Positions 1 through 64,000 of a DNA stretch of 64,000 nt are shown here, one piece after another. How positions within the stretch are numbered: position 1 is the first letter of the stretch; each line of letters opens with the position of its first letter. The stretch is taken from positions 930,001-994,000 of the forward strand of contig NZ_CP035632.1 of assembly GCF_008807075.1 (NCBI RefSeq), written 5' to 3'. Below the pieces are notes generated by a model. That model saw only the letters and a program-made list of their open reading frames with translations. It was not told the origin of the DNA and did no database searches. Source of the DNA: Synechococcus sp. RSCCF101 (GTDB lineage Bacteria; Cyanobacteriota; Cyanobacteriia; PCC-6307; Cyanobiaceae). The translations under genes were made by a program, and so were the position numbers.

Positions 1-2
1 GC

Positions 3-701
3 CAGGGTGGCGGCGTGCGTGGGGCCGAAGCGTTTCTGCGCTGGCAGGACGCCTCCGGGGTGACGCTCCCACCGAGCGCCGTCATGGAAGCCGTGGAGAA
101 GGACCGGCTGTGGCCGTCGGTGACCAAGGCGATCATGGCGCGGACGCTGAAGAAGCTGCGGTCGTGGCTGCAGAAGGACCTGCCGGTCTGCATCGGCATC
201 AAGTTGCCGGGTCCTGTGCTCATCGCCCCCGCCGTGGTCGACGCCATCGCCGAGCAGGTGCTTCAGTCGTCGGTCAAACCGAGCCACATCGTCTTCCACA
301 TCGAGTCGCTGCCGGCGGATCTCAGCCTGATCCCGGCCCAGCAGACCACGCTCGGCAAACTGCACGACAGCGGCTTCCGTCTTTCAGCGCTCTGCCCGCT
401 GCTGATGACGGATTTCACCCTCTCCAGACTGGGCTACAGCCTGTTCGATGAATTCCGCATCGATTTCCGTCTGGCGCATCCCAGCACCCGTGGTGACCGG
501 CTCTCCCACAGCACGGAACGGTTCGTGGCCGGTGTGCGCAAGGCGAACAAACTCTCCATTGTTCAGAACCTCGAAACCCGCGCCGATTACGACATCGCCG
601 TGAACACCGGTGTTGATCTGCTGCAGGGTTACTTCATCTCCAAGCCGCTCACCGCGGCTGAGTTCGAGGACTGGCAGGACAGGCCGAGCTGGCAGCCCTG
701 A
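3..701 (+). CDS. Degenerate EAL-domain protein, C-terminal part (5' end outside window)
   Basis: EAL domains hydrolyse or bind cyclic di-GMP. The reading frame is open from base 3, so the true start lies upstream. The visible protein begins inside the domain: the EAL signature reads GAEAFLRW, followed by a PPSAVMEAVEKD stretch typical of the first helix. The C-terminal QNLETRADYD and GVDLLQGYFISKPL segments match the family's EGVE and QGY-F-KP motifs. The usual DDFGTG catalytic loop is replaced by MTDFTLSRLGY, and the following lysine region is lost. I infer a c-di-GMP binder or inactive scaffold rather than an active phosphodiesterase. The 3' end overlaps the convergent hydrolase gene by 53 bp. 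Upstream GGDEF or sensory domains cannot be seen. Confidence 0.75.
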   Translation, partial: QGGGVRGAEAFLRWQDASGVTLPPSAVMEAVEKDRLWPSVTKAIMARTLKKLRSWLQKDLPVCIGIKLPGPVLIAPAVVDAIAEQVLQSSVKPSHIVFHIESLPADLSLIPAQQTTLGKLHDSGFRLSALCPLLMTDFTLSRLGYSLFDEFRIDFRLAHPSTRGDRLSHSTERFVAGVRKANKLSIVQNLETRADYDIAVNTGVDLLQGYFISKPLTAAEFEDWQDRPSWQP

Positions 702-1452
702 GCAGAGCCTCGCGCATCGACCGGGACAGGGAGATCGGGGTGGTGTGAGCGATCTCCGGGTCCACAACCATCTCTGCCAGGCCCTCCCGGAACGCCCGAT
801 GCAGTGCCACCGCATGCTCCGGGGGCACCACGGCATCCCGCTCGGCAGCGACGATGCGGGTGGGCGCCCTGACCTGCGGGGCCTCGGCGGCCGCATCCCA
901 GCGGTCCTGCAGCAGCAGATCCACCGGCAACCAGGCCAGAGCCCGGCGGGCCACGGCGAGCAGGCTGTCGAACGGCACCAGAAGCACCAGCTGCACCACA
1001 GGCCGGCTGGCGGCCACATGCACGGCAGGCCCGGTGCCGAGGCTGCGACCCACCACGATCACGCTGGGGTGGCGCCGCGCCACGAGAGCGTGAAGCGCCT
1101 CAGCATCCGCTCGCAGGGATCGCTCGTTCGGCGATCCGTCGCTGCCGCCGTAGCCCCTGTAATGGAGCAGATAAAGAGCGGTGTCGGGCAGCAGGGCGGC
1201 CAGCTCGGCGCGGGTGACGGACACATCCTCCGCATTGCCGCCGAAGTAGATCAGGGCACAGGGTCCCGGATGGGGGCGATGGGACACCATCACCCGGGTG
1301 CCATTCACCATCAGGGCGAGCCGTCCGGATGGGTCGGCCGCGGGTCTGGGGTGATAAATGAGGCGCCGCTGCTGCACACGAACCCAGAGCGCGACTGCGG
1401 CATAGGCCGCCAGCCCGCCGGCCAGCAGCGGCAGCAGGCGCAGGGCTCCCAT
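649..1452 (-). CDS. Alpha/beta hydrolase (ABHD17/BEM46-like), membrane-anchored
   Basis: This is probably a serine hydrolase tethered to the membrane; its substrate is unknown. From the ATG at 1452 the protein has 267 residues: an N-terminal hydrophobic helix (about residues 4-22), a YFGGNAEDV oxyanion strand, the nucleophile elbow VGRSLGTG (Ser137), an acidic residue in AERDAVVP (about Asp206) and His in EIAHTT (about His236). An in-frame start at 1503 would add 17 residues with no signal character. The ATG at 1452 lies in a CCATGG palindrome whose opposite strand is also an ATG of the divergent neighbour. The 3' end overlaps the EAL gene. Confidence 0.8.
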   Translation of the reverse strand: MGALRLLPLLAGGLAAYAAVALWVRVQQRRLIYHPRPAADPSGRLALMVNGTRVMVSHRPHPGPCALIYFGGNAEDVSVTRAELAALLPDTALYLLHYRGYGGSDGSPNERSLRADAEALHALVARRHPSVIVVGRSLGTGPAVHVAASRPVVQLVLLVPFDSLLAVARRALAWLPVDLLLQDRWDAAAEAPQVRAPTRIVAAERDAVVPPEHAVALHRAFREGLAEMVVDPEIAHTTPISLSRSMREALLRAASSACPASPRTQPR

Positions 1453-1513
1453 GGCGGCAACGCTCTCCGATGCAGACTTGCAGGGTGACGCATCGGCGGG
1501 CACGCCGCTCTCG

Positions 1514-2650
1514 ATGGCTCCGGATCGCTGTGAGGCGCTTGATGCGACCCGCTTCCTGGCGGTGCTGCTGCTGATTCCCTTTCACACCGCCGCGATCTTT
1601 TACCGCGGCGATCTCGGCAGCTTCTACCTGACAGCCCCGTCCAGCAGTGCCGTGCTGAGCGCCTTCGTGCTGCTGGTGCATCAGTGGCACATGCCCCTGT
1701 TCTTTCTGCTCGCCGGAGCCGCCAGCTGGCACTCCCTGCAGCAGCGAACCGCAGTGTCCTTCCTGCGGCAGCGCCTGCAGCGGCTTCTGCTGCCCCTGGT
1801 GGTCGGAACGCTGCTGCTGGTGCCGCCACAGGTGTACGTGCACGCCGTGCAGAGCGGGGAGCCGGTCGGTGGCTTTCTTCGCTTCTATCCCCACTTCTTC
1901 GATGGCGTCAGACCGGCCGGCCACTTCGAGTGGGGCCACCTCTGGTTTCTCGCCTATCTGCTGGCGATCACGCTGGCGTTCCTGCCGTTGATGCAGTGGC
2001 TCACCAGGCCCGGTCGCGGAGCACCCGGATGGCCCACCGCTGGGTGCCCCGCGTGGGTCGCCCTGCTGCTGCCGGCCCTGCCCCTGATGCTCTCCGAAGC
2101 GCTGCTGCGCCCGCGCTGGCCAGGCTTCCAGAACCTGGTGGACGACTGGGCCAACGTGAGCCTGTATGGCCTCTACTTCCTCGGCGGCTTTCTCTTCTGC
2201 CACCTGGCCTGGCCCTGGCAGTCGCTCGATCGGTTCCGCTGGCCGCTGGTTCTGCTGGCTGGTCTCACGATGGGGGTGTTTGCGGCACTCGAGCTGAGCG
2301 GAGCAGCGCCCGCTCTGGACAGCTCCTGGCCGGCCCGTCTGTTTCAGGCCTTCCGCGGCGCCAACACGTGGTACGTGGTGCTGGCCCTGCTGGCCCTGGC
2401 ACGCCGCTTTCTGGCCGCGCCGGGCACACCGCTCCACACCGGTGCCTGGGCCGGCATGCCGCTGTACCTGCTGCACCAACCGGTGCTGGTGGCTGTGGGC
2501 TGGGTCGTTGTGCCCCTGCCTCTGCCGCTGGCCTCCAGGGTTCTGCTGATCGCCGGCGTCTCCCTTCTGGTCTGCGCGGCCGTGATCGGCGGGCTGCTGC
2601 CGCGGCTCGGCAGGGCAGGCCAGTGCTTCGGCATGCCGACGCCCGCATGA
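1514..2650 (+). CDS. Acyltransferase family 3 (OafA/YrhL-like) membrane protein
   Basis: Acyltransferase-3 proteins O-acetylate or acylate extracellular carbohydrates and lipids. The N-terminus after the ATG at 1514 (ALDATRFLAVLLLIPFH) matches the family's opening helix, and about ten hydrophobic segments follow, with a HQWHMPLFFLLAG stretch early and short loops rich in Arg. Length is 378 residues, usual for the family. An upstream in-frame ATG at 1451 exists, but it overlaps the start of the divergent hydrolase and adds a polar leader; I prefer 1514. The stop overlaps the next ATG by ATGA, so it is coupled to the glycosyltransferase. A role in surface glycan modification is inferred from that pairing. 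Confidence 0.85.
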   Translation: MAPDRCEALDATRFLAVLLLIPFHTAAIFYRGDLGSFYLTAPSSSAVLSAFVLLVHQWHMPLFFLLAGAASWHSLQQRTAVSFLRQRLQRLLLPLVVGTLLLVPPQVYVHAVQSGEPVGGFLRFYPHFFDGVRPAGHFEWGHLWFLAYLLAITLAFLPLMQWLTRPGRGAPGWPTAGCPAWVALLLPALPLMLSEALLRPRWPGFQNLVDDWANVSLYGLYFLGGFLFCHLAWPWQSLDRFRWPLVLLAGLTMGVFAALELSGAAPALDSSWPARLFQAFRGANTWYVVLALLALARRFLAAPGTPLHTGAWAGMPLYLLHQPVLVAVGWVVVPLPLPLASRVLLIAGVSLLVCAAVIGGLLPRLGRAGQCFGMPTPA

Positions 2651-3393
2651 GCGCCGATGCACCAGAGCGGATGTCGGTGATCATCCCCACCCTCGATGAG
2701 GAGGACTGCCTGGCCCGCACCCTCAGGAGTGTGCAGGCGCTGGACCCGCCCGCATGGGAGGTGCTGGTGGTGGATGGAGGCAGCCGCGATGGCACCATCC
2801 GGATCGCCGAGGCGGCGGGGGCGACGGTGCTGCGGTGTGCCAGAGCCGGCCGGGGGGTTCAGATGAATGCCGGCGCCCGCGCCGCCAGCGGCACCCTGCT
2901 GTGCTTCCTCCATGCCGACACATTGATTCCGCCGGATCTGACCCGGCTCGCCGCCCGGACGCTCTCGGACCACTCGATCGCCTGCGCCGGCTTCATCTCG
3001 GTCATGCGCACGGGAGGCCGGGTCTGCTGGGTGGTCACCGCCATGAACCTGCTGAAGACCCATCTGGCACCCCTGCTGTTCCGCCCGCTCGCCTTCTGCA
3101 GGGGACTGCGGCTGCTGTTCGGCGATCAGGTCATGGTCCTGCGGCGCGAGACCTTCTGGGCCGACGGTGGCTTTGACGAACGCCTGACCCTTCTGGAGGA
3201 CGGCGACCTCTGCCTGAGGATCGTGAACCAGGGCCGGCTGACACTGATCCCCCGTCTGGTGGAGAGTTCCGGGCGACGGGTGCGGGCCTGGGGTTCATTC
3301 AGGGCCATCACGACCTATCTGTCGATCGGGATTCTCTGGGGCCTCGGGGTGGCCCCGGAGCGCATGCGCCGCTTCTACGAGGACGTGCGCTGA
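2647..3393 (+). CDS. Family 2 glycosyltransferase (TIGR04283-like)
   Basis: This 248-residue GT-A enzyme is predicted to move a sugar from a nucleotide donor. It begins MSVIIPTLDEEDCLARTLRSV after a short leader, then shows LVVDGGSRDGT, the GRGVQMNAGA loop and FLHADTLIP (metal-binding HAD in place of DxD). This motif combination is characteristic of the TIGR04283 group. GFDERLTLLEDGDLCLRI carries the acidic acceptor-side motif. The ATG overlaps the acyltransferase stop by four bases. The stop overlaps the convergent DUF547 gene by 19 bp. The substrate is unknown. Confidence 0.85.
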   Translation: MSADAPERMSVIIPTLDEEDCLARTLRSVQALDPPAWEVLVVDGGSRDGTIRIAEAAGATVLRCARAGRGVQMNAGARAASGTLLCFLHADTLIPPDLTRLAARTLSDHSIACAGFISVMRTGGRVCWVVTAMNLLKTHLAPLLFRPLAFCRGLRLLFGDQVMVLRRETFWADGGFDERLTLLEDGDLCLRIVNQGRLTLIPRLVESSGRRVRAWGSFRAITTYLSIGILWGLGVAPERMRRFYEDVR

Positions 3394-4067
3394 TTCAGGC
3401 CCCAGTCGTAGGGGAGATGCACCAGGCGAAGCGCCGCTGGAGAGACCGCAGCGGCATCGTCCAGGTGGGGAAGGATGTACTCCGCCACCGAGCTGGCGGA
3501 GGCCAGGAAATCGGAGCGGTACCACTGGAAGATGCGGCTGCAGAAGAGAAGGCCCCGATCCCCCTCGAGGTGAACCTTCTCGGAATTGCGGATGAACCGG
3601 TTGCGGTCCTCATCGAGCTGGCGATCGATGCGTCCGGGCTCATAGGCATGGTTTCGCAGCAGCGGACAGCCCCGCGAGGCGCAGACGATGGCGAAGTGAA
3701 TGCGCGGATCCCCCAGACGCCGCAGCATCACGTTCTCGATCCAGGCCAGGCTGATGGACGCTCCATCCAGCCGATGCAGCCGCCGGTTGAAGAAGGCCAG
3801 CAGAGCGGGCCAGTTGGGCAGCCCCAGCAGGGTGGGACGGATGGAGGCGATCGGATAGGCCCGCAGAACGGCCTGAATCGTGAAGGCGTTGTAGAGGTTG
3901 ATCCAGTGCGCCAGATGGTCCGCACGATCAGACGTGTGACGTGACTGGCCCTCCAGCCACGACTGCAGGGTGTCGCGATCGTGCCGCTGCCAGTTCTCGT
4001 AATCCACCCGGCCGGCCGAATCGACGTAGCGACGCAGCAGCCCGTCCCAGATCAGCGGATCACGCAT
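3375..4067 (-). CDS. DUF547 domain protein
   Basis: The 230-residue protein contains a DUF547 core: WINLYNAFTIQAVL, WIENVMLRRLGDPRIHFAIVCAS-GCP-L and the C-terminal Phe/Trp-rich SRIFQWYRSDF region. DUF547 has no established biochemical activity; the conserved Cys-Pro pair and buried His suggest an enzyme related to papain/transglutaminase folds, which is inference. No signal peptide is visible from the ATG at 4067. It lies 15 bp downstream of the alpha/beta hydrolase stop at 4083 on the same strand, so the two may be co-transcribed. Confidence 0.85.
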   Translation of the reverse strand: MRDPLIWDGLLRRYVDSAGRVDYENWQRHDRDTLQSWLEGQSRHTSDRADHLAHWINLYNAFTIQAVLRAYPIASIRPTLLGLPNWPALLAFFNRRLHRLDGASISLAWIENVMLRRLGDPRIHFAIVCASRGCPLLRNHAYEPGRIDRQLDEDRNRFIRNSEKVHLEGDRGLLFCSRIFQWYRSDFLASASSVAEYILPHLDDAAAVSPAALRLVHLPYDWGLNQRTSS

Positions 4068-4082
4068 TGCGGTATGGATGGA

Positions 4083-4868
4083 TCAGGCCAACGCAACGGC
4101 GTGCTCGTTCACCAGGGCACCGAGGCGAATCTTGCGTTCGAGCAGGCAGGCGTGACCGCTGCCGGGCAGCTGAACGGTGGAAGCCCTGCGGAAACGCTGG
4201 CTGAGGGCTGCGGCTTCGGCCACCGATGGCAACAGACGATCAGCCCCCGACGCCAGCAGCAGCACCGGCTGCTCAATCCGCTCCAGCGGCAGCTGCCGGG
4301 CTGAAAAGTCCGCCAGCAGGGAGAGGCGCCAGGCGGCACTGCGGGGCTGCACCGAGCGCATCGCCTGGAGCAGGGCCCTCTGATTGGCCGGGGACACGCG
4401 ATGCTGCGCAATCAGGAAGGGCAGCAGGGCCGCAGCCGACAGGCCGTAGATGGCGCGCGGCAGCGAGGACACGAGGTCCGCTCCCCAGCGAATCCATGGC
4501 TGCCCCATGGCCGAGGAGGCGGGGTTGATCAGGATCAGGGCATCGATCAGTTCAGGATGGCTCGCCGCCACCTGCAGAGCCAGGCAGGCTCCGAAGGATT
4601 CGCCGCAGAGAATCCGGGGTGCGCGGCGCGCGAAGCGGTTCCCCGCAGTCAGCAGGTCGACCATCTGTGCGCGAAGGCTGTCCCAGCTCGAGCAATCATC
4701 CGGGGGAATGGACACGGCCTGGACGTCGACCCTGGCCGTCAGGCCGGACAGCTGGGGACGAATCAGATCGCCTGTGCCGTCCATGCCCGGCAGATAGACG
4801 AGCTGTGGCCGCCCTGAACCGGCGTCACGAGGTGCCCGCGGCCACAGAGTGCTCAGACGGAGGCTCAT
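4083..4868 (-). CDS. Alpha/beta hydrolase
   Basis: This is a 261-residue alpha/beta hydrolase. The oxyanion segment is LVYLPGMDGTGDLI, the nucleophile elbow is CGESFGACLAL (Ser near residue 94), the acid is probably in LASGADRLLPS and the catalytic His in PGSGHACLLE near the C-terminus. Its length and the PGMDGTG motif resemble the hydrolase part of plant and cyanobacterial phytyl-ester/wax-ester synthases, but no acyltransferase domain is attached. A PlsC-type acyltransferase lies immediately upstream (32 bp gap), which hints at a split lipid-acylation pair; this is inference. Confidence 0.78.
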   Translation of the reverse strand: MSLRLSTLWPRAPRDAGSGRPQLVYLPGMDGTGDLIRPQLSGLTARVDVQAVSIPPDDCSSWDSLRAQMVDLLTAGNRFARRAPRILCGESFGACLALQVAASHPELIDALILINPASSAMGQPWIRWGADLVSSLPRAIYGLSAAALLPFLIAQHRVSPANQRALLQAMRSVQPRSAAWRLSLLADFSARQLPLERIEQPVLLLASGADRLLPSVAEAAALSQRFRRASTVQLPGSGHACLLERKIRLGALVNEHAVALA

Positions 4869-4900
4869 GTCACGTCAGGATCACGGCAGGAGGCAGGGCG

Positions 4901-5659
4901 TCAGACACAGGCACGGCGGAGCATGGCGGCGATGTCGTCCCGGCAGTGCCGGGTGAGCTCCCGGGCCAGCAGAGCGCCCCGGCGGCCCCGATAGCGGCGG
5001 CGAGCCGGTTCATCGATCAGAACGGGATGTCCCACCGTCAGGTGCACCTGCCGGTAGACCGTGGCGTGGTGCCATCCCTGCTGCGCGAACAACGGTTCGC
5101 TGGGGTCCATCCACTGGAACAGACGGAACGGCGCCAGGCCGAACGCATGCTCATCCCGTGAGGCGATGGCCACGGGCAGCACCATCAACCGATCCACCGG
5201 AGCCCTGTAGGCCAGGTGGGCGAAGCCCCGGTGAAACGGGCTGAGACTTGCCGGCGGGCTGCCGGCCTGGGTCATCGGCTGCGGTCCCTCCGGGAAGATG
5301 CCGACGGTCTGGCGGGCCAGAAGCAGGTCGCTGGTCTGCCGGAAATAGTCGGCGTTCCTGTTGCCACCTGCGGTGAAGGGGTAGGCGCCCATGGCCGTGA
5401 CGAACTCCCTGAGAGCCGGCACGTTGCCCATGTAGGCATGGGCTGCAAACCGCACGGAACGGTTGAGCAGAGCCATCACCAGGGGCACATCGAGCAGGCT
5501 GCGGTGATTGCTCACCACCACAACACGACTGGATTCCGGCACACGATCGGCATGCTCGATCGACACCGAGGTGTTCAGGGCCCGCAGCAGAGCGCGAGAA
5601 GCGAGCAGCGGAGGGCTGGCTGATCGATTCAGGGTCTGGAACGGAGTCATCGTGCGCAA
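4901..5659 (-). CDS. 1-acyl-glycerol-3-phosphate acyltransferase-like (PlsC superfamily)
   Basis: This is a PlsC/LPLAT-fold acyltransferase of 252 residues. It shows the NHRSLLD block (HX4D catalytic motif) near residue 50 and GIFPEGPQPM (the FPEG block) near residue 115. These motifs define glycerolipid acyltransferases, but the acyl acceptor cannot be read from sequence. No clear membrane helix is seen. The first ATG is at 5659, with a second at 5650 only three codons later. It is followed by an alpha/beta hydrolase and DUF547 on the same strand. A cyanobacterium usually has one housekeeping plsC; this more divergent member may act on pigments or other lipids. Confidence 0.8.
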   Translation of the reverse strand: MRTMTPFQTLNRSASPPLLASRALLRALNTSVSIEHADRVPESSRVVVVSNHRSLLDVPLVMALLNRSVRFAAHAYMGNVPALREFVTAMGAYPFTAGGNRNADYFRQTSDLLLARQTVGIFPEGPQPMTQAGSPPASLSPFHRGFAHLAYRAPVDRLMVLPVAIASRDEHAFGLAPFRLFQWMDPSEPLFAQQGWHHATVYRQVHLTVGHPVLIDEPARRRYRGRRGALLARELTRHCRDDIAAMLRRACV

Positions 5660-5719
5660 GACTCGCAGCGATCAGCGCCTGTGTCGATCTGGGGCGATGA
5701 ACGAGGAATGGCACGACCA

Positions 5720-5744
5720 CCTCCGGGAATGGCGCAACCGGAGG
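5720..5744 (-). terminator. Hairpin downstream of the hli operon
   Basis: A perfect 7-bp inverted repeat (CCTCCGG / CCGGAGG) with an 11-nt loop lies 18 bp past the stop of the 40-aa membrane protein gene. There is no T-tract, so intrinsic termination is only possible, not shown. Confidence 0.35.
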
Positions 5745-5761
5745 CGGTCCATCGGGACAGA

Positions 5762-5884
5762 TCAGGCTTCCCTGGAACTGGGGGCCAGATCGCTGGGACG
5801 GGAGAGAACGAAGACCACCATGGACGTCAGTGCGACGACGACGATGATCAGTCCTGCAATGGCGGCGCTGTAATCGGATTCCAT
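5762..5884 (-). CDS. Small single-pass membrane protein coupled to hli (40 aa)
   Basis: This is a 40-residue protein: short acidic N-terminus (MESDYSAA), one membrane helix (about residues 8-28, LIIVVVALTSMVVFVL) and a hydrophilic SRPSDLAPSS tail. Its ATG lies four bases after the stop of the Hli gene, so the two are almost certainly co-translated. It does not match the small photosystem or cytochrome b6f subunits I can recall (PsbX, PsbY, Ycf12, PsbN, PetM). Size, topology and hli linkage suggest a thylakoid-membrane partner in light-stress acclimation. Function unknown. Confidence 0.7.
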   Translation of the reverse strand: MESDYSAAIAGLIIVVVALTSMVVFVLSRPSDLAPSSREA

Positions 5885-5888
5885 GGCT

Positions 5889-6032
5889 TCAACCGAGTCC
5901 GATCTGACCGAGGATGCTCTGACCGGTAAGGAGCTCGGTGGCCAGACCGATCACGAAGCCGAGCATGGCGAGGCGACCGTTCCAGGTTTCGGCGAAGCCA
6001 ACGAACCCGAAGCGGGAAGGCGCGTTGTCCAT
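5889..6032 (-). CDS. hli: High-light-inducible protein (HLIP/SCP)
   Basis: A 47-residue one-helix chlorophyll-binding protein of the LHC superfamily. Hlips bind chlorophyll and carotenoid, associate with PSII assembly and dissipate excess energy. The generic chlorophyll-binding motif is present in GFAETWNGRLAMLGFVIG: Glu15, Asn18 and Arg20 as in ExxNxR, followed by AM and a small-residue helix. The N-terminus (MDNAPSRFGFVGF) and C-terminus (GQSILGQIGLG) are typical of short marine-type Hlips. The start codon directly abuts a perfect hairpin in the leader (6033-6052). It is the first gene of a two-gene unit with the 40-aa membrane protein. Confidence 0.95.
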   Translation of the reverse strand: MDNAPSRFGFVGFAETWNGRLAMLGFVIGLATELLTGQSILGQIGLG

Positions 6033-6052
6033 GGGGAAGAACCAACTTCCCC
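6033..6052 (-). promoter_or_regulatory. Leader hairpin touching the hli start codon
   Basis: A perfect 7-bp inverted repeat (GGGGAAG / CTTCCCC on the coding strand, 6-nt loop) ends at the base immediately before the ATG at 6032. The only purine-rich ribosome-binding candidate (GGGGAAG) is the 5' arm of the stem, so folding would sequester it. This suggests translational control. The promoter probably lies in the AT-richer 6053-6080 stretch (GTTACGGAGTGTTAAGG on the coding strand), but I cannot assign -10/-35 boxes with confidence. Confidence 0.55.
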
Positions 6053-6091
6053 AACCTTAACACTCCGTAACATTGCCTGCACGGCGTCGGG

Positions 6092-6502
6092 TCAGCGAGA
6101 CCAGAGATCCCTTGGGGATTCCTCCGCAGCGCGGCCACGCTTCAGGGGGCGAGCGGAGCCGGCGCCCGGAACCCCGCTACTGGGCTCATGAAGGCTGGCG
6201 GCCACGGCGGCAATCTCCTTGCAGAAGGCGGGATGGCGGATCAGCAACCTGGCGATGGCAGCCGCCTTGCCTTCGATCGCACCGAGGTCGTAATCGCGGA
6301 ACACAGGAGCCGGGCTTTTGCTTTCGACGCTTGTGGCGGTCTCCTGAACAGCCTGATGAATGAGATCGCGCACGTGGCGTTCGGCCTGATCCCACTTCAC
6401 GTAGTCAACGGCCTCGCTCTTGTTGGCAAACACGCGGTTGCCGACCTGGTACACCTCCCTGATCTCGGGGATCTCCGATGCCAGGAGCTCCTCCTCGCTC
6501 AT
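6092..6502 (-). CDS. Hypothetical protein (136 aa)
   Basis: A soluble 136-residue protein that I do not recognise. The N-terminal 100 residues look conserved and folded (acidic start MSEEELLASEIPEI, then a VGNRVFANKSEAVDYVKW segment, then helices rich in Glu/Ala). The last 30 residues are Arg/Gly/Ser-rich and probably disordered. There is no signal peptide or membrane helix. It lies 59 bp upstream of the hli start, same strand, but the intervening hli leader suggests a separate promoter. Confidence 0.6.
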   Translation of the reverse strand: MSEEELLASEIPEIREVYQVGNRVFANKSEAVDYVKWDQAERHVRDLIHQAVQETATSVESKSPAPVFRDYDLGAIEGKAAAIARLLIRHPAFCKEIAAVAASLHEPSSGVPGAGSARPLKRGRAAEESPRDLWSR

Positions 6503-6710
6503 ACCGGCTCACCGCTCAACCCCTGTCCTAGCGAGAGCCCTCCGACACGGCCACGCTGCGATGGGGCCAGGCGGCAACGGTGGCTGACAGATCTCCTGGC
6601 ATGGCTAGCAGTGGAACGTGCACACGGCGGCAGCGGCATCAGCCATCAGACGGGCCGAAGGACTGCCTGCCGCGATCGGCACCATCCCGACTCGGAGCCT
6701 CAGGCCAGCC

Positions 6711-7172
6711 ATGAAGCCACCTCTACCCCCGTTTGATCGCACCACCGCCATCCAGAAAGCGCGGATGGCTGAGGATGCCTGGAATTCCAGGGATCCAGGC
6801 AGGGTGAGCCTGGCCTACAGCGAGGACAGCATCTGGCGGAATCGAGCCGAGTTCATCCGGGGACGGGCCGAGATTGAGGCCTTCCTGAAGCGCAAGTGGG
6901 CCCGTGAGCTGGACTACCGCCTGATCAAGGAGGTGTGGGCCTGGCACGAGAACAGAATCGCCGTGCGTTTTCAGTACGAGTGGCACGACGATTCGGGAAA
7001 CTGGTTTCGGGCCCACGGCAATGAGAACTGGGAGTTCGACCCACAGGGACTGATGCGCCGGCGTGAAGCCAGCATCAACGACGTGCCGATTCGTGAGAGC
7101 GACCGCCTGTTCCACTGGCCTCAGGGTCCCAGACCGGCGGATCACCCCGGGCTCACAGACCTGGGGCTGTGA
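6711..7172 (+). CDS. DUF1348 / SnoaL-NTF2-like protein
   Basis: A 153-residue protein of the DUF1348 group in the NTF2-like superfamily (cone-shaped alpha+beta barrel). It shows the family pattern [23 protein letters not shown], then [21 protein letters not shown], the [18 protein letters not shown] core and a [11 protein letters not shown] end. Activity is unestablished; relatives are small-molecule isomerases/dehydratases or ligand binders. The ATG at 6711 begins the conserved region. Its stop overlaps the GTG of the DUF3050 gene (GTGA), so they form an operon. Confidence 0.85.
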
Positions 7173-7999
7173 CCGCGTCGCCAGCGAGCCTGAAGAACCA
7201 TCCCCTGGCCGAGGAGATCCGGGATCGAGCGAGTCTGAGGCTCTTCATGGAGCACCATGTCTTCGCCGTTTGGGATTTCCTGGCCCTGCTCAAGGCGCTC
7301 CAGGCCAGCCTCGCTGATGCCCATCACTCGGGTGACCCTGCCGTTGATGGGAGCGGGTTGGCAGCGATCAACCGGATCGTTGCAGAAGAGGAAGCAGATG
7401 AGGCTCCTGACAATCCTTCCGGTGCGTCCCGGGTCAGTCACCTGGAGATCTACCTGCAGGCCATGAACGAAGTGGGGGCCGACACAGGTCCGATCCAGCG
7501 GCTGATGGAGCGGCTGGAGGCCGCCGAGGTGGGGAGCCTCACCAGCGAAGACGCCCTGAGGCGGCTGGAAAGGCTGCCGATTCCACAGCCGTCGCTGAGG
7601 TTCCTGACCAACACCTTCGCGATGATCCACACGGGCCGAGCCAGTGTGATGGCCGCTGCCTTTGCGCATGGTCGGGAGCTGCTGGTGCCCCAGCTGTTCC
7701 AGGCGATCCTCGACCGCAGCCTGATTCCAGCCCAACAGGCGCCGGGTCTGCATTGGTACTTCAGACGGCACATCGCCGTGGACGGCGACACCCACGGGCC
7801 TCAATCCCTTGCCCTCGTGCAGTCGCTTCGCCGGGGATCAGCAAACGAGGCCAGTCTGAGCGAGGCGGCAGAGCAGCAGGCCCTGGGGGCACGGTTGGCG
7901 CTGTGGAACGGGATCCATCAGGCCCTGCTCGAAGCCAGGGGCAAGAGGCAGGGCTGTCGTGAAATCCGGGAGCACGGCCAGGGAGAATCAGGCCTGTGA
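7169..7999 (+). CDS. DUF3050 protein, heme-oxygenase-like fold
   Basis: This 276-residue protein matches DUF3050: [20 protein letters not shown] near the start, a HLEIYLQAM helix, [18 protein letters not shown] and [15 protein letters not shown]. The placement of Glu/His residues in EHH, HLE and HIxxDxxxH resembles heme-oxygenase-like diiron oxidases, so a metal-dependent oxidase is possible; that is inference. It starts with GTG inside the upstream stop codon (GTGA). The broken peroxiredoxin follows 29 bp later, so the three genes may have formed one oxidative-metabolism unit. Confidence 0.82.
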
Positions 8000-8028
8000 G
8001 CAGCGGGATAATGTGAAGGCTGACGGAT

Positions 8029-8573
8029 GTGGTGTTCAAGACGAGGGTGCGGGATGAATCCGTCGCCGGCCCGAATCCCTTCCGTTGGCAGGATGTGAAC
8101 AGCGCCGACATCTTTGCCGGAAAGAAGACCGTTCTCTTTTCCCTCCACGGCGCCTTCACGCCGACATGCTCATCCAACCATCTGCCCCGCTACGAAGAGC
8201 TCTACGAGCAGTTCCGTTCGCTGGGCGTCGATCAGATCATCTGCGTGTCGGTGAATGATGCTTTTGTGATGTTCCAGTGGGGAAGCAAGTGGGCGCCAAC
8301 CATGTGTTCCTGCTTCCCGATGGCAACGGCGAGTTCACACGCAAGATGGGCATGCTCGTCGACAAGGCCAATCTCGGCTTCGGTCAGAGGTCCTGGCGGT
8401 ATTCGATGCTGGTGAACGACAGGCAGATTGAGAAGGCCTTCATCGAGCCCGGCTTCGCCGACAACTGCCCGGCCGATCCGTTCGAAGTGTCCGATGCTGA
8501 CACCATGCTGGCCTACCTGAAAGGGGTGAGCCCGTCAGGAGTGTCATCGCCACGGCGGGAGTTTGTGGGCTGA
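8029..8573 (+). pseudogene. Peroxiredoxin (Prx5/PrxII type), frameshifted
   Basis: The two halves of one peroxiredoxin lie in different frames. Frame one, from GTG 8029, carries the N-terminus and the peroxidatic site GAFTPTCSSNHLP, then [13 protein letters not shown]. The rest ([44 protein letters not shown]) continues one base off, ending at 8573. The break is in the G-run at 8279-8282, where one missing base would restore the Trp-Gly-Lys sequence. The joined product would be about 180 residues with a short C-terminal extension. Family function is thiol-dependent reduction of peroxides. The rest is uninterrupted, so either the lesion is very recent or the missing base is a sequencing error. 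Confidence 0.85.
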
Positions 8574-8579
8574 ACCGGA

Positions 8580-9047
8580 TCAGAGTGCTCTGGGGACATA
8601 GCCACCAAGCAGGACAGGATTGAGAATCCTCCTGTACAACTCCATCGAATACACGGCGAAGGCAATCGCCGCAACAACAACTAGAGCACTCCCGCCGAAG
8701 TAGGCGTACCCCAGCAAGCCAGGCACGATCTCGCCCATGGCTTCACCAACGGCCGAATCCAGCGCCGTGTCGATCGCATCGAACAGGGAAGCAGCAAACA
8801 TGCAGATGGCGGCACGGAAGGCACAGCGTGCCATCACGGGCTTGTGCAAGCCGAGCAGGAAGCGAGCCGATCCGAGTTGAAACGCAGCGATCAGGAAGAA
8901 GAGAGCAAAGATCGTGGCATGCACAACCTGGCGCACCTCCATGACCTCCCGGATCTCAATGGCCAGGTAGGTCAATGCCACGATCCAGATCAACATTCGC
9001 AGCAACAGCAGCGCTCGGCGCATCAGGAAGCGAGATCGCGGCGACAT
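8580..9047 (-). CDS. Hypothetical four-helix membrane protein (155 aa)
   Basis: An unrecognised 155-residue integral membrane protein with about four hydrophobic segments: residues 11-28, 42-60, 75-90 and 108-135. It has a positively charged N-terminus (MSPRSRFLMRR) and a short C-terminus ending GGYVPRAL. Topology suggests both ends on the same side. It converges on the peroxiredoxin pseudogene with a 6-bp gap. It could be a small integrity or stress-response membrane protein, but nothing in the sequence fixes a role. Confidence 0.6.
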   Translation of the reverse strand: MSPRSRFLMRRALLLLRMLIWIVALTYLAIEIREVMEVRQVVHATIFALFFLIAAFQLGSARFLLGLHKPVMARCAFRAAICMFAASLFDAIDTALDSAVGEAMGEIVPGLLGYAYFGGSALVVVAAIAFAVYSMELYRRILNPVLLGGYVPRAL

Positions 9048-9243
9048 GCTTGAGACAGACTGTTGAATCGCAACACTTGTCGGCGCTGCAGGGATCCATG
9101 CTAGTGGGCTGATCGTTCACGAAGACCATCCCTGGTCGGGATGGGTTGGATCATCCCAGCCATCGATGGCAGTGCATCGCTCCGGCTGGATTCACGCAAC
9201 TGGGTCCTGCAGTGCTTGCCATCCTTGATCGCGTTTGGGAGCG

Positions 9244-9531
9244 ATGGATTGGAGCAGCGTGCCGCCCAGTGGCGTGGCCTGGGCAACGCAGGCAGAGTGG
9301 ATGATTCACCTCCCTGACATGCAGATTCTCGTTGCCGCAGGTGTGCTGCTGTTGGCCATCACACAGGTGCCGTCAGCGCTGCAGTCGATCCGATGGCATC
9401 AGTGCTTGGCCTTTGAAGTGGAAAGCCGGCTCAAGGAGATCGGAGTCAACGAGGCAACACCAGCGGAGGAGCGAAAGGCCCAAACACGGGAGGCCAGAGC
9501 TGAAGCCGTGGAGGAATGCAACGGAGGTTGA
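9244..9531 (+). CDS. Hypothetical single-pass membrane protein (95 aa)
   Basis: A 95-residue protein starting at ATG 9244 (a TTG three codons upstream is less likely). It has one hydrophobic segment (about residues 23-41, MQILVAAGVLLLAITQV) followed by an amphipathic, charged helix rich in Glu/Arg (residues 60-90) that may form a coiled coil. I do not recognise a family. It is flanked by 196 bp upstream without coding signal. It may be a lineage-specific gene. Confidence 0.45.
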   Translation: MDWSSVPPSGVAWATQAEWMIHLPDMQILVAAGVLLLAITQVPSALQSIRWHQCLAFEVESRLKEIGVNEATPAEERKAQTREARAEAVEECNGG

Positions 9532-9605
9532 TCACAGACCTGTCTGCTTCTGAGAGAGAGGCGGCTGTTGTGCAGGATGACGTGCGTTGAACCGCAGGAA
9601 CGAAA

Positions 9606-9630
9606 GCCCCTGGGCTGACGACCCAGGGGC
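9606..9630 (-). terminator. Intrinsic terminator of ilvD
   Basis: A perfect 9-bp stem (GCCCCTGGG / CCCAGGGGC) with a 7-nt loop is followed on the minus strand by TTTCGTT. It sits 67 bp past the ilvD stop and fits a Rho-independent terminator. Confidence 0.7.
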
Positions 9631-9696
9631 AGGAGGGATCAGCCACGCACTGGCCTGCGTGCCTCACAGTCACTGGAGCAGGCGAGCGAAAGGCGA

Positions 9697-11364
9697 TCAG
9701 CGATCGGTGGTCGCCCCCTCGCTGGCACTCGCCACCAACTTGGCGTACTTGCCCAGAACGCCATGGCGGTAGCGCGGCGGGGCGGGCTGCCAGCGCTCGC
9801 GGCGGGCGGTGAGCTCCGCATCGCTCACGTTGAGCTGCAGCAACTGCTGATCCGCATCCACGGTGATGGAATCACCCTCCTGCACCAGGCCGATCGGCCC
9901 GCCCACCGCCGCCTCCGGCGCCACGTGGCCGACCACGAGGCCGTAGGTGCCGCCGCTGAAGCGGCCGTCGGTGATCAGGGCCACCGCCTCACCCAACCCC
10001 TGGCCCACGATGGCGGAGGTGGGAGCGAGCATCTCCCGCATCCCCGGGCCACCAACCGGGCCCTCGTTGCGCACCACCACCACGTCGCCCGCGGCGATGG
10101 CCCCGGCCAGGATCGCCTTGAGGCAGTCCTCCTCGCTCTCGAACACGCGCGCCGGGCCGGTGAGCACCGGCGTCTTCACGCCGCTGATCTTGGCGACGCT
10201 GCCCTCCGGCGCGAGGTTGCCCCGCAGCACGGCCAGATGCCCTTTGCGATAGACGGGGTCACTCAGCGGACGGATCACCTGCTGCCCGGCCGGGGGCTGG
10301 GAGGGCACATCCGCTAGCTGTTCCTTCAGGGTGCGGCCCTCGATGGTGCGGCACTCACCGTGCAGCAGACCGGCATCGAGCAGCAGCTTCATCACCTGGG
10401 GGATGCCGCCGGCCCGGTGCAGGTCGACCGTGACGAAGCGGCCGCTGGGCTTGAGATCGCAGAACACCGGCACGCGCTGACGGATGGCCTCGAAGTCCGA
10501 GAGGCTCAGGGGAACACCGGCAGTGCGGGCGATCGCCAGGAGATGCAGCACGGAATTGGTCGATCCGCCCACCGCCATGATCACGCTGATGGCATTCTCA
10601 AAGGCCTCGCGGGTCAGCAGATCCAGCGGGCGGATGTCGGCTTTGATCGCCTCCACCAGCACCTCGGCCGAGCGTGCGGCACTCTCGGCCTTCTCCCCAT
10701 CCTCCGCGGCCATCGTGGAGCTGTAGGGCAGGCTCAGGCCCATCGCCTCGATCGCCGAGGACATGGTGTTGGCCGTGAACATGCCGCCACAGCTGCCGGC
10801 ACCCGGACAGGCGTGGCGTTCCACCTGATCCAGCCGGGTCTGATCGATGCGGCCGCTGGTGAAGGCTCCCACCGCCTCGAAGGCGCTGACAACGGTGAGG
10901 TCCTCCTCCTCCAGCCGGCCGGGTTTGATCGTGCCGCCGTACACAAAGACGGCGGGGATGTTCATGCGGGCCATGGCGATGATCGCCGCGGGCATGTTCT
11001 TGTCACAGCCACCGATGGCGAGCACGCCGTCCATGCTCTGGGCGTTGCAGGCCGTTTCGATCGAATCGGCGATCACCTCCCGCGACACCAGCGAGTACTT
11101 CATCCCCTCGGTGCCCATGGAGATGCCATCACTCACCGTGATCGTGCCGAACATCTGAGGCATGCCCCCGGCGCGATGGGCGGCCTCCTCGGCGCAGCGG
11201 GCCAGATCGTTGAGACCCACGTTGCAGGGCGTGATCGTGCTGTAGCCGTTGGCGATGCCGATGATCGGCTTGCCGAAGTCGTCGTCACCGAAGCCGACCG
11301 CCCGGAGCATGGCGCGGTTGGGTGAGCGCTGAACACCCTGTGTGATGGCAGCGGATCGAAGCAT
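9697..11364 (-). CDS. ilvD: Dihydroxy-acid dehydratase
   Basis: This enzyme dehydrates 2,3-dihydroxy-isovalerate and 2,3-dihydroxy-3-methylvalerate in valine/isoleucine (and pantothenate) synthesis. The protein has 555 residues, typical of the cyanobacterial/plant type. It has the IlvD/Edd signatures [16 protein letters not shown] and [20 protein letters not shown], the Fe-S cluster cysteines in these segments, and [21 protein letters not shown] near the C-terminus. The ATG at 11364 gives the usual start ([19 protein letters not shown]). It appears monocistronic: the next minus-strand gene ends 59 bp upstream and a terminator follows. Confidence 0.97.
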
Positions 11365-11423
11365 GGGCGTGGCCGCAGCGGAGGTCGCTGTTCAGAACCT
11401 ACGGCTCGCTGCGGCTCCTCCGT

Positions 11424-11771
11424 TCAGCCACCGGTGGTGAGGGCCTCGAGCTGACGGCGCACATCATCGATGGCGAGGTTCAGCTCCTCAACCCGTTCCT
11501 GAAGCTCGCGGCGGACACCTCCGGCATCGGCGCCGGTCCGGGACAGAGGCCCGGCCGCCTCGGAGCCATCCTGCAGGCGGGAGGAGAAGAGCATCGCCTC
11601 ATGACGGCGGGCACGGCCGCGGCGCTCGGCCCGGCGCCAGAGCCAGCCCGCCAGGCCGGCAGCCCCCAGCACCACACCGGCCGCAAGGCTGATGGCGATG
11701 GTGCCCGCCGCTGAGGAACCGGTTGTGCGTCCTGCCGATCCCATCCTCTCGAGCACGCTGAGACAATCCAT
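11424..11771 (-). CDS. Hypothetical membrane-anchored coiled-coil protein (115 aa)
   Basis: A 115-residue protein with one membrane helix (about residues 23-45, ending in GWLWRRAERRGRARR, so the C-terminal part should be cytoplasmic) and a C-terminal heptad-like helix (residues 85-112, RELQERVEELNLAIDDVRRQLEAL). No catalytic motif is present. The ATG at 11771 lies 5 bp after the stop of the uracil phosphoribosyltransferase homologue, so the two are probably co-transcribed. An internal ATG at 11741 would also keep the helix. Function unknown. Confidence 0.6.
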   Translation of the reverse strand: MDCLSVLERMGSAGRTTGSSAAGTIAISLAAGVVLGAAGLAGWLWRRAERRGRARRHEAMLFSSRLQDGSEAAGPLSRTGADAGGVRRELQERVEELNLAIDDVRRQLEALTTGG

Positions 11772-11776
11772 TCACC

Positions 11777-12472
11777 CTAGGAAGAGCGGGCCGGCAGGCC
11801 ATAGAGCCGTTGCGGCAGATCGCCGACGCCCGGCAGAGGCCGGTCCGCCTCGTCGCAGTCGGGATCGATGCAGGCCGTGTGGATGGTGAGATCGGGCCAG
11901 AGTTCGGCCAGGGCCTGCAACCCCGGCTGGCAGGCGATGGCGGTGAGCAGCCGCACCCGGCGGCCGCTGCAGCCCCGTTCCGCCAGACCCTGCAGCAGCG
12001 CCTGCGCCAGGGCTCCGCTGCCGATCACCGGCAGCAGCAGCATCACCCCCTCGCGCGCATCGATCCGCCCGGGCAGCTGTGCGGCGACCATCCGGGCCCA
12101 TGCCTGCCGCTCCGGGTCGCCGGCCTCACCGGCCGGGGCCGATCCGGCCATCACATGGACCAGGCGGCTCATGGGCAGCACCCGGCGGGCTCCGTTCCAC
12201 AGTTCCTGCCCCCCCTGCACCACCTGAATCGCCATCAGGGGAACGCCGGCATCGATCACCTGGCCCCGGGCCGTGCCAAGGGGGGTCTCCACCGAGGCCG
12301 GGCGGTGGGGAAGCCAGTCGCGCAGCGCCTCGTAGCAGAGCCAGTGGCCGAGTTCCTCAAGGGCGGTGAGCAGCAGCGGAGCGGGCGTCGCCCGGTCCCT
12401 CAGCACGGTGAGCCAGTGGGCGATCAGGGGATGGGGAGGCACCACCACGCGCATCGCCTTGCTCATGGCCAT
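11777..12472 (-). CDS. Uracil phosphoribosyltransferase homologue with altered active-site motifs
   Basis: UPRT makes UMP from uracil and PRPP. The N-terminal third matches the family: RVVVPPHPLIAHWLTVLRD, then LGHWLCYEALRDWLP, and a GVPLMAIQVVQGG strand. The key PRPP motif (normally LLLDPMLATGGS) reads LLLPVIGSGALA, lacking the acidic residue and TGG. The uracil-binding end (normally PGLGDAGDRLFGT) reads PGVGDLPQRLYGL. Length is 231 residues, slightly longer than usual. I therefore call it a UPRT-family protein of uncertain activity; picocyanobacterial homologues may share these changes. ATG 12472 is the first of three closely spaced starts (MAMSKAM). Confidence 0.7.
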   Translation of the reverse strand: MAMSKAMRVVVPPHPLIAHWLTVLRDRATPAPLLLTALEELGHWLCYEALRDWLPHRPASVETPLGTARGQVIDAGVPLMAIQVVQGGQELWNGARRVLPMSRLVHVMAGSAPAGEAGDPERQAWARMVAAQLPGRIDAREGVMLLLPVIGSGALAQALLQGLAERGCSGRRVRLLTAIACQPGLQALAELWPDLTIHTACIDPDCDEADRPLPGVGDLPQRLYGLPARSS

Positions 12473-12529
12473 CGCCCCCCCGCGGGCTGCGTAACGTGTC
12501 ACCAAGTGTGACGTTGAGGACTGCAGGGA

Positions 12530-13045
12530 GTGACGGGACGGATCGGAACGACGGTGTGGCGCCGGTTGTTGACCTTTCTGGTCGGTGTTCTGCTGATGCT
12601 CCAGCCCCTGGCCCCGGCGATGGCGATCACGGCGCCGGAACTGCGCGGCCAGCGGGCGCTCCAGGATCTCCAGCCGGAGATGCCGGGCAGCGACCTGCAG
12701 CAGCAGGAGTTCATCAAGGCCGACCTCAGCGGCTTCAACCTGCAGGGCAGCGATCTGCGCGGAGCGGTGTTCAACACCACCCAGCTGCGTGACGCCGATC
12801 TGCGCGGGGCCGACCTCGAGGACGTGGTGGCCTTCGCCAGCCGCTTCGATGGCGCCGATCTGCGCGACGCCGTGTTCCGCAACGCGATGCTGATGCAGAG
12901 CCGCTTCAGTGAGGCCCGCATCGACGGCGCCGATTTCAGCGACGCGGTGCTGGACCTGCCTCAGCAGAAAGCGCTCTGCCAGCGGGCCAGCGGGGTCAAC
13001 TCCCGCACCGGTGTGAGCACCCGCGACAGCCTCGCCTGCCGCTGA
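12530..13045 (+). CDS. Pentapeptide-repeat protein, exported (thylakoid lumen or periplasm)
   Basis: A 171-residue exported protein. A signal peptide (about residues 1-32, hydrophobic LLTFLVGVLLMLQ, cleavage near APAMA) is followed by about twelve tandem pentapeptide repeats with A(D/N)LxG-type phasing (KADLSGFNLQGSDLRGAVF...), which form a right-handed quadrilateral beta helix. The C-terminal 30 residues contain two cysteines (LCQRASGV and SLACR). Plants and cyanobacteria have similar lumenal pentapeptide proteins (TL17/TL20.3 group); the molecular role is unknown. The start is GTG at 12530. It is divergent from the UPRT homologue with a 57-bp spacer. Confidence 0.82.
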   Translation: MTGRIGTTVWRRLLTFLVGVLLMLQPLAPAMAITAPELRGQRALQDLQPEMPGSDLQQQEFIKADLSGFNLQGSDLRGAVFNTTQLRDADLRGADLEDVVAFASRFDGADLRDAVFRNAMLMQSRFSEARIDGADFSDAVLDLPQQKALCQRASGVNSRTGVSTRDSLACR

Positions 13046-13077
13046 CGACCGGACCACCGCAGCGAGTGGGCGCGGCC

Positions 13078-13440
13078 TCAGTCCAGCGGGATGGGCCCGA
13101 GGGCGCAGACCCCATCCCAGCACAAGGCGTGGGACGCCGGCTCGACGGCGGTGATCGACTCCCAGCGCGGCTCGACGCTGCGCCAGCCGGCATCGGGTGC
13201 CTGCATCCGGACCCGACCGCTGCCGTCGTGCTGGAACTGCCAGCGGCGGGAATCGAGCTGGAGCCACCAGCGCCGCCCCACGTCCTCCACGCCCATGCGG
13301 CAGGGCTGCCAGGCCCCTTTCTCGAGCCGGCACTGAAGCGGCACCTCCTCCATCGCTCTGAGCGGCACGGTCACGCTGAGAAGCCCGCCGGCCACAGCCA
13401 GCGCCGCAGCGAGACCATCCGCCTGCAGCCTTCCGCTCAT
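13078..13440 (-). CDS. Exported hypothetical protein (120 aa)
   Basis: A 120-residue protein with a likely N-terminal signal (about residues 9-27, AAALAVAGGLLSVTVPL), then a small beta-rich domain with three Trp-containing strands (RRWWLQLDSRRWQF, GWRSVEPRWESI) and three cysteines (PLQCRL, PCRMG, HALCWDGVC). I recognise no named family, but the composition is like short cyanobacterial lumenal/periplasmic proteins. It converges on the pentapeptide gene (32-bp gap) and diverges from purS. Confidence 0.6.
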   Translation of the reverse strand: MSGRLQADGLAAALAVAGGLLSVTVPLRAMEEVPLQCRLEKGAWQPCRMGVEDVGRRWWLQLDSRRWQFQHDGSGRVRMQAPDAGWRSVEPRWESITAVEPASHALCWDGVCALGPIPLD

Positions 13441-13543
13441 GACCTGTGGGGCATCCCTCGACCGCTCTTTCCACCGTGGCTCGCGCAGAGGGGCGCGGTG
13501 GAGCGGGCTGCCAAGATTTAACGATTGTCCCGAGCGAGGTCCC

Positions 13544-13816
13544 GTGCCGCTCTACCGCGCCCGAGTGCTGGTGTCGCTGCGCCCATCCGTCCTGGACCCG
13601 GCCGGGGAAGCGACCCGGGCGGCCGCCGACCGGCTCGGCGTGACCGGCATCTCGCGGCTGAGGATCGGCAGGGCGGTGGAGGTGGATCTGGAGGCCGACA
13701 ACGAATCGGATGCCCGCGCCCAGCTGGAGCTGCTCAGTGACCGGCTGCTGGCCAACCCCGTGATCGAGGACTGGCATCTGGAACTGGCCTCCGCAGCGGA
13801 GGACCGTCCGGCATGA
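13544..13816 (+). CDS. purS: Phosphoribosylformylglycinamidine synthase subunit PurS
   Basis: PurS is the small subunit that bridges PurL and PurQ in FGAM synthase (purine synthesis step 4). The protein has 90 residues and shows the family pattern: [47 protein letters not shown] and [11 protein letters not shown]-like end (here [13 protein letters not shown]). The start is GTG at 13544, preceded by a GAGG-type ribosome-binding site. The stop overlaps purQ's ATG by ATGA, as usual for purS-purQ. The purL gene is not in the window. Confidence 0.93.
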
Positions 13817-14466
13817 GCATCGGCATCGTCGTCTTCCCGGGGTCCAACTGCGATCGGGACGTGCACTGGGCCCTCAGTGGCTGCCTGGGGCTGCCGTGCC
13901 GATACCTCTGGCATGAGGAGCGGGACCTGAGTGGCCTGGATGCACTGGTGCTTCCCGGCGGCTTCAGCTATGGCGATTACCTGCGCTGCGGTGCCATCGC
14001 CCGCTTTGCTCCGGTGCTCGAGGAGGTGGGACCCTTCGTGGAGCGTGGCGGACGGGTGCTCGGCATCTGCAACGGCTTCCAGGTGCTCACCGAGATGGGC
14101 CTGCTTCCGGGAGCCCTGACCCGCAACCGCAGCCTTCACTTCATCTGCCAGGACGTGGAGCTGGAGGTGGTGAGCCACCGCTCCGCCTGGCTGGGGGGCT
14201 GCCGCAGCGGCCAGACCCTCACCCTGCCGGTGGCCCACGGCGAGGGGCGCTATCAGTGCGACGCCGACACCCTCCGCCGTCTGGAGGACAGCGACGGGAT
14301 CGCCCTGCGCTACCGCCAGCCCCTGAACGGCTCCGTCGGCGATGTGGCGGGGATCACCAACGCCGCCGGCACCGTGCTGGGCCTGATGCCCCACCCGGAA
14401 CGGGCCTGCGATCCCCAGACAGGCGGACTGGACGGAAGGCGGCTGCTGGACTCCCTTCTGGGATGA
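13813..14466 (+). CDS. purQ: Phosphoribosylformylglycinamidine synthase, glutaminase subunit PurQ
   Basis: PurQ hydrolyses glutamine and supplies ammonia to PurL. The 217-residue class I glutamine amidotransferase has the N-terminal [11 protein letters not shown], the [17 protein letters not shown] oxyanion region, the nucleophile in GICNGFQ (Cys86) and the PHPER motif with its catalytic His/Glu near the C-terminus. It is coupled to purS upstream and, less expectedly, to an LD-carboxypeptidase downstream, whose ATG overlaps the purQ stop. Confidence 0.96.
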
Positions 14467-15464
14467 AGCGGCGTCCTCTGCTCAGCGCGCTGGCAGCGGG
14501 ACTGGGCACCGGCCTCGCTGCGAGTGCGGGGCGAGCGGCCGGAAGAGCCCCGCAGGGGAGGCCGATGGCACGGAACGGGCTGCCCCAGCCGGCGCCGTTG
14601 CGACCGGGCTCCCGCATCCTGGCGGTGAACCCGGGCACCTGGCTGCCGAAGGATCTGACCTTCATGGCCCTGCAGCAACGCTGCGCGGCGGAAGGGTGGA
14701 GGCTTGAGGGGCTCGATGGGGTGCTGGGCCAGTGGCGCTACTTCTCCGGCACCGACAGCACCCGTCGCCGGCAGATGGAGGAGGCCTGGACGGATCCCGC
14801 CGTGGAGGCGGTGCTCTATGTGGGAGCCGGCTGGGGCAGCGCCCGGGTGCTGGAGGCCGGTTTCCGCTTTCCGAAGCGCCCCCGCTGGGCCCTGGGCTTC
14901 TCCGACTGCAGCGCTCTGCTGCTGGCCCAGTGCGCCGCTGGCCTCGGGGGAGCGATCCATGGCTCCAGCGGCGGGCCTGAGCAGCAGTGGCGCCGCACGG
15001 CCGATCTGCTGGCCGGTCGGGCGGTCGCTGATCTGAAGGGCCGCGGCGTTCGCCCCGGATGGGCGGAGGGCGCGTTGCTGGTGACCAATCTCACCGTGGC
15101 GACCCATCTGATCGGCACGCCCTGGCTGCCCTCCCTGCGCCACACGATCCTGGTGCTGGAGGACGTGGAGGAGGCCCCCTACCGCGTGGACCGGATGCTG
15201 ACCCAGTGGCGCACGAGCGGGCTGCTGGACGGGGTGGCCGGCGTGGCCTGCGGCCGGTTCAGCTGGACGGGAGAGGCGGAGCCCGGCGACTTCAGCATGA
15301 GCGAAATCCTCGAGGAGCGCCTGGGCGATCTGGGCGTGCCGCTGGTGCTGGATCTTCCGCTCGGTCATGGCCTGCCGAACCAGGCCCTGCCCCTGGGCGT
15401 GCCGGCGCGGCTTGATGGCAGCCAGGGCCGCCTCAGCCTGATCCGCCAGACCGGATCCAGCTGA
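14463..15464 (+). CDS. S66-family LD-carboxypeptidase, probably Tat-exported
   Basis: S66 peptidases (LdcA/MccF) cleave the L,D bond of muropeptides or microcin-like conjugates. The 333-residue protein retains the full triad: Ser147 in [10 protein letters not shown], Glu233 in [14 protein letters not shown] and His302 in PLGHGLPNQ. The N-terminus ([20 protein letters not shown]) is a twin-arginine-like signal, pointing to a periplasmic murein-recycling role rather than the cytosolic site of E. coli LdcA. The ATG overlaps the purQ stop by four bases. A convergent terminator hairpin of fba lies just after the stop. Confidence 0.88.
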
Positions 15465-15473
15465 GGGCGGGCC

Positions 15474-15511
15474 AAAAAAACTCCCCCAGCGGCCGTGAGG
15501 CGCTGAGGGAG
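15474..15511 (-). terminator. Intrinsic terminator of fba
   Basis: On the minus strand an 11-bp stem (CTCCCTCAGCG / CGCTGGGGGAG, one G-T wobble, 9-nt loop) is followed directly by seven Ts. This is a textbook Rho-independent terminator 52 bp after the fba stop. The stem may also act against readthrough from the convergent gene. Confidence 0.9.
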
Positions 15512-15563
15512 AACGAGGGGCCTGCCGGCAGGCTGCGCGGAAGGGAAACGGGCCTGGGAAGGC

Positions 15564-16637
15564 TCAGGCGGCGACGGCCACCTTGGGGTCGAGCGCACCC
15601 TTGGCGTAGAGGCCGGCGTAGTGGCTGATGGAGCCCTGCTGGATCTTGCTGGCCTGACCGGCGCACCAGAACTGCTGGTAGCGGTCGAGGCAGACCTGCT
15701 TCATGTACTTGCGGGCCGGCTTGTTGAAGTGGCGGGGGTCGAAGTTGGCCGGATCGGCCGCGGCGGCTTCCCGCACGGCGGCGGTGAAGGCCAGGCGGTT
15801 GTCGGTGTCGATGTTCACCTTGCGGACGCCGTTGCGGATGCCCTCCTGGATCTCCTCGACCGGAACGCCGTAGGTCTCGGGGATGTTGCCGCCGAACTTG
15901 TTGATCATGTCCAGCCATTCCTGGGGAACGGAGCTGGAGCCGTGCATCACCAGGTGGGTGTTGGGGATGGCCTTGTGGATCTCGGCGATCCGGGAGATGG
16001 CGAGCACCTCACCGGTGGGCTTGCGGGTGAACTTGTAGGCGCCGTGGCTGGTGCCGATGGCGATGGCCAGGGCGTCGACCTTGGTACGCGCCACGAAGTC
16101 AGCGGCTTCCTGGGGATCGGTGAGGAGCATGTCCTTGCTCAGCTCACCCTCGAAACCGTGGCCATCCTCGGCCTCGCCCTTGCCGGTCTCCAGGGAGCCG
16201 AGGCAGCCCAGCTCACCCTCCACGCTCACGCCGACGGCGTGGGCGAAGTCCACCACCTGACGGGTGACGTTGCAGTTGTACTCGTAGCTGGCGGGGGTCT
16301 TGGCGTCAGCCTCGAGCGAGCCGTCCATCATCACGGAGGTGAACCCGTTGATGGCGGCGGAGTAGCAGGTGGACGGCTCGTTGCCGTGGTCCTGGTGCAT
16401 CACCACCGGGATGTGGGGGTAGGTCTCGGTGGCCGCCAGGATCAGGTGGCGCAGGAAGATCTCACCGGCATAGGAGCGGGCACCGCGTGAGGCCTGGAGG
16501 ATGACCGGGCTGTCGGTCTCGTCAGCGGCCTCCATGATGGCCTGGACCTGTTCCAGGTTGTTGACGTTGAAGGCTGGAATGCCGTAGCCGTTTTCAGCGG
16601 CGTGGTCAAGCAGCAACCGCAGGGGAACCAGGGCCAT
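15564..16637 (-). CDS. fba: Fructose-bisphosphate aldolase, class II
   Basis: This zinc-dependent aldolase interconverts fructose-1,6-bisphosphate with DHAP and GAP, and makes sedoheptulose-1,7-bisphosphate in the Calvin cycle. The 357-residue protein ([19 protein letters not shown] start) has Zn ligands in [26 protein letters not shown] and [10 protein letters not shown], and the FBP-phosphate loop [11 protein letters not shown]. This is the CbbA/class IIB type used by cyanobacteria. It has its own promoter candidate (16697-16726), a leader hairpin (16664-16685) and a strong terminator, so it is probably monocistronic. Confidence 0.97.
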
Positions 16638-16663
16638 CGATGTCTCCGGAAGGACGGAATGTC

Positions 16664-16685
16664 ACGGTCTCAGCGTCGAGACCGT
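16664..16685 (-). promoter_or_regulatory. Inverted repeat in the fba 5' leader
   Basis: A perfect 8-bp inverted repeat (ACGGTCTC / GAGACCGT, 6-nt loop) lies 26 bp upstream of the fba ATG and just downstream of the promoter candidate. It would be transcribed as a short stem-loop, or serve as a dyad operator. Confidence 0.5.
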
Positions 16686-16696
16686 TTCAGGGCGAG

Positions 16697-16726
16697 ACTG
16701 TAGTCGGCAGCCATAACAATTGTCAC
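16697..16726 (-). promoter_or_regulatory. Sigma-70-type promoter candidate for fba
   Basis: On the minus strand GTGACA (-35, five of six matches to TTGACA) and TACAGT (-10, four of six) are spaced by 18 bp. The predicted transcription start lies near 16690, giving a leader of about 50 nt. The region is less GC-rich than its surroundings (contains ACAATTGTTAT). Confidence 0.55.
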
Positions 16727-16754
16727 GATCCCTCGCGGGCTTCCGGTCCGGGCT

Positions 16755-17864
16755 TCAGTCCCCGCCCCCGATCGTCAGGCTCATTCCGGATTCGGCCGAG
16801 CTCCGCCAGAGGTCGCAGACCCGCTGACTGAGCACCCCTTCACTGAGACCGGGGCTCATCGGCCGTCCGGAACGGATGCTGTCCGCCCACCAGTCCAGCA
16901 GCCGCAGCACCGGTGCGATGCGCCCGTCACTCCAGGTGGTGGGGAAGGCGAGGGCCGGATCGGCGGCCACACTGCGCAGGGGCTGGCCGGGTGCGGCCAT
17001 CCACAGCCCGAAGCCATGGACGTAATCGGCCTGGTTGTCGCTGCCGAGGACCAGGGTGGCCTCACTGCCGTAGCACTCGAGCCAGCAGCCCCTGCCCTGG
17101 CGGGCCACGGCCGAAAGGCTCACCTGAGCGGGCACCGTCAGCCCCTCACGCGGGCGCAGGGTCAGCTGGGCCAGAGCCACGTCCTCGCTGCTCACCGCAC
17201 GGGGCACCCCGCCCTGGGACGGATCGGGTCGTTCGCCGATGGCGGTGGCGAGGCGGCCGCTGATCGACTCCGTCGGTCCGATGAGCCAGTGCAGCATGTC
17301 CACGGCATGCGTCGCGAGGGCACCGATCACACCCCCGCCCTGCCCGGCATCGGAATACCAGTTCCAGGGCCTGGCCGGATCGGCACGGCTGCTCATCAGC
17401 CAGTCGAGCTTGATCAGCCAGGGGTCGCCCAGCACCCCCTGTTCCAGCAGGGCCGCCAGCTGCTGGAACAGGGGCACGGCCCGGTACTCGAAATCCACTG
17501 CCACGCTCAGACCCCGCTCCAGAGCCAACCGCTGCAGGCTCTCGGCCTCCCCGGCGTTGAGCCCCACCGGCTTCTCCAGCAGCACGTGACGGCCGGCCTC
17601 GAGGGCCCGGCGGGCCAGATCGAAGCGCGCAGCCGGGGGTGTGGCGATGATCACCGCCTCCACACCGGGCATGGCGAGCAGTGCACTGAAGTCGTCGGTA
17701 CCGGGAAGGGACGCCCCACGACAGGCCTCCTCCAGCCGTTCGGCCCGGGGGTGCCACAGGGCCACCGGCTCGACCTCGGCCGAGGCCCTGCAGGCCGGCA
17801 GGTGCACCTTGAGGCCGAAACCGAGGCCGGCGATGGCCACTCCGATGGGGGAACCGGTCGTCAT
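16755..17864 (-). CDS. Gfo/Idh/MocA-family oxidoreductase
   Basis: A 369-residue NAD(P)-dependent oxidoreductase. The Rossmann start is GVAIAGLGFGLKVHLPAC, the family motif EKPVGLNAGEAESL lies near residue 95 (EKP carries the substrate/cofactor lysine), and the C-terminal alpha/beta domain contains DWLMSS and GALATHAVDMLHWLIGP with the conserved His. Substrates in this family are sugars, inositols or biliverdin; the protein is not biliverdin reductase by length and motifs, and its substrate is unknown. In picocyanobacteria a member of this family often sits between fba and accD, as here. Confidence 0.87.
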   Translation of the reverse strand: MTTGSPIGVAIAGLGFGLKVHLPACRASAEVEPVALWHPRAERLEEACRGASLPGTDDFSALLAMPGVEAVIIATPPAARFDLARRALEAGRHVLLEKPVGLNAGEAESLQRLALERGLSVAVDFEYRAVPLFQQLAALLEQGVLGDPWLIKLDWLMSSRADPARPWNWYSDAGQGGGVIGALATHAVDMLHWLIGPTESISGRLATAIGERPDPSQGGVPRAVSSEDVALAQLTLRPREGLTVPAQVSLSAVARQGRGCWLECYGSEATLVLGSDNQADYVHGFGLWMAAPGQPLRSVAADPALAFPTTWSDGRIAPVLRLLDWWADSIRSGRPMSPGLSEGVLSQRVCDLWRSSAESGMSLTIGGGD

Positions 17865-17891
17865 GTCGGGTGCGAGGAAGGGGGGAGAGCG

Positions 17892-18344
17892 TCAGGCGGC
17901 AGCGGCCGGGTCACGGTCTGCGGCGCAGACCGCATCCAGCAGATGCTCCAGCAGGGGATCTCCGGTCACCAGCTGCCAGGAGGCACGCCAGCGGGGCAGA
18001 CCATTCACCGACACGTCTCGGTACAGCGCCTGGTCGCAATCGACCTCCATCACGTAAAGCGACCCCCGCTCAGGAGTCTCGGAATCGCCCGCCGCCGGGC
18101 TGAAGCGGCTGAGCACCGAGAGATGGCCATCGCGCGTGGGACGCAGGCTGCCGCGATCCCACCACTGGCGGCCGTCCTTCGAGGGGGGCAGCTCCACCCA
18201 GTCCACCGGGCCGGCCTGGGCGGGCGATGGCGGAGTGACCAGCCAGAGGGCCAGCACCATCAGAGCGCTGCCGAGGAGCACGCCCATGGAGCGAAGCCGG
18301 CGGTGAATGCGGGCCGGGCCAGCGTGGGGGAACTCAGGCGGCAT
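17892..18344 (-). CDS. Exported hypothetical protein (150 aa)
   Basis: A 150-residue protein with a signal peptide: hydrophobic core [17 protein letters not shown] at about residues 20-36 and an AQA cleavage box near residue 44. The mature part contains [20 protein letters not shown], a [16 protein letters not shown]-like segment and a [19 protein letters not shown] strand; the aspartate-cysteine-aspartate triplet is notable. The pattern resembles a small cyanobacterial family found beside accD, without known function. The ATG at 18344 overlaps the accD stop by 11 bp; ATG 18287 would start directly at the signal peptide. Confidence 0.65.
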
Positions 18345-19209
18345 GGGCCGGGGCTGCGCCGTGGAGCTGCAGCAGGTCGGAGAGGGTCCGGCGCAGCTGG
18401 GTGCGGGGCACGATCATGTCCACGAAGCCGTGGTCCTGCAGGTATTCGGCGGTCTGGAAGTCGTCCGGCAGCTTCTCGCGCAGGGTCTGCTCGATCACCC
18501 GCCGGCCGGCAAAGCCGATCATGGCTCTGGGCTCCGCCAGGATCAGGTCCCCGAGCATGGCGAAGCTGGCGGTGACACCGCCGGTGGTGGGATGGGTCAG
18601 CAGCGGCAGGTAGAGCAGGCCGCGCTCCCGGTGCCGCTCCAGCGCACCCGACACCTTCGCCATCTGCATCAGGCTGAGCATGCCCTCCTGCATGCGCGCG
18701 CCACCGGAGGCGCAGACCACCATCACGGCCATGCCGCGGGACGTGGCCTCCTCGATCAGGCGGGTGATCTTCTCTCCCACCACCGATCCCATCGAACCGC
18801 CCATGAAGCGGAAGTCCATCACGGCCAGGGCCAGGGGAATTCCCTCCACCCGGCAGAGGCCCGTGATCACGGCATCGGTGAGACCGGTGTTGCGCTGGGT
18901 GTCGCGAAGCCGGTCGGCGTAGCTGCGCCGGTCCTTGAACCCGAGTGGATCGGTGGGGCTCAGATCGCTGTCGAGGGCATCGAACGACCCCTCATCGGCG
19001 ATCACCGCGATCCGGGCGGCGCTGTCGATGCGCAGGTGATGACCACAGCCGCTGCAGACGCTGGCATTGGCGATCAGGTCCTTGCGGTAGGCCACCAGCC
19101 CGCATTCGGGGCACTTGCTCCACAGGGCATCGGTGTCGTCGATCTCCTGGGTCCCGCGCACGGCGGGCTGCGTCTTGCGCCGATCGGCGAACCAGTCGAA
19201 AAGGGACAC
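18334..19209 (-). CDS. accD: Acetyl-CoA carboxylase carboxyltransferase subunit beta
   Basis: AccD and AccA transfer CO2 from biotin to acetyl-CoA, making malonyl-CoA. The protein (291 residues from GTG 19209; [10 protein letters not shown] start as in other cyanobacteria) has the zinc finger Cys33, Cys36, Cys52, Cys55 (CPECG...CSGCG) and the crotonase-fold core [38 protein letters not shown] and [16 protein letters not shown] second GTG two codons upstream (19215) is possible. It is followed by an overlapping exported unknown. Its upstream neighbour is pilD with a 59-bp gap. Confidence 0.96.
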
Positions 19210-19268
19210 AGGCACTGTTGAGATGGACCCATTCAAAGGCCCGGTGGGGATTGGGCCGCCGCCGGCCC

Positions 19269-20087
19269 TCAGCCCTGGATCAGAAGAGGCCACTCCAGCC
19301 AGAGCCGGAGCCACCACTGGGGCCCCAGCACCCACACCAGCCAGCCGCCGAGGGCAAGGAAGGGACCGAAGGGAAAGGCCTGGCGGGGGGCCAGCAGCCC
19401 GCTCAACCGGCCGGTGAGGCCGTACACCGCTCCGCTGAACACGGCCAGAGCCAGGGCGATGGCCACGCCCAGCGGTCCCAGCCAGGCCCCGAGCATGGCA
19501 GCCAGCTTGGCGTCACCCAGACCCAGAGCCGGCTGGCCCAGCACCCGCTCGGCCAGGGCGCTGAGCGACTCCAGGGCCAGCAGGGCCAGGGCGGCCGCCA
19601 GCAGATGGGCCAGGAGCAGCGGCCGCAGGGACCCGGCCGGAGCCAGGAGCAGGGTGGCGACGATTCCGGCGATGGTTCCCCAGCGGCAGAGGGGCTCGGG
19701 CAGCCAGAGGTGATCCAGGTCGATCAGCGCCATAGCCAGCAGCCAGCTGAGCAGCAGCCAGCCCGCCAGCAGCTCGCTCCAGCTGCCCGGCCCGGCGGCC
19801 AGGACACTGACCCAGAGACCGGCCGTGAGGACCTCCACGGCGGGGTATCGCGCGGCGATCGGGGCGCTGCAGTGGGCACAGCGTCCCCGGAGACGCAGCC
19901 AGCCCAGCACCGGGAGGTTCTCGATCCAGGTCAGGCCGGCGCCGCAGCGGGGGCAATGGCTGCCGGGATGCAGCAGGGACTCGCCCCGTGGGAGACGCCA
20001 GGCCACCACATTGAGAAAACTGCCCACACAGGCTCCGAGCACAGCGGTGGGGAAGGCCAGAGCGGCCATGGGCAGCGCGGTGATCAC
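19269..20087 (-). CDS. pilD: Prepilin peptidase / N-methyltransferase (type IV pili)
   Basis: PilD cleaves the prepilin leader and methylates the new N-terminus. The membrane protein shows the cytoplasmic [14 protein letters not shown] box, two CxxC pairs (Cys45/48, Cys70/73 in CPRCG and CAHCS), and the two catalytic aspartates in LIDLDH (Asp123) and the GLGDAKL (GxGD) motif, with about eight helices. I chose GTG 20087 because it overlaps the stop of the small upstream gene (GTGA); ATG 20069 six codons later is the alternative. The frame stays open to an ATG at 20324, but that extension is Pro/Arg-rich and covers another gene. Length is 272 residues. Confidence 0.9.
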
Positions 20088-20320
20088 GGCCGCACGATCG
20101 GCCGGACCGGACGCTGCCGGGCCGGACGGGGACGGATCAGGTCCAATGCCAGGAACTGCTCGTCCGGCAGGAGCACCGGAACCGAGAAGACGACGCGTCC
20201 GCAGGACTCGGCCTCGGTCAGGACCACCCCGACCGGGTCGGGACTGCCGGGGTGGGCGGTGAGGAACGCGAAATAGATCGAGCGGGCCCGGGCCAGGAGA
20301 TCGCGGCTGTTGACCCGATC
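20084..20320 (-). CDS. Small conserved-looking protein, start codon missing or shifted
   Basis: Between prk and pilD the minus strand encodes a clean 78-residue sequence beginning DRVNSRDLLARARSIYFAFL, continuing through GVVLTEAESCGRVVFS and VLLPDEQFLALDLI, and ending with an Arg/Pro tail. It terminates in a TGA that overlaps pilD's GTG by the classic GTGA arrangement. No ATG, GTG or TTG occurs in this frame just upstream. However, an ATG ends one base out of frame at 20322 (ATGGGAT); removing one G would give ATG-GAT and start the protein exactly at its Asp. I infer a one-base G-run insertion (mutation or sequencing error), or a non-standard start. Function unknown. Confidence 0.55.
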   Translation of the reverse strand, partial: DRVNSRDLLARARSIYFAFLTAHPGSPDPVGVVLTEAESCGRVVFSVPVLLPDEQFLALDLIRPRPARQRPVRPIVRP

Positions 20321-20485
20321 CCATCGCGGCCCGGAGGAAGCAGCGGACCGCGGGCCGGCGATGTCAAACGATGGGGAGGGTCGTGACGGGCGATCTGCGG
20401 AAATGAGGCCTGCCGCTGATAGCGGGCATCGTAACGGCTGTGAACCTCTCAGCCAGCAGCCGTTTGCGGGCAGGGAAGCAAACCG

Positions 20486-21388
20486 TCAGTGAGCGTGGCG
20501 CTTCTCCTCGATCATGCGGTGGATGATCGGCGTGAGGATCAGTTCCATCGCGAAGCCCATCTTGCCGCCGTTCACCACGATGCTGGTGGGGCTCGACATG
20601 AAGGAGTCGTGGATCATGCTGAGCAGGTAGGGGAAATCGATGCCCCACTTCTCGCGTGCACCCTTGCGGAAGTGGATGATCACGAAGCTCTCATCCGGCG
20701 TCGGGATGTTGCGGCAGATGAATGGGTTGGAGGTGTCCACCGTCGGCACCCGCTGGAAGTTGATGTCGGTGCGGCTGAACTGCGGGCAGATGTGGTTGAT
20801 GTAATCCGGCATCCGGCGCAGGATCGTGTCCACGATCGCCTCGGCCGAGTAGCCCCGCTCGGCGTTGTCGCGATGGATCTTCTGAATCCACTCCAGGTTG
20901 GTGATCGGCACCACCCCGACCAGAAGATCGGCCAGCGCCGCCACGTCGTAGTCCTCGCCCTTCACCCCGCCATGGAGTCCCTCGTAGAAGAGGAGATGGG
21001 TGTCCTTCGGGATGTCCTCCCAGGGTGTGAACTGGCCGGGGCCGAGGTCGGTGCCCAGGCGCGCATTGTGTTCCGCCGCCTCCTCCGGGCTGTGCAGGTA
21101 GTAGCGCTTCTGGCCGCCACCGCTCTCGCCGTAGGTGCGGAAGAGCTCCTCGAGCTTGTCGAAGAGGTTGGCCTCGGGCCCGAAGTGGGAGAAGTTCTCA
21201 CCCCGGCTGAGGGCATCCGCCATGGCCTGCTTCATGGCCATCCGCTCGAAGCGGTGGTAGCTGTCGCCCTCCACGACGGCCGGGACGATGCCTTCCCTGG
21301 CGAAGATGTGCTCGAAGGCCCGCTTCACGGTGCTGGTACCGGCCCCTGAGGAGCCCGTGACGGCCACGACCGGGTGACGCTTCGACAT
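20486..21388 (-). CDS. prk: Phosphoribulokinase, class I (proteobacterial type)
   Basis: PRK phosphorylates ribulose-5-phosphate to ribulose-1,5-bisphosphate. The 300-residue protein starts MSKRHPVVAVTGSSGAGTST, with the P-loop at residues 12-20, and has YEGLHGG (catalytic acid region), NLEWIQKIHRD and NFQRVPTVDTSNPF. This pattern and length match class I enzymes of proteobacteria, not the redox-regulated class II PRK of beta-cyanobacteria and plants. Only two cysteines occur (201 and 225); the regulatory P-loop cysteine pair is absent, so thioredoxin control through that pair is not possible. The gene lies downstream of leuB with a 79-bp spacer that contains a hairpin. Confidence 0.97.
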   Translation of the reverse strand: MSKRHPVVAVTGSSGAGTSTVKRAFEHIFAREGIVPAVVEGDSYHRFERMAMKQAMADALSRGENFSHFGPEANLFDKLEELFRTYGESGGGQKRYYLHSPEEAAEHNARLGTDLGPGQFTPWEDIPKDTHLLFYEGLHGGVKGEDYDVAALADLLVGVVPITNLEWIQKIHRDNAERGYSAEAIVDTILRRMPDYINHICPQFSRTDINFQRVPTVDTSNPFICRNIPTPDESFVIIHFRKGAREKWGIDFPYLLSMIHDSFMSSPTSIVVNGGKMGFAMELILTPIIHRMIEEKRHAH

Positions 21389-21436
21389 CGACGCTGGCTG
21401 AAGAATGCAGGCAGTGTCGCATTCGGCAGGTCGGCC

Positions 21437-21462
21437 GGCTCCGGGCGGGCCGCTCCGGAGCC
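21437..21462 (-). promoter_or_regulatory. Hairpin between leuB and prk
   Basis: A perfect 8-bp inverted repeat (GGCTCCGG / CCGGAGCC, 10-nt loop) begins 6 bp after the leuB stop. There is no T-tract. It may be a weak terminator or an RNA-processing stem separating leuB from prk. Confidence 0.35.
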
Positions 21463-21467
21463 CGGGC

Positions 21468-22547
21468 TCAACCGGCGAGCGCCGTGAGCAGGTGCTCTCC
21501 CATGGCCTGACAGCCCACCTCCGTGCAGCCCTCCTGCATCAGGTCGACCGTGCGGTAACCCCGTTCAAGCACGCGGTCCACGGCGGTTTCGATGGCGGCC
21601 GCCGCCGACTCCTGCTTCAGGCCCACGCGCAGCATCATGGCGGCGGAGAGGGCCATCGCCAGAGGGTTGGCCCGGTCCTGGCCGGCGATGTCCGGGGCCG
21701 AGCCGTGAACCGGCTCGAACAGCCCCGGACCTTCGGCGGACAGCGACGCTGATGGCAGCATGCCGATGCTGCCGGTGAGCATGGCCGCCTCGTCGCTGAG
21801 GATGTCGCCGAAGAGGTTGCCGGTCAGCAGCACGTCGAAGCTGCGCGGAGCACGCACCAGCTGCATGGCGGCATTGTCGACGTACATGTGGCTGACCTCC
21901 ACGTCCGGGTGGTCGGCCGCCATGGCGTTGACCCGATCGCGCCAGAGCTGGCTGACATCGAGCACGTTGGCCTTGTCCACCGAGCAGAGGCGGCGGCGCC
22001 GGTTGCCGGCCAGATCAAAGGCGACCGCGGCGATGCGGTCGATTTCCGCATCGCTGTAGGTCATGGTGTTGAAGGCCCGGATGCCGCCCTCGCTCTCCAC
22101 CCGTCCCTTGGGACGGCCGAAGTAGATGCCGCCGGTGAGCTCGCGTACCACCATCAGATCCACGCCCTCGATCACCTCCGGCCTGAGGCTGCTGGCACCC
22201 ATCAGCGCCGGCCGGATCGTGACGGGCCTGAGGTTGGCGAACAGATCCATGCCCGCCCTCAGCGCCAGCAGGCCGCTCTCCGGGCGCTGCTCGCGAGGAA
22301 GAGCGTCGTAGCGGGGACTGCCGATCGCCGCCAGCAGCACCGCGTCGCTGGCTTGACAGGCCGCCAGGGTTTCGGGCGGCAGGGGCTGGCCACAGGCCTC
22401 GATGCCCGCCCCTCCGATCGGCCAGGACTCGAACTGGAGCGCAAAGCCCTCACGCGCCGCCACGGCCTCGAGCAGACGACGGCTCACCGCCGTGATCTCA
22501 GGACCGATGCCGTCTCCAGCCAGAAGGCTGATGCGATAAGCGGTCAT
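21468..22547 (-). CDS. leuB: 3-isopropylmalate dehydrogenase
   Basis: LeuB oxidatively decarboxylates 3-isopropylmalate in leucine synthesis. From ATG 22547 (MTAYRISLLAGDGIGPEI) the protein has 359 residues. It shows the substrate-binding arginines in LLALRAGMDLFANLRPV, ELTGGIYFGRPKG with its catalytic Tyr, DKANVLDVSQLWRD with catalytic Lys, the metal-binding NLFGDILSDEAAML and GSAPDIAGQDRANP. An ATG nine codons upstream (22574) only adds a polar leader. The order lpxD-leuB-prk on one strand is a picocyanobacterial arrangement. Confidence 0.97.
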   Translation of the reverse strand: MTAYRISLLAGDGIGPEITAVSRRLLEAVAAREGFALQFESWPIGGAGIEACGQPLPPETLAACQASDAVLLAAIGSPRYDALPREQRPESGLLALRAGMDLFANLRPVTIRPALMGASSLRPEVIEGVDLMVVRELTGGIYFGRPKGRVESEGGIRAFNTMTYSDAEIDRIAAVAFDLAGNRRRRLCSVDKANVLDVSQLWRDRVNAMAADHPDVEVSHMYVDNAAMQLVRAPRSFDVLLTGNLFGDILSDEAAMLTGSIGMLPSASLSAEGPGLFEPVHGSAPDIAGQDRANPLAMALSAAMMLRVGLKQESAAAAIETAVDRVLERGYRTVDLMQEGCTEVGCQAMGEHLLTALAG

Positions 22548-22598
22548 GGGGCTCCGTGGTTCAGGTGAGGCCAACGCAGGACCATACGACTCGCCCCG

Positions 22599-23627
22599 TC
22601 AGCGCTGCAGACGCTTGAGGGTGCGAGCCATCTCGGGCAGTCGGTTGAACGCCGCCGCACAGCGCAGCCAGAGCCGGTTGGGGATGGCCGGGTAGCCGCT
22701 CACCACCTCGCCGGCGGCGATCTCGCCGTGAATGCCGGATTTGGAAGACGCGATGGCCCGGTCGCCGATGCGGGAGCGGTTGGCCACGCCCACCTGGCCG
22801 GCGAGGATCACGCCATGGCCCAGTTCCGCCCCGCCGGCGATGCCCACCTGCGCCGCCAGGGCACAGCCGGAGCCGATGCGCACGCCGTGGCCGACGTGCA
22901 CCAGGTTGTCGATCTTCGTGCCGGGCCCCACCAGGGTCTCGCCGACGGACGGACGGTCGATGGTGGAGCAGCTGCCCACCTCCACGCCGTCTCCCAGCAC
23001 CACACGGCCGGTCTGGGGCATCTTCACCCAGCCCTCGGCGGTGGGAACGAAGCCGAATCCCTCGCCGCCGATCACCGCATTGGCCTGGATCACGCAGCCC
23101 CGGCCCAGACGGCAGCCCCACTCGAGCACCGCGTTGGCGTGGATCTCACAGTCAGCCTCCAGCGCCACATCGCCGTAGAGCACGGCACCGGCGTGAACCA
23201 CGCAGCCGTCCGCCAGCCGGCAGGCGGGACCGATGACCACACGCGCACCGATCGAGACGCCCTGCCCGAGCTGGGCGGAGGGATCCACCACGGCGGTGGG
23301 GTGGACGCCCGGCTCGGGCCGGGGCAGGGGATGAAGCAGAGCCAGCGCCCGGGCGAAGACCAGACGTGGCTGGTCGACGGCCGCCCAGGCCCGATCGCCC
23401 CGGCCGGCGAGCTCGAGCAGAGAGGCCTCCCGCGGCAGCAGCACCGCCGCAGCGCCTGTGGCCTCCAGGGCCTGATCGAGGCCGCTGCCCGGTTCGAGGA
23501 AACTGAGGGCCTGCGCAGCATCGGCATCCAGGGCTGCACAGCGCTCGATCTCCGGGTCGGAGCCCAGGTGCACCCAGTCCTCGGACACCGGGATGGACAG
23601 GCGGGAGAGCAGCTCGCTGAAGCGCAT
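22599..23627 (-). CDS. lpxD: UDP-3-O-(3-hydroxyacyl)glucosamine N-acyltransferase
   Basis: LpxD adds the second acyl chain in lipid A synthesis, using acyl-ACP. The 342-residue protein has the N-terminal uridine-binding domain (residues 1-100, with [13 protein letters not shown] at its end) and a left-handed beta helix built from about ten hexapeptide repeats ([22 protein letters not shown]...). [18 protein letters not shown] contains the catalytic histidine, and a C-terminal helical bundle ends in [15 protein letters not shown]. It indicates an outer membrane with a lipid A core. Confidence 0.95.
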
Positions 23628-23680
23628 GACCCCTTCCGGACGGCCGCGATCGTAGGTGGCCGGCCCGGAGCGGAGCGGAT

Positions 23681-24787
23681 TCAGGCGGTGATCACGAGTT
23701 CATCGCGGTGCACGACCGCATCGCTGAGCAGGGGATCGCGCAGGGGTCCGAGCTGGGGGCTGCTGCGTCCCATGGCCTGATGGATCTCGAGGCTGCTCAG
23801 GGCCGAGATGCCGCGGCCGACCTCCTCCCCGGCTTCGCCGACCAGGCGAACCGCCGAGCGGCGGGGGAACTCGCCGCGCACCGAGCGGATCCCCACCGCC
23901 AGCAGGGAGGCGCCCCGTTCCCGCAGAGCCCGTTCGGCCCCGGCATCGATGGCGAGCACACCCTCGGGGTGCAGGGCATGGGCCAGCCAGCTCTTGCGAT
24001 CGCCGTAGGGACGGGGGCAGGGATGGAACAGGGTGCCGGAGGGCTCGCCGTGCAGCAGGGCCGTGAGCACGGCGGGGTCGCGGCCATCCGCCAGCCGGAC
24101 CCTCACGCCGCTGGCCGTGGCGATCCGGGCGGCGGCCAGCTTCGTGGTCATGCCACCGGTGCCCCAGCGGCTGGGCGCTCCCGCCGCCGTCCAGAGGGCA
24201 TCGAGCTCTGCACGGGTGCGCACCTCGTCGATCGGCCGGGCATCGCTCTGCTGGCGCGGGTCGCCCGTGTAAAGGCGGTCCACATCGGTGAGCAGGATCA
24301 GCTCGGTGGCGCCCACGGCAACGGCCACGAGGGCCGAGAGGGTGTCGTTGTCCCCGAAGCGGAGCTCATCGATGGCCACGGTGTCGTTCTCGTTGACGAT
24401 CGGCACCACACCCCAGTCCAGGAGCTGCTCCAGGGTGCGACTGGCTTTCAGATAGCGGCGCCGGGAGGCGAGATCGGCCCGCGTCAGCAACACCTGGGCC
24501 ACCGGCTGCCCGTGGGCCGCGAAGGCGTCGTCGTACAGACGCATCAGGCGGCTCTGACCCACGGCCGCGGCCGCCTGAAGCGCCCTGGCCTCAGAGGGAC
24601 GGCGCTTCAGGAAGAGCCGCGAACAGCCCAGGCCCACCGCGCCGCTGGTGACCAGCACCACCGGCTGCCGCCGCTGCTGCTGGGCGGCGATCGTGGCGGC
24701 CAGTTCGGCCACGACAGCGGCCGTTGGGCGCTCCGTCGTGCCCCGCAGCAGGCTGGTGCCCACCTTGATCACACGGCGGATCGTCAC
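23681..24787 (-). CDS. proB: Glutamate 5-kinase
   Basis: ProB phosphorylates glutamate in the first step of proline synthesis. The 368-residue protein combines an amino-acid kinase domain ([71 protein letters not shown]) with a C-terminal PUA domain (about residues 270-360, [22 protein letters not shown]). Feedback inhibition by proline acts on the kinase domain in the family. The start ATG overlaps the stop of yqeG by four bases, so the two are coupled. Confidence 0.96.
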
Positions 24788-25296
24788 GCGCTCCGGTTCA
24801 TGCCCAGCCAGCCCGCGAGCCGGCGTTCCGTGGCCTGGAGCCAGTCGTGGCTGCAGGCGGAGCCATCGGCGGCCACGGGCTGCACCAGCACGGTGAACAT
24901 GCCGAGCCGGTTGCCGGCCAGCACATCGGTGAACAGGCGATCGCCAATCATCGCCACCCGCTCGGCCGGGTGGCCCAGGTCGTTGAGCACGCGCCGAAGG
25001 GCGGCCCGGCGGGGCTTGGCCGCCGCGGCGGTGAAGGGAACCTCCAGGGTTCCGGCGAGGCCCCCGACGCGGCGCCGCGAGGGGTTGTTGCTGAGCAGGT
25101 GGAGATGGAAGCGGCTCTTGGCCAGGCCCAGCCAGCGCTCCATCTCGGATGAGAGCCGGTCGCTGCGGCGCGGCAGCAGCGTGCGGTCCACATCGAGCAC
25201 CAGGGCCAGGATCCCGAGCTCATCGAGGCGATCGATCGAGAGGCCGGGGAGCACCGCATGGGTGTCCCAGTCAGGGGTGAGCAGGGAAGCGAGCAT
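24784..25296 (-). CDS. YqeG-family HAD-IIIA phosphatase
   Basis: A 170-residue HAD phosphatase of the YqeG/GEP4-like group. Motif I is LVLDVDRTLLP (nucleophile Asp in DxDxT), motif II lies in HLLSNNPSR, the lysine in AAAKPRRAALRR, and the acidic motif IV in MIGDRLFTDVLAGNRLGM. Eukaryotic Gep4 members dephosphorylate phosphatidylglycerolphosphate, and cyanobacteria lack a classical pgpA/pgpB, so a PG-phosphate role is attractive; pgsA is in this window at 33.4-33.9 kb. The ATG at 25296 overlaps the upstream stop (TGATG), and its own stop overlaps proB. Confidence 0.85.
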   Translation of the reverse strand: MLASLLTPDWDTHAVLPGLSIDRLDELGILALVLDVDRTLLPRRSDRLSSEMERWLGLAKSRFHLHLLSNNPSRRRVGGLAGTLEVPFTAAAAKPRRAALRRVLNDLGHPAERVAMIGDRLFTDVLAGNRLGMFTVLVQPVAADGSACSHDWLQATERRLAGWLGMNRSA

Positions 25297-25841
25297 CAAC
25301 CCGATGCATCCCGTTCCTCAAGCTCGCGCTCGATCAGCGGCTGGAGGCGGTCGAACTCGTCACCCTCCACCAGCTCGGCAGCGCCGCCCTGGATGCGGGC
25401 GACGACGAAGAAGGGATCGAGCGGGATGTAGAGGCCGTAGTTCTGATCGCTGAACTGAAACTCCTTCAGCAGTTCGTAGGTCTCCGCGTCATCGACCAGG
25501 TCCTCCTCATCCTCGAGATCCTCCGGATCCCCGTCCTCCAGTTCACCGCTGACGGTGAGGGTCACGGCGGATCGCACCAGGGTGAGGTCGAACTCCTGCA
25601 GCACCACATCGGCCTGGGAGAGGATCGGTTCACTCTCCTCGAGGCTCTCCACCAGCTCCGGCTCACCCTCCGCCGGCAGGCGGAACAGGCTCACCGGGGT
25701 ATCCACCGGCGTGAGCAGGCCGTAGTCCCGACCCTCCAGCGGGATCAGCTCCTCCAGGTAGCAGAGCAGGGCCCGTCCGAGGCTGTCCCGAACGAGAACG
25801 GTGGGGACATCACCGCCGATGGAGGGAGACTCGCTGCTCAT
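25296..25841 (-). CDS. DUF3727-family acidic protein
   Basis: A 181-residue, strongly acidic protein conserved in cyanobacteria and plastids of plants (DUF3727, with a DUF1292-like N-terminal part). Visible features: LVRDSLGRALLCYLEELIPLEGRDYGLLTPVDTPV, a Glu/Asp-rich linker (about residues 95-120) and a second repeat-like copy DQNYGLYIPLDPFFVVARI. The internal similarity suggests two tandem domains. No activity is known. It is flanked by ruvX upstream (19-bp gap) and yqeG downstream (1-bp overlap), consistent with one operon. Confidence 0.82.
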   Translation of the reverse strand: MSSESPSIGGDVPTVLVRDSLGRALLCYLEELIPLEGRDYGLLTPVDTPVSLFRLPAEGEPELVESLEESEPILSQADVVLQEFDLTLVRSAVTLTVSGELEDGDPEDLEDEEDLVDDAETYELLKEFQFSDQNYGLYIPLDPFFVVARIQGGAAELVEGDEFDRLQPLIERELEERDASG

Positions 25842-25860
25842 GGACGCCGCATCGATTCCC

Positions 25861-26340
25861 TCAGGATGCAGCACAGCCCGGGCCGGGTCCGGAGGGGATG
25901 GCCGCCGTCCTGAGTGGTTCCCGCAGCCACTGCTCCAGCAACAGGGCCGCGGCGGCGCTGTCCAGCCGGCCGCTGCGATCCCCATGCAGTCCATGGGCTT
26001 CCGCGGCCGCCCAGCTGCTGGCGTGCTCGTTGACCCAGAACACGGGAAGGTCCAGAAGGCGCGAGAGCCGCTCTCCGTAGCGTTGGCAATGGCCCGCCTG
26101 GGCCGTGGGCCGGCCGGCCGCATCAAGGGGGAGGCCCACCACCAGCTGCTGGGGTGAGCGGCGCTCCACCCAGGTCCGGAAGATCACCAGATCATCGGGG
26201 AAGCGGGATCGCTGCAGACAGGGCAGGGGCGTGACCACCAGTCCGAGCGGATCGCAGCCGGCCAGGCCGATGCGCCGACGCCCCACGTCCAGGGCCAGGG
26301 CGGCCCTTGAACGGCCGCTGGACTCGTAAGGGGCGCCCAT
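25861..26340 (-). CDS. ruvX: Putative pre-16S rRNA nuclease / Holliday junction resolvase (YqgF/RuvX)
   Basis: The 159-residue protein has an RNase H-like fold: LALDVGRRRIGLAGCD with the first catalytic Asp, QQLVVGLPLDAAGRPT, FWVNEHASSWAAAEA with the catalytic Glu and LDSAAAALLLEQWL with the last Asp. YqgF family members mature the 16S rRNA 5' end in E. coli; a recombination role has been proposed. The N-terminal leader (about 12 residues) is polar. It is coupled closely with DUF3727 and the upstream unknown (3-bp gap), as often seen in cyanobacteria. Confidence 0.92.
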   Translation of the reverse strand: MGAPYESSGRSRAALALDVGRRRIGLAGCDPLGLVVTPLPCLQRSRFPDDLVIFRTWVERRSPQQLVVGLPLDAAGRPTAQAGHCQRYGERLSRLLDLPVFWVNEHASSWAAAEAHGLHGDRSGRLDSAAAALLLEQWLREPLRTAAIPSGPGPGCAAS

Positions 26341-26343
26341 CCC

Positions 26344-27405
26344 TCAGCGCAGCAGCGTTCCTGGAGAGGGAGGCAATGGTGTGGCGGGCGTCGGCAGGGG
26401 CGTGCGGCCGGGCTGGAGCTTGCCGAGCATCACCTCGAGGCGGCGGGTGGCGGGAACGGCGTGGGCCCGCTGCTGCCGGCGCCAGACACTGCGGGCCATC
26501 AGCACCTCATCGCCGACGGGCTCGCAGTCGTGCCGGGTCAGCCAGCTCCGGAGCTCTCCACAGGGATCATCCACACGGACGACGGCGGAGGAGGCACCGC
26601 GGGGGCGGACCTGCAGCAGCCAGGCGAGTCCCTGGTCGAGCCGGGAGTCCCAGGCGCGGTGGCAGAGCAGCTCCAGGGTGGCCGGACCCGCGGGACGCCA
26701 GCGATCCGGGATGCGGCGCAGCGCGGCCAGAGCGGTCTGCCGGCGACGATCCACCAGCAGACGACTGCCGCGGCCGCACTGGTCGAGCAGATCCTCCAGA
26801 CGCCGGTCGAGGAGCTCCCTGAGGGCGGGCGGACAGGCGCTCTGCTCCAGCTGGCGGAACAGGTTCAGCTGGGAGCGATCGATCGGCATCAGCTCCAGGC
26901 CATCCGGCAGCGGTGGGAGCGGCGGCCGCGTGGACCGGGGGGCAACGGCCGGAAGGCTCCAGAGCGAGCTGTGCCGGAGGGACTGGTATCCGAGCTCGCG
27001 CAGGAGGGACAGTCCATCGCCGTCGGCGGCATCGATCCGGGCCATCCAGCTGCCGGCACCCTGAACCCGGTGCATGGCCTCCTGCAGCAGGGAGCGCTCC
27101 ACCTGGCGGCGGGGAAGCGTGGCGGAGGCCGCCAGCACCAGTCGATCATCCAGCTGCCAGCAGCTGCGGCGGCGGTTGGCCGGCGAACAGCAGCAGAGAG
27201 CGAGAACCCGGTTGCCCTCGCGCGCCGTGAGAATCAGCTCCTGATGGGTGGCGAAGGGGAGCAGCGCGGTGAGGATCGGACGCAGCGACGCCCCCAGCAG
27301 CCAGCGGCGCAGATGGGGGATCAGGGGGGCCGTCTCCTGGAGCGCCGGTGAGGGCTGGGCGGCGATCAGAGCGAGATGACTGGGGTCGAGCGTCTCGACC
27401 ACCAT
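26344..27405 (-). CDS. Conserved cyanobacterial protein, possibly GNAT-like (353 aa)
   Basis: A soluble protein of 353 residues from ATG 27405 (MVVETLDPSHLALI). Helix-strand alternation with EGNRVLALCCCSPANRRRSCWQLDDRLVL, WMARIDAADGDGLSLLRELGYQSLRHSSLWSL and a second half containing LLVDRRRQTALAALRRI resembles two tandem degenerate GNAT acetyltransferase folds (the LRELGYQ segment is like a GNAT motif B). The C-terminus is Pro/Thr-rich. I cannot name a family. It ends 3 bp before ruvX and probably shares its operon. An upstream ATG at 27468 adds only an unlikely leader. Confidence 0.65.
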   Translation of the reverse strand: MVVETLDPSHLALIAAQPSPALQETAPLIPHLRRWLLGASLRPILTALLPFATHQELILTAREGNRVLALCCCSPANRRRSCWQLDDRLVLAASATLPRRQVERSLLQEAMHRVQGAGSWMARIDAADGDGLSLLRELGYQSLRHSSLWSLPAVAPRSTRPPLPPLPDGLELMPIDRSQLNLFRQLEQSACPPALRELLDRRLEDLLDQCGRGSRLLVDRRRQTALAALRRIPDRWRPAGPATLELLCHRAWDSRLDQGLAWLLQVRPRGASSAVVRVDDPCGELRSWLTRHDCEPVGDEVLMARSVWRRQQRAHAVPATRRLEVMLGKLQPGRTPLPTPATPLPPSPGTLLR

Positions 27406-27504
27406 CGGTTCCGGCAGGACTGGGCTGTTCGGACTGCCCACGACCTCACCCGCTGCACACCACCACACTGTATCCAGACCCCATGGGTCGGGGCGAGCGG
27501 GCCG

Positions 27505-28680
27505 TCAGGCCGGACGCACCAGCACCAGGGGTGTGCGTTGATCGGCGTTGCCCGCCGGATTGGGGCGCAGGGCCGCGGCGAGCAGGCGGTGATCGCAACC
27601 CGGATCGGAGGCGAGCACCTTGACCCGCCCCAGATCGTTCACATCCACCACAGCCACGTGCACCCCGAGGGACTCGGCCAGGGAGCGACAGCAGCGCTCC
27701 GCCTCGAGGGGACCCAGAACGATGGTCTGGTCGTAGGGAGGCGTGGTGCCGGTGATGTCATCGATCAGGCGGGCCTGCTCGCCGGCGAGCCGGTAGAAGC
27801 CGCCCCGGCTGCCCACCAGCTTCAGCAGGCTTCCCAGGACCCAGGCGCTGAGCACACGAGCCGGGCCGACCAGATCGATCAGGCTCTGGATGCCGCAGGC
27901 GGTAGCCAGGCTGCTGGTCGGGTGGAAGACGCGGCAGAGGGCACGGGCCAGCCAGCCGGGCTGCACCGTGGCGGGGTGGTGGAAGCGACCCTGCATCACG
28001 GCCAGCGGCGTCTCCCCGATCGTGAGGATGTCGCCGGGACGGATCAGGGGCGCGGCGTAGCGCTGCAGCACCGCCAGCGGATCATCCAGAGGTCCGAGCA
28101 GGTGGGTGCCCAGGGGCAGCACCCGGAATCCGTCTCCCTCCTGCCAGGTGGCCTCATCGGCGCCGAGAGGGGCGGGAGTCCGGAGCGGAACGAGCACGCC
28201 GTCACGGCGCGGCAGGCGACCGAAGGGCCCGTAGTTCACCCAGTTGACCTCCAGCCAGAGGGTGTCGGCCACCTCGACCGGCGCCCGGTCCGTGCCCTGA
28301 AGCGTCACCCGCACCCTGGCCTGGGTGCTCGCTCCGGCCTTGATGATGTAGGCGACCCAGTAGCCATCGGGACGGGCCGGGCTGTCGGGATGCTCCGCGA
28401 TCACGCGCACCCGGCGGCGCAGCGAGCGTGTGCCCTGCTGGCCGATCAGCACCGGCCGCACCTCGAGCTCCGGCACCATCACCTCCATGCGCCGGTGCGG
28501 GTTGTGCAGCTCGAGCAGACCCTCGATCACGAGGCGATCGTCGCCCCGGGCCGTGACCGCCCACTCGCGGGGGGTGAGGGTGAGCGGTGAGCGGGGCCGG
28601 AGCCGGTGGCGCAGTTCAAGCCACAGAAGCAGCACCAGGTAGGCCAGCAGGGCCACGGCCAGGGTCTTCAACAGCGGCAT
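27505..28680 (-). CDS. CofE-like protein (F420-0:gamma-glutamyl ligase family), membrane-anchored
   Basis: The 391-residue protein has an N-terminal membrane helix (about residues 5-21, LAVALLAYLVLLLWLEL), then a domain unique to cyanobacterial members (LLELHNPHRRMEVMVPEL) and a C-terminal CofE-like domain (RPGDILTIGETPLAVMQGR, GGFYRLAGEQARLIDDITGT, VDVNDLGRVKVL). True CofE adds glutamates to F420-0; the cyanobacterial, membrane-anchored version has no proven activity. A cofH gene lies in the same window at 53.8-55.2 kb. It is preceded by the PSI-factor gene and followed by the GNAT-like gene on the same strand. Confidence 0.8.
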   Translation of the reverse strand: MPLLKTLAVALLAYLVLLLWLELRHRLRPRSPLTLTPREWAVTARGDDRLVIEGLLELHNPHRRMEVMVPELEVRPVLIGQQGTRSLRRRVRVIAEHPDSPARPDGYWVAYIIKAGASTQARVRVTLQGTDRAPVEVADTLWLEVNWVNYGPFGRLPRRDGVLVPLRTPAPLGADEATWQEGDGFRVLPLGTHLLGPLDDPLAVLQRYAAPLIRPGDILTIGETPLAVMQGRFHHPATVQPGWLARALCRVFHPTSSLATACGIQSLIDLVGPARVLSAWVLGSLLKLVGSRGGFYRLAGEQARLIDDITGTTPPYDQTIVLGPLEAERCCRSLAESLGVHVAVVDVNDLGRVKVLASDPGCDHRLLAAALRPNPAGNADQRTPLVLVRPA

Positions 28681-28738
28681 GAACCGGAACGGACGGCGCT
28701 GGCGGAGCGTACGGGACCGCTGGGGGCGGAGCCGCGGC

Positions 28739-29326
28739 TCAGGGGGCCGTGATCAGGTCGCTGTTGACCTCGTTGAAGCTGGCGCTGGTGCTAGGGGCGA
28801 GGAGAGCGCCGTCGGGCGCATCTCCCACCGCCTCCGCCAGGGCGGCGTTGATGGCCTGGAGCGGCACCCGGCCGCTCTGATCGAACAGAACGGTTCCCGT
28901 CCGGTCGAACACCACCACCTGAGGCACCAGACCGGACCAGTAGCGGGCCGGATCGGCCGCATCAGCGGCGGAGGCCGACCCGAGGGGATCCGTCGGCAGG
29001 ATGATCAGCTCGACGGAGCGGCCCCAGAGCCGCTGCAGCTCCGAGAGCACCGGGGCGAAGGCTTTGCTGGCCGCACTGTCGTCGAGATAGAAGGCCAGCA
29101 GGGTGACCCTGTGATCCGCCAGGGCCGTCCCCAGATCATTGGCCGGAGGCACGAGCGAGCCGTTGCCGGCGTAGAGGGCGAAGACGTTGCCGTCGTAGCT
29201 GTCGGTGTCGCGTCCGGCCTGGGCCGGTCCCGCCGGCAGCAGCACCAGGGCCAGGCTGAGGACGACGCCGGTGAGAAGGCCGATCAGGCGGAACGGGGCG
29301 GGCCTGGAAACGGGTCGGGAGAGCAT
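28739..29326 (-). CDS. Thioredoxin-like lumenal protein, PSI accumulation factor family
   Basis: A 195-residue exported protein. The signal (about residues 12-37, IGLLTGVVLSLALVLLPAGPAQA) is followed by SYDGNVFALYAGNGSLVPP, a family hallmark, and a thioredoxin-like fold (VTLLAFYLDDSAASKAFAPVLSEL ... PARYWSGLVPQVVVFDRTGTVLFDQSG). The position of the CxxC redox motif reads DDSAASK, so no disulfide chemistry is expected. I recall this family as the 'thylakoid membrane photosystem I accumulation factor'; that assignment is from memory of the family pattern. It precedes the CofE-like gene on the same strand. Confidence 0.75.
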   Translation of the reverse strand: MLSRPVSRPAPFRLIGLLTGVVLSLALVLLPAGPAQAGRDTDSYDGNVFALYAGNGSLVPPANDLGTALADHRVTLLAFYLDDSAASKAFAPVLSELQRLWGRSVELIILPTDPLGSASAADAADPARYWSGLVPQVVVFDRTGTVLFDQSGRVPLQAINAALAEAVGDAPDGALLAPSTSASFNEVNSDLITAP

Positions 29327-29358
29327 GGCGCGAACGGATCGGCGCCATTGTGGCGCCG

Positions 29359-31053
29359 TCAGGGGCGCGAGAGGCTCCGCCCCATGCCCTGGAGGATGCC
29401 GCGGCCGATCAGGCCGATGCCGCGACCGATGACCTGGGTGAGGAGCACCACCAGCACATCCCCCACCCTGCGGAGCAGGGCGCGCAGCTGTGGAGCGATC
29501 GCATCGCGGGCTTCCAGAGCCAGGGTCACCAGCAGCGGCAGGCCGCGCAGCTGGCGCAGCTCCTGATCGCGAGCCTCCGTCAGGCGCAGCGGCTGGATCG
29601 CGCCGGCCTGCAGGCAGAGCAGGTCGCGGCGGCTCTCGTAGAGCTGGAGCGGGCGCTCGATCAAGCCGAACCAGCGGTCCCGGTTGTTGAGGCGGTTGCG
29701 CAGGCGTTCGAGGGAGCGGGTGGCCAGCAGCTCACGGGCCAGCAGGTATCGGCGCAGCTCCGGCCAGTCGCCGCAGGCCGCGAGAATCTCACCACTGAGT
29801 CCCTCGGCCGTGCGCAGCATCCAGTCGCTCACCAGACTTTCGAGATGCAGCAGGGCCCTGGGATCGTCCGGCGGCAGCAGCTGGCCATCCACCAGCAGGG
29901 GCTCGGAGCGCACCAGCGGCCCGAGCATGCGCAGCGAGGGAGACCAGGGTGAGAGGTCGGGCACCGGGCGCCCCGGGCGAAGCAGGCGGGGTGCCACGGG
30001 CTCCAGGGCTCCCTCGCGCGGCAAGCGCACGTAGGCCCCGGCCACCCGGCGCAGGGCGGCATCCTGCACCTCCCCCTGCAGCGCCTGCCAGCGCAGCTCC
30101 AGCTCCTCGCCGCGCAATCCATCCGCCCGAAGGCGTGTGAGCACCCCATCCAGCTGCTCCAGCAGCGCCTCGAGCAGATCCATCCGCCGCCCGGGATGCA
30201 GACCCTCCAGGGCCAGCAGCTGACCGGTGTTGTTGATCAGCTCCTCCCGGCTGGCGGCCTCAAGGCGCTGCCTGAGGCTCTGCCAGATCGACCCCGCATC
30301 CCTGCCGGGCAGCCGGATCGCCAACGCGGTGACCTCCGCACCTGAGGCGGTGGAGGCAGCATCCGGGTCGTCCGCACCCCAGGCCATGGCCATCGGAGCC
30401 CAGAGCCAGCGAACCCAGTCGCGGGCCATCAGGAGTTCGCGGCATCTCCCCTCAAGGAGCAGCCTGAGCAGGCGCGAGGACGGAGGCGGGTCCAGCAGAC
30501 GGGAGATCAGCGCGAGATCGGTCTCGATCTGCTGCAGCGCCGAATCCAGAAGCCGGCGGGCCAGCCCCGTCGACGCGGGCCGGGAACCCTGTGGACGGGG
30601 TGCGGTGGAACGGGACGTGGCTCCGACTGACGCCGGCAGCCGGACGTCGCGTCCACCGGCGAGCAGGGTTGTGGCCGCCTCGACGAGCGCCTCGGGCTCG
30701 GCGGCCACCAGCAGCCCCTGCACCGGCAGGGCCAGGAGCCCGTCGCGGCCCATGCGCCCGGCCGCATCCAGATGCAGCAGAAGCGGCGCCGGTCGCCAGC
30801 GCTCCTGCAGGCGTTCGAGCTGCTCCCGCAACCCGTCGCTGTCCGAGGCCGAGGCCAGCGAGAGGATCACCAGATCGGGATGGCGCGGCAGGCCATCCGG
30901 CTCCCGGCAGACCACGGCGCCGGGGAAGCGCTCCGTGAGCAGCTGGCGCAGGGCCAGATCCATCCAGCCGGGGGCCTGAACCAGGATGAGAAGGGAACCG
31001 GATCGGCCTCCATCGCGTCGTTCGGCTGGAGAGCTCACCGGGACCCCGATCAA
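29359..31053 (-). CDS. DUF3685 protein (Ycf55-like)
   Basis: A 564-residue protein of the DUF3685 family, related to the red-algal plastid Ycf55. Residues 15-130 look like a response-regulator receiver fold (LLILVQAPGWMDLALRQLL, LPRHPDLVILSLAS), but the usual acidic pocket and phosphorylatable Asp are not convincing. The rest is long alpha-helical, with a C-terminal hydrophobic, Arg-flanked helix region (VGDVLVVLLTQVIGRGIGLIG) that may associate with membranes. No function is established. Its stop is 32 bp upstream of the PSI-factor start. Confidence 0.8.
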   Translation of the reverse strand: MIGVPVSSPAERRDGGRSGSLLILVQAPGWMDLALRQLLTERFPGAVVCREPDGLPRHPDLVILSLASASDSDGLREQLERLQERWRPAPLLLHLDAAGRMGRDGLLALPVQGLLVAAEPEALVEAATTLLAGGRDVRLPASVGATSRSTAPRPQGSRPASTGLARRLLDSALQQIETDLALISRLLDPPPSSRLLRLLLEGRCRELLMARDWVRWLWAPMAMAWGADDPDAASTASGAEVTALAIRLPGRDAGSIWQSLRQRLEAASREELINNTGQLLALEGLHPGRRMDLLEALLEQLDGVLTRLRADGLRGEELELRWQALQGEVQDAALRRVAGAYVRLPREGALEPVAPRLLRPGRPVPDLSPWSPSLRMLGPLVRSEPLLVDGQLLPPDDPRALLHLESLVSDWMLRTAEGLSGEILAACGDWPELRRYLLARELLATRSLERLRNRLNNRDRWFGLIERPLQLYESRRDLLCLQAGAIQPLRLTEARDQELRQLRGLPLLVTLALEARDAIAPQLRALLRRVGDVLVVLLTQVIGRGIGLIGRGILQGMGRSLSRP

Positions 31054-31065
31054 ATCCGCCCGACG

Positions 31066-31542
31066 CTACCGGGGTGGAGAGGGCTTCTCCAGGGCGGGAT
31101 GGCCCGGGAGGGGCCTGCCGTTCAGCTGAAGGGTGTAGGAATCGATCCGGTACCCGGTCTCCGCCTCGATCCGGGCCAGCAGGCCGGGGGGCAGCTCGAT
31201 GTCCAGGTCGCGGATGCCGCCGGAGTCCAGGCAGGTGAGATGGCTGTGGGGGTCACTGCGGTAGCCGTAGAGCCTGCCGTTGGCCCGATCGAGGCATTCG
31301 ATCACCCCGGCCGACTGCAGCGCCTCGAGGTTCTGGTAGACGGAGGTGTGGCCGATGCTGCGGCCGCTGGCGTTGAGATGCTCGTAGATGTCGCGGGCAC
31401 TGAGATGGCTGCGCTCCCGCCAGAGCAGTTCAAGCACCATCCGTCGCTGTCGGCTCAGGCGCATGCCCAGTTCGCGGCAGCGCTCGAACACCTGATCCAG
31501 GTCTCGTGGGGGGCTGCCGGTGGGGGGGGTGGAGGCGGTCAA
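31066..31542 (-). CDS. Fur-family transcriptional regulator
   Basis: A 158-residue ferric-uptake-type repressor. The winged helix spans residues 15-90 (MRLSRQRRMVLELLWRERSHLSARDIYEHLN, IGHTSVYQNLEALQSAGVIE with recognition helix), followed by the dimerisation/metal domain with GRLYGYRSDPHSHLTCLDSGGI. The two CxxC pairs of a structural Zn site are absent: only one Cys follows the H-H pair. That makes it a divergent PerR/Zur-like member whose metal cannot be predicted. It sits 12 bp upstream of DUF3685, on the same strand, and could be cotranscribed with it. Targets are unknown. Confidence 0.88.
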   Translation of the reverse strand: MTASTPPTGSPPRDLDQVFERCRELGMRLSRQRRMVLELLWRERSHLSARDIYEHLNASGRSIGHTSVYQNLEALQSAGVIECLDRANGRLYGYRSDPHSHLTCLDSGGIRDLDIELPPGLLARIEAETGYRIDSYTLQLNGRPLPGHPALEKPSPPR

Positions 31543-31581
31543 GAGAGAAACGGCCGTCCTGAAAGCCGGAGTCGCTTCAAC

Positions 31582-32352
31582 CTAGGTCGGCTGGACGCCG
31601 GACGGGCGCAGGGGGTCCTGCAGGCGTCCCTCGCCGGCCGCCTGCAGCGCCTCCGCCAGATCGAGCCGGCCGTCGTAGAGGGCGCGGCCCACGATCACTC
31701 CGCTCACTCCCAGAGGTTCCAGAGCCAGGAGTGACAGCACATCGGTGAGATCGCTGACGCCGCCGGAGGCCAGCACCGGCACGGTGGTGGCCAGGGCCAT
31801 GCGGCGCAGCGCCTCCAGATTCGGGCCCTGCAGCATGCCGTCGGTCGCGATGTCGGTGCTGACGATCGCCGCCACGGCGGATCCCTCGAAGCGGGTCGCC
31901 AGGTCCTCCGCGGCCACCGCGCTGTCCTCGATCCAGCCGCGGGTGGCCACACGGCCATCGCGGGCATCGATGCCCACCACCAGACGACCGGGAAGACGGG
32001 CCGCCAGATCCAGCACCATCTCGGGCTGCTCCAGGGCAGCGGTGCCCAGGATCACCCGGTCCACGCCCTGATCAAGCAGCTCCCGGGCCCGGGCCTCGCT
32101 GCGCACGCCGCCGCCCACCTGCACCGGAATGCCGATCGCTCTGACCACGGCCGCGATCGCATCGTCATTGCCGCCGGACCCATCCCGGGCGGCATCCAGA
32201 TCCACCAGGTGCAGACGGCCGGCCCCCTGTCGCTGCCAGCTGAGGGCCTGGCTGACCGGGTCATCCGAAAAGGCGGTGACCCGGTCGTAATCGCCCTGGC
32301 GCAACCGGACGCAGCGACCGCCGAGCAGGTCGATGGCGGGAATGATCTCCAT
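31582..32352 (-). CDS. hisA: Phosphoribosylformimino-5-aminoimidazole carboxamide ribotide isomerase
   Basis: HisA catalyses the Amadori isomerisation of ProFAR in histidine synthesis. The 256-residue TIM barrel starts MEIIPAIDLLGGRCVRL with the first catalytic Asp, and shows VQVGGGVRS, VVGIDARDGRVATRGW (second catalytic Asp) and STDIATDGMLQGPN, with the phosphate loop in LASGGVSDLTDV. The alternative GIDARDG rather than TrpF-specific features supports HisA. The open frame continues upstream, but ATG 32352 begins the conserved domain. It is divergent from the CSP41-like gene (93-bp spacer). Confidence 0.95.
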   Translation of the reverse strand: MEIIPAIDLLGGRCVRLRQGDYDRVTAFSDDPVSQALSWQRQGAGRLHLVDLDAARDGSGGNDDAIAAVVRAIGIPVQVGGGVRSEARARELLDQGVDRVILGTAALEQPEMVLDLAARLPGRLVVGIDARDGRVATRGWIEDSAVAAEDLATRFEGSAVAAIVSTDIATDGMLQGPNLEALRRMALATTVPVLASGGVSDLTDVLSLLALEPLGVSGVIVGRALYDGRLDLAEALQAAGEGRLQDPLRPSGVQPT

Positions 32353-32445
32353 GGCGCTGGAATGCCTGGCGGGATTCTCCCGCCCCGTCCGCTTTGCCAG
32401 GAGCCCCGGCCCGGCCCTTGAATGCCCGCCGGCGATGAGAACGGC

Positions 32446-33369
32446 ATGCAGATCCTGCTCATGGGCGGCACACGCTTCATCGGGGTTCCCCTGATCCCCA
32501 GGCTGCTGGAGCAGGGCCACAGCCTCACCGTGTTCACCCGCGGCCGCCAGCCCGTTCCGGCTGGCGTGGAGCACGTGAAGGGAGACCGGAGCCAGGCGGA
32601 CGATCTCGATCAGCTCCGGGGCCGGCGGTTCGATGTGGTGATCGACAGCTCCGGCCGGCGGCAGGAGGAGACCGAGGCGGTGATCGACCGCACGGGCCCG
32701 CCCGCCCACCGGCTGGTCTACGTCAGCTCGGCCGGGGTCTACGCCGACACCGGCATCCATCCCCTCGATGAGACCAGCCCGCTCGATCCGGCCAGCCGCC
32801 ATGCCGGCAAGGCGGAGACGGAGGTCTGGCTGCGGCGCGAGGCGATTCCCTTCACCAGCTTCCGGCCCACCTACATCGTCGGGCCCGGCAACTACAACCC
32901 GATCGAGGGCTGGTTCTTCGATCGCATCAGCCACGGACGTCCGGTGCCCGTGCCGGGCACGGGGGAGACCATCACCCAGCTGGGCCATGTGGAGGATCTG
33001 GCCGAGGCGATGGCCCGCTGCCTGGAGGTGGATGCGTCCACCAACCGCATCTACAACTGCTCCGGCCGCAGGGGAATCACCTTCAACGCCCTGATCGACG
33101 CCGCAGCGGCGGCCTGCGGGCGGGATCCGTCGTCGGTGGAGCGGCGCCACTTCGATCCCGGCGATCTGGACCTGAAGGCGCGCAAGGCCTTCCCGCTGCG
33201 CATGAGCCACTTCTTCACCGATGTGCAGCGTCTCTGCAGCGAGCTGGCCTGGTCTCCCCGCTACGACGTGGCGGCCAGCCTGCGCGACAGCCACCAGCGG
33301 GATTACAGCCTGAGGCAGGGGGCCGCTCCCGACTTCAGCGGCGACGACGCCCTGTTCGCCTTCAGTTGA
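32446..33369 (+). CDS. NAD-dependent epimerase/dehydratase, CSP41-like
   Basis: The 307-residue short-chain dehydrogenase-like protein begins MQILLMGGTRFIGVPLIPRLL (Rossmann GxRFIG) and contains VYVSSAGVYAD, FRPTYIVGPGNYNPIEGWFFDRI and a C-terminal DLDLKARKAFPLRMSHFF region. This is the cyanobacterial counterpart of chloroplast CSP41, an RNA-binding/endoribonuclease-associated protein linked to chloroplast rRNA and transcript stability. The canonical Tyr-x3-Lys is altered. An in-frame ATG at 32422 exists but gives a non-conserved leader. Its 3' end overlaps pgsA by 8 bp. Confidence 0.85.
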   Translation: MQILLMGGTRFIGVPLIPRLLEQGHSLTVFTRGRQPVPAGVEHVKGDRSQADDLDQLRGRRFDVVIDSSGRRQEETEAVIDRTGPPAHRLVYVSSAGVYADTGIHPLDETSPLDPASRHAGKAETEVWLRREAIPFTSFRPTYIVGPGNYNPIEGWFFDRISHGRPVPVPGTGETITQLGHVEDLAEAMARCLEVDASTNRIYNCSGRRGITFNALIDAAAAACGRDPSSVERRHFDPGDLDLKARKAFPLRMSHFFTDVQRLCSELAWSPRYDVAASLRDSHQRDYSLRQGAAPDFSGDDALFAFS

Positions 33370-33904
33370 GGGGGGCCGCCGGGGGCCTGAGGTACTGCCA
33401 CGCCGACAGCAGGCTGAGGGCGAGCATGGGCCAGAGCAGCCACCAGCCGGCGGCCTGCAGCAGCGCCACCAGAGCCGCCGGTCCCCACGCGGGCGGCCAG
33501 AGCAGCAGCAGCAGGGCGATCAGCTGAAGAGCGGTCTTGACCTTGCCCGCCAGGGCGGCCGGGGCACCCGTCGCGGAGGTGCTCCTCCAGGCAGAGACCA
33601 GCAGTTCACGGCTGAGCAGCAGCCAGACGAGCAGCACCGGCAGCCGCTGGGCCTGCAGCAGCCAGAGCAGCGGTGCGCTGACGAGAAGCTTGTCGGCCAG
33701 GGGATCGAGGCGGGCTCCCCAGGCCGTGCCGCCACCGGCCCGGCGGGCCAGCCAGCCGTCGAGGGCATCGGTGGCCGCCCCCAGCAACAGCAGCCACCAG
33801 GCGAGCGCCCAGCGGCCCTGAGTCAGGCAGAGCAGGAGGGGCAGGGCGGCCAGAGCCCGGGCGAGCGTGAGGCCATCCGCGAGCGCTCGCATCGGCTGGG
33901 GCAC
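33362..33904 (-). CDS. pgsA: CDP-diacylglycerol-glycerol-3-phosphate 3-phosphatidyltransferase
   Basis: PgsA makes phosphatidylglycerolphosphate, the precursor of PG, which is essential for thylakoid photosystems. The 180-residue membrane protein carries the CDP-alcohol phosphatidyltransferase motif in TDALDGWLARRAGGGTAWGARLDPLADK (D-x2-DG-x2-AR-x8-G-x3-D-x3-D). It has about five to six hydrophobic helices and ends in QYLRPPAAPLN. It converges on the CSP41-like gene and diverges from the CBS gene (37 bp). Confidence 0.93.
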   Translation of the reverse strand: MPQPMRALADGLTLARALAALPLLLCLTQGRWALAWWLLLLGAATDALDGWLARRAGGGTAWGARLDPLADKLLVSAPLLWLLQAQRLPVLLVWLLLSRELLVSAWRSTSATGAPAALAGKVKTALQLIALLLLLWPPAWGPAALVALLQAAGWWLLWPMLALSLLSAWQYLRPPAAPLN

Positions 33905-33941
33905 GGCTGACGCTCAGAATGGCGCCAACCGTCCTGAGGTC

Positions 33942-34412
33942 ATGGCCGTCGAGCAACGGGTCGCCGATGTGATGAGCGCTCCGGTGATGAGTGTGACCCC
34001 CGAATCCGCCCTGCAGGACGCCGTGCGTCTGATCAGCGAGCACCACATCAGCGGCCTGCCGGTGGTGGATGGCGACGGGCGCCTGGTGGGAGAGGTGAGC
34101 GAACAGGACCTGATGATCCGCGAGAGCGGCTTCGACGCCGGGCCCTACGTGATGCTGCTCGACAGCGTCATCTACCTCCGCAATCCCCTGGCCTGGGACA
34201 AGCAGGTGCATCAGGTGCTGGGGACCCACGTGAGCGACCTGATGGGCCAGCATCCCCACTCCTGCAGTCCGGATCTGGGCCTGCCCCAGGCGGCGCGGCT
34301 GCTGCATGAGAGCGGCACCCAGAGGCTGTTCGTGGTGGATGGCGAGCGTCGACCGATCGGTGTGATCACCCGAGGGGATGTGGTGCGGGCGCTGGCGAAG
34401 GCAGCCGACTGA
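33942..34412 (+). CDS. Twin CBS-domain protein
   Basis: A 156-residue protein made of two CBS domains (residues 5-60: RVADVMSAPVMSVTPESALQ... HHISGLPVVDGDGRLVGEVSEQDL; residues 95-150: HVSDLMGQHPHSC... GTQRLFVVDGERRPIGVITRGDVV). Such pairs bind adenosyl compounds and regulate enzymes; cyanobacterial and plant relatives (CBSX) modulate thioredoxin. The longer linker (about 35 residues, with YVMLLDSVIYLRNPLAW) is typical of cyanobacterial stand-alone CBS proteins. Its 3' end overlaps the convergent proline-rich gene by 47 bp. Confidence 0.9.
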   Translation: MAVEQRVADVMSAPVMSVTPESALQDAVRLISEHHISGLPVVDGDGRLVGEVSEQDLMIRESGFDAGPYVMLLDSVIYLRNPLAWDKQVHQVLGTHVSDLMGQHPHSCSPDLGLPQAARLLHESGTQRLFVVDGERRPIGVITRGDVVRALAKAAD

Positions 34413-36075
34413 CCGGTTCGGCGGCCTCCCCGGCCCCGTCGACCTCAACCGCCGCAGCGGGCAGTGGCGGCGGCGGCAGCACCGGTGGGGGCGGGGCATC
34501 GGGGTGCAGCACGGGTGCCGGAATCGGCCGCGGCGGCGCGTCGGGTGGACCGGAGGCCTGGGCAGCCGGCAGAAAGCCGGTGGCCGGATCGGGGAAGGAG
34601 ATCTCGGGGGCAGGCGGTGCTTCGGCCTGAGCCTCGGGCTTCTGGATGCGCCCGGCGGGGCCGGGCGCATCCGCCGCTGCGGGCGGCCCGGTGACCATCG
34701 GAGCCCGATCCGGTTCCAGCTCCGATGGAGCCAGCGCTGATGGGGCCAACGTGTCGGCAGCAGCATCGGTGAACCGGGCAGCGACCTCGAGCGGAGGCGG
34801 CAGCGGTGCGACGGCGCCGCTCGGTTCCGGCCGCGGCGGGGCCGCCGACACCGCCGCTGCGGGCACCGCATCCGTTGCGTTCAGACGCCGGGCGATCGGC
34901 TCCACACCGCGCTCCATCACACGGTTCAGGCCGGCGAGGCTCCGGTCCAGCAGGCCCACACCGAGGGCACTCAGGCAGTCGCCGGGTGATCCGCAGGTGG
35001 CGGGGCGGGGCAGGCGTGGGCGCAGGGCCGCCAGCAGGGTTCCCTGCAGCGGGCGGGGCCGCTCCTCCAGGCGGAGCAGATAGGGCACGTGGGCGAAGCT
35101 GGTGGCGCCGCCGCTGATCCAGTTGGCATCGGCCTCGGTGAAGGCCTTGCGGCCGGGCACGATCAGCCGGCTCTTGGAGGCGTGGTCGGGCATGTAGGCC
35201 GCCAGGAAGCCCCGTCGTCTGGCCAGGGAACGGGTCTGATCGAGCGTGAGGCCCTCGCGGCTCATCAGCACCTCCAGCCGGCCGTCCTCGCGCAGGCCCA
35301 TCACCATGCGGATGCGGGGCAGGTGGTAGCGGATCCGCTGGCCCATGCCGGCGCTGTAGGCGCCGCGATAGGTGTCGGGCGGAGCCTCCAGATCGTTGTA
35401 GAGGCTGTGGAGGCCGCCGATGAAGGTGTCGTAGCGGTTCGCCCGCTCCGGGGTGAGTTCGCCGTAGGAGAACACCAGGGCCCCATCCGGCCGGATGGCG
35501 ATGTAGGCCCGCTGGCGGGCGGCGCTGCGGTTGAGGCCGCGCACGATGCGGGAGCCGAGCTTCAGATCGCCCAGGGGGACAGTGAACTCCTCGCCGCCGG
35601 GGCGGATGTGGTTCTCGTACATCGGCCCGGAGACGAAGGCCAGCGCGCCCGTGTCGGCAAAGGCCTCCGGCTCCCGGTCCCAGCCCTCGAAGAGCGACAC
35701 CGCAACCCGTCGCGGATCCAGGTCCAGGGCATAGACCTCGTCGTCGGGGGCATAGCGGAGGGCAGACGCCACAGCTGCCACCGGGCGGACACTGGCCGGA
35801 GCCGCGGCCTCATCGGCCCTGGGGAGCGGGGGCGCCAGCGCCATCAGACCGCCGAGGACCAGGGGCGGGAGGGCGAGCACGACCCAGATCCGTCCCAGTC
35901 CGCCGCTCCTGCGACGGGCGGACGGGCGCCGCACACGGCGGCGGCGGGCTGACGCCGCAGCGGGGCGGGCCTGACCACGGGCGCGGCCGGGGCGGGGCGA
36001 CGCCTGAGCTCGCGACGACGGCGAGGGCCGTGGCGGGGCCGTTCGCCTGCGGCGACGCGGGAGGGTTGAGGTCAC
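34366..36075 (-). CDS. Conserved membrane-anchored protein with proline-rich tail (569 aa)
   Basis: The N-terminus (residues 1-60) is very basic (many RRRR/Pro-Arg stretches), followed by one membrane helix (about 66-85, VVLALPPLVLGGLMALAP). A conserved extracytoplasmic domain follows (about 110-370): SGPMYENHIRPGGEEFTVPLGDLKLG, SYGELTPERANRYDTFIGGLHSLY, SAGMGQRIRYHLPRIRMVMG, GFLAAYMPDHASKSR and DANWISGGATSFAHVPYLL. The last 190 residues are Pro/Ala-rich and probably disordered. I do not recognise a named enzyme family; the domain looks conserved in cyanobacteria. The GTG at 36075 overlaps the stop of the PdeM gene (GTGA), so it is translated with it. Confidence 0.65.
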   Translation of the reverse strand: MTSTLPRRRRRTAPPRPSPSSRAQASPRPGRARGQARPAAASARRRRVRRPSARRRSGGLGRIWVVLALPPLVLGGLMALAPPLPRADEAAAPASVRPVAAVASALRYAPDDEVYALDLDPRRVAVSLFEGWDREPEAFADTGALAFVSGPMYENHIRPGGEEFTVPLGDLKLGSRIVRGLNRSAARQRAYIAIRPDGALVFSYGELTPERANRYDTFIGGLHSLYNDLEAPPDTYRGAYSAGMGQRIRYHLPRIRMVMGLREDGRLEVLMSREGLTLDQTRSLARRRGFLAAYMPDHASKSRLIVPGRKAFTEADANWISGGATSFAHVPYLLRLEERPRPLQGTLLAALRPRLPRPATCGSPGDCLSALGVGLLDRSLAGLNRVMERGVEPIARRLNATDAVPAAAVSAAPPRPEPSGAVAPLPPPLEVAARFTDAAADTLAPSALAPSELEPDRAPMVTGPPAAADAPGPAGRIQKPEAQAEAPPAPEISFPDPATGFLPAAQASGPPDAPPRPIPAPVLHPDAPPPPVLPPPPLPAAAVEVDGAGEAAEPVSRLPSPAPAPHPLG

Positions 36076-36770
36076 CGGCGGCCTGAGGGAGTGCGGGGGC
36101 GCCAGGGCAGCACGCTGCCGTCGGCCACCACCCAGGTGCGCCAACGGTCGCGAGCGGGATGGCCGCCCGTCAAGGCCCCGAAGGACGGCAGGATCAGTGT
36201 TGCCAGCTCCTCGGCGAAGGCGAAGCAGGGCAGGCGCAGACGGTCGGTGCGATCACCCAGTCGCACCACCGGATGCAGGTGACCGCACACCCCCAGCCCG
36301 GCGGCCGCCTGCGGGGGCCGCTGCTGCGGGGGCTGCGGTTCATGGCTCAGCCAGAGGGGTCCCCGCCCGTGGGACGGCTGCGAGCGCAGCCCTTCGAGAT
36401 GGATGCGGCGGTCGTGGTTGCCCTCGATCCAGCAGAGGGGGCAGCCGAGCAGCTCGGGCAGAGCCGCCAGGGTCTGGCGGAGCTCCGGGGTCAGGCCCAG
36501 ACGGCTGTGGAACAGATCGCCGAGCACGATGAGCTCCGAGGGCTGCAGTGCATGGCTGAGGGCGATCAGCGCGTTCAGGGTGGTGCGATCGCCATCACTG
36601 GGGAGGGGAATGCCGTGGGCCTGGAAGGTCTCGGCCTTGCCGAGGTGAAGATCGGCCACCAGCAGGAGTCGCTGCGCGGGATCCCAGAGCGCCCGGTCGC
36701 CCAGCAGCATCAGATCGTGGCCCTGCCAGTCCCAGCGGAGGCCCTCAATCCCCGGGGGCAGGGCGCTCAC
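36072..36770 (-). CDS. pdeM: Ligase-associated metallophosphoesterase (PdeM/MPE type)
   Basis: The 232-residue calcineurin-like phosphoesterase has LVADLHLGKAETFQ (Asp40, His42), VLGDLFHSRLG, IEGNHDRRI, LSHEP and CGHLHP. This motif set, with 'HLGK' after the first Asp-x-His, is typical of the TIGR04123 group encoded with bacterial ATP-dependent DNA ligase. In Pseudomonas putida the homologue is a Mn-dependent phosphodiesterase/DNA endonuclease. The GTG at 36770 overlaps the GST stop and the stop overlaps the next GTG. The proteins encoded at 37-42.7 kb are its likely partners. Confidence 0.9.
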   Translation of the reverse strand: MSALPPGIEGLRWDWQGHDLMLLGDRALWDPAQRLLLVADLHLGKAETFQAHGIPLPSDGDRTTLNALIALSHALQPSELIVLGDLFHSRLGLTPELRQTLAALPELLGCPLCWIEGNHDRRIHLEGLRSQPSHGRGPLWLSHEPQPPQQRPPQAAAGLGVCGHLHPVVRLGDRTDRLRLPCFAFAEELATLILPSFGALTGGHPARDRWRTWVVADGSVLPWRPRTPSGRR

Positions 36771-37411
36771 CGGGCGCCCATGACCCGCTGATGGGCGGGA
36801 CGCGCCCGGGTGGCGGCGATGCAGGCCTGAACCGAGGGGTAGGGGGAGAGATCGAGGTCCGGGAAGAAGAGCGGCAGATAGGCCAGGTGCGACAGCACGG
36901 AGCAGTCGGCCACGCCCCAGCGATCGCCCACGAGCGGGCGATCCGGCTCCAGCAGGGCATCGAGCCGTGTCATCAGGGCGGGGAACTCCCGCTCCTGGTT
37001 GCTGGGCACGAACAGGGCGATCGAGAGGGTGGAGTTGGCGAAGAGCACCCACTGGATTGCCAGGCTGCGCTCGACCGGATCGGCGAAATCGCCGCCGTGG
37101 TTCTCGGCCAGATGCAGCAGGATCGCTCCGTTCTCGAACAGGTGCAGGGGGCCGCCATCCGGCCCCCTGAAGCCGTGGTCGGTGAGGGCGGGCACCTTGG
37201 CGAAGGGATTGATCGCGAGGAAGGGCGGCTGCCTGTGCTCGCCGGCCTTCAGATCCAGCTCATGCCAGTGGTAGGGGATGGCCCGCTCCTCCAGATACCA
37301 GCGGGGCATCGAGGCCCGTGAACGGGGAGCCCCGTGCAGCGTGAGGCCGCTGGGAGCGGGGCCGGAACGGTCTTCGGAGGAGCTCGGCATGGGCGCTGCC
37401 GGGTGGGGCAT
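36767..37411 (-). CDS. Glutathione S-transferase-like protein
   Basis: A 214-residue GST: thioredoxin-like N-domain (TLHGAPRSRASMPRWYLEERAIPYHWHELDLKAGEHRQP, INPFAKVPALTD with the cis-Pro, HLFENGAILLHLAE with SNAIL-like Glu/Asn) and an all-helical C-domain ending VGDRWGVADCSVLSHLAY. The cyanobacterial-type N-terminus has Ser in GAPRSRASM as the possible catalytic residue. It overlaps the PdeM gene by four bases and starts 31 bp after the helicase gene, so it is embedded in the DNA-repair locus. An ATG at 37390 is an alternative start. Confidence 0.87.
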   Translation of the reverse strand: MPHPAAPMPSSSEDRSGPAPSGLTLHGAPRSRASMPRWYLEERAIPYHWHELDLKAGEHRQPPFLAINPFAKVPALTDHGFRGPDGGPLHLFENGAILLHLAENHGGDFADPVERSLAIQWVLFANSTLSIALFVPSNQEREFPALMTRLDALLEPDRPLVGDRWGVADCSVLSHLAYLPLFFPDLDLSPYPSVQACIAATRARPAHQRVMGAR

Positions 37412-37442
37412 GGGAGGCCAGCGAGGCTAGGGAGCCGCTCCC

Positions 37443-39956
37443 TCAGGCCTCGGCCCGCTGGGCTTCGGCCATCAGGCGCTGCACCCGCTCCAGAACGCTC
37501 TCGTTGCTCATGCGGTTGTTGAGCCGCTCCACCAGCAGCGGGAACGCCAGGGGGCCGGGCCGGGGCGTGCGCTCGTGCCTCACCGTGCAGCGGCCGAGGC
37601 GGCCGAGGGCCTCCCGCAGGCGGGGCAGTTCCAGCTGCTCCTCCAGCACCTCCCGCCTGGCCTGAGCCAGCAGCCGGTTGCCGGGTTCATGGCGCTGGAA
37701 CACATCGAACAGCAGGGCAGAGCTGATCTGGAGCTGACCGGCACTGCGGTTCTGGCCCGGGTAGCCGCTCTGGATCAGGCCGGCGATCTGGGCGATGGCC
37801 CGGAAGCGCCGCCGGCAGAGTTCCGAGAGGTTGAGGGCCTGCTCCAGATCGGATTCGAGTGAGCCGGGATCCAGCAGGTCCTCAAGGGCGCTCTCCACCA
37901 GCTCGGCCATCGGGTAGCCGCGGGGCGCGAGCAGCTCGAAGCCGTAATCGTTCACCGAGACGGTGAGAGTGCCCCGCTCCAGGCGCGTCAGCCGGGCGGA
38001 CCAGAGGAACCCGAGTCCCTCGTGCACGAAGCGCCCCTCGAACGGATAGGCGTAGAGATGCACCCCTTCCCGCGTGCGGCAGGTCTCGATCAGCAGCTCG
38101 CCGAGCCGCGGCAGACGGGAGAGGTCCTGCTGCCGCTCCAGCAGCGGCGCCAGGGCCTGCAGCTCCGGCGTGTCCAGCTCGCCGCGGGCGGCCCGGTCCA
38201 CCTCACGCCGCAGGTGCTCGGTCAGCAGGGATGAGAGCGCCATCTGACCGCCGGCCCAGGCCGGCACGGTGCGGGTGCGTCGGGTGCTGCTCTTCACATG
38301 GGCCGTCATGTCGCGCAGCCGCACGAACTCCAGCTGCCGGCCGGCGAAGAAGAAGACGTCGCCGGGTTTGAGCTGACCGATGAAGGTCTCCTCCACATGG
38401 CCGAGCACCGACCCCCGCACGAAACGCACGGTGATCGCCGGGGCCGCGGTGATCGTGCCGATGTTGAGGCGGTGCAGGCGCGCGATGGCCTGCTCCCGGA
38501 CCCGCAGCCGTTCAGCGCCGCCCCCATCGCGCTGGCGCTCCAGCTTCCGGTAGCGGGGATAGGCCGCCAGGCAGGCGCCGCCACTCTCGAGAAACTCCAG
38601 GGCCCAGACCCACTCCGCATCGCTGAGATGGCGGTAGCTCCAGGAGCGACGCACCGCCGCCAGGGCGGGACCGGGCTCGAACCCGGGTCCGCAGGCCAGG
38701 CTGGTGAGGTGCTGCAGCAGCACATCCAGAGGCGCCTGCGGCGGACGGCGCTCCTCCACCAGACCCTCGGCCAGGCCGCGGCGCACGGCACTGACCTCCA
38801 GCAGCTCCAGGGCGTTGGTGGGCATGAACAGCACCTGGGAGGTTCCGCCGGGGGTGTGGGCCGAGCGGCCGGCCCGCTGCAGCAGGCGGGCCAGGTTCTT
38901 GGGGCTGCCGATCTGCACCACCTGCTGAACAGGCTGGAAATCGACCCCCAGATCCAGGGAGCTGGTGCACACCACCCATCGGATCGAGCCGTTCTTGACT
39001 CCGGCCTCGATCGCCTCCCTCTCGCCGCGATCGATGGCGCTGTGGTGCAGCGCCAGCTGATCCTCCATCTCGGGGCAGGCGAAGCGCAGGCACTGCTGCC
39101 AGCGTTCCGATTGATTGCGGGTGTTGGTGAACAGCAGGGTGCTCACATCGGGCCGCAGCGCCCCCACCAGCTCCTCGTACATGCGCAGCCCGAGATGACC
39201 GGCCCAGGGAAAGCCGTCGATGCTCTCCGGCAGCAGGCTGCGGATCTCGGTGGCGCGCTCCGGTGCGCCGCCGATCAACACGGGCTCCGAGCCCAGACCC
39301 AGGGCGTGCCGGGCCGCCTCCTCCAGGTTGCCGATCGTGGCGCTGATGGCCCAGGTGCGCAGTTGCGGACGCTGCTGCCTGAGCCAGCTGAGGCAGAGCT
39401 CGCACTGGATGCCGCGTTTGCTGCCGAGCAGCTCATGCCATTCGTCGAGGATCACCGACTCCAGACCGGCGAAGAGCTGCTCGGCGCGGGGGTTGGCCAG
39501 CAGCAGAGAGAGGGACTCCGGCGTGGTGATGAGGATGTGGGGCGGGCTGCTCAGCTGACGGCTGCGCTGGCTGCTGCTCGTGTCGCCGTTGCGGATGGCC
39601 ACGCGGAGCGGCCAGCCCATGGCCTCGATCGGTTCCCGGATCGCCAGGGCCAGGTCGCGGCTGAGGGCCCGCAGCGGAGTGAGGTAGACCAGCCGCAGGC
39701 CGGGACGGGCCGGGTCGTCCGCGAGCATGCTGGCGATCGGGCCCATCACGGCGGCGTAGGTCTTGCCCGAGCCGGTGGGCACCTGAATCAGACCCTCGCG
39801 GCCCGCCAGCTCCGCCTGCCAGGCGCGGCGCTGGAACGGCATCGGCGTCCATCCCCGGGTGGCGAACCAGGCCTCGATCGGGCCCAGCCTGGGATCCGCG
39901 GCGCCGGCCTCCGCGTCGGCGCGCATCGGGAGGGTTCCGGGAGCGGGTTGCGTCAT
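37443..39956 (-). CDS. Ligase-associated DEXH-box DNA helicase (Lhr type)
   Basis: The 837-residue superfamily 2 helicase matches the TIGR04121 (Lhr-Core) group. Walker A is VPTGSGKTY (residues 59-67), motif Ia YLTPLRALSRDLA, motif II DEWHEL, motif III WAISATIGN, motif IV LLFTNTRNQSERW, motif V TSSLDLGVDF, motif VI QRAGRSAHTPG, and then the Lhr-specific winged-helix/WYL-like C-terminal half (HVKSSTRRTRTVPAWAGGQMALSS). In Pseudomonas putida Lhr-Core is a 3'-5' ssDNA translocase. The ATG at 39956 overlaps the ligase stop (ATGA). Confidence 0.94.
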   Translation of the reverse strand: MTQPAPGTLPMRADAEAGAADPRLGPIEAWFATRGWTPMPFQRRAWQAELAGREGLIQVPTGSGKTYAAVMGPIASMLADDPARPGLRLVYLTPLRALSRDLALAIREPIEAMGWPLRVAIRNGDTSSSQRSRQLSSPPHILITTPESLSLLLANPRAEQLFAGLESVILDEWHELLGSKRGIQCELCLSWLRQQRPQLRTWAISATIGNLEEAARHALGLGSEPVLIGGAPERATEIRSLLPESIDGFPWAGHLGLRMYEELVGALRPDVSTLLFTNTRNQSERWQQCLRFACPEMEDQLALHHSAIDRGEREAIEAGVKNGSIRWVVCTSSLDLGVDFQPVQQVVQIGSPKNLARLLQRAGRSAHTPGGTSQVLFMPTNALELLEVSAVRRGLAEGLVEERRPPQAPLDVLLQHLTSLACGPGFEPGPALAAVRRSWSYRHLSDAEWVWALEFLESGGACLAAYPRYRKLERQRDGGGAERLRVREQAIARLHRLNIGTITAAPAITVRFVRGSVLGHVEETFIGQLKPGDVFFFAGRQLEFVRLRDMTAHVKSSTRRTRTVPAWAGGQMALSSLLTEHLRREVDRAARGELDTPELQALAPLLERQQDLSRLPRLGELLIETCRTREGVHLYAYPFEGRFVHEGLGFLWSARLTRLERGTLTVSVNDYGFELLAPRGYPMAELVESALEDLLDPGSLESDLEQALNLSELCRRRFRAIAQIAGLIQSGYPGQNRSAGQLQISSALLFDVFQRHEPGNRLLAQARREVLEEQLELPRLREALGRLGRCTVRHERTPRPGPLAFPLLVERLNNRMSNESVLERVQRLMAEAQRAEA

Positions 39957-41674
39957 GGGTGGGAGGTTCCCATCAGCGCCTGCGCGGCCTGGAGGCAATC
40001 GGCCTCCTCAGCCGGCTTCTCGTGCCGCCAGCGCAGGATGCGGGGGAAGCGGACGGCCAGACCGCACTTGTGCCGGCTGGAGGGATGGATGCCCTCGAAG
40101 CCCAGCTCGAAGACCAGCTCCGGACTCACCGAGCGGGCGGGACCGAAGCGATCGATCGTGTGGCGGCGGATCCAGCGGTCCAGCTGCTCGATCTCGGCCT
40201 GATCCAGACCGGAGTAGGCCTTGGCGAAGGTCACCAGGCGCCGATCTCCGGATTCGTGCCCGGGCCGGTCCCACAGGGCGAAGGTGTAGTCGGTGAAGAG
40301 GTTGGCGCGGCGGCCGCTGCCGGCCTGTGCATAGAGCAGCACCGCATCCAGGGTCATCGGCTCGAGCTTGTGCTTCCACCAGTGGCCGCGGCGGCGGCCG
40401 GCCAGATAGGGCGAATCGATCCGCTTCAGCATCAGCCCCTCCGCGCCGAGGTCGCGCGCGGCCTCCCGGAGCGTGTCGAGCTGGTCCCAGGCCTCCAGCG
40501 GCCAGCCGGGACTCAGCCGCAACCGGCGAAGGCAGCGATCGCGCTCGTTCCGGCTGATGGCCTCCACCACGGCGTTCAGCGCCTCCCGGCGCTGCTGCAG
40601 CGGCTGCTGGCGCCGGTCCTCACCGCCCTGCTCGAGCAGGTCGTAGGCGACGAAGCAGGCGGGCAGCTCGCGCTGCAGTGCGGCATCGACCCGCTTGCGC
40701 CCCAGACGGCGCTGCAGGCTGGCGAAGCCCCGGGGGCGCTCCTCGCCGGCGGCCCAGACCATCACCTCCCCGTCGAGCACGGTGCCCGCCGGCAAGGCCT
40801 CCGCCATCGCCTCCAGTTCCGGGAAGGCCTCGTTGATCAACTCCTCGCCGCGGCTCCACAGGCAGATGGCCCCGGACCGGCGCACCAGCTGACCCCGGAT
40901 GCCATCCCACTTCCACTCGAGCCACCAGTGCTGCGGCGGCGTGTCCGTCAGGGCAGCCGGATCGAGGGGACTCGCCAGAAAGAACGGGTACGGCCGGCCG
41001 CCGGTGGCCTCCTCTCCGGCTCCGGCCGGGGCCACCAGCGCCGCAAAGCGGCCGGCGGAGGGATCGAAGCCCCCCATCAGTCGCTGCAGCACGAGCGTCT
41101 CCTCCAGGGAGAAGGCCCGGGCGATGGCCCGGGCCACCAGCCCGGAGGAGACCCCCACCCGGAATCCACCGCTGAGCAACTTGTTGATCAGAAAGTGATC
41201 GCCCCGGGGCAGAGCCGTCCAGAGGGCCACCAGCGCATCGGCCTGCTCCTCTCCCTCGAGGGCGGCCAACTGCGGCAGCGCCACCTCCATCCACCAGTGC
41301 AGAGGCCGGCGGGCGAGGGCGTCCGGCTCCGGGGAGACGAGCCAATCCGGCAGGGCGGCCACCCGCCCGCCAGGCTCCGGCCCCGGGGGGACGCTCACCT
41401 GCGGCCAGAGCAGGGCGATCGTTTCGGCGGAATCGCCCACATGGGCATGGCAGTCGTCGATGAGCCATGCCGGCAGCCCCGATCGCTCCCGCAGCACCTC
41501 CCGCAGACGCCGGCCGGTGATCAGGCGCCGGCGGCGTCGGCCCAGCAGCAGGGCCACCGCCCAAGCGGCGTCCGCGGCCGGGGTGGTCGCCAGATGTGCA
41601 GCCAGCGCCTCCACCTTGGCTCGGGTGCCCGTCACGCCATCGAGCGCGTCGAACAGGGTCCGGAAGGATCTCAT
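39953..41674 (-). CDS. ATP-dependent DNA ligase (ligase-associated repair locus)
   Basis: A 573-residue ATP-dependent ligase. An N-terminal DNA-binding domain (about 1-210, FLINKLLSGGFRVGVSSGLVARAIA) precedes the nucleotidyltransferase domain with motif I LEWKWDGIRGQLV (adenylated Lys255), motif III FPELEAM..LPAGTVLDGEVM, motif IV CFVAYDLLE, motif V EGLMLKR and HWWKHKLEPM, then an OB domain to SVSPELVFELGFEGIHPSSRHKCGL. This matches TIGR04120. Cyanobacteria normally rely on an NAD-dependent LigA, so this is an accessory repair ligase. Its stop overlaps the helicase start. Confidence 0.95.
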   Translation of the reverse strand: MRSFRTLFDALDGVTGTRAKVEALAAHLATTPAADAAWAVALLLGRRRRRLITGRRLREVLRERSGLPAWLIDDCHAHVGDSAETIALLWPQVSVPPGPEPGGRVAALPDWLVSPEPDALARRPLHWWMEVALPQLAALEGEEQADALVALWTALPRGDHFLINKLLSGGFRVGVSSGLVARAIARAFSLEETLVLQRLMGGFDPSAGRFAALVAPAGAGEEATGGRPYPFFLASPLDPAALTDTPPQHWWLEWKWDGIRGQLVRRSGAICLWSRGEELINEAFPELEAMAEALPAGTVLDGEVMVWAAGEERPRGFASLQRRLGRKRVDAALQRELPACFVAYDLLEQGGEDRRQQPLQQRREALNAVVEAISRNERDRCLRRLRLSPGWPLEAWDQLDTLREAARDLGAEGLMLKRIDSPYLAGRRRGHWWKHKLEPMTLDAVLLYAQAGSGRRANLFTDYTFALWDRPGHESGDRRLVTFAKAYSGLDQAEIEQLDRWIRRHTIDRFGPARSVSPELVFELGFEGIHPSSRHKCGLAVRFPRILRWRHEKPAEEADCLQAAQALMGTSHP

Positions 41675-41707
41675 CGCCCTCTCACCACGCCGGGCTCGCC
41701 ACGCTGC

Positions 41708-42703
41708 TCATGCCTCGGCGTCTCCCTCGAACAGGGTGGCCAGCGGCTCGGCCCGAATGCCCTCCTGCTCCCGCAGGTAGCGGGCCAGCACATCGCTCTG
41801 GCCATGGGTCAGGAACACCCGCTGCGCCCCCGACTCCTTCACCGTGCGCAGCAGACCGTTCCAGTCGGCATGGTCGCTGAGGACGAAGCCCCGTTCATAA
41901 CCGCGCCGCCGCCGGGCACCCCGCACGGCCATCCAGCCGGAGGCGAAGGCGGTCTGAGGCGAACGGAAGCGTTTCATCCAGGGCGAGCGGTGGGCGGAGG
42001 GCGGGGCCAGCACCAGGCGCCCCGCCAGCGACTCGGCTCTCGGCAGGGCGCTCACGGGTCGGGTGGGGAGCATGGGCACCTCGGCCTCGCGATAGCTGCG
42101 GCAGATGGCCTCCGGGGCGCCATGCAGCAGCACCTCCTCCTCCAGCCCCAGCGCCCTCAGCTCCGCCAGCAGGCGCTGGGCCTTGCCGAAGGCGTAGCAG
42201 AAGAGAATCGAGGCGCGTGATCGATCACCCTGCCACCAGGAGACGATCTCCTCCGCCAGCTCCCGCCCGCTGCGCCAGCGGTAGATCGGCAGCGCGAAGG
42301 TGGCCTCGCTGATGAGCACATCACAGGACACCACCTCGAACGGTTGGCAGCTGGGATCGGGATCGCGCTTGTAGTCGCCGCTCAGCACCCAGACCTCCCC
42401 ATCGGCCTCCAGACGGATCTGGGCGGAACCCAGCACATGTCCGGCCGGATGAAACGACACCCAGGCCTGATGCAGCCGGAAGGGTTCGCCGTAGGCCACG
42501 GGGGTCAGCCGGATGTCGCGCCCCAGCCGCTGCCGGAGCACGCCCTCACCGCTGGCCTCGGCCCAGTAGTGGCCGCAACCCGGCCTGGCGTGATCGGAAT
42601 GGGCATGAGTGATCAGGGCTCTGGGCACCGGACGCCAGGGATCCAGCCAGGCCCGGGCCGCGGGGCAATAGAGGCCCTCAGGGGTCCGTTCGATCAGGGC
42701 CAT
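41708..42703 (-). CDS. Ligase-associated metallo-beta-lactamase exonuclease
   Basis: A 331-residue metallo-beta-lactamase/beta-CASP-like nuclease of the TIGR04122 group. The metal-binding motif 2 ITHAHSDHARPG (His33, His35, Asp37, His38) is intact, with AGHVLGSAQIRLE, the LSGDYKRDPDPSC block and FVLSDHADWNGLL (motif C region). Related to SNM1/Artemis-type nucleases and suited to trimming DNA ends before ligation. It is the first gene of the repair locus, 33 bp upstream of the ligase, and begins 24 bp after nadA's stop on the same strand. Confidence 0.93.
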   Translation of the reverse strand: MALIERTPEGLYCPAARAWLDPWRPVPRALITHAHSDHARPGCGHYWAEASGEGVLRQRLGRDIRLTPVAYGEPFRLHQAWVSFHPAGHVLGSAQIRLEADGEVWVLSGDYKRDPDPSCQPFEVVSCDVLISEATFALPIYRWRSGRELAEEIVSWWQGDRSRASILFCYAFGKAQRLLAELRALGLEEEVLLHGAPEAICRSYREAEVPMLPTRPVSALPRAESLAGRLVLAPPSAHRSPWMKRFRSPQTAFASGWMAVRGARRRRGYERGFVLSDHADWNGLLRTVKESGAQRVFLTHGQSDVLARYLREQEGIRAEPLATLFEGDAEA

Positions 42704-42727
42704 GGACCGCTCACGCTCCGCCTGGAC

Positions 42728-43723
42728 TCAGCGGCTCATGGCGAGCATGCGTTCGATCGGCCGCAGCGCCTGCTGACGGATGGTTTCATCGAGTTCGATC
42801 CTGGGCTCGAGTGTGGCCAGGCAGCTCCAGAGCTTCTCGAGCGTGTTCAGGCGCATGTAGGGGCAGGCATTGCAGCTGCAGCCGTCGGTGCCGGGCACCG
42901 GCAGGAAGGACTTCTGGGGCAGGCGCCGTTCCATCTGATGCAGGATGCCGGGCTCGGTCAGCACGATGAAGCAGCTGGCCGGGCTCGTCTCGGCATGGCT
43001 GAGAAGGCGGCTGGTGGATCCGATGAAATCGGCGTGGTCCAGCAGCGGCTCGACGCACTCGGGATGGGCGATCACCTCCGCATCGGGGTGACGGGCCATC
43101 AGCCGCAGCAGCGCCTCCTCGCTGAAGGTCTCGTGCACCACGCAGCGGCCGGGCCAGAGCGTGAGGGATCGGCCGCTCTGCCGCTCGACCCAGCGGCCCA
43201 GGTTGCGGTCCGGGGCGAACAGGATCGGGCGATCCTCCGGCAGCTGGCGGACCAGATCCACAGCGTTGCTGCTGGTGCAGATCAGGTCGCTCTGGGCCTT
43301 CACCGCCGCCGTGCAGTTGATGTAGCTCACCACCTGATGATCGGGGTGGCGGGCGCGGAAGGCGGCGAAGTCGTCGGCGGGGCAGTCATCCGCCAGGGAG
43401 CAGCCGGCATCGGCATCCGGCAGCAGCACGATCCGGTCGGGATTGAGGATCTTGGCGGTCTCCGCCATGAAGTGAACGCCGCAGAAGACGATCACCTCCG
43501 CGTCGGTGCTGGCCGCACGGCGGGCGAGCTCCAGAGAATCGCCGATCACATCGGCGATGTCCTGGATCTCCGGCTCCTGGTAGTAGTGAGCCAGGATCAC
43601 CGCGTTGCGTTCGCGCCGAAGAGCGTTGATCGCGGCGGTGAGCTCGGCGGCGGGCGGCGGGACGGGACTGGGGGCGACCGCCGGGGCGATGGCGTCGACG
43701 GATCGTGTGGGCCGAGCGCTCAA
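42728..43723 (-). CDS. nadA: Quinolinate synthase A
   Basis: NadA condenses iminoaspartate with DHAP to quinolinate in NAD synthesis, using a [4Fe-4S] cluster. The 331-residue protein shows [51 protein letters not shown], and the three cluster ligands Cys137 (INCTAAVKA), Cys223 (HPECVEP) and Cys287 ([15 protein letters not shown]). ATG 43723 gives a polar 25-residue leader before the fold; a GTG at 43699 is an alternative. NAD supply next to a repair ligase is probably coincidental, since that ligase uses ATP. Confidence 0.95.
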
Positions 43724-44670
43724 GGCGGCCGAATGGTGCAGGATGTGCAGAGCCTAGGCAGACGGCGCTGGTCAGCCTGAACATCGCCATCGCCGGAGAT
43801 CTGCACGGTCAGTGGGACCGTCACGACGCCCTGGTGCTGGAGTCCGCCGCAGCCGATGCCCTGCTGGTGGTGGGCGATCTGAGCGACGGTGACTGCCGCT
43901 ATGCCCGCGAACTGGCGGACCTGACCCTGCCGGTGGCCTGTGTTCTGGGCAATCACGACACCGGCTGGGACCGCAGCGGTGGTCGCCTGGAACGGCAGAT
44001 CGCGCTGCTCGGGGAGCGGCACTGCGCCTGGCGCAGCCGCGGCTGGAGTGAGCCGGCCCTCGCCGTGGTGGGCGCGCGGGCCGGCTCAGCCGGCGGGGGA
44101 TTCCGGGTGTCTCCGGCGGTGGAGGCGGTGTACGGGCCGATGAGCTGCCAGAGCTCCGCCGACCGGATCATCGCCGCAGCGCTGGAGGCACCGCTCGACC
44201 AGCCCCTGGTGCTGCTGGCCCACTGCGGCCCCAGTGGCCTGGGGAGTGAAGCGGCCGATCCCTGCGGCCGCGACTGGCAGCGGCCGGCCCGGGACTGGGG
44301 CGATCAGGACCTCTCCATCGCCATTCACACGATCCGCCGGCAGCGGCCGGTGGATCTGGTGGTGTTCGGGCACATGCACCATCGCCTCAGGCGCGGCGGC
44401 GGCACCCGCCGCAGCCTGCACGTCGACCGATCCGGCACGGCCTACATCAACGCGGCCTGCGTTCCCCGGCATCAGCGCGACCCGGCCGGCAACAGCCTGC
44501 ACCACTTCTCCTGGGCGCGGTTCGAGTCCGGCGCCCTGAGCGAGCTCTCCCATCGCTGGTACGACCGGAGCGGCCGCCTCCTCTACCGGGAATCGCTGCT
44601 CAACCGCCCGCCGGACGCCCCCCGGGCCCGCACGACCGCCTCCCCGGCGACCGGATCGCGCCACCTCTGA
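43705..44670 (+). CDS. TIGR04168-family metallophosphoesterase
   Basis: A calcineurin-like phosphoesterase family of cyanobacteria and plant chloroplasts. It shows [12 protein letters not shown] (metal Asp/His), [34 protein letters not shown] and [12 protein letters not shown]. The conserved sequence begins at base 43777, but the codon there is CTG and no ATG, GTG or TTG lies between it and GTG 43705, which overlaps the nadA start by 19 bp. Thus either the GTG is used, giving a 24-residue leader, or translation begins at CTG 43777. The next gene starts right after its stop codon. The substrate is unknown. Confidence 0.82.
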
Positions 44671-45762
44671 ATGCTGGTCTACGTCTGCATCAGCGCTCAC
44701 GGCTTCGGTCATGGAGCACGGGAGGCGGCGATCCTCGCTGCCCTGCATGGGTTGCGGCCCCACTGGCGCCTGGTGGTCTCCACCGACCTGCCGGACGCCT
44801 TTCTGGATCTGGTGCTGGCCGGCCTTCCCCATGAACGCCGCCGCTGCCGCTGGGATGTGGGCGTGATCCAGGCCGACGCCCTCGACAGCGACCCCGGCGC
44901 CACCCTGTCAGCGATACAGGATCTGGGAGAGCACCTGCCCAGCCAGCTCGCAGAGGAGCAGCTCTGGCTGCAGCAGCAGAACGAGCCGGTCCTGGTGGTG
45001 GGAGATGTGGCCCCCGCCGCCGCCGATCTGGCACGGGGCCTGGGGGCACCGCTGGCGTGGGTGGCCAACTTCGGCTGGGACGAGATCTACGCCGACATGG
45101 GGCCCGCTCTGGCCGGCGCCGCATCCGCCTGCCGGGAGCGCTACCGCCAGGGGCAGCTGCTGGTGCGCTGCCCCTTCTCCCTGTCCATGCCGTGGCAGGT
45201 GCCGGAGCTGCCGGTGGGACTCACGGTGCCGCAGCCGCGCCGCCCGGCCGCCGAGGTGCTGGCCCGGCTGGGCTGGAGTGAGGCCCCGGAGCGGAACCGG
45301 CTGGTGATCGTGGCCTTCGGCGGCATCGGCCTGCCCCTGGAGGGAGACCTGTTCCGCAGCTGGCCGGAGCATCGTTTTCTGGTGGCGGGCGGGCCTGCTG
45401 CCAGCGGCGGAGGCCACGCCGATCCGGCCCATGTGTGCAGGCTGCCCGCGGATCTCAGGCCCCTGGACGTGATGCCGCTGGCGGGCCGCCTGATCACCAA
45501 ACCCGGCTACAGCAGTTTCTGCGAGGCGATGGCCTGCGGGGTTGGACTGGTGGTGGTGAAGCGGCGACGCTTCGCCGAGGTGGCCGCCCTGGAGAAAGGA
45601 CTGCGCCGCCATGCCTGGCACCGGGAACTGGAGCCCGACGAGCTGCGCAGCGGTTCCTGGCGTCTGAATGAGCCACTGCTGGCCCCATCCGCCGCGCCGC
45701 TGGCTGCGGATGGGGCTCTGGCGGCCGCCGCCGCCCTGGCGCGCTGCGCCGAACGGCCATGA
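44671..45762 (+). CDS. Glycosyltransferase-like protein (MurG / arabinokinase N-terminal type)
   Basis: A 363-residue GT-B-like protein starting directly after the upstream stop. The N-terminus MLVYVCISAHGFGHGAREAAIL resembles the N-terminal domain of plant L-arabinokinase and glycosyltransferase 28. The C-terminal half carries VIVAFGGIGLPLEGDLF and ITKPGYSSFCEAMACGVGLVVVKRRRFAEVAALE, the usual donor-binding helix of MurG-like enzymes (normally GHNT or KPGY). The KPGYSSFCEA motif matches nucleotide-sugar or lipid-linked glycosyltransferases. It is coupled to the TIGR04168 gene. Substrates unknown. Confidence 0.75.
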   Translation: MLVYVCISAHGFGHGAREAAILAALHGLRPHWRLVVSTDLPDAFLDLVLAGLPHERRRCRWDVGVIQADALDSDPGATLSAIQDLGEHLPSQLAEEQLWLQQQNEPVLVVGDVAPAAADLARGLGAPLAWVANFGWDEIYADMGPALAGAASACRERYRQGQLLVRCPFSLSMPWQVPELPVGLTVPQPRRPAAEVLARLGWSEAPERNRLVIVAFGGIGLPLEGDLFRSWPEHRFLVAGGPAASGGGHADPAHVCRLPADLRPLDVMPLAGRLITKPGYSSFCEAMACGVGLVVVKRRRFAEVAALEKGLRRHAWHRELEPDELRSGSWRLNEPLLAPSAAPLAADGALAAAAALARCAERP

Positions 45763-46123
45763 TGCCGATTTGTGACAGTTCGCCCCGAAGGCTGTGCCAG
45801 TGCGCCATGCCGCGCCACTGGGCTTGACGGCATGAGCGTTGCTGATCAATGGCCAGATCCCTGCCGGGACCAACCCTCAGCGGCCGGAACAGACCGACTG
45901 GCCGCATGGACACATGGCCATCCGGCACAGGGCATCTTCGGTCTCTGACCCCGCTTCGACAACGTGCCGCGTGTTCACCGCTTGGCGGAGTCAGTTCCAA
46001 CGGGTTCTTCACCCGCCGGTCCTGTTCCGTCCGGTCCGCGATCCATTCAGGGCGGGCCGTTCCGGCTGAGGAGGTTTCCTGCCGGATGAGCCACTCACCA
46101 ATTCTGGAGAAACCTCGAGCACG
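45763..46123 (+). other. 361-bp non-coding leader region upstream of the muramidase
   Basis: No convincing gene is present on either strand. The region is slightly less GC-rich than the surrounding genes. A perfect inverted repeat (GAGGTTTC 46071-46078, GAAACCTC 46109-46116) spans the last 50 bases before the muramidase start. Its 3' arm overlaps the last G of a GGAG Shine-Dalgarno candidate at 46106-46109. The long spacer suggests a structured leader and its own promoter. I could not match it to a known riboswitch consensus by eye. Confidence 0.5.
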
Positions 46124-46870
46124 ATGCTGCGTTCCGCCACACGATTTCTGGGCGCTCTGGCGCTGAGCACCACCGCCTTCACCGCACTCGACGTCCAGCC
46201 GGGCCGGGCCGCCTTCCGCCATCCCGCCGCCGAGTCCACCAGCACCAGCCGCGCCCTGAAGACGAGCGATCAGGAAGTCGTTCCGATCAGCGCTCTGCCG
46301 TACATCATCACGCCCGAACGTCGGGCTCTGCTCAACACGATCCGCTTCGCTGAAGGCACCTGGCTCAACGGCGACGACCTCGGTTACAAGGTCATGTTCG
46401 GCGGCAGCCTGATGCCGTCGCTGGAGCGCCATCCGGATCGGGTGATGCGCACGCCCGGCTACGCCAGTGCCGCCGCCGGGGCTTATCAGTTCATGCCCTT
46501 CACCTGGAACATGGTTCAGCGGAAGCTGGGATTCCGCCGCTTCGGGCCGATCGAGCAGGACCAGGGCGCCCTCTTTCTGGTACAGCGGCGCAAGGCCCTC
46601 GGTCTGGCCGACCGGGGCCAGATGAGCCCCACCCTGGCCGCAAAGCTGGCGCCCGAATGGGCCTCGTTCCCGACGCTCTCCGGCCACAGCTTCTACGGGC
46701 AGCCGGTCAAGCGGTTCGCCGACCTGCGGCGCTTCTACAACTACAGCCTCACCGAAGTGCGTGAGCGGGTGGAGCGTGAACGCGACCGGCTGGCCCAGCA
46801 GAGCGACAACCAGACTGCTGGCGGTCCTCAGCAACCGGTCTGCACCGGGCCGACTGTTCTCTGCTTCTGA
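46124..46870 (+). CDS. Secreted muramidase (glycoside hydrolase 104-like)
   Basis: A 248-residue protein: a signal sequence (about residues 1-29, FLGALALSTTAFTAL, cleavage near GRAA) and a lysozyme-like domain (about 60-185) with NTIRFAEGTWLNGDDLGYKVMFGG (catalytic Glu77) and SAAAGAYQFMPFTWNMVQRKLGF, ending EQDQGALFLVQRR. This pattern is close to phage-type muramidases/transglycosylases of GH104. It probably remodels peptidoglycan in the periplasm. The C-terminal 40 residues form a charged helix (VRERVERERDRLAQQ) plus two Cys. An upstream leader with an inverted repeat suggests post-transcriptional control. Confidence 0.82.
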   Translation: MLRSATRFLGALALSTTAFTALDVQPGRAAFRHPAAESTSTSRALKTSDQEVVPISALPYIITPERRALLNTIRFAEGTWLNGDDLGYKVMFGGSLMPSLERHPDRVMRTPGYASAAAGAYQFMPFTWNMVQRKLGFRRFGPIEQDQGALFLVQRRKALGLADRGQMSPTLAAKLAPEWASFPTLSGHSFYGQPVKRFADLRRFYNYSLTEVRERVERERDRLAQQSDNQTAGGPQQPVCTGPTVLCF

Positions 46871-46958
46871 TCAGAGGCCACACCGCTGCGCCTCAGCGAA
46901 GCCAGCTGACGCGTTCCATCAGCGCATCCGGATCAGGGAGTGATTCGACAGATCTGGT

Positions 46959-47834
46959 TCAGGAACCCTCTGAACCGGATGCCCCCTCGCTGCTGACCGG
47001 AAGACCCATGGTCTGCATGGCCACCAGGTAGGCGCCCACCGCCGCACCGAGGAAGCCGAGCGCGTTGCGCAGCAGCGGCAGCACATCGGATGTACGTGTG
47101 ATGACCGGGGCCACACCGAACACCCCGAAGAGCATCAGCCAGAGCGGAGACAGCAGCAGCAGCCACGCCCAGGCGATGCGCTGTCCGGGTCGGCGCGGGA
47201 AGGCCGCGACTCCGGCCACCACGCCGCCAAAGATGGATGTGCCGAGGGTGAGCAACCACTGTTCCCGCGGCAGACCCGGCACCACCTGACACCCGCCCCG
47301 ATCAAGGCAGGTGGTGACCGCACCGAGAGCGGCCTCGATCGCACCGTCCTCCCCGTGATCACGGACGTAGTACTGGTTGCCGTAGCGCGTCTGCAGCTCC
47401 ACCCAGTAGGTGCGGGGCATCAGGGCGAAGAGGGCATCACCCACGTTGAAATTGAGCAGGTTGCCGCCGCGGGGATCGGCCACCACAAGCAGGGATCGCT
47501 CATCCAGCCCCCAGAACTCGCGCAGGGCCAGACCCGGCGTGCGGTCGTACTGGGTCAGCACCCGCAGCTTCCAGCCCGAGCGCTCCTCGAACGCCTCCAG
47601 CTCCCGCTCCATGGCCTCGCGCTGGTTGTCGGTGAGGGCACGCGCCAGATCGATCACCGGAGTGGGGTGATCCGGCAGGAGATCGGGGTTGTCGTAGGCC
47701 AGAGCCGTCGGCACGGCTGCCGTGAGCACCAGCACGACCGCGGCCAGCACGAGCATCAGGGCCTGAAGCGGCCGCAGGAAGCCGAACCTGGCCGGCCGGG
47801 CCGGTTCTCCGGGAGCCTGGGCAACAACCACCAT
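46959..47834 (-). CDS. TPM-domain protein (Psb32/TLP18.3-like)
   Basis: The 291-residue protein has a signal/membrane segment (residues 24-46, LQALMLVLAAVVLVLTAAVPTALA), a TPM domain (about 55-170, TPVIDLARALTDNQREAMERELEAFEERSGWKLRVLTQYD...) and two C-terminal membrane helices (about 185-275). TPM domain proteins such as TLP18.3 and Psb32 take part in PSII assembly and repair at the thylakoid lumen. The order of domains and the lumen-directed signal fit Psb32. It is divergent from the methyltransferase gene with a 50-bp spacer. The start ATG is at 47834. Confidence 0.85.
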   Translation of the reverse strand: MVVVAQAPGEPARPARFGFLRPLQALMLVLAAVVLVLTAAVPTALAYDNPDLLPDHPTPVIDLARALTDNQREAMERELEAFEERSGWKLRVLTQYDRTPGLALREFWGLDERSLLVVADPRGGNLLNFNVGDALFALMPRTYWVELQTRYGNQYYVRDHGEDGAIEAALGAVTTCLDRGGCQVVPGLPREQWLLTLGTSIFGGVVAGVAAFPRRPGQRIAWAWLLLLSPLWLMLFGVFGVAPVITRTSDVLPLLRNALGFLGAAVGAYLVAMQTMGLPVSSEGASGSEGS

Positions 47835-47884
47835 GAACCGCCAGCGCGCAGTGGGACCATTCTCCCCTCGCCGCCCCGCCGCCC

Positions 47885-49123
47885 GTGACGGTTCCCGACT
47901 GGCTCCTGCAGCGCCTGACGGCCGCGGGGGGGCGTGTGCCCTTCCGCACCTACATGCAATGGGTGCTGCACGATCCCGAGCACGGGGCCTACGGCGCCGG
48001 GCGGCTGCGGATCGGGCCGGCCGGCGACTTCGTCACGGCGCCCTCCATGGGGGGAGCGATGGCGGAGTTCCTGGCGGCTCAGGTGGCCAGCTGGCTGGAG
48101 CAGCTGGATCGCGCGGAGCCGCAGGCACACCCAGCCGGCCCCGGCGAGGTGGCCGCTGAGGAGCGGTTGTCCCTGGTGGAGACGGGTCCGGGCGAAGGGG
48201 ATCTGGCCGATCAGCTGGTCCGGGCCCTGCTGCTGCGGCAGCCGGACCGATGGCAGGAGCGGCTGGAGCTGGTTCTGATCGAGCCCAATCCGGGCATGGA
48301 GCGGCGGCAGCGGCAGCGGCTGGAGGGTTGTCCGGTACCGGTTCGCTGGTGCCGCTTCGACGATCTGGCCTCCTCTCCTGTGCAGGGGGTGGTGCTGGCC
48401 CACGAGGTGCTCGATGCCCTGGCCGTGGAGCGGGTGGTCTCCGGCGGCGAGCGCTGGTGCCGTCAGGAGGTGCTGCTCACCGGCCAGCCCGCACCGCGAT
48501 TGGAGCTGACCCGGGGAGCGGAGCTGACATCGGACGATCCGGCGCTTGCGCTGCTGACCCGCCTGGGGCTGGCGGTTCCCGGCCCCGGGCGCCCGCACGG
48601 CTGGTGCAGCGAGGTGCATGTGGAGCTGACGCCCTGGCTGGGGGCCTGCGGCAGGGCCCTGCGCCGGGGGCAGCTGCTGGTCATCGACTACACCAAAGAC
48701 GCCGCGCGCTACTACGCCCCACTCGCCCGGGAGGGGACGCTGCTGGCCTACAGACAGCAGCGGGCCCACGGCGATCCCCTGCAGGACCCGGGCCACTGCG
48801 ACCTCACGGCCCACCTCTGCAGCGACAGCCTCAGCCTGGCGGCCGCCGATGCCGGCTTCCAGGACCTGGGCAGCACCAGCCAGGGGGAAGCCCTGCTGGC
48901 CCTCGGGCTCAGCCAGGCGCTGCACGCCCTGCAGCAGCCCTCCGGCCCAGACCTGACCGAACGGCTGCGGCGACGCGAGGAGCTGCTGCGGCTGGTGGAT
49001 CCCCATGCCCTCGGGGGCTTCCGCTGGCATGCGTTCGCCCGCAGCCCCCAGCAACGGCAGCCGGAGATCCCCGGCGAGGCCGCGGATCCGCCCCTGTTTC
49101 TGCGGGAGCCGGCCGGACCCTGA
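47885..49123 (+). CDS. MidA/NDUFAF7-family SAM-dependent methyltransferase
   Basis: The 412-residue protein belongs to the DUF185/MidA family, whose human member NDUFAF7 methylates an arginine of complex I. It shows FRTYMQWVLHDPEHGAYGAG, GDFVTAPSMGGAMAEFLAAQVASWLEQL, the SAM motif LVETGPGEGDLA, ELVLIEPNPGM and HEVLDALAVERV. Cyanobacterial NDH-1 could be the target; this is inference. The start is GTG 47885. Its C-terminus extends 60 residues beyond the core. Convergent aroB ends 9 bp downstream. Confidence 0.9.
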   Translation: MTVPDWLLQRLTAAGGRVPFRTYMQWVLHDPEHGAYGAGRLRIGPAGDFVTAPSMGGAMAEFLAAQVASWLEQLDRAEPQAHPAGPGEVAAEERLSLVETGPGEGDLADQLVRALLLRQPDRWQERLELVLIEPNPGMERRQRQRLEGCPVPVRWCRFDDLASSPVQGVVLAHEVLDALAVERVVSGGERWCRQEVLLTGQPAPRLELTRGAELTSDDPALALLTRLGLAVPGPGRPHGWCSEVHVELTPWLGACGRALRRGQLLVIDYTKDAARYYAPLAREGTLLAYRQQRAHGDPLQDPGHCDLTAHLCSDSLSLAAADAGFQDLGSTSQGEALLALGLSQALHALQQPSGPDLTERLRRREELLRLVDPHALGGFRWHAFARSPQQRQPEIPGEAADPPLFLREPAGP

Positions 49124-49132
49124 CGAGCGGGC

Positions 49133-50275
49133 TCAGACCAGTCGCTCCAACACCTGCAGCACCCGGGCGTCGCTGATGTCATCCCGGATGACCACCGACC
49201 CGAGCCCGCTGGGGAGCACGAAACGGACCCGGCCGTCGCGCACCTTCTTGTCGCTGCGCAGGCAGCGCAGCGCGGCCTCCGCCTCGAAGCCCGGCCAGCG
49301 CACCGGCAGGCCGCAGGCCGCGATCAGCCGGCGCTGGCGCTCCTGGTCCGCGGGGGACCACAGGCCCAGCTCCACGCTGAGGGCACCGGCGGCCACCATG
49401 CCGATGGCCACCGCCTCACCGTGCAACACCCGGCCGTACCCACTCAGGGTCTCCACCACATGGCCGAGGGTGTGGCCGTAGTTGAGAACGGCCCGGCGCC
49501 CGGCCTCGCGTTCATCGGCGGCGACCACCTCCGCCTTGGCAGCGGCACAGCGCTGCAGCACCTCCTGCAGCCGCTCCGCTCCGAGACCCTCCCGGCTGGA
49601 GGGATCCTCCGAAGCCTCGAGGTTCTCGAACAGCGCGGGATCGCCGATGACGCCGTACTTGATCACCTCCGCCATCCCGGCCCGGAATTCCCGCACGGGC
49701 AGGGTGGCCAGGGTGTCGGGGTCCACCACCACCGCATCGGGCTGATGAAAGGCGCCGATGAGGTTCTTCCCCCCCGGGTGGTTCACACCCGTCTTGCCGC
49801 CGATCGCGGCATCCACCATCGCCAGCAGGGTGGTGGGCACCTGAACCACCGCCAGGCCCCGCAACCAGGTGGCAGCGGCGAAGCCGGTCATGTCCCCGAC
49901 CACCCCGCCACCGAGGGCCAGCATCAGGGAGCTGCGTTCGAGCCTGGCCGCGAAGGCCGCGTCATGGATCAGCCCGATGCTGCGCGGGGTCTTCTGCTCC
50001 TCGCCCGCCTCCAGCACCAGCTGATGCACCAGCAGGCCCACCGACTCGAGCGAGGCGCGCACAGCCGCTCCGTAGGGGCCGGCCACGTCCGGATTGCTCA
50101 CCACCAGAACGCGGCGGCCCTCCGTCCAGCCCCGCTCCCGGAGCAGCGGCCCGAGCCGTGAGAGGGCACCGGAGCCGATGTGAATCGGATAGCCCCCCGC
50201 CGGCAGGTCCACCGTGACGGTCTGGAGCGGCGCGATCGCTGCGGCGGTAGGGGAGGCAGACACAGAGCGGGGCAT
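49133..50275 (-). CDS. aroB: 3-dehydroquinate synthase
   Basis: AroB converts DAHP to 3-dehydroquinate in the shikimate pathway, using NAD and Zn/Co. The 380-residue protein from ATG 50275 has a short leader, then [30 protein letters not shown], the NAD loop [53 protein letters not shown] (metal/substrate Lys, His) and [13 protein letters not shown] with two metal His. The frame is open up to 50473, but the conserved fold starts at 50275. It diverges from the ABC permease gene (37 bp). Confidence 0.96.
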
Positions 50276-50312
50276 GACTGGGATGCTGGGCTCAGTCTGA
50301 CCCTCCACCTCC

Positions 50313-51203
50313 ATGCCCTCGCCCCGGCGGCTGCGCGGCACATTCACGGCCTGGGCCTTCCTGACGCCGGCGCTGGTGCTGCTCAGCCTCTCGGTGCTGA
50401 TCCCGGCTCTGATGGCCCTGCTGCTGAGCATGACCCGCACGGGGCTCGACGTGAGTGAGCCGTTGCGTTTCATCGGTCTGGAGAATCTGCGCCGCCTGCT
50501 GCTGGATCCGATCTTCTACAGGGTGCTGGGCACCACGCTGCTGTACCTGGTGGGGGTGGTGCCTCCGATCGTGCTGGGTTCCCTCGCCCTCGCGGTGCTG
50601 GTCAACCGGGCCCTGCCGGGGATGCACGGCTTCCGGGCTGCCTTCTACACCCCGGTGCTGGTGTCGATCGTGGTGGCGGCGATCGCCTTCCGCTGGCTGT
50701 ATGCCGAGAACGGTCTGCTCAACGGCTGGCTGGTGGCCGTGACCGGTGGACGGCTCCCGGCGCTTGGGTTTCTGACCGATCCGCGCCTCGCCCTGCCCTC
50801 CGTGATGCTGGTCACGCTCTGGAAGGGGCTGGGGTATTACATGGTGATCTTCCTGGCCGGCCTGCAGGGGATCCCGGCCGAGCTCTACGAAGCCGCGGCC
50901 CTGGATGGCAGCACGGGCTGGCGGCGTCACTGGGACATCACCCTGCCGCTGCTGCGTCCCTACCTGACTCTGGTGGGCGTGATCTCCGCCATCGCCGCCA
51001 CCAAGGTGTTCGAGGAGGTGTTTCTCATGACCCAGGGCGGGCCGGCGGATTCGACCCGGACCCTGGTGTATTACGTGTACGACCTGGCCTTCTCGGAGCT
51101 GGAGATCAGCTACGCCTGCACGGTGGGGCTGGCCCTGTTTCTGCTGGTGATGCTGCTCACGGCCTTCAGGCTGGGAACGGGATCGGAACGGCCGCTGATC
51201 TGA
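50313..51203 (+). CDS. ABC-transporter permease, sugar type (MalF-like), orphan
   Basis: The 296-residue protein has six membrane helices and the cytoplasmic EAA loop [26 protein letters not shown], which docks the ATPase. This belongs to the carbohydrate-uptake CUT1 permease class (MalF/UgpA/GgtC-like). No partner permease, ATPase or binding protein occurs in the window; they must be elsewhere, as for the glucosylglycerol/sucrose Ggt system in some cyanobacteria. The ATG at 50313 is preceded by a weak ribosome-binding site. purK follows 34 bp downstream, on the same strand. Confidence 0.88.
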
Positions 51204-51237
51204 CCGGCCGGGGGCGGACCAGCGGGGAGAATGGGAG

Positions 51238-52545
51238 GTGACGGAGAGTCACAACGCGCGACGGGGAGTGATGAAGGGCGGCATCGGTGTGGTGGGGGGA
51301 GGCCAGCTGGCGTTGATGCTGGGCCAGGCGGCCCGGCGCCGCGGCATCCCCTGCCACGTGCTGCAGGCGCGCGAGGCGGAGCCGGCGTCCGCCGTCGCCA
51401 CCAGCAGCGTGCTCGGCACAGCCGGCGATGCGCGCGCGATGCGGGAGCTGGCCGATCGCTGCCGGGCGGTGACCTTCGAGCACGAATGGCTCGACCTGGC
51501 CGCTCTCAGCGACCTGGAGCAGCAGGGTTGCCGGTTCGTGCCCTCGCCGGCAGCGCTGGATCGGCTCATCTCGAAGCGGCACCAGCGGGAGCTGCTGGAG
51601 GCGATGGCCATCCCCTGCCCGCGCTGGCTGCCGTTGAGCCGCCTGCAACCGGACCCGACCGGGGAGCAGCCCGGCGCTGAACCGCTGGCGTCCCCGGACC
51701 CGGGGAACCAGCAGGCTGGCACCGCCACCGCCACGGTGACTCCGCCCAGGCGGGCCGTTGCCCGCGTGCGCCTGCCCGATGGCTGGAGCTTCCCCGTGAT
51801 GGCCAAGGCCAGTCGGGGTGGATACGACGGCCGGGGCACCCGCCTGGTTCCCGATGCCGCTGCTCTGCAGCGACTGATGGAGGAGGTGCCGCCCGATGAC
51901 TGGCTGCTGGAGGAGTTCATCCCGTTCGAGCGGGAACTGGCCCTGGTGGCCTGCCGCGATCGCTTCGGCACCGTGGCCGTCTACCCCCTGGTGGAAACGC
52001 ATCAGCACGGTCACGTCTGCGACTGGGTGCTGGCGCCGGCCGAGGCCTCGCCGGCCCTTCAGGCCCACGCGCGCAATGTGGCGGCCTCGCTGCTCACCGA
52101 TCTCGACTATGTCGGGGTCCTGGCCATCGAGTTCTTCTGGGGTCGCCGCGGCCTGCTCGTGAACGAGCTGGCACCGAGAACCCACAACTCCGGTCACTAC
52201 AGCATCGAGGCCTGCCGCAGCAGCCAGTTCGACCAGCAGCTGCGCATCGTCAACGGCGAGACCCTCCTCGACACGGATCTGACCGTGCCCGGAGCCCTGA
52301 TGGTGAACCTGCTCGGACTCGATCTGAGCGAGGCGGAGATGGAGACGCGGCGCGCCCAGTTGCGCCGGCTGCCCGGAACCGAGCTGCACTGGTACGGCAA
52401 GCCATCCGGCGCCATGGGCCGGAAGCTCGGCCACATCACCCTGCCGCTGAAGGAGCTCGATGCCGGCTCACGCCGGCGGGAGGCGATGGAGCATCTCGGT
52501 CAGATCCGCGCGATCTGGCCACTGCCCGGGCTCGCCTCCGCCTAA
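51238..52545 (+). CDS. purK: 5-(carboxyamino)imidazole ribonucleotide synthase
   Basis: PurK carboxylates AIR to N5-CAIR with ATP and bicarbonate in purine synthesis. The ATP-grasp protein (435 residues) starts GVVGGGQLALMLGQAARRRG after a short leader and shows MAKASRGGYDGRGTRL, the ADP-binding strand WLLEEFIPFERELALV, GVLAIEFFW, LVNELAPRTHNSGHYSIEAC and the metal-binding Glu/Asn. Between the two ATP-binding lobes sits an extra low-complexity stretch (about residues 140-175) rich in Pro/Gly/Ala/Thr, absent from typical PurK. Start GTG 51238; the ATG at 51271 is also plausible. Confidence 0.93.
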   Translation: MTESHNARRGVMKGGIGVVGGGQLALMLGQAARRRGIPCHVLQAREAEPASAVATSSVLGTAGDARAMRELADRCRAVTFEHEWLDLAALSDLEQQGCRFVPSPAALDRLISKRHQRELLEAMAIPCPRWLPLSRLQPDPTGEQPGAEPLASPDPGNQQAGTATATVTPPRRAVARVRLPDGWSFPVMAKASRGGYDGRGTRLVPDAAALQRLMEEVPPDDWLLEEFIPFERELALVACRDRFGTVAVYPLVETHQHGHVCDWVLAPAEASPALQAHARNVAASLLTDLDYVGVLAIEFFWGRRGLLVNELAPRTHNSGHYSIEACRSSQFDQQLRIVNGETLLDTDLTVPGALMVNLLGLDLSEAEMETRRAQLRRLPGTELHWYGKPSGAMGRKLGHITLPLKELDAGSRRREAMEHLGQIRAIWPLPGLASA

Positions 52546-52753
52546 ATTGGTCGCGGACTGCGGCGTTGGTGACTGCCTTTCACAGTTTTCTGATCTGACT
52601 CTCTTTTCGACATGGGGAGGATGTCGTGGTTGGGACGTAAACCGGCCTTCGCAGCCGGAAACGAAACGCCACTGTTCCGCCCCTTCTGGCACGACCAGGT
52701 CGAAACACTGGGGCAAGACGGCACTGTGGTCCACCCTGTTCCGAGCGATCCAG

Positions 52754-52775
52754 GCCCGGGGTGTCAGCTCCGGGC
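52754..52775 (+). terminator. Weak intrinsic terminator candidate after purK
   Basis: A 6-bp GCCCGG / CCGGGC stem with a 10-nt loop is followed by TTTCT on the plus strand. It lies 209 bp past the purK stop and overlaps the 3' end of the convergent DUF2103 gene. The short stem and 3-T run make it weak. The 218-bp spacer before it contains a 53-codon frame that I do not accept as a gene. Confidence 0.4.
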
Positions 52776-53069
52776 TTTCTGACGGCTGCGTCCCGGTTGC
52801 AGCAGCTCGTCGAGGAGGGCCTGAAGGTCCTCACGGCTGCAGCTTGTGGTGACGAACACCTCCTGCACCAGGCTGCCCCGGCGCGCCACCAGCTTGTGGC
52901 CACCGCGGATGGGCGTTGAGATGCGCAGGCTCAGCTGCGGTGAGCGACCACGAACGCGGGAGATCACCGCGGGTGTGGCCGTGTCGATGCCCCCGTGCCG
53001 CACCAGACGCCGCAGCAGCGGGATCAGCCCTTCCACATAGGTGCTGTGGGTGATGACAACGCGACCCAC
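52764..53069 (-). CDS. DUF2103 protein, predicted metal-binding
   Basis: A 101-residue basic protein of the DUF2103 family, found in cyanobacteria and archaea. It starts MGRVVITHSTYVEGLIPLLRRLV with a likely metal His, then IDTATPAVISRVRG, LSLRISTPIRGGHKLVARRGSLVQEVFV, and a C-terminal LQALLDEL helix. Family proteins are predicted to bind metal or nucleic acid, without a confirmed role. It starts 5 bp after the clpS stop on the same strand, so the two form an operon. Confidence 0.8.
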   Translation of the reverse strand: MGRVVITHSTYVEGLIPLLRRLVRHGGIDTATPAVISRVRGRSPQLSLRISTPIRGGHKLVARRGSLVQEVFVTTSCSREDLQALLDELLQPGRSRQKARS

Positions 53070-53074
53070 GGCTT

Positions 53075-53434
53075 TCAGTTGCGCTCGAGCGGGGCCATGG
53101 TCAGGCCTTCGGCCGCGAGCTGCTGGTGGTACATCTCGGCCTGCTCGAGAGGACCGGACCAGACCTCGGCCGACCCCTGCGAGTCGATGCGATTGGCCAG
53201 GGCCCAGGCCTTCTCCTCACTCATGCCGGGGATGTAGCGACGCAGCACATCGACGACGTGCTGAAAGGTGTTGACGTCGTCGTCGAGGACGATGACGCGG
53301 GCATGGGGATAGCGCTGCAGCACGGTGGCGCCGTCCCGGTCCAGAACGGGGCTGGGACCGGGTCCGAGACGAACCGCCCCGCGGGCGGAGCCGCAGATGG
53401 GATGGGCGGTCAGGGTGGGGAAAGTGCGATCCAT
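53075..53434 (-). CDS. clpS: ClpS adaptor protein (ClpS2-like)
   Basis: ClpS delivers N-degron substrates to the Clp protease. The 119-residue protein has an unusually long N-terminus, then the core VIVLDDDVNTFQHVVDVLRRYIPG and EEKAWALANRIDSQGSAEVWSG, ending EMYHQQLAAEGLTMAPLE. The position of E. coli His66 in the N-degron pocket appears to be Asp here (IDSQG versus VHYQG), as expected for the cyanobacterial ClpS2 branch; that assignment is by eye. I chose ATG 53434; an upstream TTG at 53515 adds only a Cys/Arg-rich leader. clpP lies 4 kb away. Confidence 0.88.
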   Translation of the reverse strand: MDRTFPTLTAHPICGSARGAVRLGPGPSPVLDRDGATVLQRYPHARVIVLDDDVNTFQHVVDVLRRYIPGMSEEKAWALANRIDSQGSAEVWSGPLEQAEMYHQQLAAEGLTMAPLERN

Positions 53435-53552
53435 CCGGGCACGGCAGGCGGAGCGGTCAACCGCCGGAGCCTCCGCAGTCGGCAGGATCTCAGGCGGGCA
53501 GAAGCAGTGGAGCAACTGTAGTTAAACTGCGCCGACGGCGTTAACCAACGGC

Positions 53553-53654
53553 ATGCTGATCACCTTCGGCTGGGCTTCACTCGCGGCTCTGTTCAGCTTC
53601 TCCATCGCCATGGTGGTCTGGGGCCGCAACGGCGACGGCACGCTCAAGTTCTGA
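53553..53654 (+). CDS. petN: Cytochrome b6f complex subunit 8
   Basis: PetN is a 33-residue single-helix subunit needed for assembly of the cytochrome b6f dimer in thylakoids. The protein ([19 protein letters not shown]..., then [13 protein letters not shown]) has the family's invariant GWA start, a single helix and the VVWGRNG end. The extra GDGTLKF tail is typical of picocyanobacteria. It is divergent from clpS with a 118-bp spacer. Its promoter probably lies near 53510-53530, where a short AT-rich stretch (CTGTAGTTAAAC) occurs. Confidence 0.95.
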
Positions 53655-53672
53655 TCCGGCGGCACCCCTGCC

Positions 53673-53843
53673 ATGGAGGCCTCCCCCCTCAGCATCGCCG
53701 GCATTCCGCTGAGCGCCCTGCTGTTTCCCACGGCGGCCGCCCTGCTTCTCTTCGTCACGGCGGGGGTGATCTACCTGTCCCTGATCGACTGGCGTGACCG
53801 GCGCCGGCGGAATCGAGAAACCAGTCGGTCCTCCTCCCGTTGA
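53673..53843 (+). CDS. Small membrane protein between petN and cofH (56 aa)
   Basis: A 56-residue protein with one long hydrophobic segment (about residues 9-36, IPLSALLFPTAAALLLFVTAGVIYLSLI), then a very basic tail (DWRDRRRRNRETSRSSSR). It starts 18 bp after petN and its stop overlaps cofH's TTG, so it is probably cotranscribed with both. I do not recognise a family. The topology (positive C-terminus inside) and petN linkage suggest a thylakoid membrane protein, possibly associated with b6f; this is inference. Confidence 0.65.
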   Translation: MEASPLSIAGIPLSALLFPTAAALLLFVTAGVIYLSLIDWRDRRRRNRETSRSSSR

Positions 53844-55150
53844 GACGCAGCGGCGCTCTCACCGGCGCGATCCAGGAGCCGTCCGGCGAAATCCCTCACT
53901 TCGCTGACTGGGCCTGGAGGCTGGCAGGAGACTGTCTGGTGGACCCGGCCGGCCTGGACACGCCAGCCGGACCGCGCTCCCCTCAGTCCGAAGAGGCCTC
54001 GGCCGTTGAGCAGGCGTTGCATGAGCTGTCCCGGGCGGGACGGACCGCGGCGGTCGCTGGGCCGGACCCGGCTGCGGTGATGGCGGTGCTTGCGGCCCCA
54101 TCGGATTCGCCGATGCGAGCGGTTCTGCGACGGCACGCCGACGATCTCAGACGGCACCTGGTGGGAGACACGGTGACCTACGTGGTGAACCGCAACCTCA
54201 ACTTCACCAATATCTGCAACCAGCACTGCGGCTTCTGCGCCTTCCGCCGCGACAGCCACGAGGCCGGCGCCTACTGGCACAGCATCGATGCGCTCCTGGC
54301 CAAGGCCGAGGAGGCGCGCCGGCTCGGAGCGAGCGAGCTCTGCATCCAGGGGGGTCTTCACCCGGAGGCCAGAACGGAGGGGAGCGCCCTGCGCTACTAC
54401 GCCGGGATGCTGAGGGAGCTGCGCCGGGCCTGGCCGGACGTGCACCTGCATGCCTTCTCCCCCCAGGAGGTTCTCTTCATCGCCCGGCAGGACGGTATCG
54501 GGGTGCAGCAGGTGCTGGAGACCCTGATCGAGTCGGGCCTCGGATCGATGCCGGGCACCGCCGCCGAGGTGCTCAGCAGCCGTGTGCGCAGGAGGCTCTG
54601 CCCCGAGAAGCTGTCGGCCCGGGCCTGGTGTGCGGTGATTCTGGAGGCCCATCGCAGCGGGCTGCCCACCACGGCGACCCTGATGGCGGGCCACATCGAG
54701 GCGGCGGCGGACCGGGCGGCACACCTGTTGACGCTGGTGCGGTTGCAACAGCAGGCCCACGGCCACGGTGCCACCGGATTCACCGAATTCGTGCTGCTCC
54801 CCTTCGTCGGTCGCTTCGCTCCGGCCTCCCTGCGCTCCAGGGTGGGTCGTGATCAGCCCGACCCCACGGACATGCTCACCCTCACGGCACAGGCCAGGCT
54901 GGTGCTGGGCCGCTGGATCCGTCACCATCAGCCCAGTTGGGTGAAACTCGGGCTCGCCACGGCCGCGGAGGCCCTCAGCTGGGGCTGCGACGACCTGGGC
55001 GGCACTCTGATGGAGGAACACATCACCACCATGGCCGGCGCTCAGGGCGGCACCTGCCTCTCGGTCGATCAGCTGCGTCAGGCCGCCCATCGGGTCGGCC
55101 GCCCCGCGCAGGAGCGCAGCACCGTGTACCAGCCGGTCGCCGCAGCATGA
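53840..55150 (+). CDS. cofH: FO synthase subunit CofH (radical SAM)
   Basis: CofH is the radical-SAM half of FO synthase that joins tyrosine to the flavin precursor; the product is the deazaflavin chromophore of F420 and of 8-HDF-type photolyases. The protein (436 residues from TTG 53840) has the CX3CX2C motif NICNQHCGFCAF (Cys126, Cys130, Cys133), CIQGGLHP, PGTAAEVLS, SGLPTTATLM and the conserved C-terminal MEEHITTMAGA. The first 75 residues are variable. The TTG overlaps the upstream stop. cofG is not in this window; cyanobacteria use the deazaflavin mainly as a photolyase antenna. Confidence 0.95.
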   Translation: MRRSGALTGAIQEPSGEIPHFADWAWRLAGDCLVDPAGLDTPAGPRSPQSEEASAVEQALHELSRAGRTAAVAGPDPAAVMAVLAAPSDSPMRAVLRRHADDLRRHLVGDTVTYVVNRNLNFTNICNQHCGFCAFRRDSHEAGAYWHSIDALLAKAEEARRLGASELCIQGGLHPEARTEGSALRYYAGMLRELRRAWPDVHLHAFSPQEVLFIARQDGIGVQQVLETLIESGLGSMPGTAAEVLSSRVRRRLCPEKLSARAWCAVILEAHRSGLPTTATLMAGHIEAAADRAAHLLTLVRLQQQAHGHGATGFTEFVLLPFVGRFAPASLRSRVGRDQPDPTDMLTLTAQARLVLGRWIRHHQPSWVKLGLATAAEALSWGCDDLGGTLMEEHITTMAGAQGGTCLSVDQLRQAAHRVGRPAQERSTVYQPVAAA

Positions 55151-56682
55151 CCCGACCGACCCAACCGCGGCTCGCAGCGCGACTGTCCCACTTCGGCAAG
55201 GTGGCCCTTCCCCGGGCCCTCAAACGCTCGCGCTGGCCCCTGCCCACGAGTGCGGCACTGGCGGCTTTGCTGACCTTCGCCCCGCTCATCGCCCTGAGAC
55301 TGAGCCCTCCGGGCTCAGGCGACCCGCTGGGACGCCTGCCGGAGGTGGCGGAGCTGATGCAGGCCTTCCCGATCCGTCCGGAGGGGAGTCCGCCCGAACT
55401 CTGGCGTGACCGCCTGGGCGAGGAGATGGTCGAACGCGTGTGGGAGCGGGCCGGGCGCCGCAGCCTCTGGTGGCAGTTCTGGCCCAGCAGCGGTGACTTT
55501 GCTCCCGTGCTCGCGTTCCCGGCACGCTGGTGGCCCAGCGAGGCACGCGGTTTCCCGCCCCACAGCCGCCTTGAGGGAGAGCTGCTGCTGGTGGCGGCGG
55601 AGGCGCTGCAGATCCAGCAACTGGCCCGTCAGCTTGCGGCGGCACCGCGTCCGATGGGCAGCGGCTGGGTCGAGCTGTGCCGTTCACGCCTGCTCAGCGG
55701 ACCGGCGGTGCTGTGGAGCAACAGCGCCCTGGAAGGCATGCTCGGTTCGCTCGTACCCCTGATGCAGCCGATCCGACGGGGCTGCCTCAGCCTCAGTTTC
55801 GAGGGGCGCCGCATGGACTGGCAGGGCGTGGGCACCACGAGTGCCCTCTCGGCCACGGCCCAGGCCACCCTCGAAGACGGCCCGGCCGGACCGGCAACGG
55901 TGCCGGCGGGAGCCGGGTCACAACCCGGCCTGGAACCGGACGTTCTGCTGCAGCTGGAGGGGCAGCGGCTCGGCTGGCTCCTCGATGACCTGCTGGAGCG
56001 GCGGGCGATCCGTTCGCCGCTCGAGTCCCGCTACGGGCTCACGGCAACGGAACTCTCCCAGCTCAGCGATGCACCCTTCCGTCTGCGGATCCGCGCCAGT
56101 GAGGCGAACCGGTTCAAGGCGGTGCTGGAGCTGGGCGTGATCTTCAGCGCTGCCGATCAGGCGGGCTGGCAACAGCGCTCCAGGTCCCTGGCGCGGCTGC
56201 TGGAGGCGGACGGGTTCCGGATGGACGACCTCGGCGGAGAGAGCGTGGTGCTGACGGACCCCGAGGGGCAGCCCGTGGCCCAGTGGCGATGGCAGCCCTG
56301 GGGGCTGGCGCTGGAGCTGGGCATGGAGAGCTCGCCCGACCAGGGCGGAGCTGCCGACCTCAATGGGGCCGCACTCACCGCCGCGCCGGTGGATGTCGAC
56401 CGCCTGGAGGGGGAGGGGGCGGCGATCCTGATCGACGCCAAGCCGGACGAGCTGGCCCGGCTCAACCTTCTGCCCAGGCGCCTGCCCCCGCCGATCCGGA
56501 TGGCATCCGGTTTCAGCGGGCGGGTGGGACTCGGCCAGGGGCCGGAGGCGGCTCCGAGCTACGAGCTGAGCGGCTGGCTGGTTGTGCCACCAGCGGCGGC
56601 CGACCCTGCGGTGGCGGCTCCATCACCGGCGCCCGGGCCCGAGCCGGTGCCTGAACCAGCGTCGCTGCCGGCATCCCCCTGA
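55147..56682 (+). CDS. Conserved membrane-anchored protein (DUF3352-like), 511 aa
   Basis: The protein has a basic N-terminus, one membrane helix (about residues 34-53, TSAALAALLTFAPLIALRL), and a large extracytoplasmic part with repeated (A/S)LAR-L-ADGFRM and LLQLEGQRLGWLLDDLLERR segments, resembling cyanobacterial DUF3352-type proteins. The last 40 residues are Pro/Ala/Glu-rich. Its ATG overlaps the cofH stop (ATGA), so they are coupled. The 3' end overlaps the convergent thf1 gene by 124 bp, covering both low-complexity tails. I give the family assignment with caution; function unknown. Confidence 0.65.
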   Translation: MTRPTQPRLAARLSHFGKVALPRALKRSRWPLPTSAALAALLTFAPLIALRLSPPGSGDPLGRLPEVAELMQAFPIRPEGSPPELWRDRLGEEMVERVWERAGRRSLWWQFWPSSGDFAPVLAFPARWWPSEARGFPPHSRLEGELLLVAAEALQIQQLARQLAAAPRPMGSGWVELCRSRLLSGPAVLWSNSALEGMLGSLVPLMQPIRRGCLSLSFEGRRMDWQGVGTTSALSATAQATLEDGPAGPATVPAGAGSQPGLEPDVLLQLEGQRLGWLLDDLLERRAIRSPLESRYGLTATELSQLSDAPFRLRIRASEANRFKAVLELGVIFSAADQAGWQQRSRSLARLLEADGFRMDDLGGESVVLTDPEGQPVAQWRWQPWGLALELGMESSPDQGGAADLNGAALTAAPVDVDRLEGEGAAILIDAKPDELARLNLLPRRLPPPIRMASGFSGRVGLGQGPEAAPSYELSGWLVVPPAAADPAVAAPSPAPGPEPVPEPASLPASP

Positions 56683-57362
56683 GGGCCGGCGGAGCGCTCC
56701 TGACGCTCGCGGCGGCGGCGGTCGGCGGCCACCGTTTCCTCCATCAGTTCGACGGCCTGGGCCATCTTCTCGAGGTTCGTGGTGTACAGCGCCAGGTCCT
56801 TGTCCACGCGGTCACGCATCAGACCCATCGATTCGGCCATGTCGTGGGCGCGGGAGCGCAGAGCCTGGGGATCGAGCGCATCCGCTCCTCTGGCCCCCTC
56901 CAGGAGGCTGAGAAGACCCACGGCCATGAGGCGGGAATAGTGGAATCCAGGGGCTCTGGCGGCCTGGAGGGCATCCCGCAGCAGATCGGGTGCCCCATCG
57001 CCAGCGTTGGCCACCCAACCGCTCACTTCCTCGATCTGGTGATGACCGACCACCTGCAGGGCGTCGTCGCGCATGCGACGGAGGCCATCGGGATCCAGGC
57101 CGTTGGCGCGGCAGAGGGCACTGAACAGAGGCTGGCGGTGATGGTCGGGTCGATAGCCCTTGGAGAAGGCGTCGAAGACCTGGGTCAGGCCGACGGCGAA
57201 GAGGGAATCGGCATGAAAGCCCTCGTGCCGGCTGAGAAGATGCAGTTCCACCAGCAGTTCATCGACCATGCGCCGGTACAGAGGCGCAATCACAAAGGGG
57301 AACGCCTGGTGGAAGGACCGCTTGCTGTCGGCAACGGTGGGGCAGACGCTCACAACGTTCAT
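56559..57362 (-). CDS. thf1: Thylakoid formation protein Thf1 (Psb29)
   Basis: Thf1/Psb29 binds PSII assembly/repair factors and stabilises FtsH proteases in thylakoids. The 267-residue protein from ATG 57362 ([21 protein letters not shown]) shows the family's [44 protein letters not shown] and [15 protein letters not shown]. An ATG four codons upstream (57374) also exists. The C-terminal 45 residues are Gly/Ala/Ser-rich ([16 protein letters not shown]), unusual for the family and overlapping the convergent unknown gene by 124 bp. ftsH lies 1.1 kb away. Confidence 0.95.
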
Positions 57363-57393
57363 CACCTGTCTCAATCGACCCTAGCGCCGCAGC

Positions 57394-57424
57394 CGTGGGC
57401 CCCCGCGGGATGCGGGGGCCCACG
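57394..57424. promoter_or_regulatory. 13-bp perfect inverted repeat between thf1 and clpP
   Basis: Two perfect 13-bp arms (CGTGGGCCCCCGC / GCGGGGGCCCACG) flank a 5-nt spacer in the 107-bp region between the divergent thf1 and clpP starts. Candidate -10 boxes sit on both sides: TAGGGT (57378-57383, minus) and TAGAGT (57442-57447, plus). The repeat would then cover both -35 regions. There is no T-tract on either side, so an operator is more likely than a terminator. Confidence 0.6.
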
Positions 57425-57469
57425 CGCCCGCATGCTCTCGGTAGAGTCCGGAGATTGACAGTCAGCTCC

Positions 57470-58063
57470 ATGATCCCGATCGTCATCGAGGAATCCGGCC
57501 GCGGCGAGAGGGCATTTGACATCTACTCGCGCCTGCTGCGGGAACGCATCATCTTTCTCGGCGAACAGGTGACGGCCGAGTCAGCCAACCGCATCGTGGC
57601 CCAGCTGCTCTTCCTGGAAGCGGAAGACCCCGACTCGGACATCTTCCTCTACATCAATTCGCCCGGTGGCTCGGTGTATGACGGGCTCGGCATCTTCGAC
57701 ACCATGCAGCACATCAAGCCCGATGTGCAGACGGTGTGCGTGGGCCTGGCGGCCAGCATGGGTGCCTTTCTCCTCTGCGCCGGTGCCAAGGGCAAGCGCA
57801 GCAGCCTCGGCCATTCACGGATCATGATCCACCAGCCGCTCGGCGGGGCCAGGGGTCAGGCCAGCGACATCCGCATTCAGGCCGATGAAATCCTGTTCCT
57901 GAAGGACCGGCTCAACCGCGAGCTCTCCGACCGCACCGGGCAGCCGCTGGACCGCATTCAGCAGGACACCGATCGCGACTTCTTCATGTCACCGGAGGAA
58001 GCGATGACCTACGGCCTCATCGACAAGGTGATCGACCGGAGACCGGTGCACTCCATCGCCTGA
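57470..58063 (+). CDS. clpP: ATP-dependent Clp protease proteolytic subunit
   Basis: ClpP forms the proteolytic chamber of Clp proteases. The 197-residue protein starts [19 protein letters not shown] and has the catalytic triad Ser96 ([10 protein letters not shown]), His121 ([10 protein letters not shown]) and Asp170 (DTDRDFF), the [13 protein letters not shown] strand and the handle region [13 protein letters not shown]. All catalytic residues are intact, so it is not a ClpR. The ATG at 57470 is preceded by a candidate -10 TAGAGT. The inverted repeat at 57394-57424 and a palindrome after the stop flank the gene. Confidence 0.97.
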
Positions 58064-58069
58064 GCGACG

Positions 58070-58095
58070 GCAGGTGGAGTGATCACTCCACCTGC
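58070..58095. terminator. 26-bp perfect palindrome, likely bidirectional terminator
   Basis: GCAGGTGGAGTGA is followed at once by its exact reverse complement TCACTCCACCTGC, with a centre at 58082/58083. In RNA this gives an 11-bp stem with a GATC loop. It lies between convergent genes (clpP ends 58063, the DUF7219-like gene ends 58100). No T-tract is visible on either side. A second copy of TGATCACTC follows at 58098-58106. Confidence 0.55.
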
Positions 58096-58099
58096 ATGA

Positions 58100-58378
58100 T
58101 CACTCATCCTGCAGACTGGATCGGCTGGATTTGAGTTCCTTCCAGAGCGACTTGATCTGGTCGTAGGCCAGCTCCTGACTGATCTTGCCGTTCGCCTGCA
58201 GCCCGACGATCAGGCCCACCCGCTCGGCGAACTGCTCCAGATTCTGATGAAACATCAGACGCTCTGGAGTCCAGTCAGATCCCCTGTAGCCGCTGTGCGC
58301 TTCAAGGGGAGAGCGGATTCCATCCACAGGGCGGTTGGTCAAAGGATCGAACGGAGCAGGGTCTGATGGTGAGTGCAC
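58100..58378 (-). CDS. DUF7219-like small protein (92 aa)
   Basis: A 92-residue soluble protein conserved among cyanobacteria by its pattern: [73 protein letters not shown]. The helical core ([16 protein letters not shown], then [17 protein letters not shown]) is well formed, and no membrane segment or signal is seen. I recall it as a DUF7219-type family; the function is unknown. GTG 58378 starts the frame. The first ATG downstream would truncate the conserved part. It converges on clpP. Confidence 0.7.
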
Positions 58379-58473
58379 AACATCAGACCAACGGTTGACG
58401 GGGGCTCACGGTGTCTTGCGTGAGCCGAGCTTAGGGACACTGATGCGATCGGGCAGAGCAGGCCCGCGACGCC

Positions 58474-60411
<1,938 letters not shown>

Positions 60412-60495
60412 CGTTGTCGTGGAATTTGAACAATTGTAAAGCGCTGCTCAGGCGCTCCGGGCGCCGCGCCGTCGCTCATCCGGCTCCATCGTGCC

Positions 60496-60753
60496 TCACT
60501 CCGGGGCCTGTGAGCCCGCGCCGGACACCGCGTCGACGCCCTCCTCGCTGCTCAGTTCCTCGGCTCCGTGGCGGGCGATCAGCTCCGGGCCTCCCAGACC
60601 ATGGGTCCAGACCTCGACCAGCGCCTGCTTCGGTGCCTGAAAGCTGAGCAGCTCGAAGGGGAAGACGACACGTTCGAGGAAGAAGTGCTGATCGCCGCAG
60701 CACTTGATGATCAGGATCCGGTCGGAGGTGTTCCGATATGAGCAGCCGACCAT
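60496..60753 (-). CDS. DUF1830-family protein
   Basis: An 85-residue protein of the DUF1830 family: CSYRNTSDRILIIKCCGDQHFFLERVVFPFELLSFQAPKQALVEVWT. The FLERVVFPFE-L-FQAP core is the family hallmark. DUF1830 proteins occur in picocyanobacteria and their function is unknown. The last 35 residues, rich in Glu/Gly/Ala, are probably disordered. Three cysteines lie in the conserved part (Cys4, Cys18, Cys19). It ends 84 bp upstream of ftsH on the same strand. Confidence 0.85.
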   Translation of the reverse strand: MVGCSYRNTSDRILIIKCCGDQHFFLERVVFPFELLSFQAPKQALVEVWTHGLGGPELIARHGAEELSSEEGVDAVSGAGSQAPE

Positions 60754-60885
60754 GCGGAGGGGAACGGAGATGCGCCACCCCTATCCAGCCACCCGATCCG
60801 GCTCGGATCTGTACGGAGGAACACGAATCGGGAAAAAACCGAGACCGGTCGCCCAGCCGGCTGCCATGGGCAACCGGAGTCGGGG

Positions 60886-62172
60886 TCAGAGGCTGCGCAG
60901 GGCCACGATCGGATCAAGGCGGGCGGCTCGTCGGGCCGGGATCACGCCGAAGAACAGGCCGATTGATCCCGACACCAGCACGGTGCCCAGAACGGTGGTG
61001 GGAGCGATCGAGGCGGGCAGGGGGCTGAACCGGCCGACCCCGGTCACCACGGCGAGGCCGACCGTGGCCCCCGCGACACCGCCGAGGCTGGCGAGCACCA
61101 GCGACTCCACCAGGAACTGGCCGAGCACGTCACCGCTGCGGGCGCCGAGGGCCTTGCGCAGACCGATCTCCTCGGTGCGCTCGCTGACCGACACCAGCAT
61201 GATGTTCATGATTCCGATGCCGCCCACCAGAAGGGAGACCCCTCCGATGGCCGCGAGCATCAGGGTGAGGCCACCGGTGATCGTGCCCACGATCGTGAGG
61301 GCATCCTGCTGGGATCGCACGGCGAAGTCGTCCTCCCGCAGGATGCGGTGCCGCTGGCGCAGCAGGTTGGTGATCTGGAACTTCGCGGCGCCGACGCTGT
61401 CCTCATCGCGGGCTTCGACGCTGATGAAGGTGAGGGAGACGCCGTAGGTGGGATCCCGGCCGCTGAGCCGGTTCACCATGGTGTTGATCGGGATGTAGAC
61501 GTTCTCGTCCTGGTTGGAGCCGAACACAGCTCCCTTGGCCGCCAGCACCCCGATCACCTCGAACGACTGGTTGCGCAGCCGGACCCGCTGTCCGATCGCC
61601 CTGGCGGGACCGAAGAGGGTGTCCTTGATGTCGGGCCCGAGCACGACCACATTGCGGGCCGAGCGGTTGTCCTCCGTCGAGATGAAGCGGCCCCGGGCCA
61701 CCTCGAAGCGGCGCACGGGGAGGAACTCGGCCGTGGTTCCGGTGACCGTGGTGCTCGCGCTGCGACCGCCGACCTGGGCCACCTCGGTGAGGGCGATCTG
61801 AGGCGCGACCCGCCGCACGCTGGGGACCTGCTCAGCGATGGCGACGGCGTCCTCGAGCACGAGGGTGCGGGGGCGGTTGATGCCCTGACGGCGGGTGTCG
61901 TTGTTGCCGGGAACCACGAACAGCACGTTGGCCCCGAGGGTGCCGAGCTCCCGCTCCGCCAGGTTCTGAGCCCCCTGACCGATGCCCACCAGGCTGATCA
62001 CCGACGCATTGCCGATCACGATGCCGAGCATGGTGAGCAGGCTGCGCATGCGGTTGGCCCGCAGCGTGGCCAGCGCCATCGACACCGTTTCACGGATGGG
62101 GAGACGAGATCGGGCCTGCAGCGTGCGCTGAGGGGAACGGGCCCTGGTCGGTGGACGGGTGGCGATCGTCAT
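60886..62172 (-). CDS. ABC-transporter permease, MacB/FtsX type
   Basis: A 428-residue permease with the MacB topology: helix 1 (about residues 44-65, RSLLTMLGIVIGNASVISLVG), a large periplasmic domain (about 75-295, NVLFVVPGNNDT ... AEFLPVRRFEVARGRFISTED ... VRLRNQSFEVIGVLA), and three C-terminal helices with GGIGIMNIMLVSVSERTEEIGLRKALGAR (the FtsX/MacB coupling region) and RRAARLDPIVALR at the end. Such proteins work mechanically with an ATPase in export of lipoproteins, toxins or peptides. No ATPase or membrane-fusion protein is nearby, so partners are encoded elsewhere. Confidence 0.9.
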   Translation of the reverse strand: MTIATRPPTRARSPQRTLQARSRLPIRETVSMALATLRANRMRSLLTMLGIVIGNASVISLVGIGQGAQNLAERELGTLGANVLFVVPGNNDTRRQGINRPRTLVLEDAVAIAEQVPSVRRVAPQIALTEVAQVGGRSASTTVTGTTAEFLPVRRFEVARGRFISTEDNRSARNVVVLGPDIKDTLFGPARAIGQRVRLRNQSFEVIGVLAAKGAVFGSNQDENVYIPINTMVNRLSGRDPTYGVSLTFISVEARDEDSVGAAKFQITNLLRQRHRILREDDFAVRSQQDALTIVGTITGGLTLMLAAIGGVSLLVGGIGIMNIMLVSVSERTEEIGLRKALGARSGDVLGQFLVESLVLASLGGVAGATVGLAVVTGVGRFSPLPASIAPTTVLGTVLVSGSIGLFFGVIPARRAARLDPIVALRSL

Positions 62173-62258
62173 GGCAGCACCCGCATCACGACCGGCCGCC
62201 TGGGTGCATGCACGGGAGACCTCACGGTGGCGGAAGCGGAGAACAGCGGCGGGGCGGT

Positions 62259-64000
62259 CTAGAACACCGAGTCGAAGCGGCTGCTGAAGGGATGGGAGGT
62301 GCCGCGATGCACCAGTCCCTCGCGCAGCTGCATGGTGATGACTTCACCCTGGCGGAGATCCATGGTGGCGCCCCGCACCCCCACGATGACGGGAATGCCG
62401 AGGCGCTGGGCGATCACGGCGGCATGGCTGCCGCTGCCCTCGGCCTCGGTGATCACACCGCAGGCCTGGCGGATGGCCTCGAGATAGGCGGCGTTGGTCT
62501 CGCGCACCACGAGGATCTCGCCCGGTTCCAGACGGGCGGCATCGTCGGAGGTCTGGGCCAGTCGCACCCGTCCGCTGACCTGGCCGCTGCCGATGCCCAG
62601 GCCGCGGCCCAGCACGGCCGAGACGATGCCCACTTTCACCAGATCGGTGGAACCGCTCACCCCGGCCAGGGTGCCGGCGGTCTGCACCACCAGATCGCCA
62701 TCCTTGAGGAGGCCCATGTCCTGGGCCACCCCCATCGCCACGGTGAAGGTGCCGGTGGTGGTGGTCTGCTCGGAGATCAGCAGCGGGTTCACGCCCCAGA
62801 CCAGCTGCAGCTTGCGCGCCACCGGCACCTCGCTGGTGATGGCCAGGATCGGCGTGGACGGCCGGAACTTGCTCACGTTGTGGGCTGTGGCTCCCGACTT
62901 GGTGAGCGGCAGGATGGCGGCTGCATCCAGCTGACGCGCGATGTTGCTCACCGCCTGGCTGATGGCGTTGGGGATGGTGCAGGCCACGTGGCTCTCACCG
63001 TCGTGCTGGGGATAGTCCTTCTCGATGCGGCGGGCGATGCGGGCCATGGTGGCCACCGCTTCCACGGGGAAATCGCCCACAGCGGTCTCGTTGGAGAGCA
63101 TCACCGCATCGGTGCCATCGAGGATGGCATTGGCCACATCGCTCACCTCGGCCCGGGTGGGGCGGGGGCTGGAGGCCATGGAATCGAGCATCTGGGTGGC
63201 CGTGATGATCGGGATTCCAAGGCTGTTGGCCTTGCGGATCAGATCCTTCTGCAGCAGCGGCACCTCTTCGGCGGGCATCTCCACGCCCAGGTCACCGCGA
63301 GCCACCATCACGCCATCACAGAGCGGGAGAATGGCGTCGATCTGATCGATGGCTTCGAATTTCTCGATCTTGGCGACCACGGGCGTGGTGTAGCCGTGCT
63401 CCCGGATGAGCTCGCGGATCTCCTCCATGTCGGAGGGATTGCGCACGAAGCTCAGGGCCACCCAGTCCACGCCCTGCTGCAGCCCGAAGGCCAGATCGCG
63501 CCGGTCCTTGGGCGTGAGGGCCCGCACCGAGAGCTGCACGTCGGGGAAGTTGACCCCCTTGTTGTTGGAGAGCACACCGCCGCAGGTCACAACGCAGTGA
63601 AGGGTGTGCTCGTCGTTGTCGACCCGCACCACCTGCATCTCGACGCGCCCGTCATCGAGCAGGATGCGGCTGCCGGCACTGACCTCCTCCGCCAGCCGGT
63701 CGTAGGTGACCGTGGCCACGCTCTGATTGCAGCGCACGTCCCTGGAGGTGAGGGCGAACGCGTCACCGTTCTGCAGGGTGATCGGCCCCTCCTCGAAACG
63801 GCCGAGGCGGATCTTGGGGCCCTGCAGATCCTGGAGGATGCCGATGTGGGTGCCCAGCTCGTGGGCCACCTGGCGGATCGTGGCAATGCGCGTGGCGTGA
63901 TCGCTGTGATCGCCGTGGGAGAAGTTGAGACGGAAGGTGGTGGCGCCGGCCTCGATCAGGCGACGCAGCACCTCGGGGGATTCGGTGGAGGGGCCGATGG
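62259..64000 (-). CDS. pyk: Pyruvate kinase with C-terminal PEP-utiliser domain (5' end outside window)
   Basis: Pyruvate kinase transfers phosphate from PEP to ADP at the end of glycolysis. The frame is still open at base 64000; the visible sequence begins with an IGPSTESPEVLRRLIEAG segment just after the family's N-terminus. It shows FRLNFSHG, LQDLQGPKIR, the substrate loop KIEKFEAIDQIDAIL, VARGDLGVEMPAEEVP and ATQMLDSM, plus the C-terminal allosteric domain. An extra PEP-utiliser mobile domain follows (about the last 85 residues, with TEAEGSGSHAAVIAQRLGIPVIVGV), typical of the long cyanobacterial form. Catalytic Lys and Asp are intact. The stop at 62259 is followed by the MacB permease 86 bp downstream. 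Confidence 0.96.
   Translation of the reverse strand, partial: IGPSTESPEVLRRLIEAGATTFRLNFSHGDHSDHATRIATIRQVAHELGTHIGILQDLQGPKIRLGRFEEGPITLQNGDAFALTSRDVRCNQSVATVTYDRLAEEVSAGSRILLDDGRVEMQVVRVDNDEHTLHCVVTCGGVLSNNKGVNFPDVQLSVRALTPKDRRDLAFGLQQGVDWVALSFVRNPSDMEEIRELIREHGYTTPVVAKIEKFEAIDQIDAILPLCDGVMVARGDLGVEMPAEEVPLLQKDLIRKANSLGIPIITATQMLDSMASSPRPTRAEVSDVANAILDGTDAVMLSNETAVGDFPVEAVATMARIARRIEKDYPQHDGESHVACTIPNAISQAVSNIARQLDAAAILPLTKSGATAHNVSKFRPSTPILAITSEVPVARKLQLVWGVNPLLISEQTTTTGTFTVAMGVAQDMGLLKDGDLVVQTAGTLAGVSGSTDLVKVGIVSAVLGRGLGIGSGQVSGRVRLAQTSDDAARLEPGEILVVRETNAAYLEAIRQACGVITEAEGSGSHAAVIAQRLGIPVIVGVRGATMDLRQGEVITMQLREGLVHRGTSHPFSSRFDSVF

Follow-up and report, generated by a model that had tools for sequence, protein, structure and literature searches.

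A conserved small gene between prk and pilD in picocyanobacteria with a predicted AUU or AUC start codon

Introduction

How is a reading frame translated when no ATG, GTG or TTG stands at its head? This question is raised by a locus of Synechococcus sp. RSCCF101, a member of the picocyanobacterial family (Prochlorococcus/Synechococcus/Cyanobium type) with a genome of one contig of 2.98 Mb, a 64,000-nucleotide stretch of which was analysed here (the window). On the minus strand, prk (20486..21388) encodes phosphoribulokinase (Pfam PRK, 1.2e-67; NF011997, 494 bits); the 494 bits were obtained with a PRK15453-type phosphoribulokinase model, whereas the PRK07429 model gave only 64 bits (cut-off 236). 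It is followed on the same strand by pilD (19269..20087), a prepilin peptidase gene (A24_N_bact, 1.3e-32; Peptidase_A24, 5.1e-15). Between the prk stop codon and a TGA at 20086-20084 a further frame is open, and this TGA shares the four bases GTGA with the GTG (20087-20085) that opens the pilD frame. To our knowledge, bacterial genes that start with a codon other than AUG, GUG or UUG have seldom been characterised, and gene finders cannot detect such starts.

Results

The frame between prk and pilD is a conserved gene

The frame was searched for in related genomes, first by its 78-residue core, to which 190 of the 300 family genomes searched contain a homologue. A profile search returned homologues, in the same frame, in 225 of 400 family genomes, and across the whole class in 256 of 291 (231 of 261 when only good genomes were counted), as a rule in single copy. 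A narrower alignment (A2) served as the working query for the contig scan, and a search of the genome contigs with the single protein sequence of the window gave no matches. Since the homologues share the frame upstream of pilD, this frame is coding. The original prediction, made from the letters of the window alone, of a hidden but real gene ending in a GTGA overlap with pilD is therefore strongly supported, and its overlap is confirmed.

The gene order is equally stable. Among 80 named relatives, prk lies upstream of the small gene in all 80 and the order prk, small gene, pilD is kept in 79; in 28 of the 80 loci an ATG or GTG of a long downstream frame overlaps the stop codon of the small gene. 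Outside the family, pilD still adjoins it in several members. As delimited below, the gene of the window covers 106 codons plus TGA (20084..20404, minus strand; M-SADRPSRPSPSFDIAG...RPIVRP; best homologue E-value 2e-38). Taking the comparative data together, we consider it very probable that this is a real, intact and functional pan-cyanobacterial gene which, in the picocyanobacterial family, starts at AUU or AUC.

A conserved ATT or ATC heads the frame

Homologues extend upstream as far as a nearly invariant P-S-F-x-I motif (P-S-F codons at 20366..20374; identical in 55 sequences), so the place of initiation was sought ahead of it. No in-frame ATG, GTG or TTG was present upstream of P-S-F in 43 of 114 family loci, the window included, and these loci represent 25 of 36 genera; in the control set outside the family, this was the case for none of 28 homologues. 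The absence of an ordinary start noted in the original prediction thus stood, as the first canonical codon of the window frame is the GTG at 20227-20225, midway through the conserved domain. The proposed start codon is a conserved ATT at 20404-20402 (minus strand), followed by TCC (Ser).

In the relatives, an ATT or ATC is situated 4 to 30 codons before P-S-F, with 13 different spacings. When 159 distinct loci were searched without regard to frame for a Shine-Dalgarno (SD) sequence followed by ATT or ATC, the triplet fell in frame with the gene in 96 of 103 cases; of the 94 sites that also have a TANNNT box at -37..-29, 91 are in frame (35 of 38 once the loci had been dereplicated). The remaining ATT and ATC triplets of the same region were spread 206/280/190 across the three frames. 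In 85 of 91 loci the codon after the ATT or ATC is one for Ser or Thr, and a second residue of this kind makes a good substrate for removal of the initiator methionine. In some compact genomes, such as L079, a near-perfect SD is joined to the triplet (AGAGGAGATACC-ATT) and no other start exists.

The signals upstream of the triplet are conserved as well. In the window, TACGAT (20428..20433, minus strand), a predicted -10 promoter box, lies 29 nt upstream of the ATT, and 29 of 32 dereplicated loci have TANNNT within -36..-29, where shuffled sequences lead one to expect 3.5 (maximum 10 in 2000). Before the ATT or ATC, relatives often carry GGTGA, GGTGG or GGAGG, sequences complementary to the 16S rRNA 3′ end, with duplex energies mostly of about -6 to -13. 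The window has only a weak SD-like core, AGG (20409..20411, minus strand), 4 nt before the ATT with an energy of -5.7, and for this reason makes a weaker case by itself than its relatives do.

In the 5′ leaders of L014-L032 and L051-L082, TCATCTGAGYRATCAGGTGGG lies between the -10 box and the start codon and is highly conserved in two genera. This conservation appears to exceed what an SD alone would need, and regulation through the leader is possible.

Canonical starts do not account for the pattern

An alternative that deserves weighing is that each lineage uses a canonical start of its own: the GTG of the SD in loci that have it in frame, a GTG or ATG 15 codons upstream, a TTG at -3, or the GTG of P-S-F-V, the conserved Ile-Ser being merely part of the protein. 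Some in-frame ATG, GTG or TTG does occur upstream of P-S-F in 71 of the 114 loci, and homologues outside the picocyanobacteria, with a different N-terminus, have GTG (mostly) or ATG starts available and mostly begin at GTG. We nevertheless regard this explanation as improbable, given the 25 genera with loci that have no such codon. The GTG or ATG at -15 codons falls inside the -10 box, and in L059, L060 and L067 stop codons intervene between it and the gene. The GTG within AGGTGG was considered as a general start and ruled out by its variable phase: only 40 of 64 such codons share the frame of the gene, and their distance from the ATT varies (mostly 4-7 nt) and is not locked to the frame. Over half of the relatives do have, besides the ATT or ATC, a TTG, ATG or GTG in frame, the GTG often lying inside the SD, and a mixed use of starts is possible in them.

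In order to locate the onset of coding constraint, differences were counted by codon position in 31 independent, non-overlapping sister pairs. Upstream of the ATT they were distributed 34/24/21 over positions 1/2/3, between the ATT and P-S-F 20/18/40, and downstream of P-S-F 46/33/119; in the P-S-F codons all 18 differences were at third positions (0/0/18). The start codon itself showed one change in 93 sites, at the third base. From these counts, the coding signature switches on at the ATT or ATC codon and is seen only after it, which argues against the canonical starts further upstream. We conclude, on this comparative evidence, that AUU or AUC (20404-20402 in the window), a rare start against which initiation factor IF3 discriminates, is the probable start codon of the small gene.

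The same counts bear on internal initiation at the GTG at 20227-20225, with a product of 47 amino acids, or at the GTG of P-S-F-V in relatives. Some members have no canonical codon ahead of these; we judge such a start very unlikely, as in the window it would delete the invariant P-S-F, the R-W-D motif described below and a conserved helix, and the P-S-F codons change at third positions only.

No base is missing near 20320

According to the original prediction, the gene had begun with ATG-GAT near 20320, and one G lost or gained by sequencing error or decay had removed this start. ATGGGAT is indeed found at 20324-20318 on the minus strand, but it reads in frame as CGA-TGG-GAT (Arg-Trp-Asp), where TGG is the Trp of a conserved R-W-D. 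This motif occurs in 59 of the 96 homologues scored (R-L/F/C-D in the remaining 37) and is mostly written CGN TGG GAT (CGN-TGG-GAY); in dozens of independent genomes TGG-GAT is in frame with no base removed. There is hence no change in the run of G at 20318-20324, the extra G belonging to the conserved Trp codon. Homologues in related genomes are present in the predicted frame, but do not begin with MD-V-S as anticipated; they run on upstream through P-S-F, and the window frame continues for 28 codons upstream of this site, up to the ATT at 20404-20402. A start near 20320 would accordingly truncate the protein, with conserved coding sequence left ahead of it, and we attach almost no credence to it. 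The apparent lack of a start is better ascribed to a conserved non-canonical start codon than to damage.

That ribosomes enter the frame from prk, or from a reading frame upstream, by frameshifting or read-through is just as hard to credit: the window frame is that of prk and directly follows its stop codon, but the frame relative to prk varies among relatives, and the promoter-anchored ATT or ATC with its SD would be left unexplained.

A common cause, homopolymer error or decay, had also been suggested for 20318 and position 8279, and this link does not hold. In the window, at 8029-8573 on the plus strand, a peroxiredoxin-like frame is divided between two overlapping ORFs with an apparent shift near CAGTGGGGAAGC (8277-8279). 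This split does have the look of a genuine frameshift or of an error in the sequence; the site at 20318 does not.

Exceptions and start-codon turnover

A limited number of genomes depart from the AUU or AUC start. In an RCC307-like clade (L087, L088, L090, L077, L182, L263) the start is GTG, and a TANNNT box (TAAGGT-like) ends about 6 nt before it. A reading of AAGGTG as an SD before this GTG (g25/g33/g45) was dropped, since TAAGGT makes a more convincing -10 box, at 6 nt from the GTG, and the transcript of the small gene is for this reason perhaps leaderless in this clade. The ATT is lost in a few other genomes, being AAT in L016 and ACA in L054, and also in L063, L076 and L086, and such genomes have a TTG, ATG or GTG start or an unclear one; a few g5 and g35 genomes have lost it and present an in-frame TTG, GTG or ATG. 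In six g19 genomes no clear start site was seen. We argue that these exceptions reflect replacement of the start codon in marginal cases and that the main pattern stands.

Discussion

A plausible course of expression can be drawn from the arrangement of these signals. Transcription would most likely begin about 22 nt upstream of the start codon, from the -10 box just after prk, as the position of TANNNT suggests. In most relatives, an SD of the GGTGA or GGAGG type a few nt upstream would set AUU or AUC in the ribosomal P site, the initiator tRNA would read it as Met, and initiation would presumably take place with fMet. As IF3 discriminates against AUU and AUC, low output is expected, with a dependence on IF3 or on the condition of the ribosome, by analogy with infC and sigR. 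Where the stop codon overlaps the pilD start, the overlap might conceivably limit pilD translation.

Both precedents are instructive. infC, the gene of IF3, starts with AUU in E. coli and ATC in Streptomyces and is autoregulated by IF3 (cited in PMC5472188); like the small gene, it has a conserved AUU or AUC start with an SD, kept across a clade. Unlike infC, the small gene does not code for any known translation factor. Of 19 picocyanobacterial genomes examined, nearly all have an infC that starts with ATG, so that the classical AUU gene is ordinary in this group. sigR of Streptomyces has a GTC start repressed by IF3, a non-canonical start conserved in 32 of 34 species and preceded by a strong SD (AGGAGGTG); it was missed by gene finders and precedes its partner gene (PMC5472188). 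The small gene resembles sigR in its conserved non-canonical start, in having been overlooked by gene finders and in its place before a partner gene, and differs in that the codon is AUU or AUC rather than GUC, that it spans dozens of genera and not one, and that an effect of IF3 is proposed here by analogy. A search of a limited literature set found precedents of the infC and sigR type and no report of this gene or of cyanobacterial AUU starts.

With loci that have no canonical start, a conserved in-frame placement of ATT or ATC and the onset of coding constraint at this codon, the small gene is, as judged from sequence comparison, a member of the small known class of conserved non-canonical starts, and unusual within it in its breadth. 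More tentatively, and with the odds in our view somewhat against it, this family, which dominates the picocyanobacteria of oceans and lakes, may have retained AUU or AUC on the small gene for most of its history because selection keeps the codon from becoming AUG, in which case the weak, IF3-gated start would itself be the regulation and would couple production to how the translation machinery is faring. Being conserved across dozens of genera, the gene offers a natural evolutionary series of start codons (GTG for the RCC307-like clade and for homologues outside the family, ATT or ATC elsewhere, and a few TTG or ATG) that lends itself to testing what a weak start costs and what it is used for. 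A further lesson is the warning that conserved frames without a start should not be written off as sequencing errors or pseudogenes.

With regard to the protein, a core is conserved throughout the cyanobacteria (AR.IY...EP.GVVL...GRVVF..PVLLP.E.F.PL..I). No family in Pfam, NCBIfam or PHROGs matched above its curated cut-off, and comparison with the PDB gave no sequence match and no Foldseek fold match at E<=0.001. AlphaFold2, supplied with the window protein and 54 relatives, predicted one helix (33-50) together with a small sheet (59-86), the core being confident (pLDDT 77, pTM 0.58). A role as a PilD-dependent accessory protein was considered on the basis of strict co-occurrence with pilD and set aside, as the presence of the gene does not follow pilD strictly: genera g12, g21, g22, g27 and g32 have the small gene without an A24_N match, and the reverse is seen in g9, g18, g40 and g56. 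The small gene is absent from many streamlined Prochlorococcus-like genera (g18, g40, g11, g56 and others), some of which retain a PilD-type peptidase.
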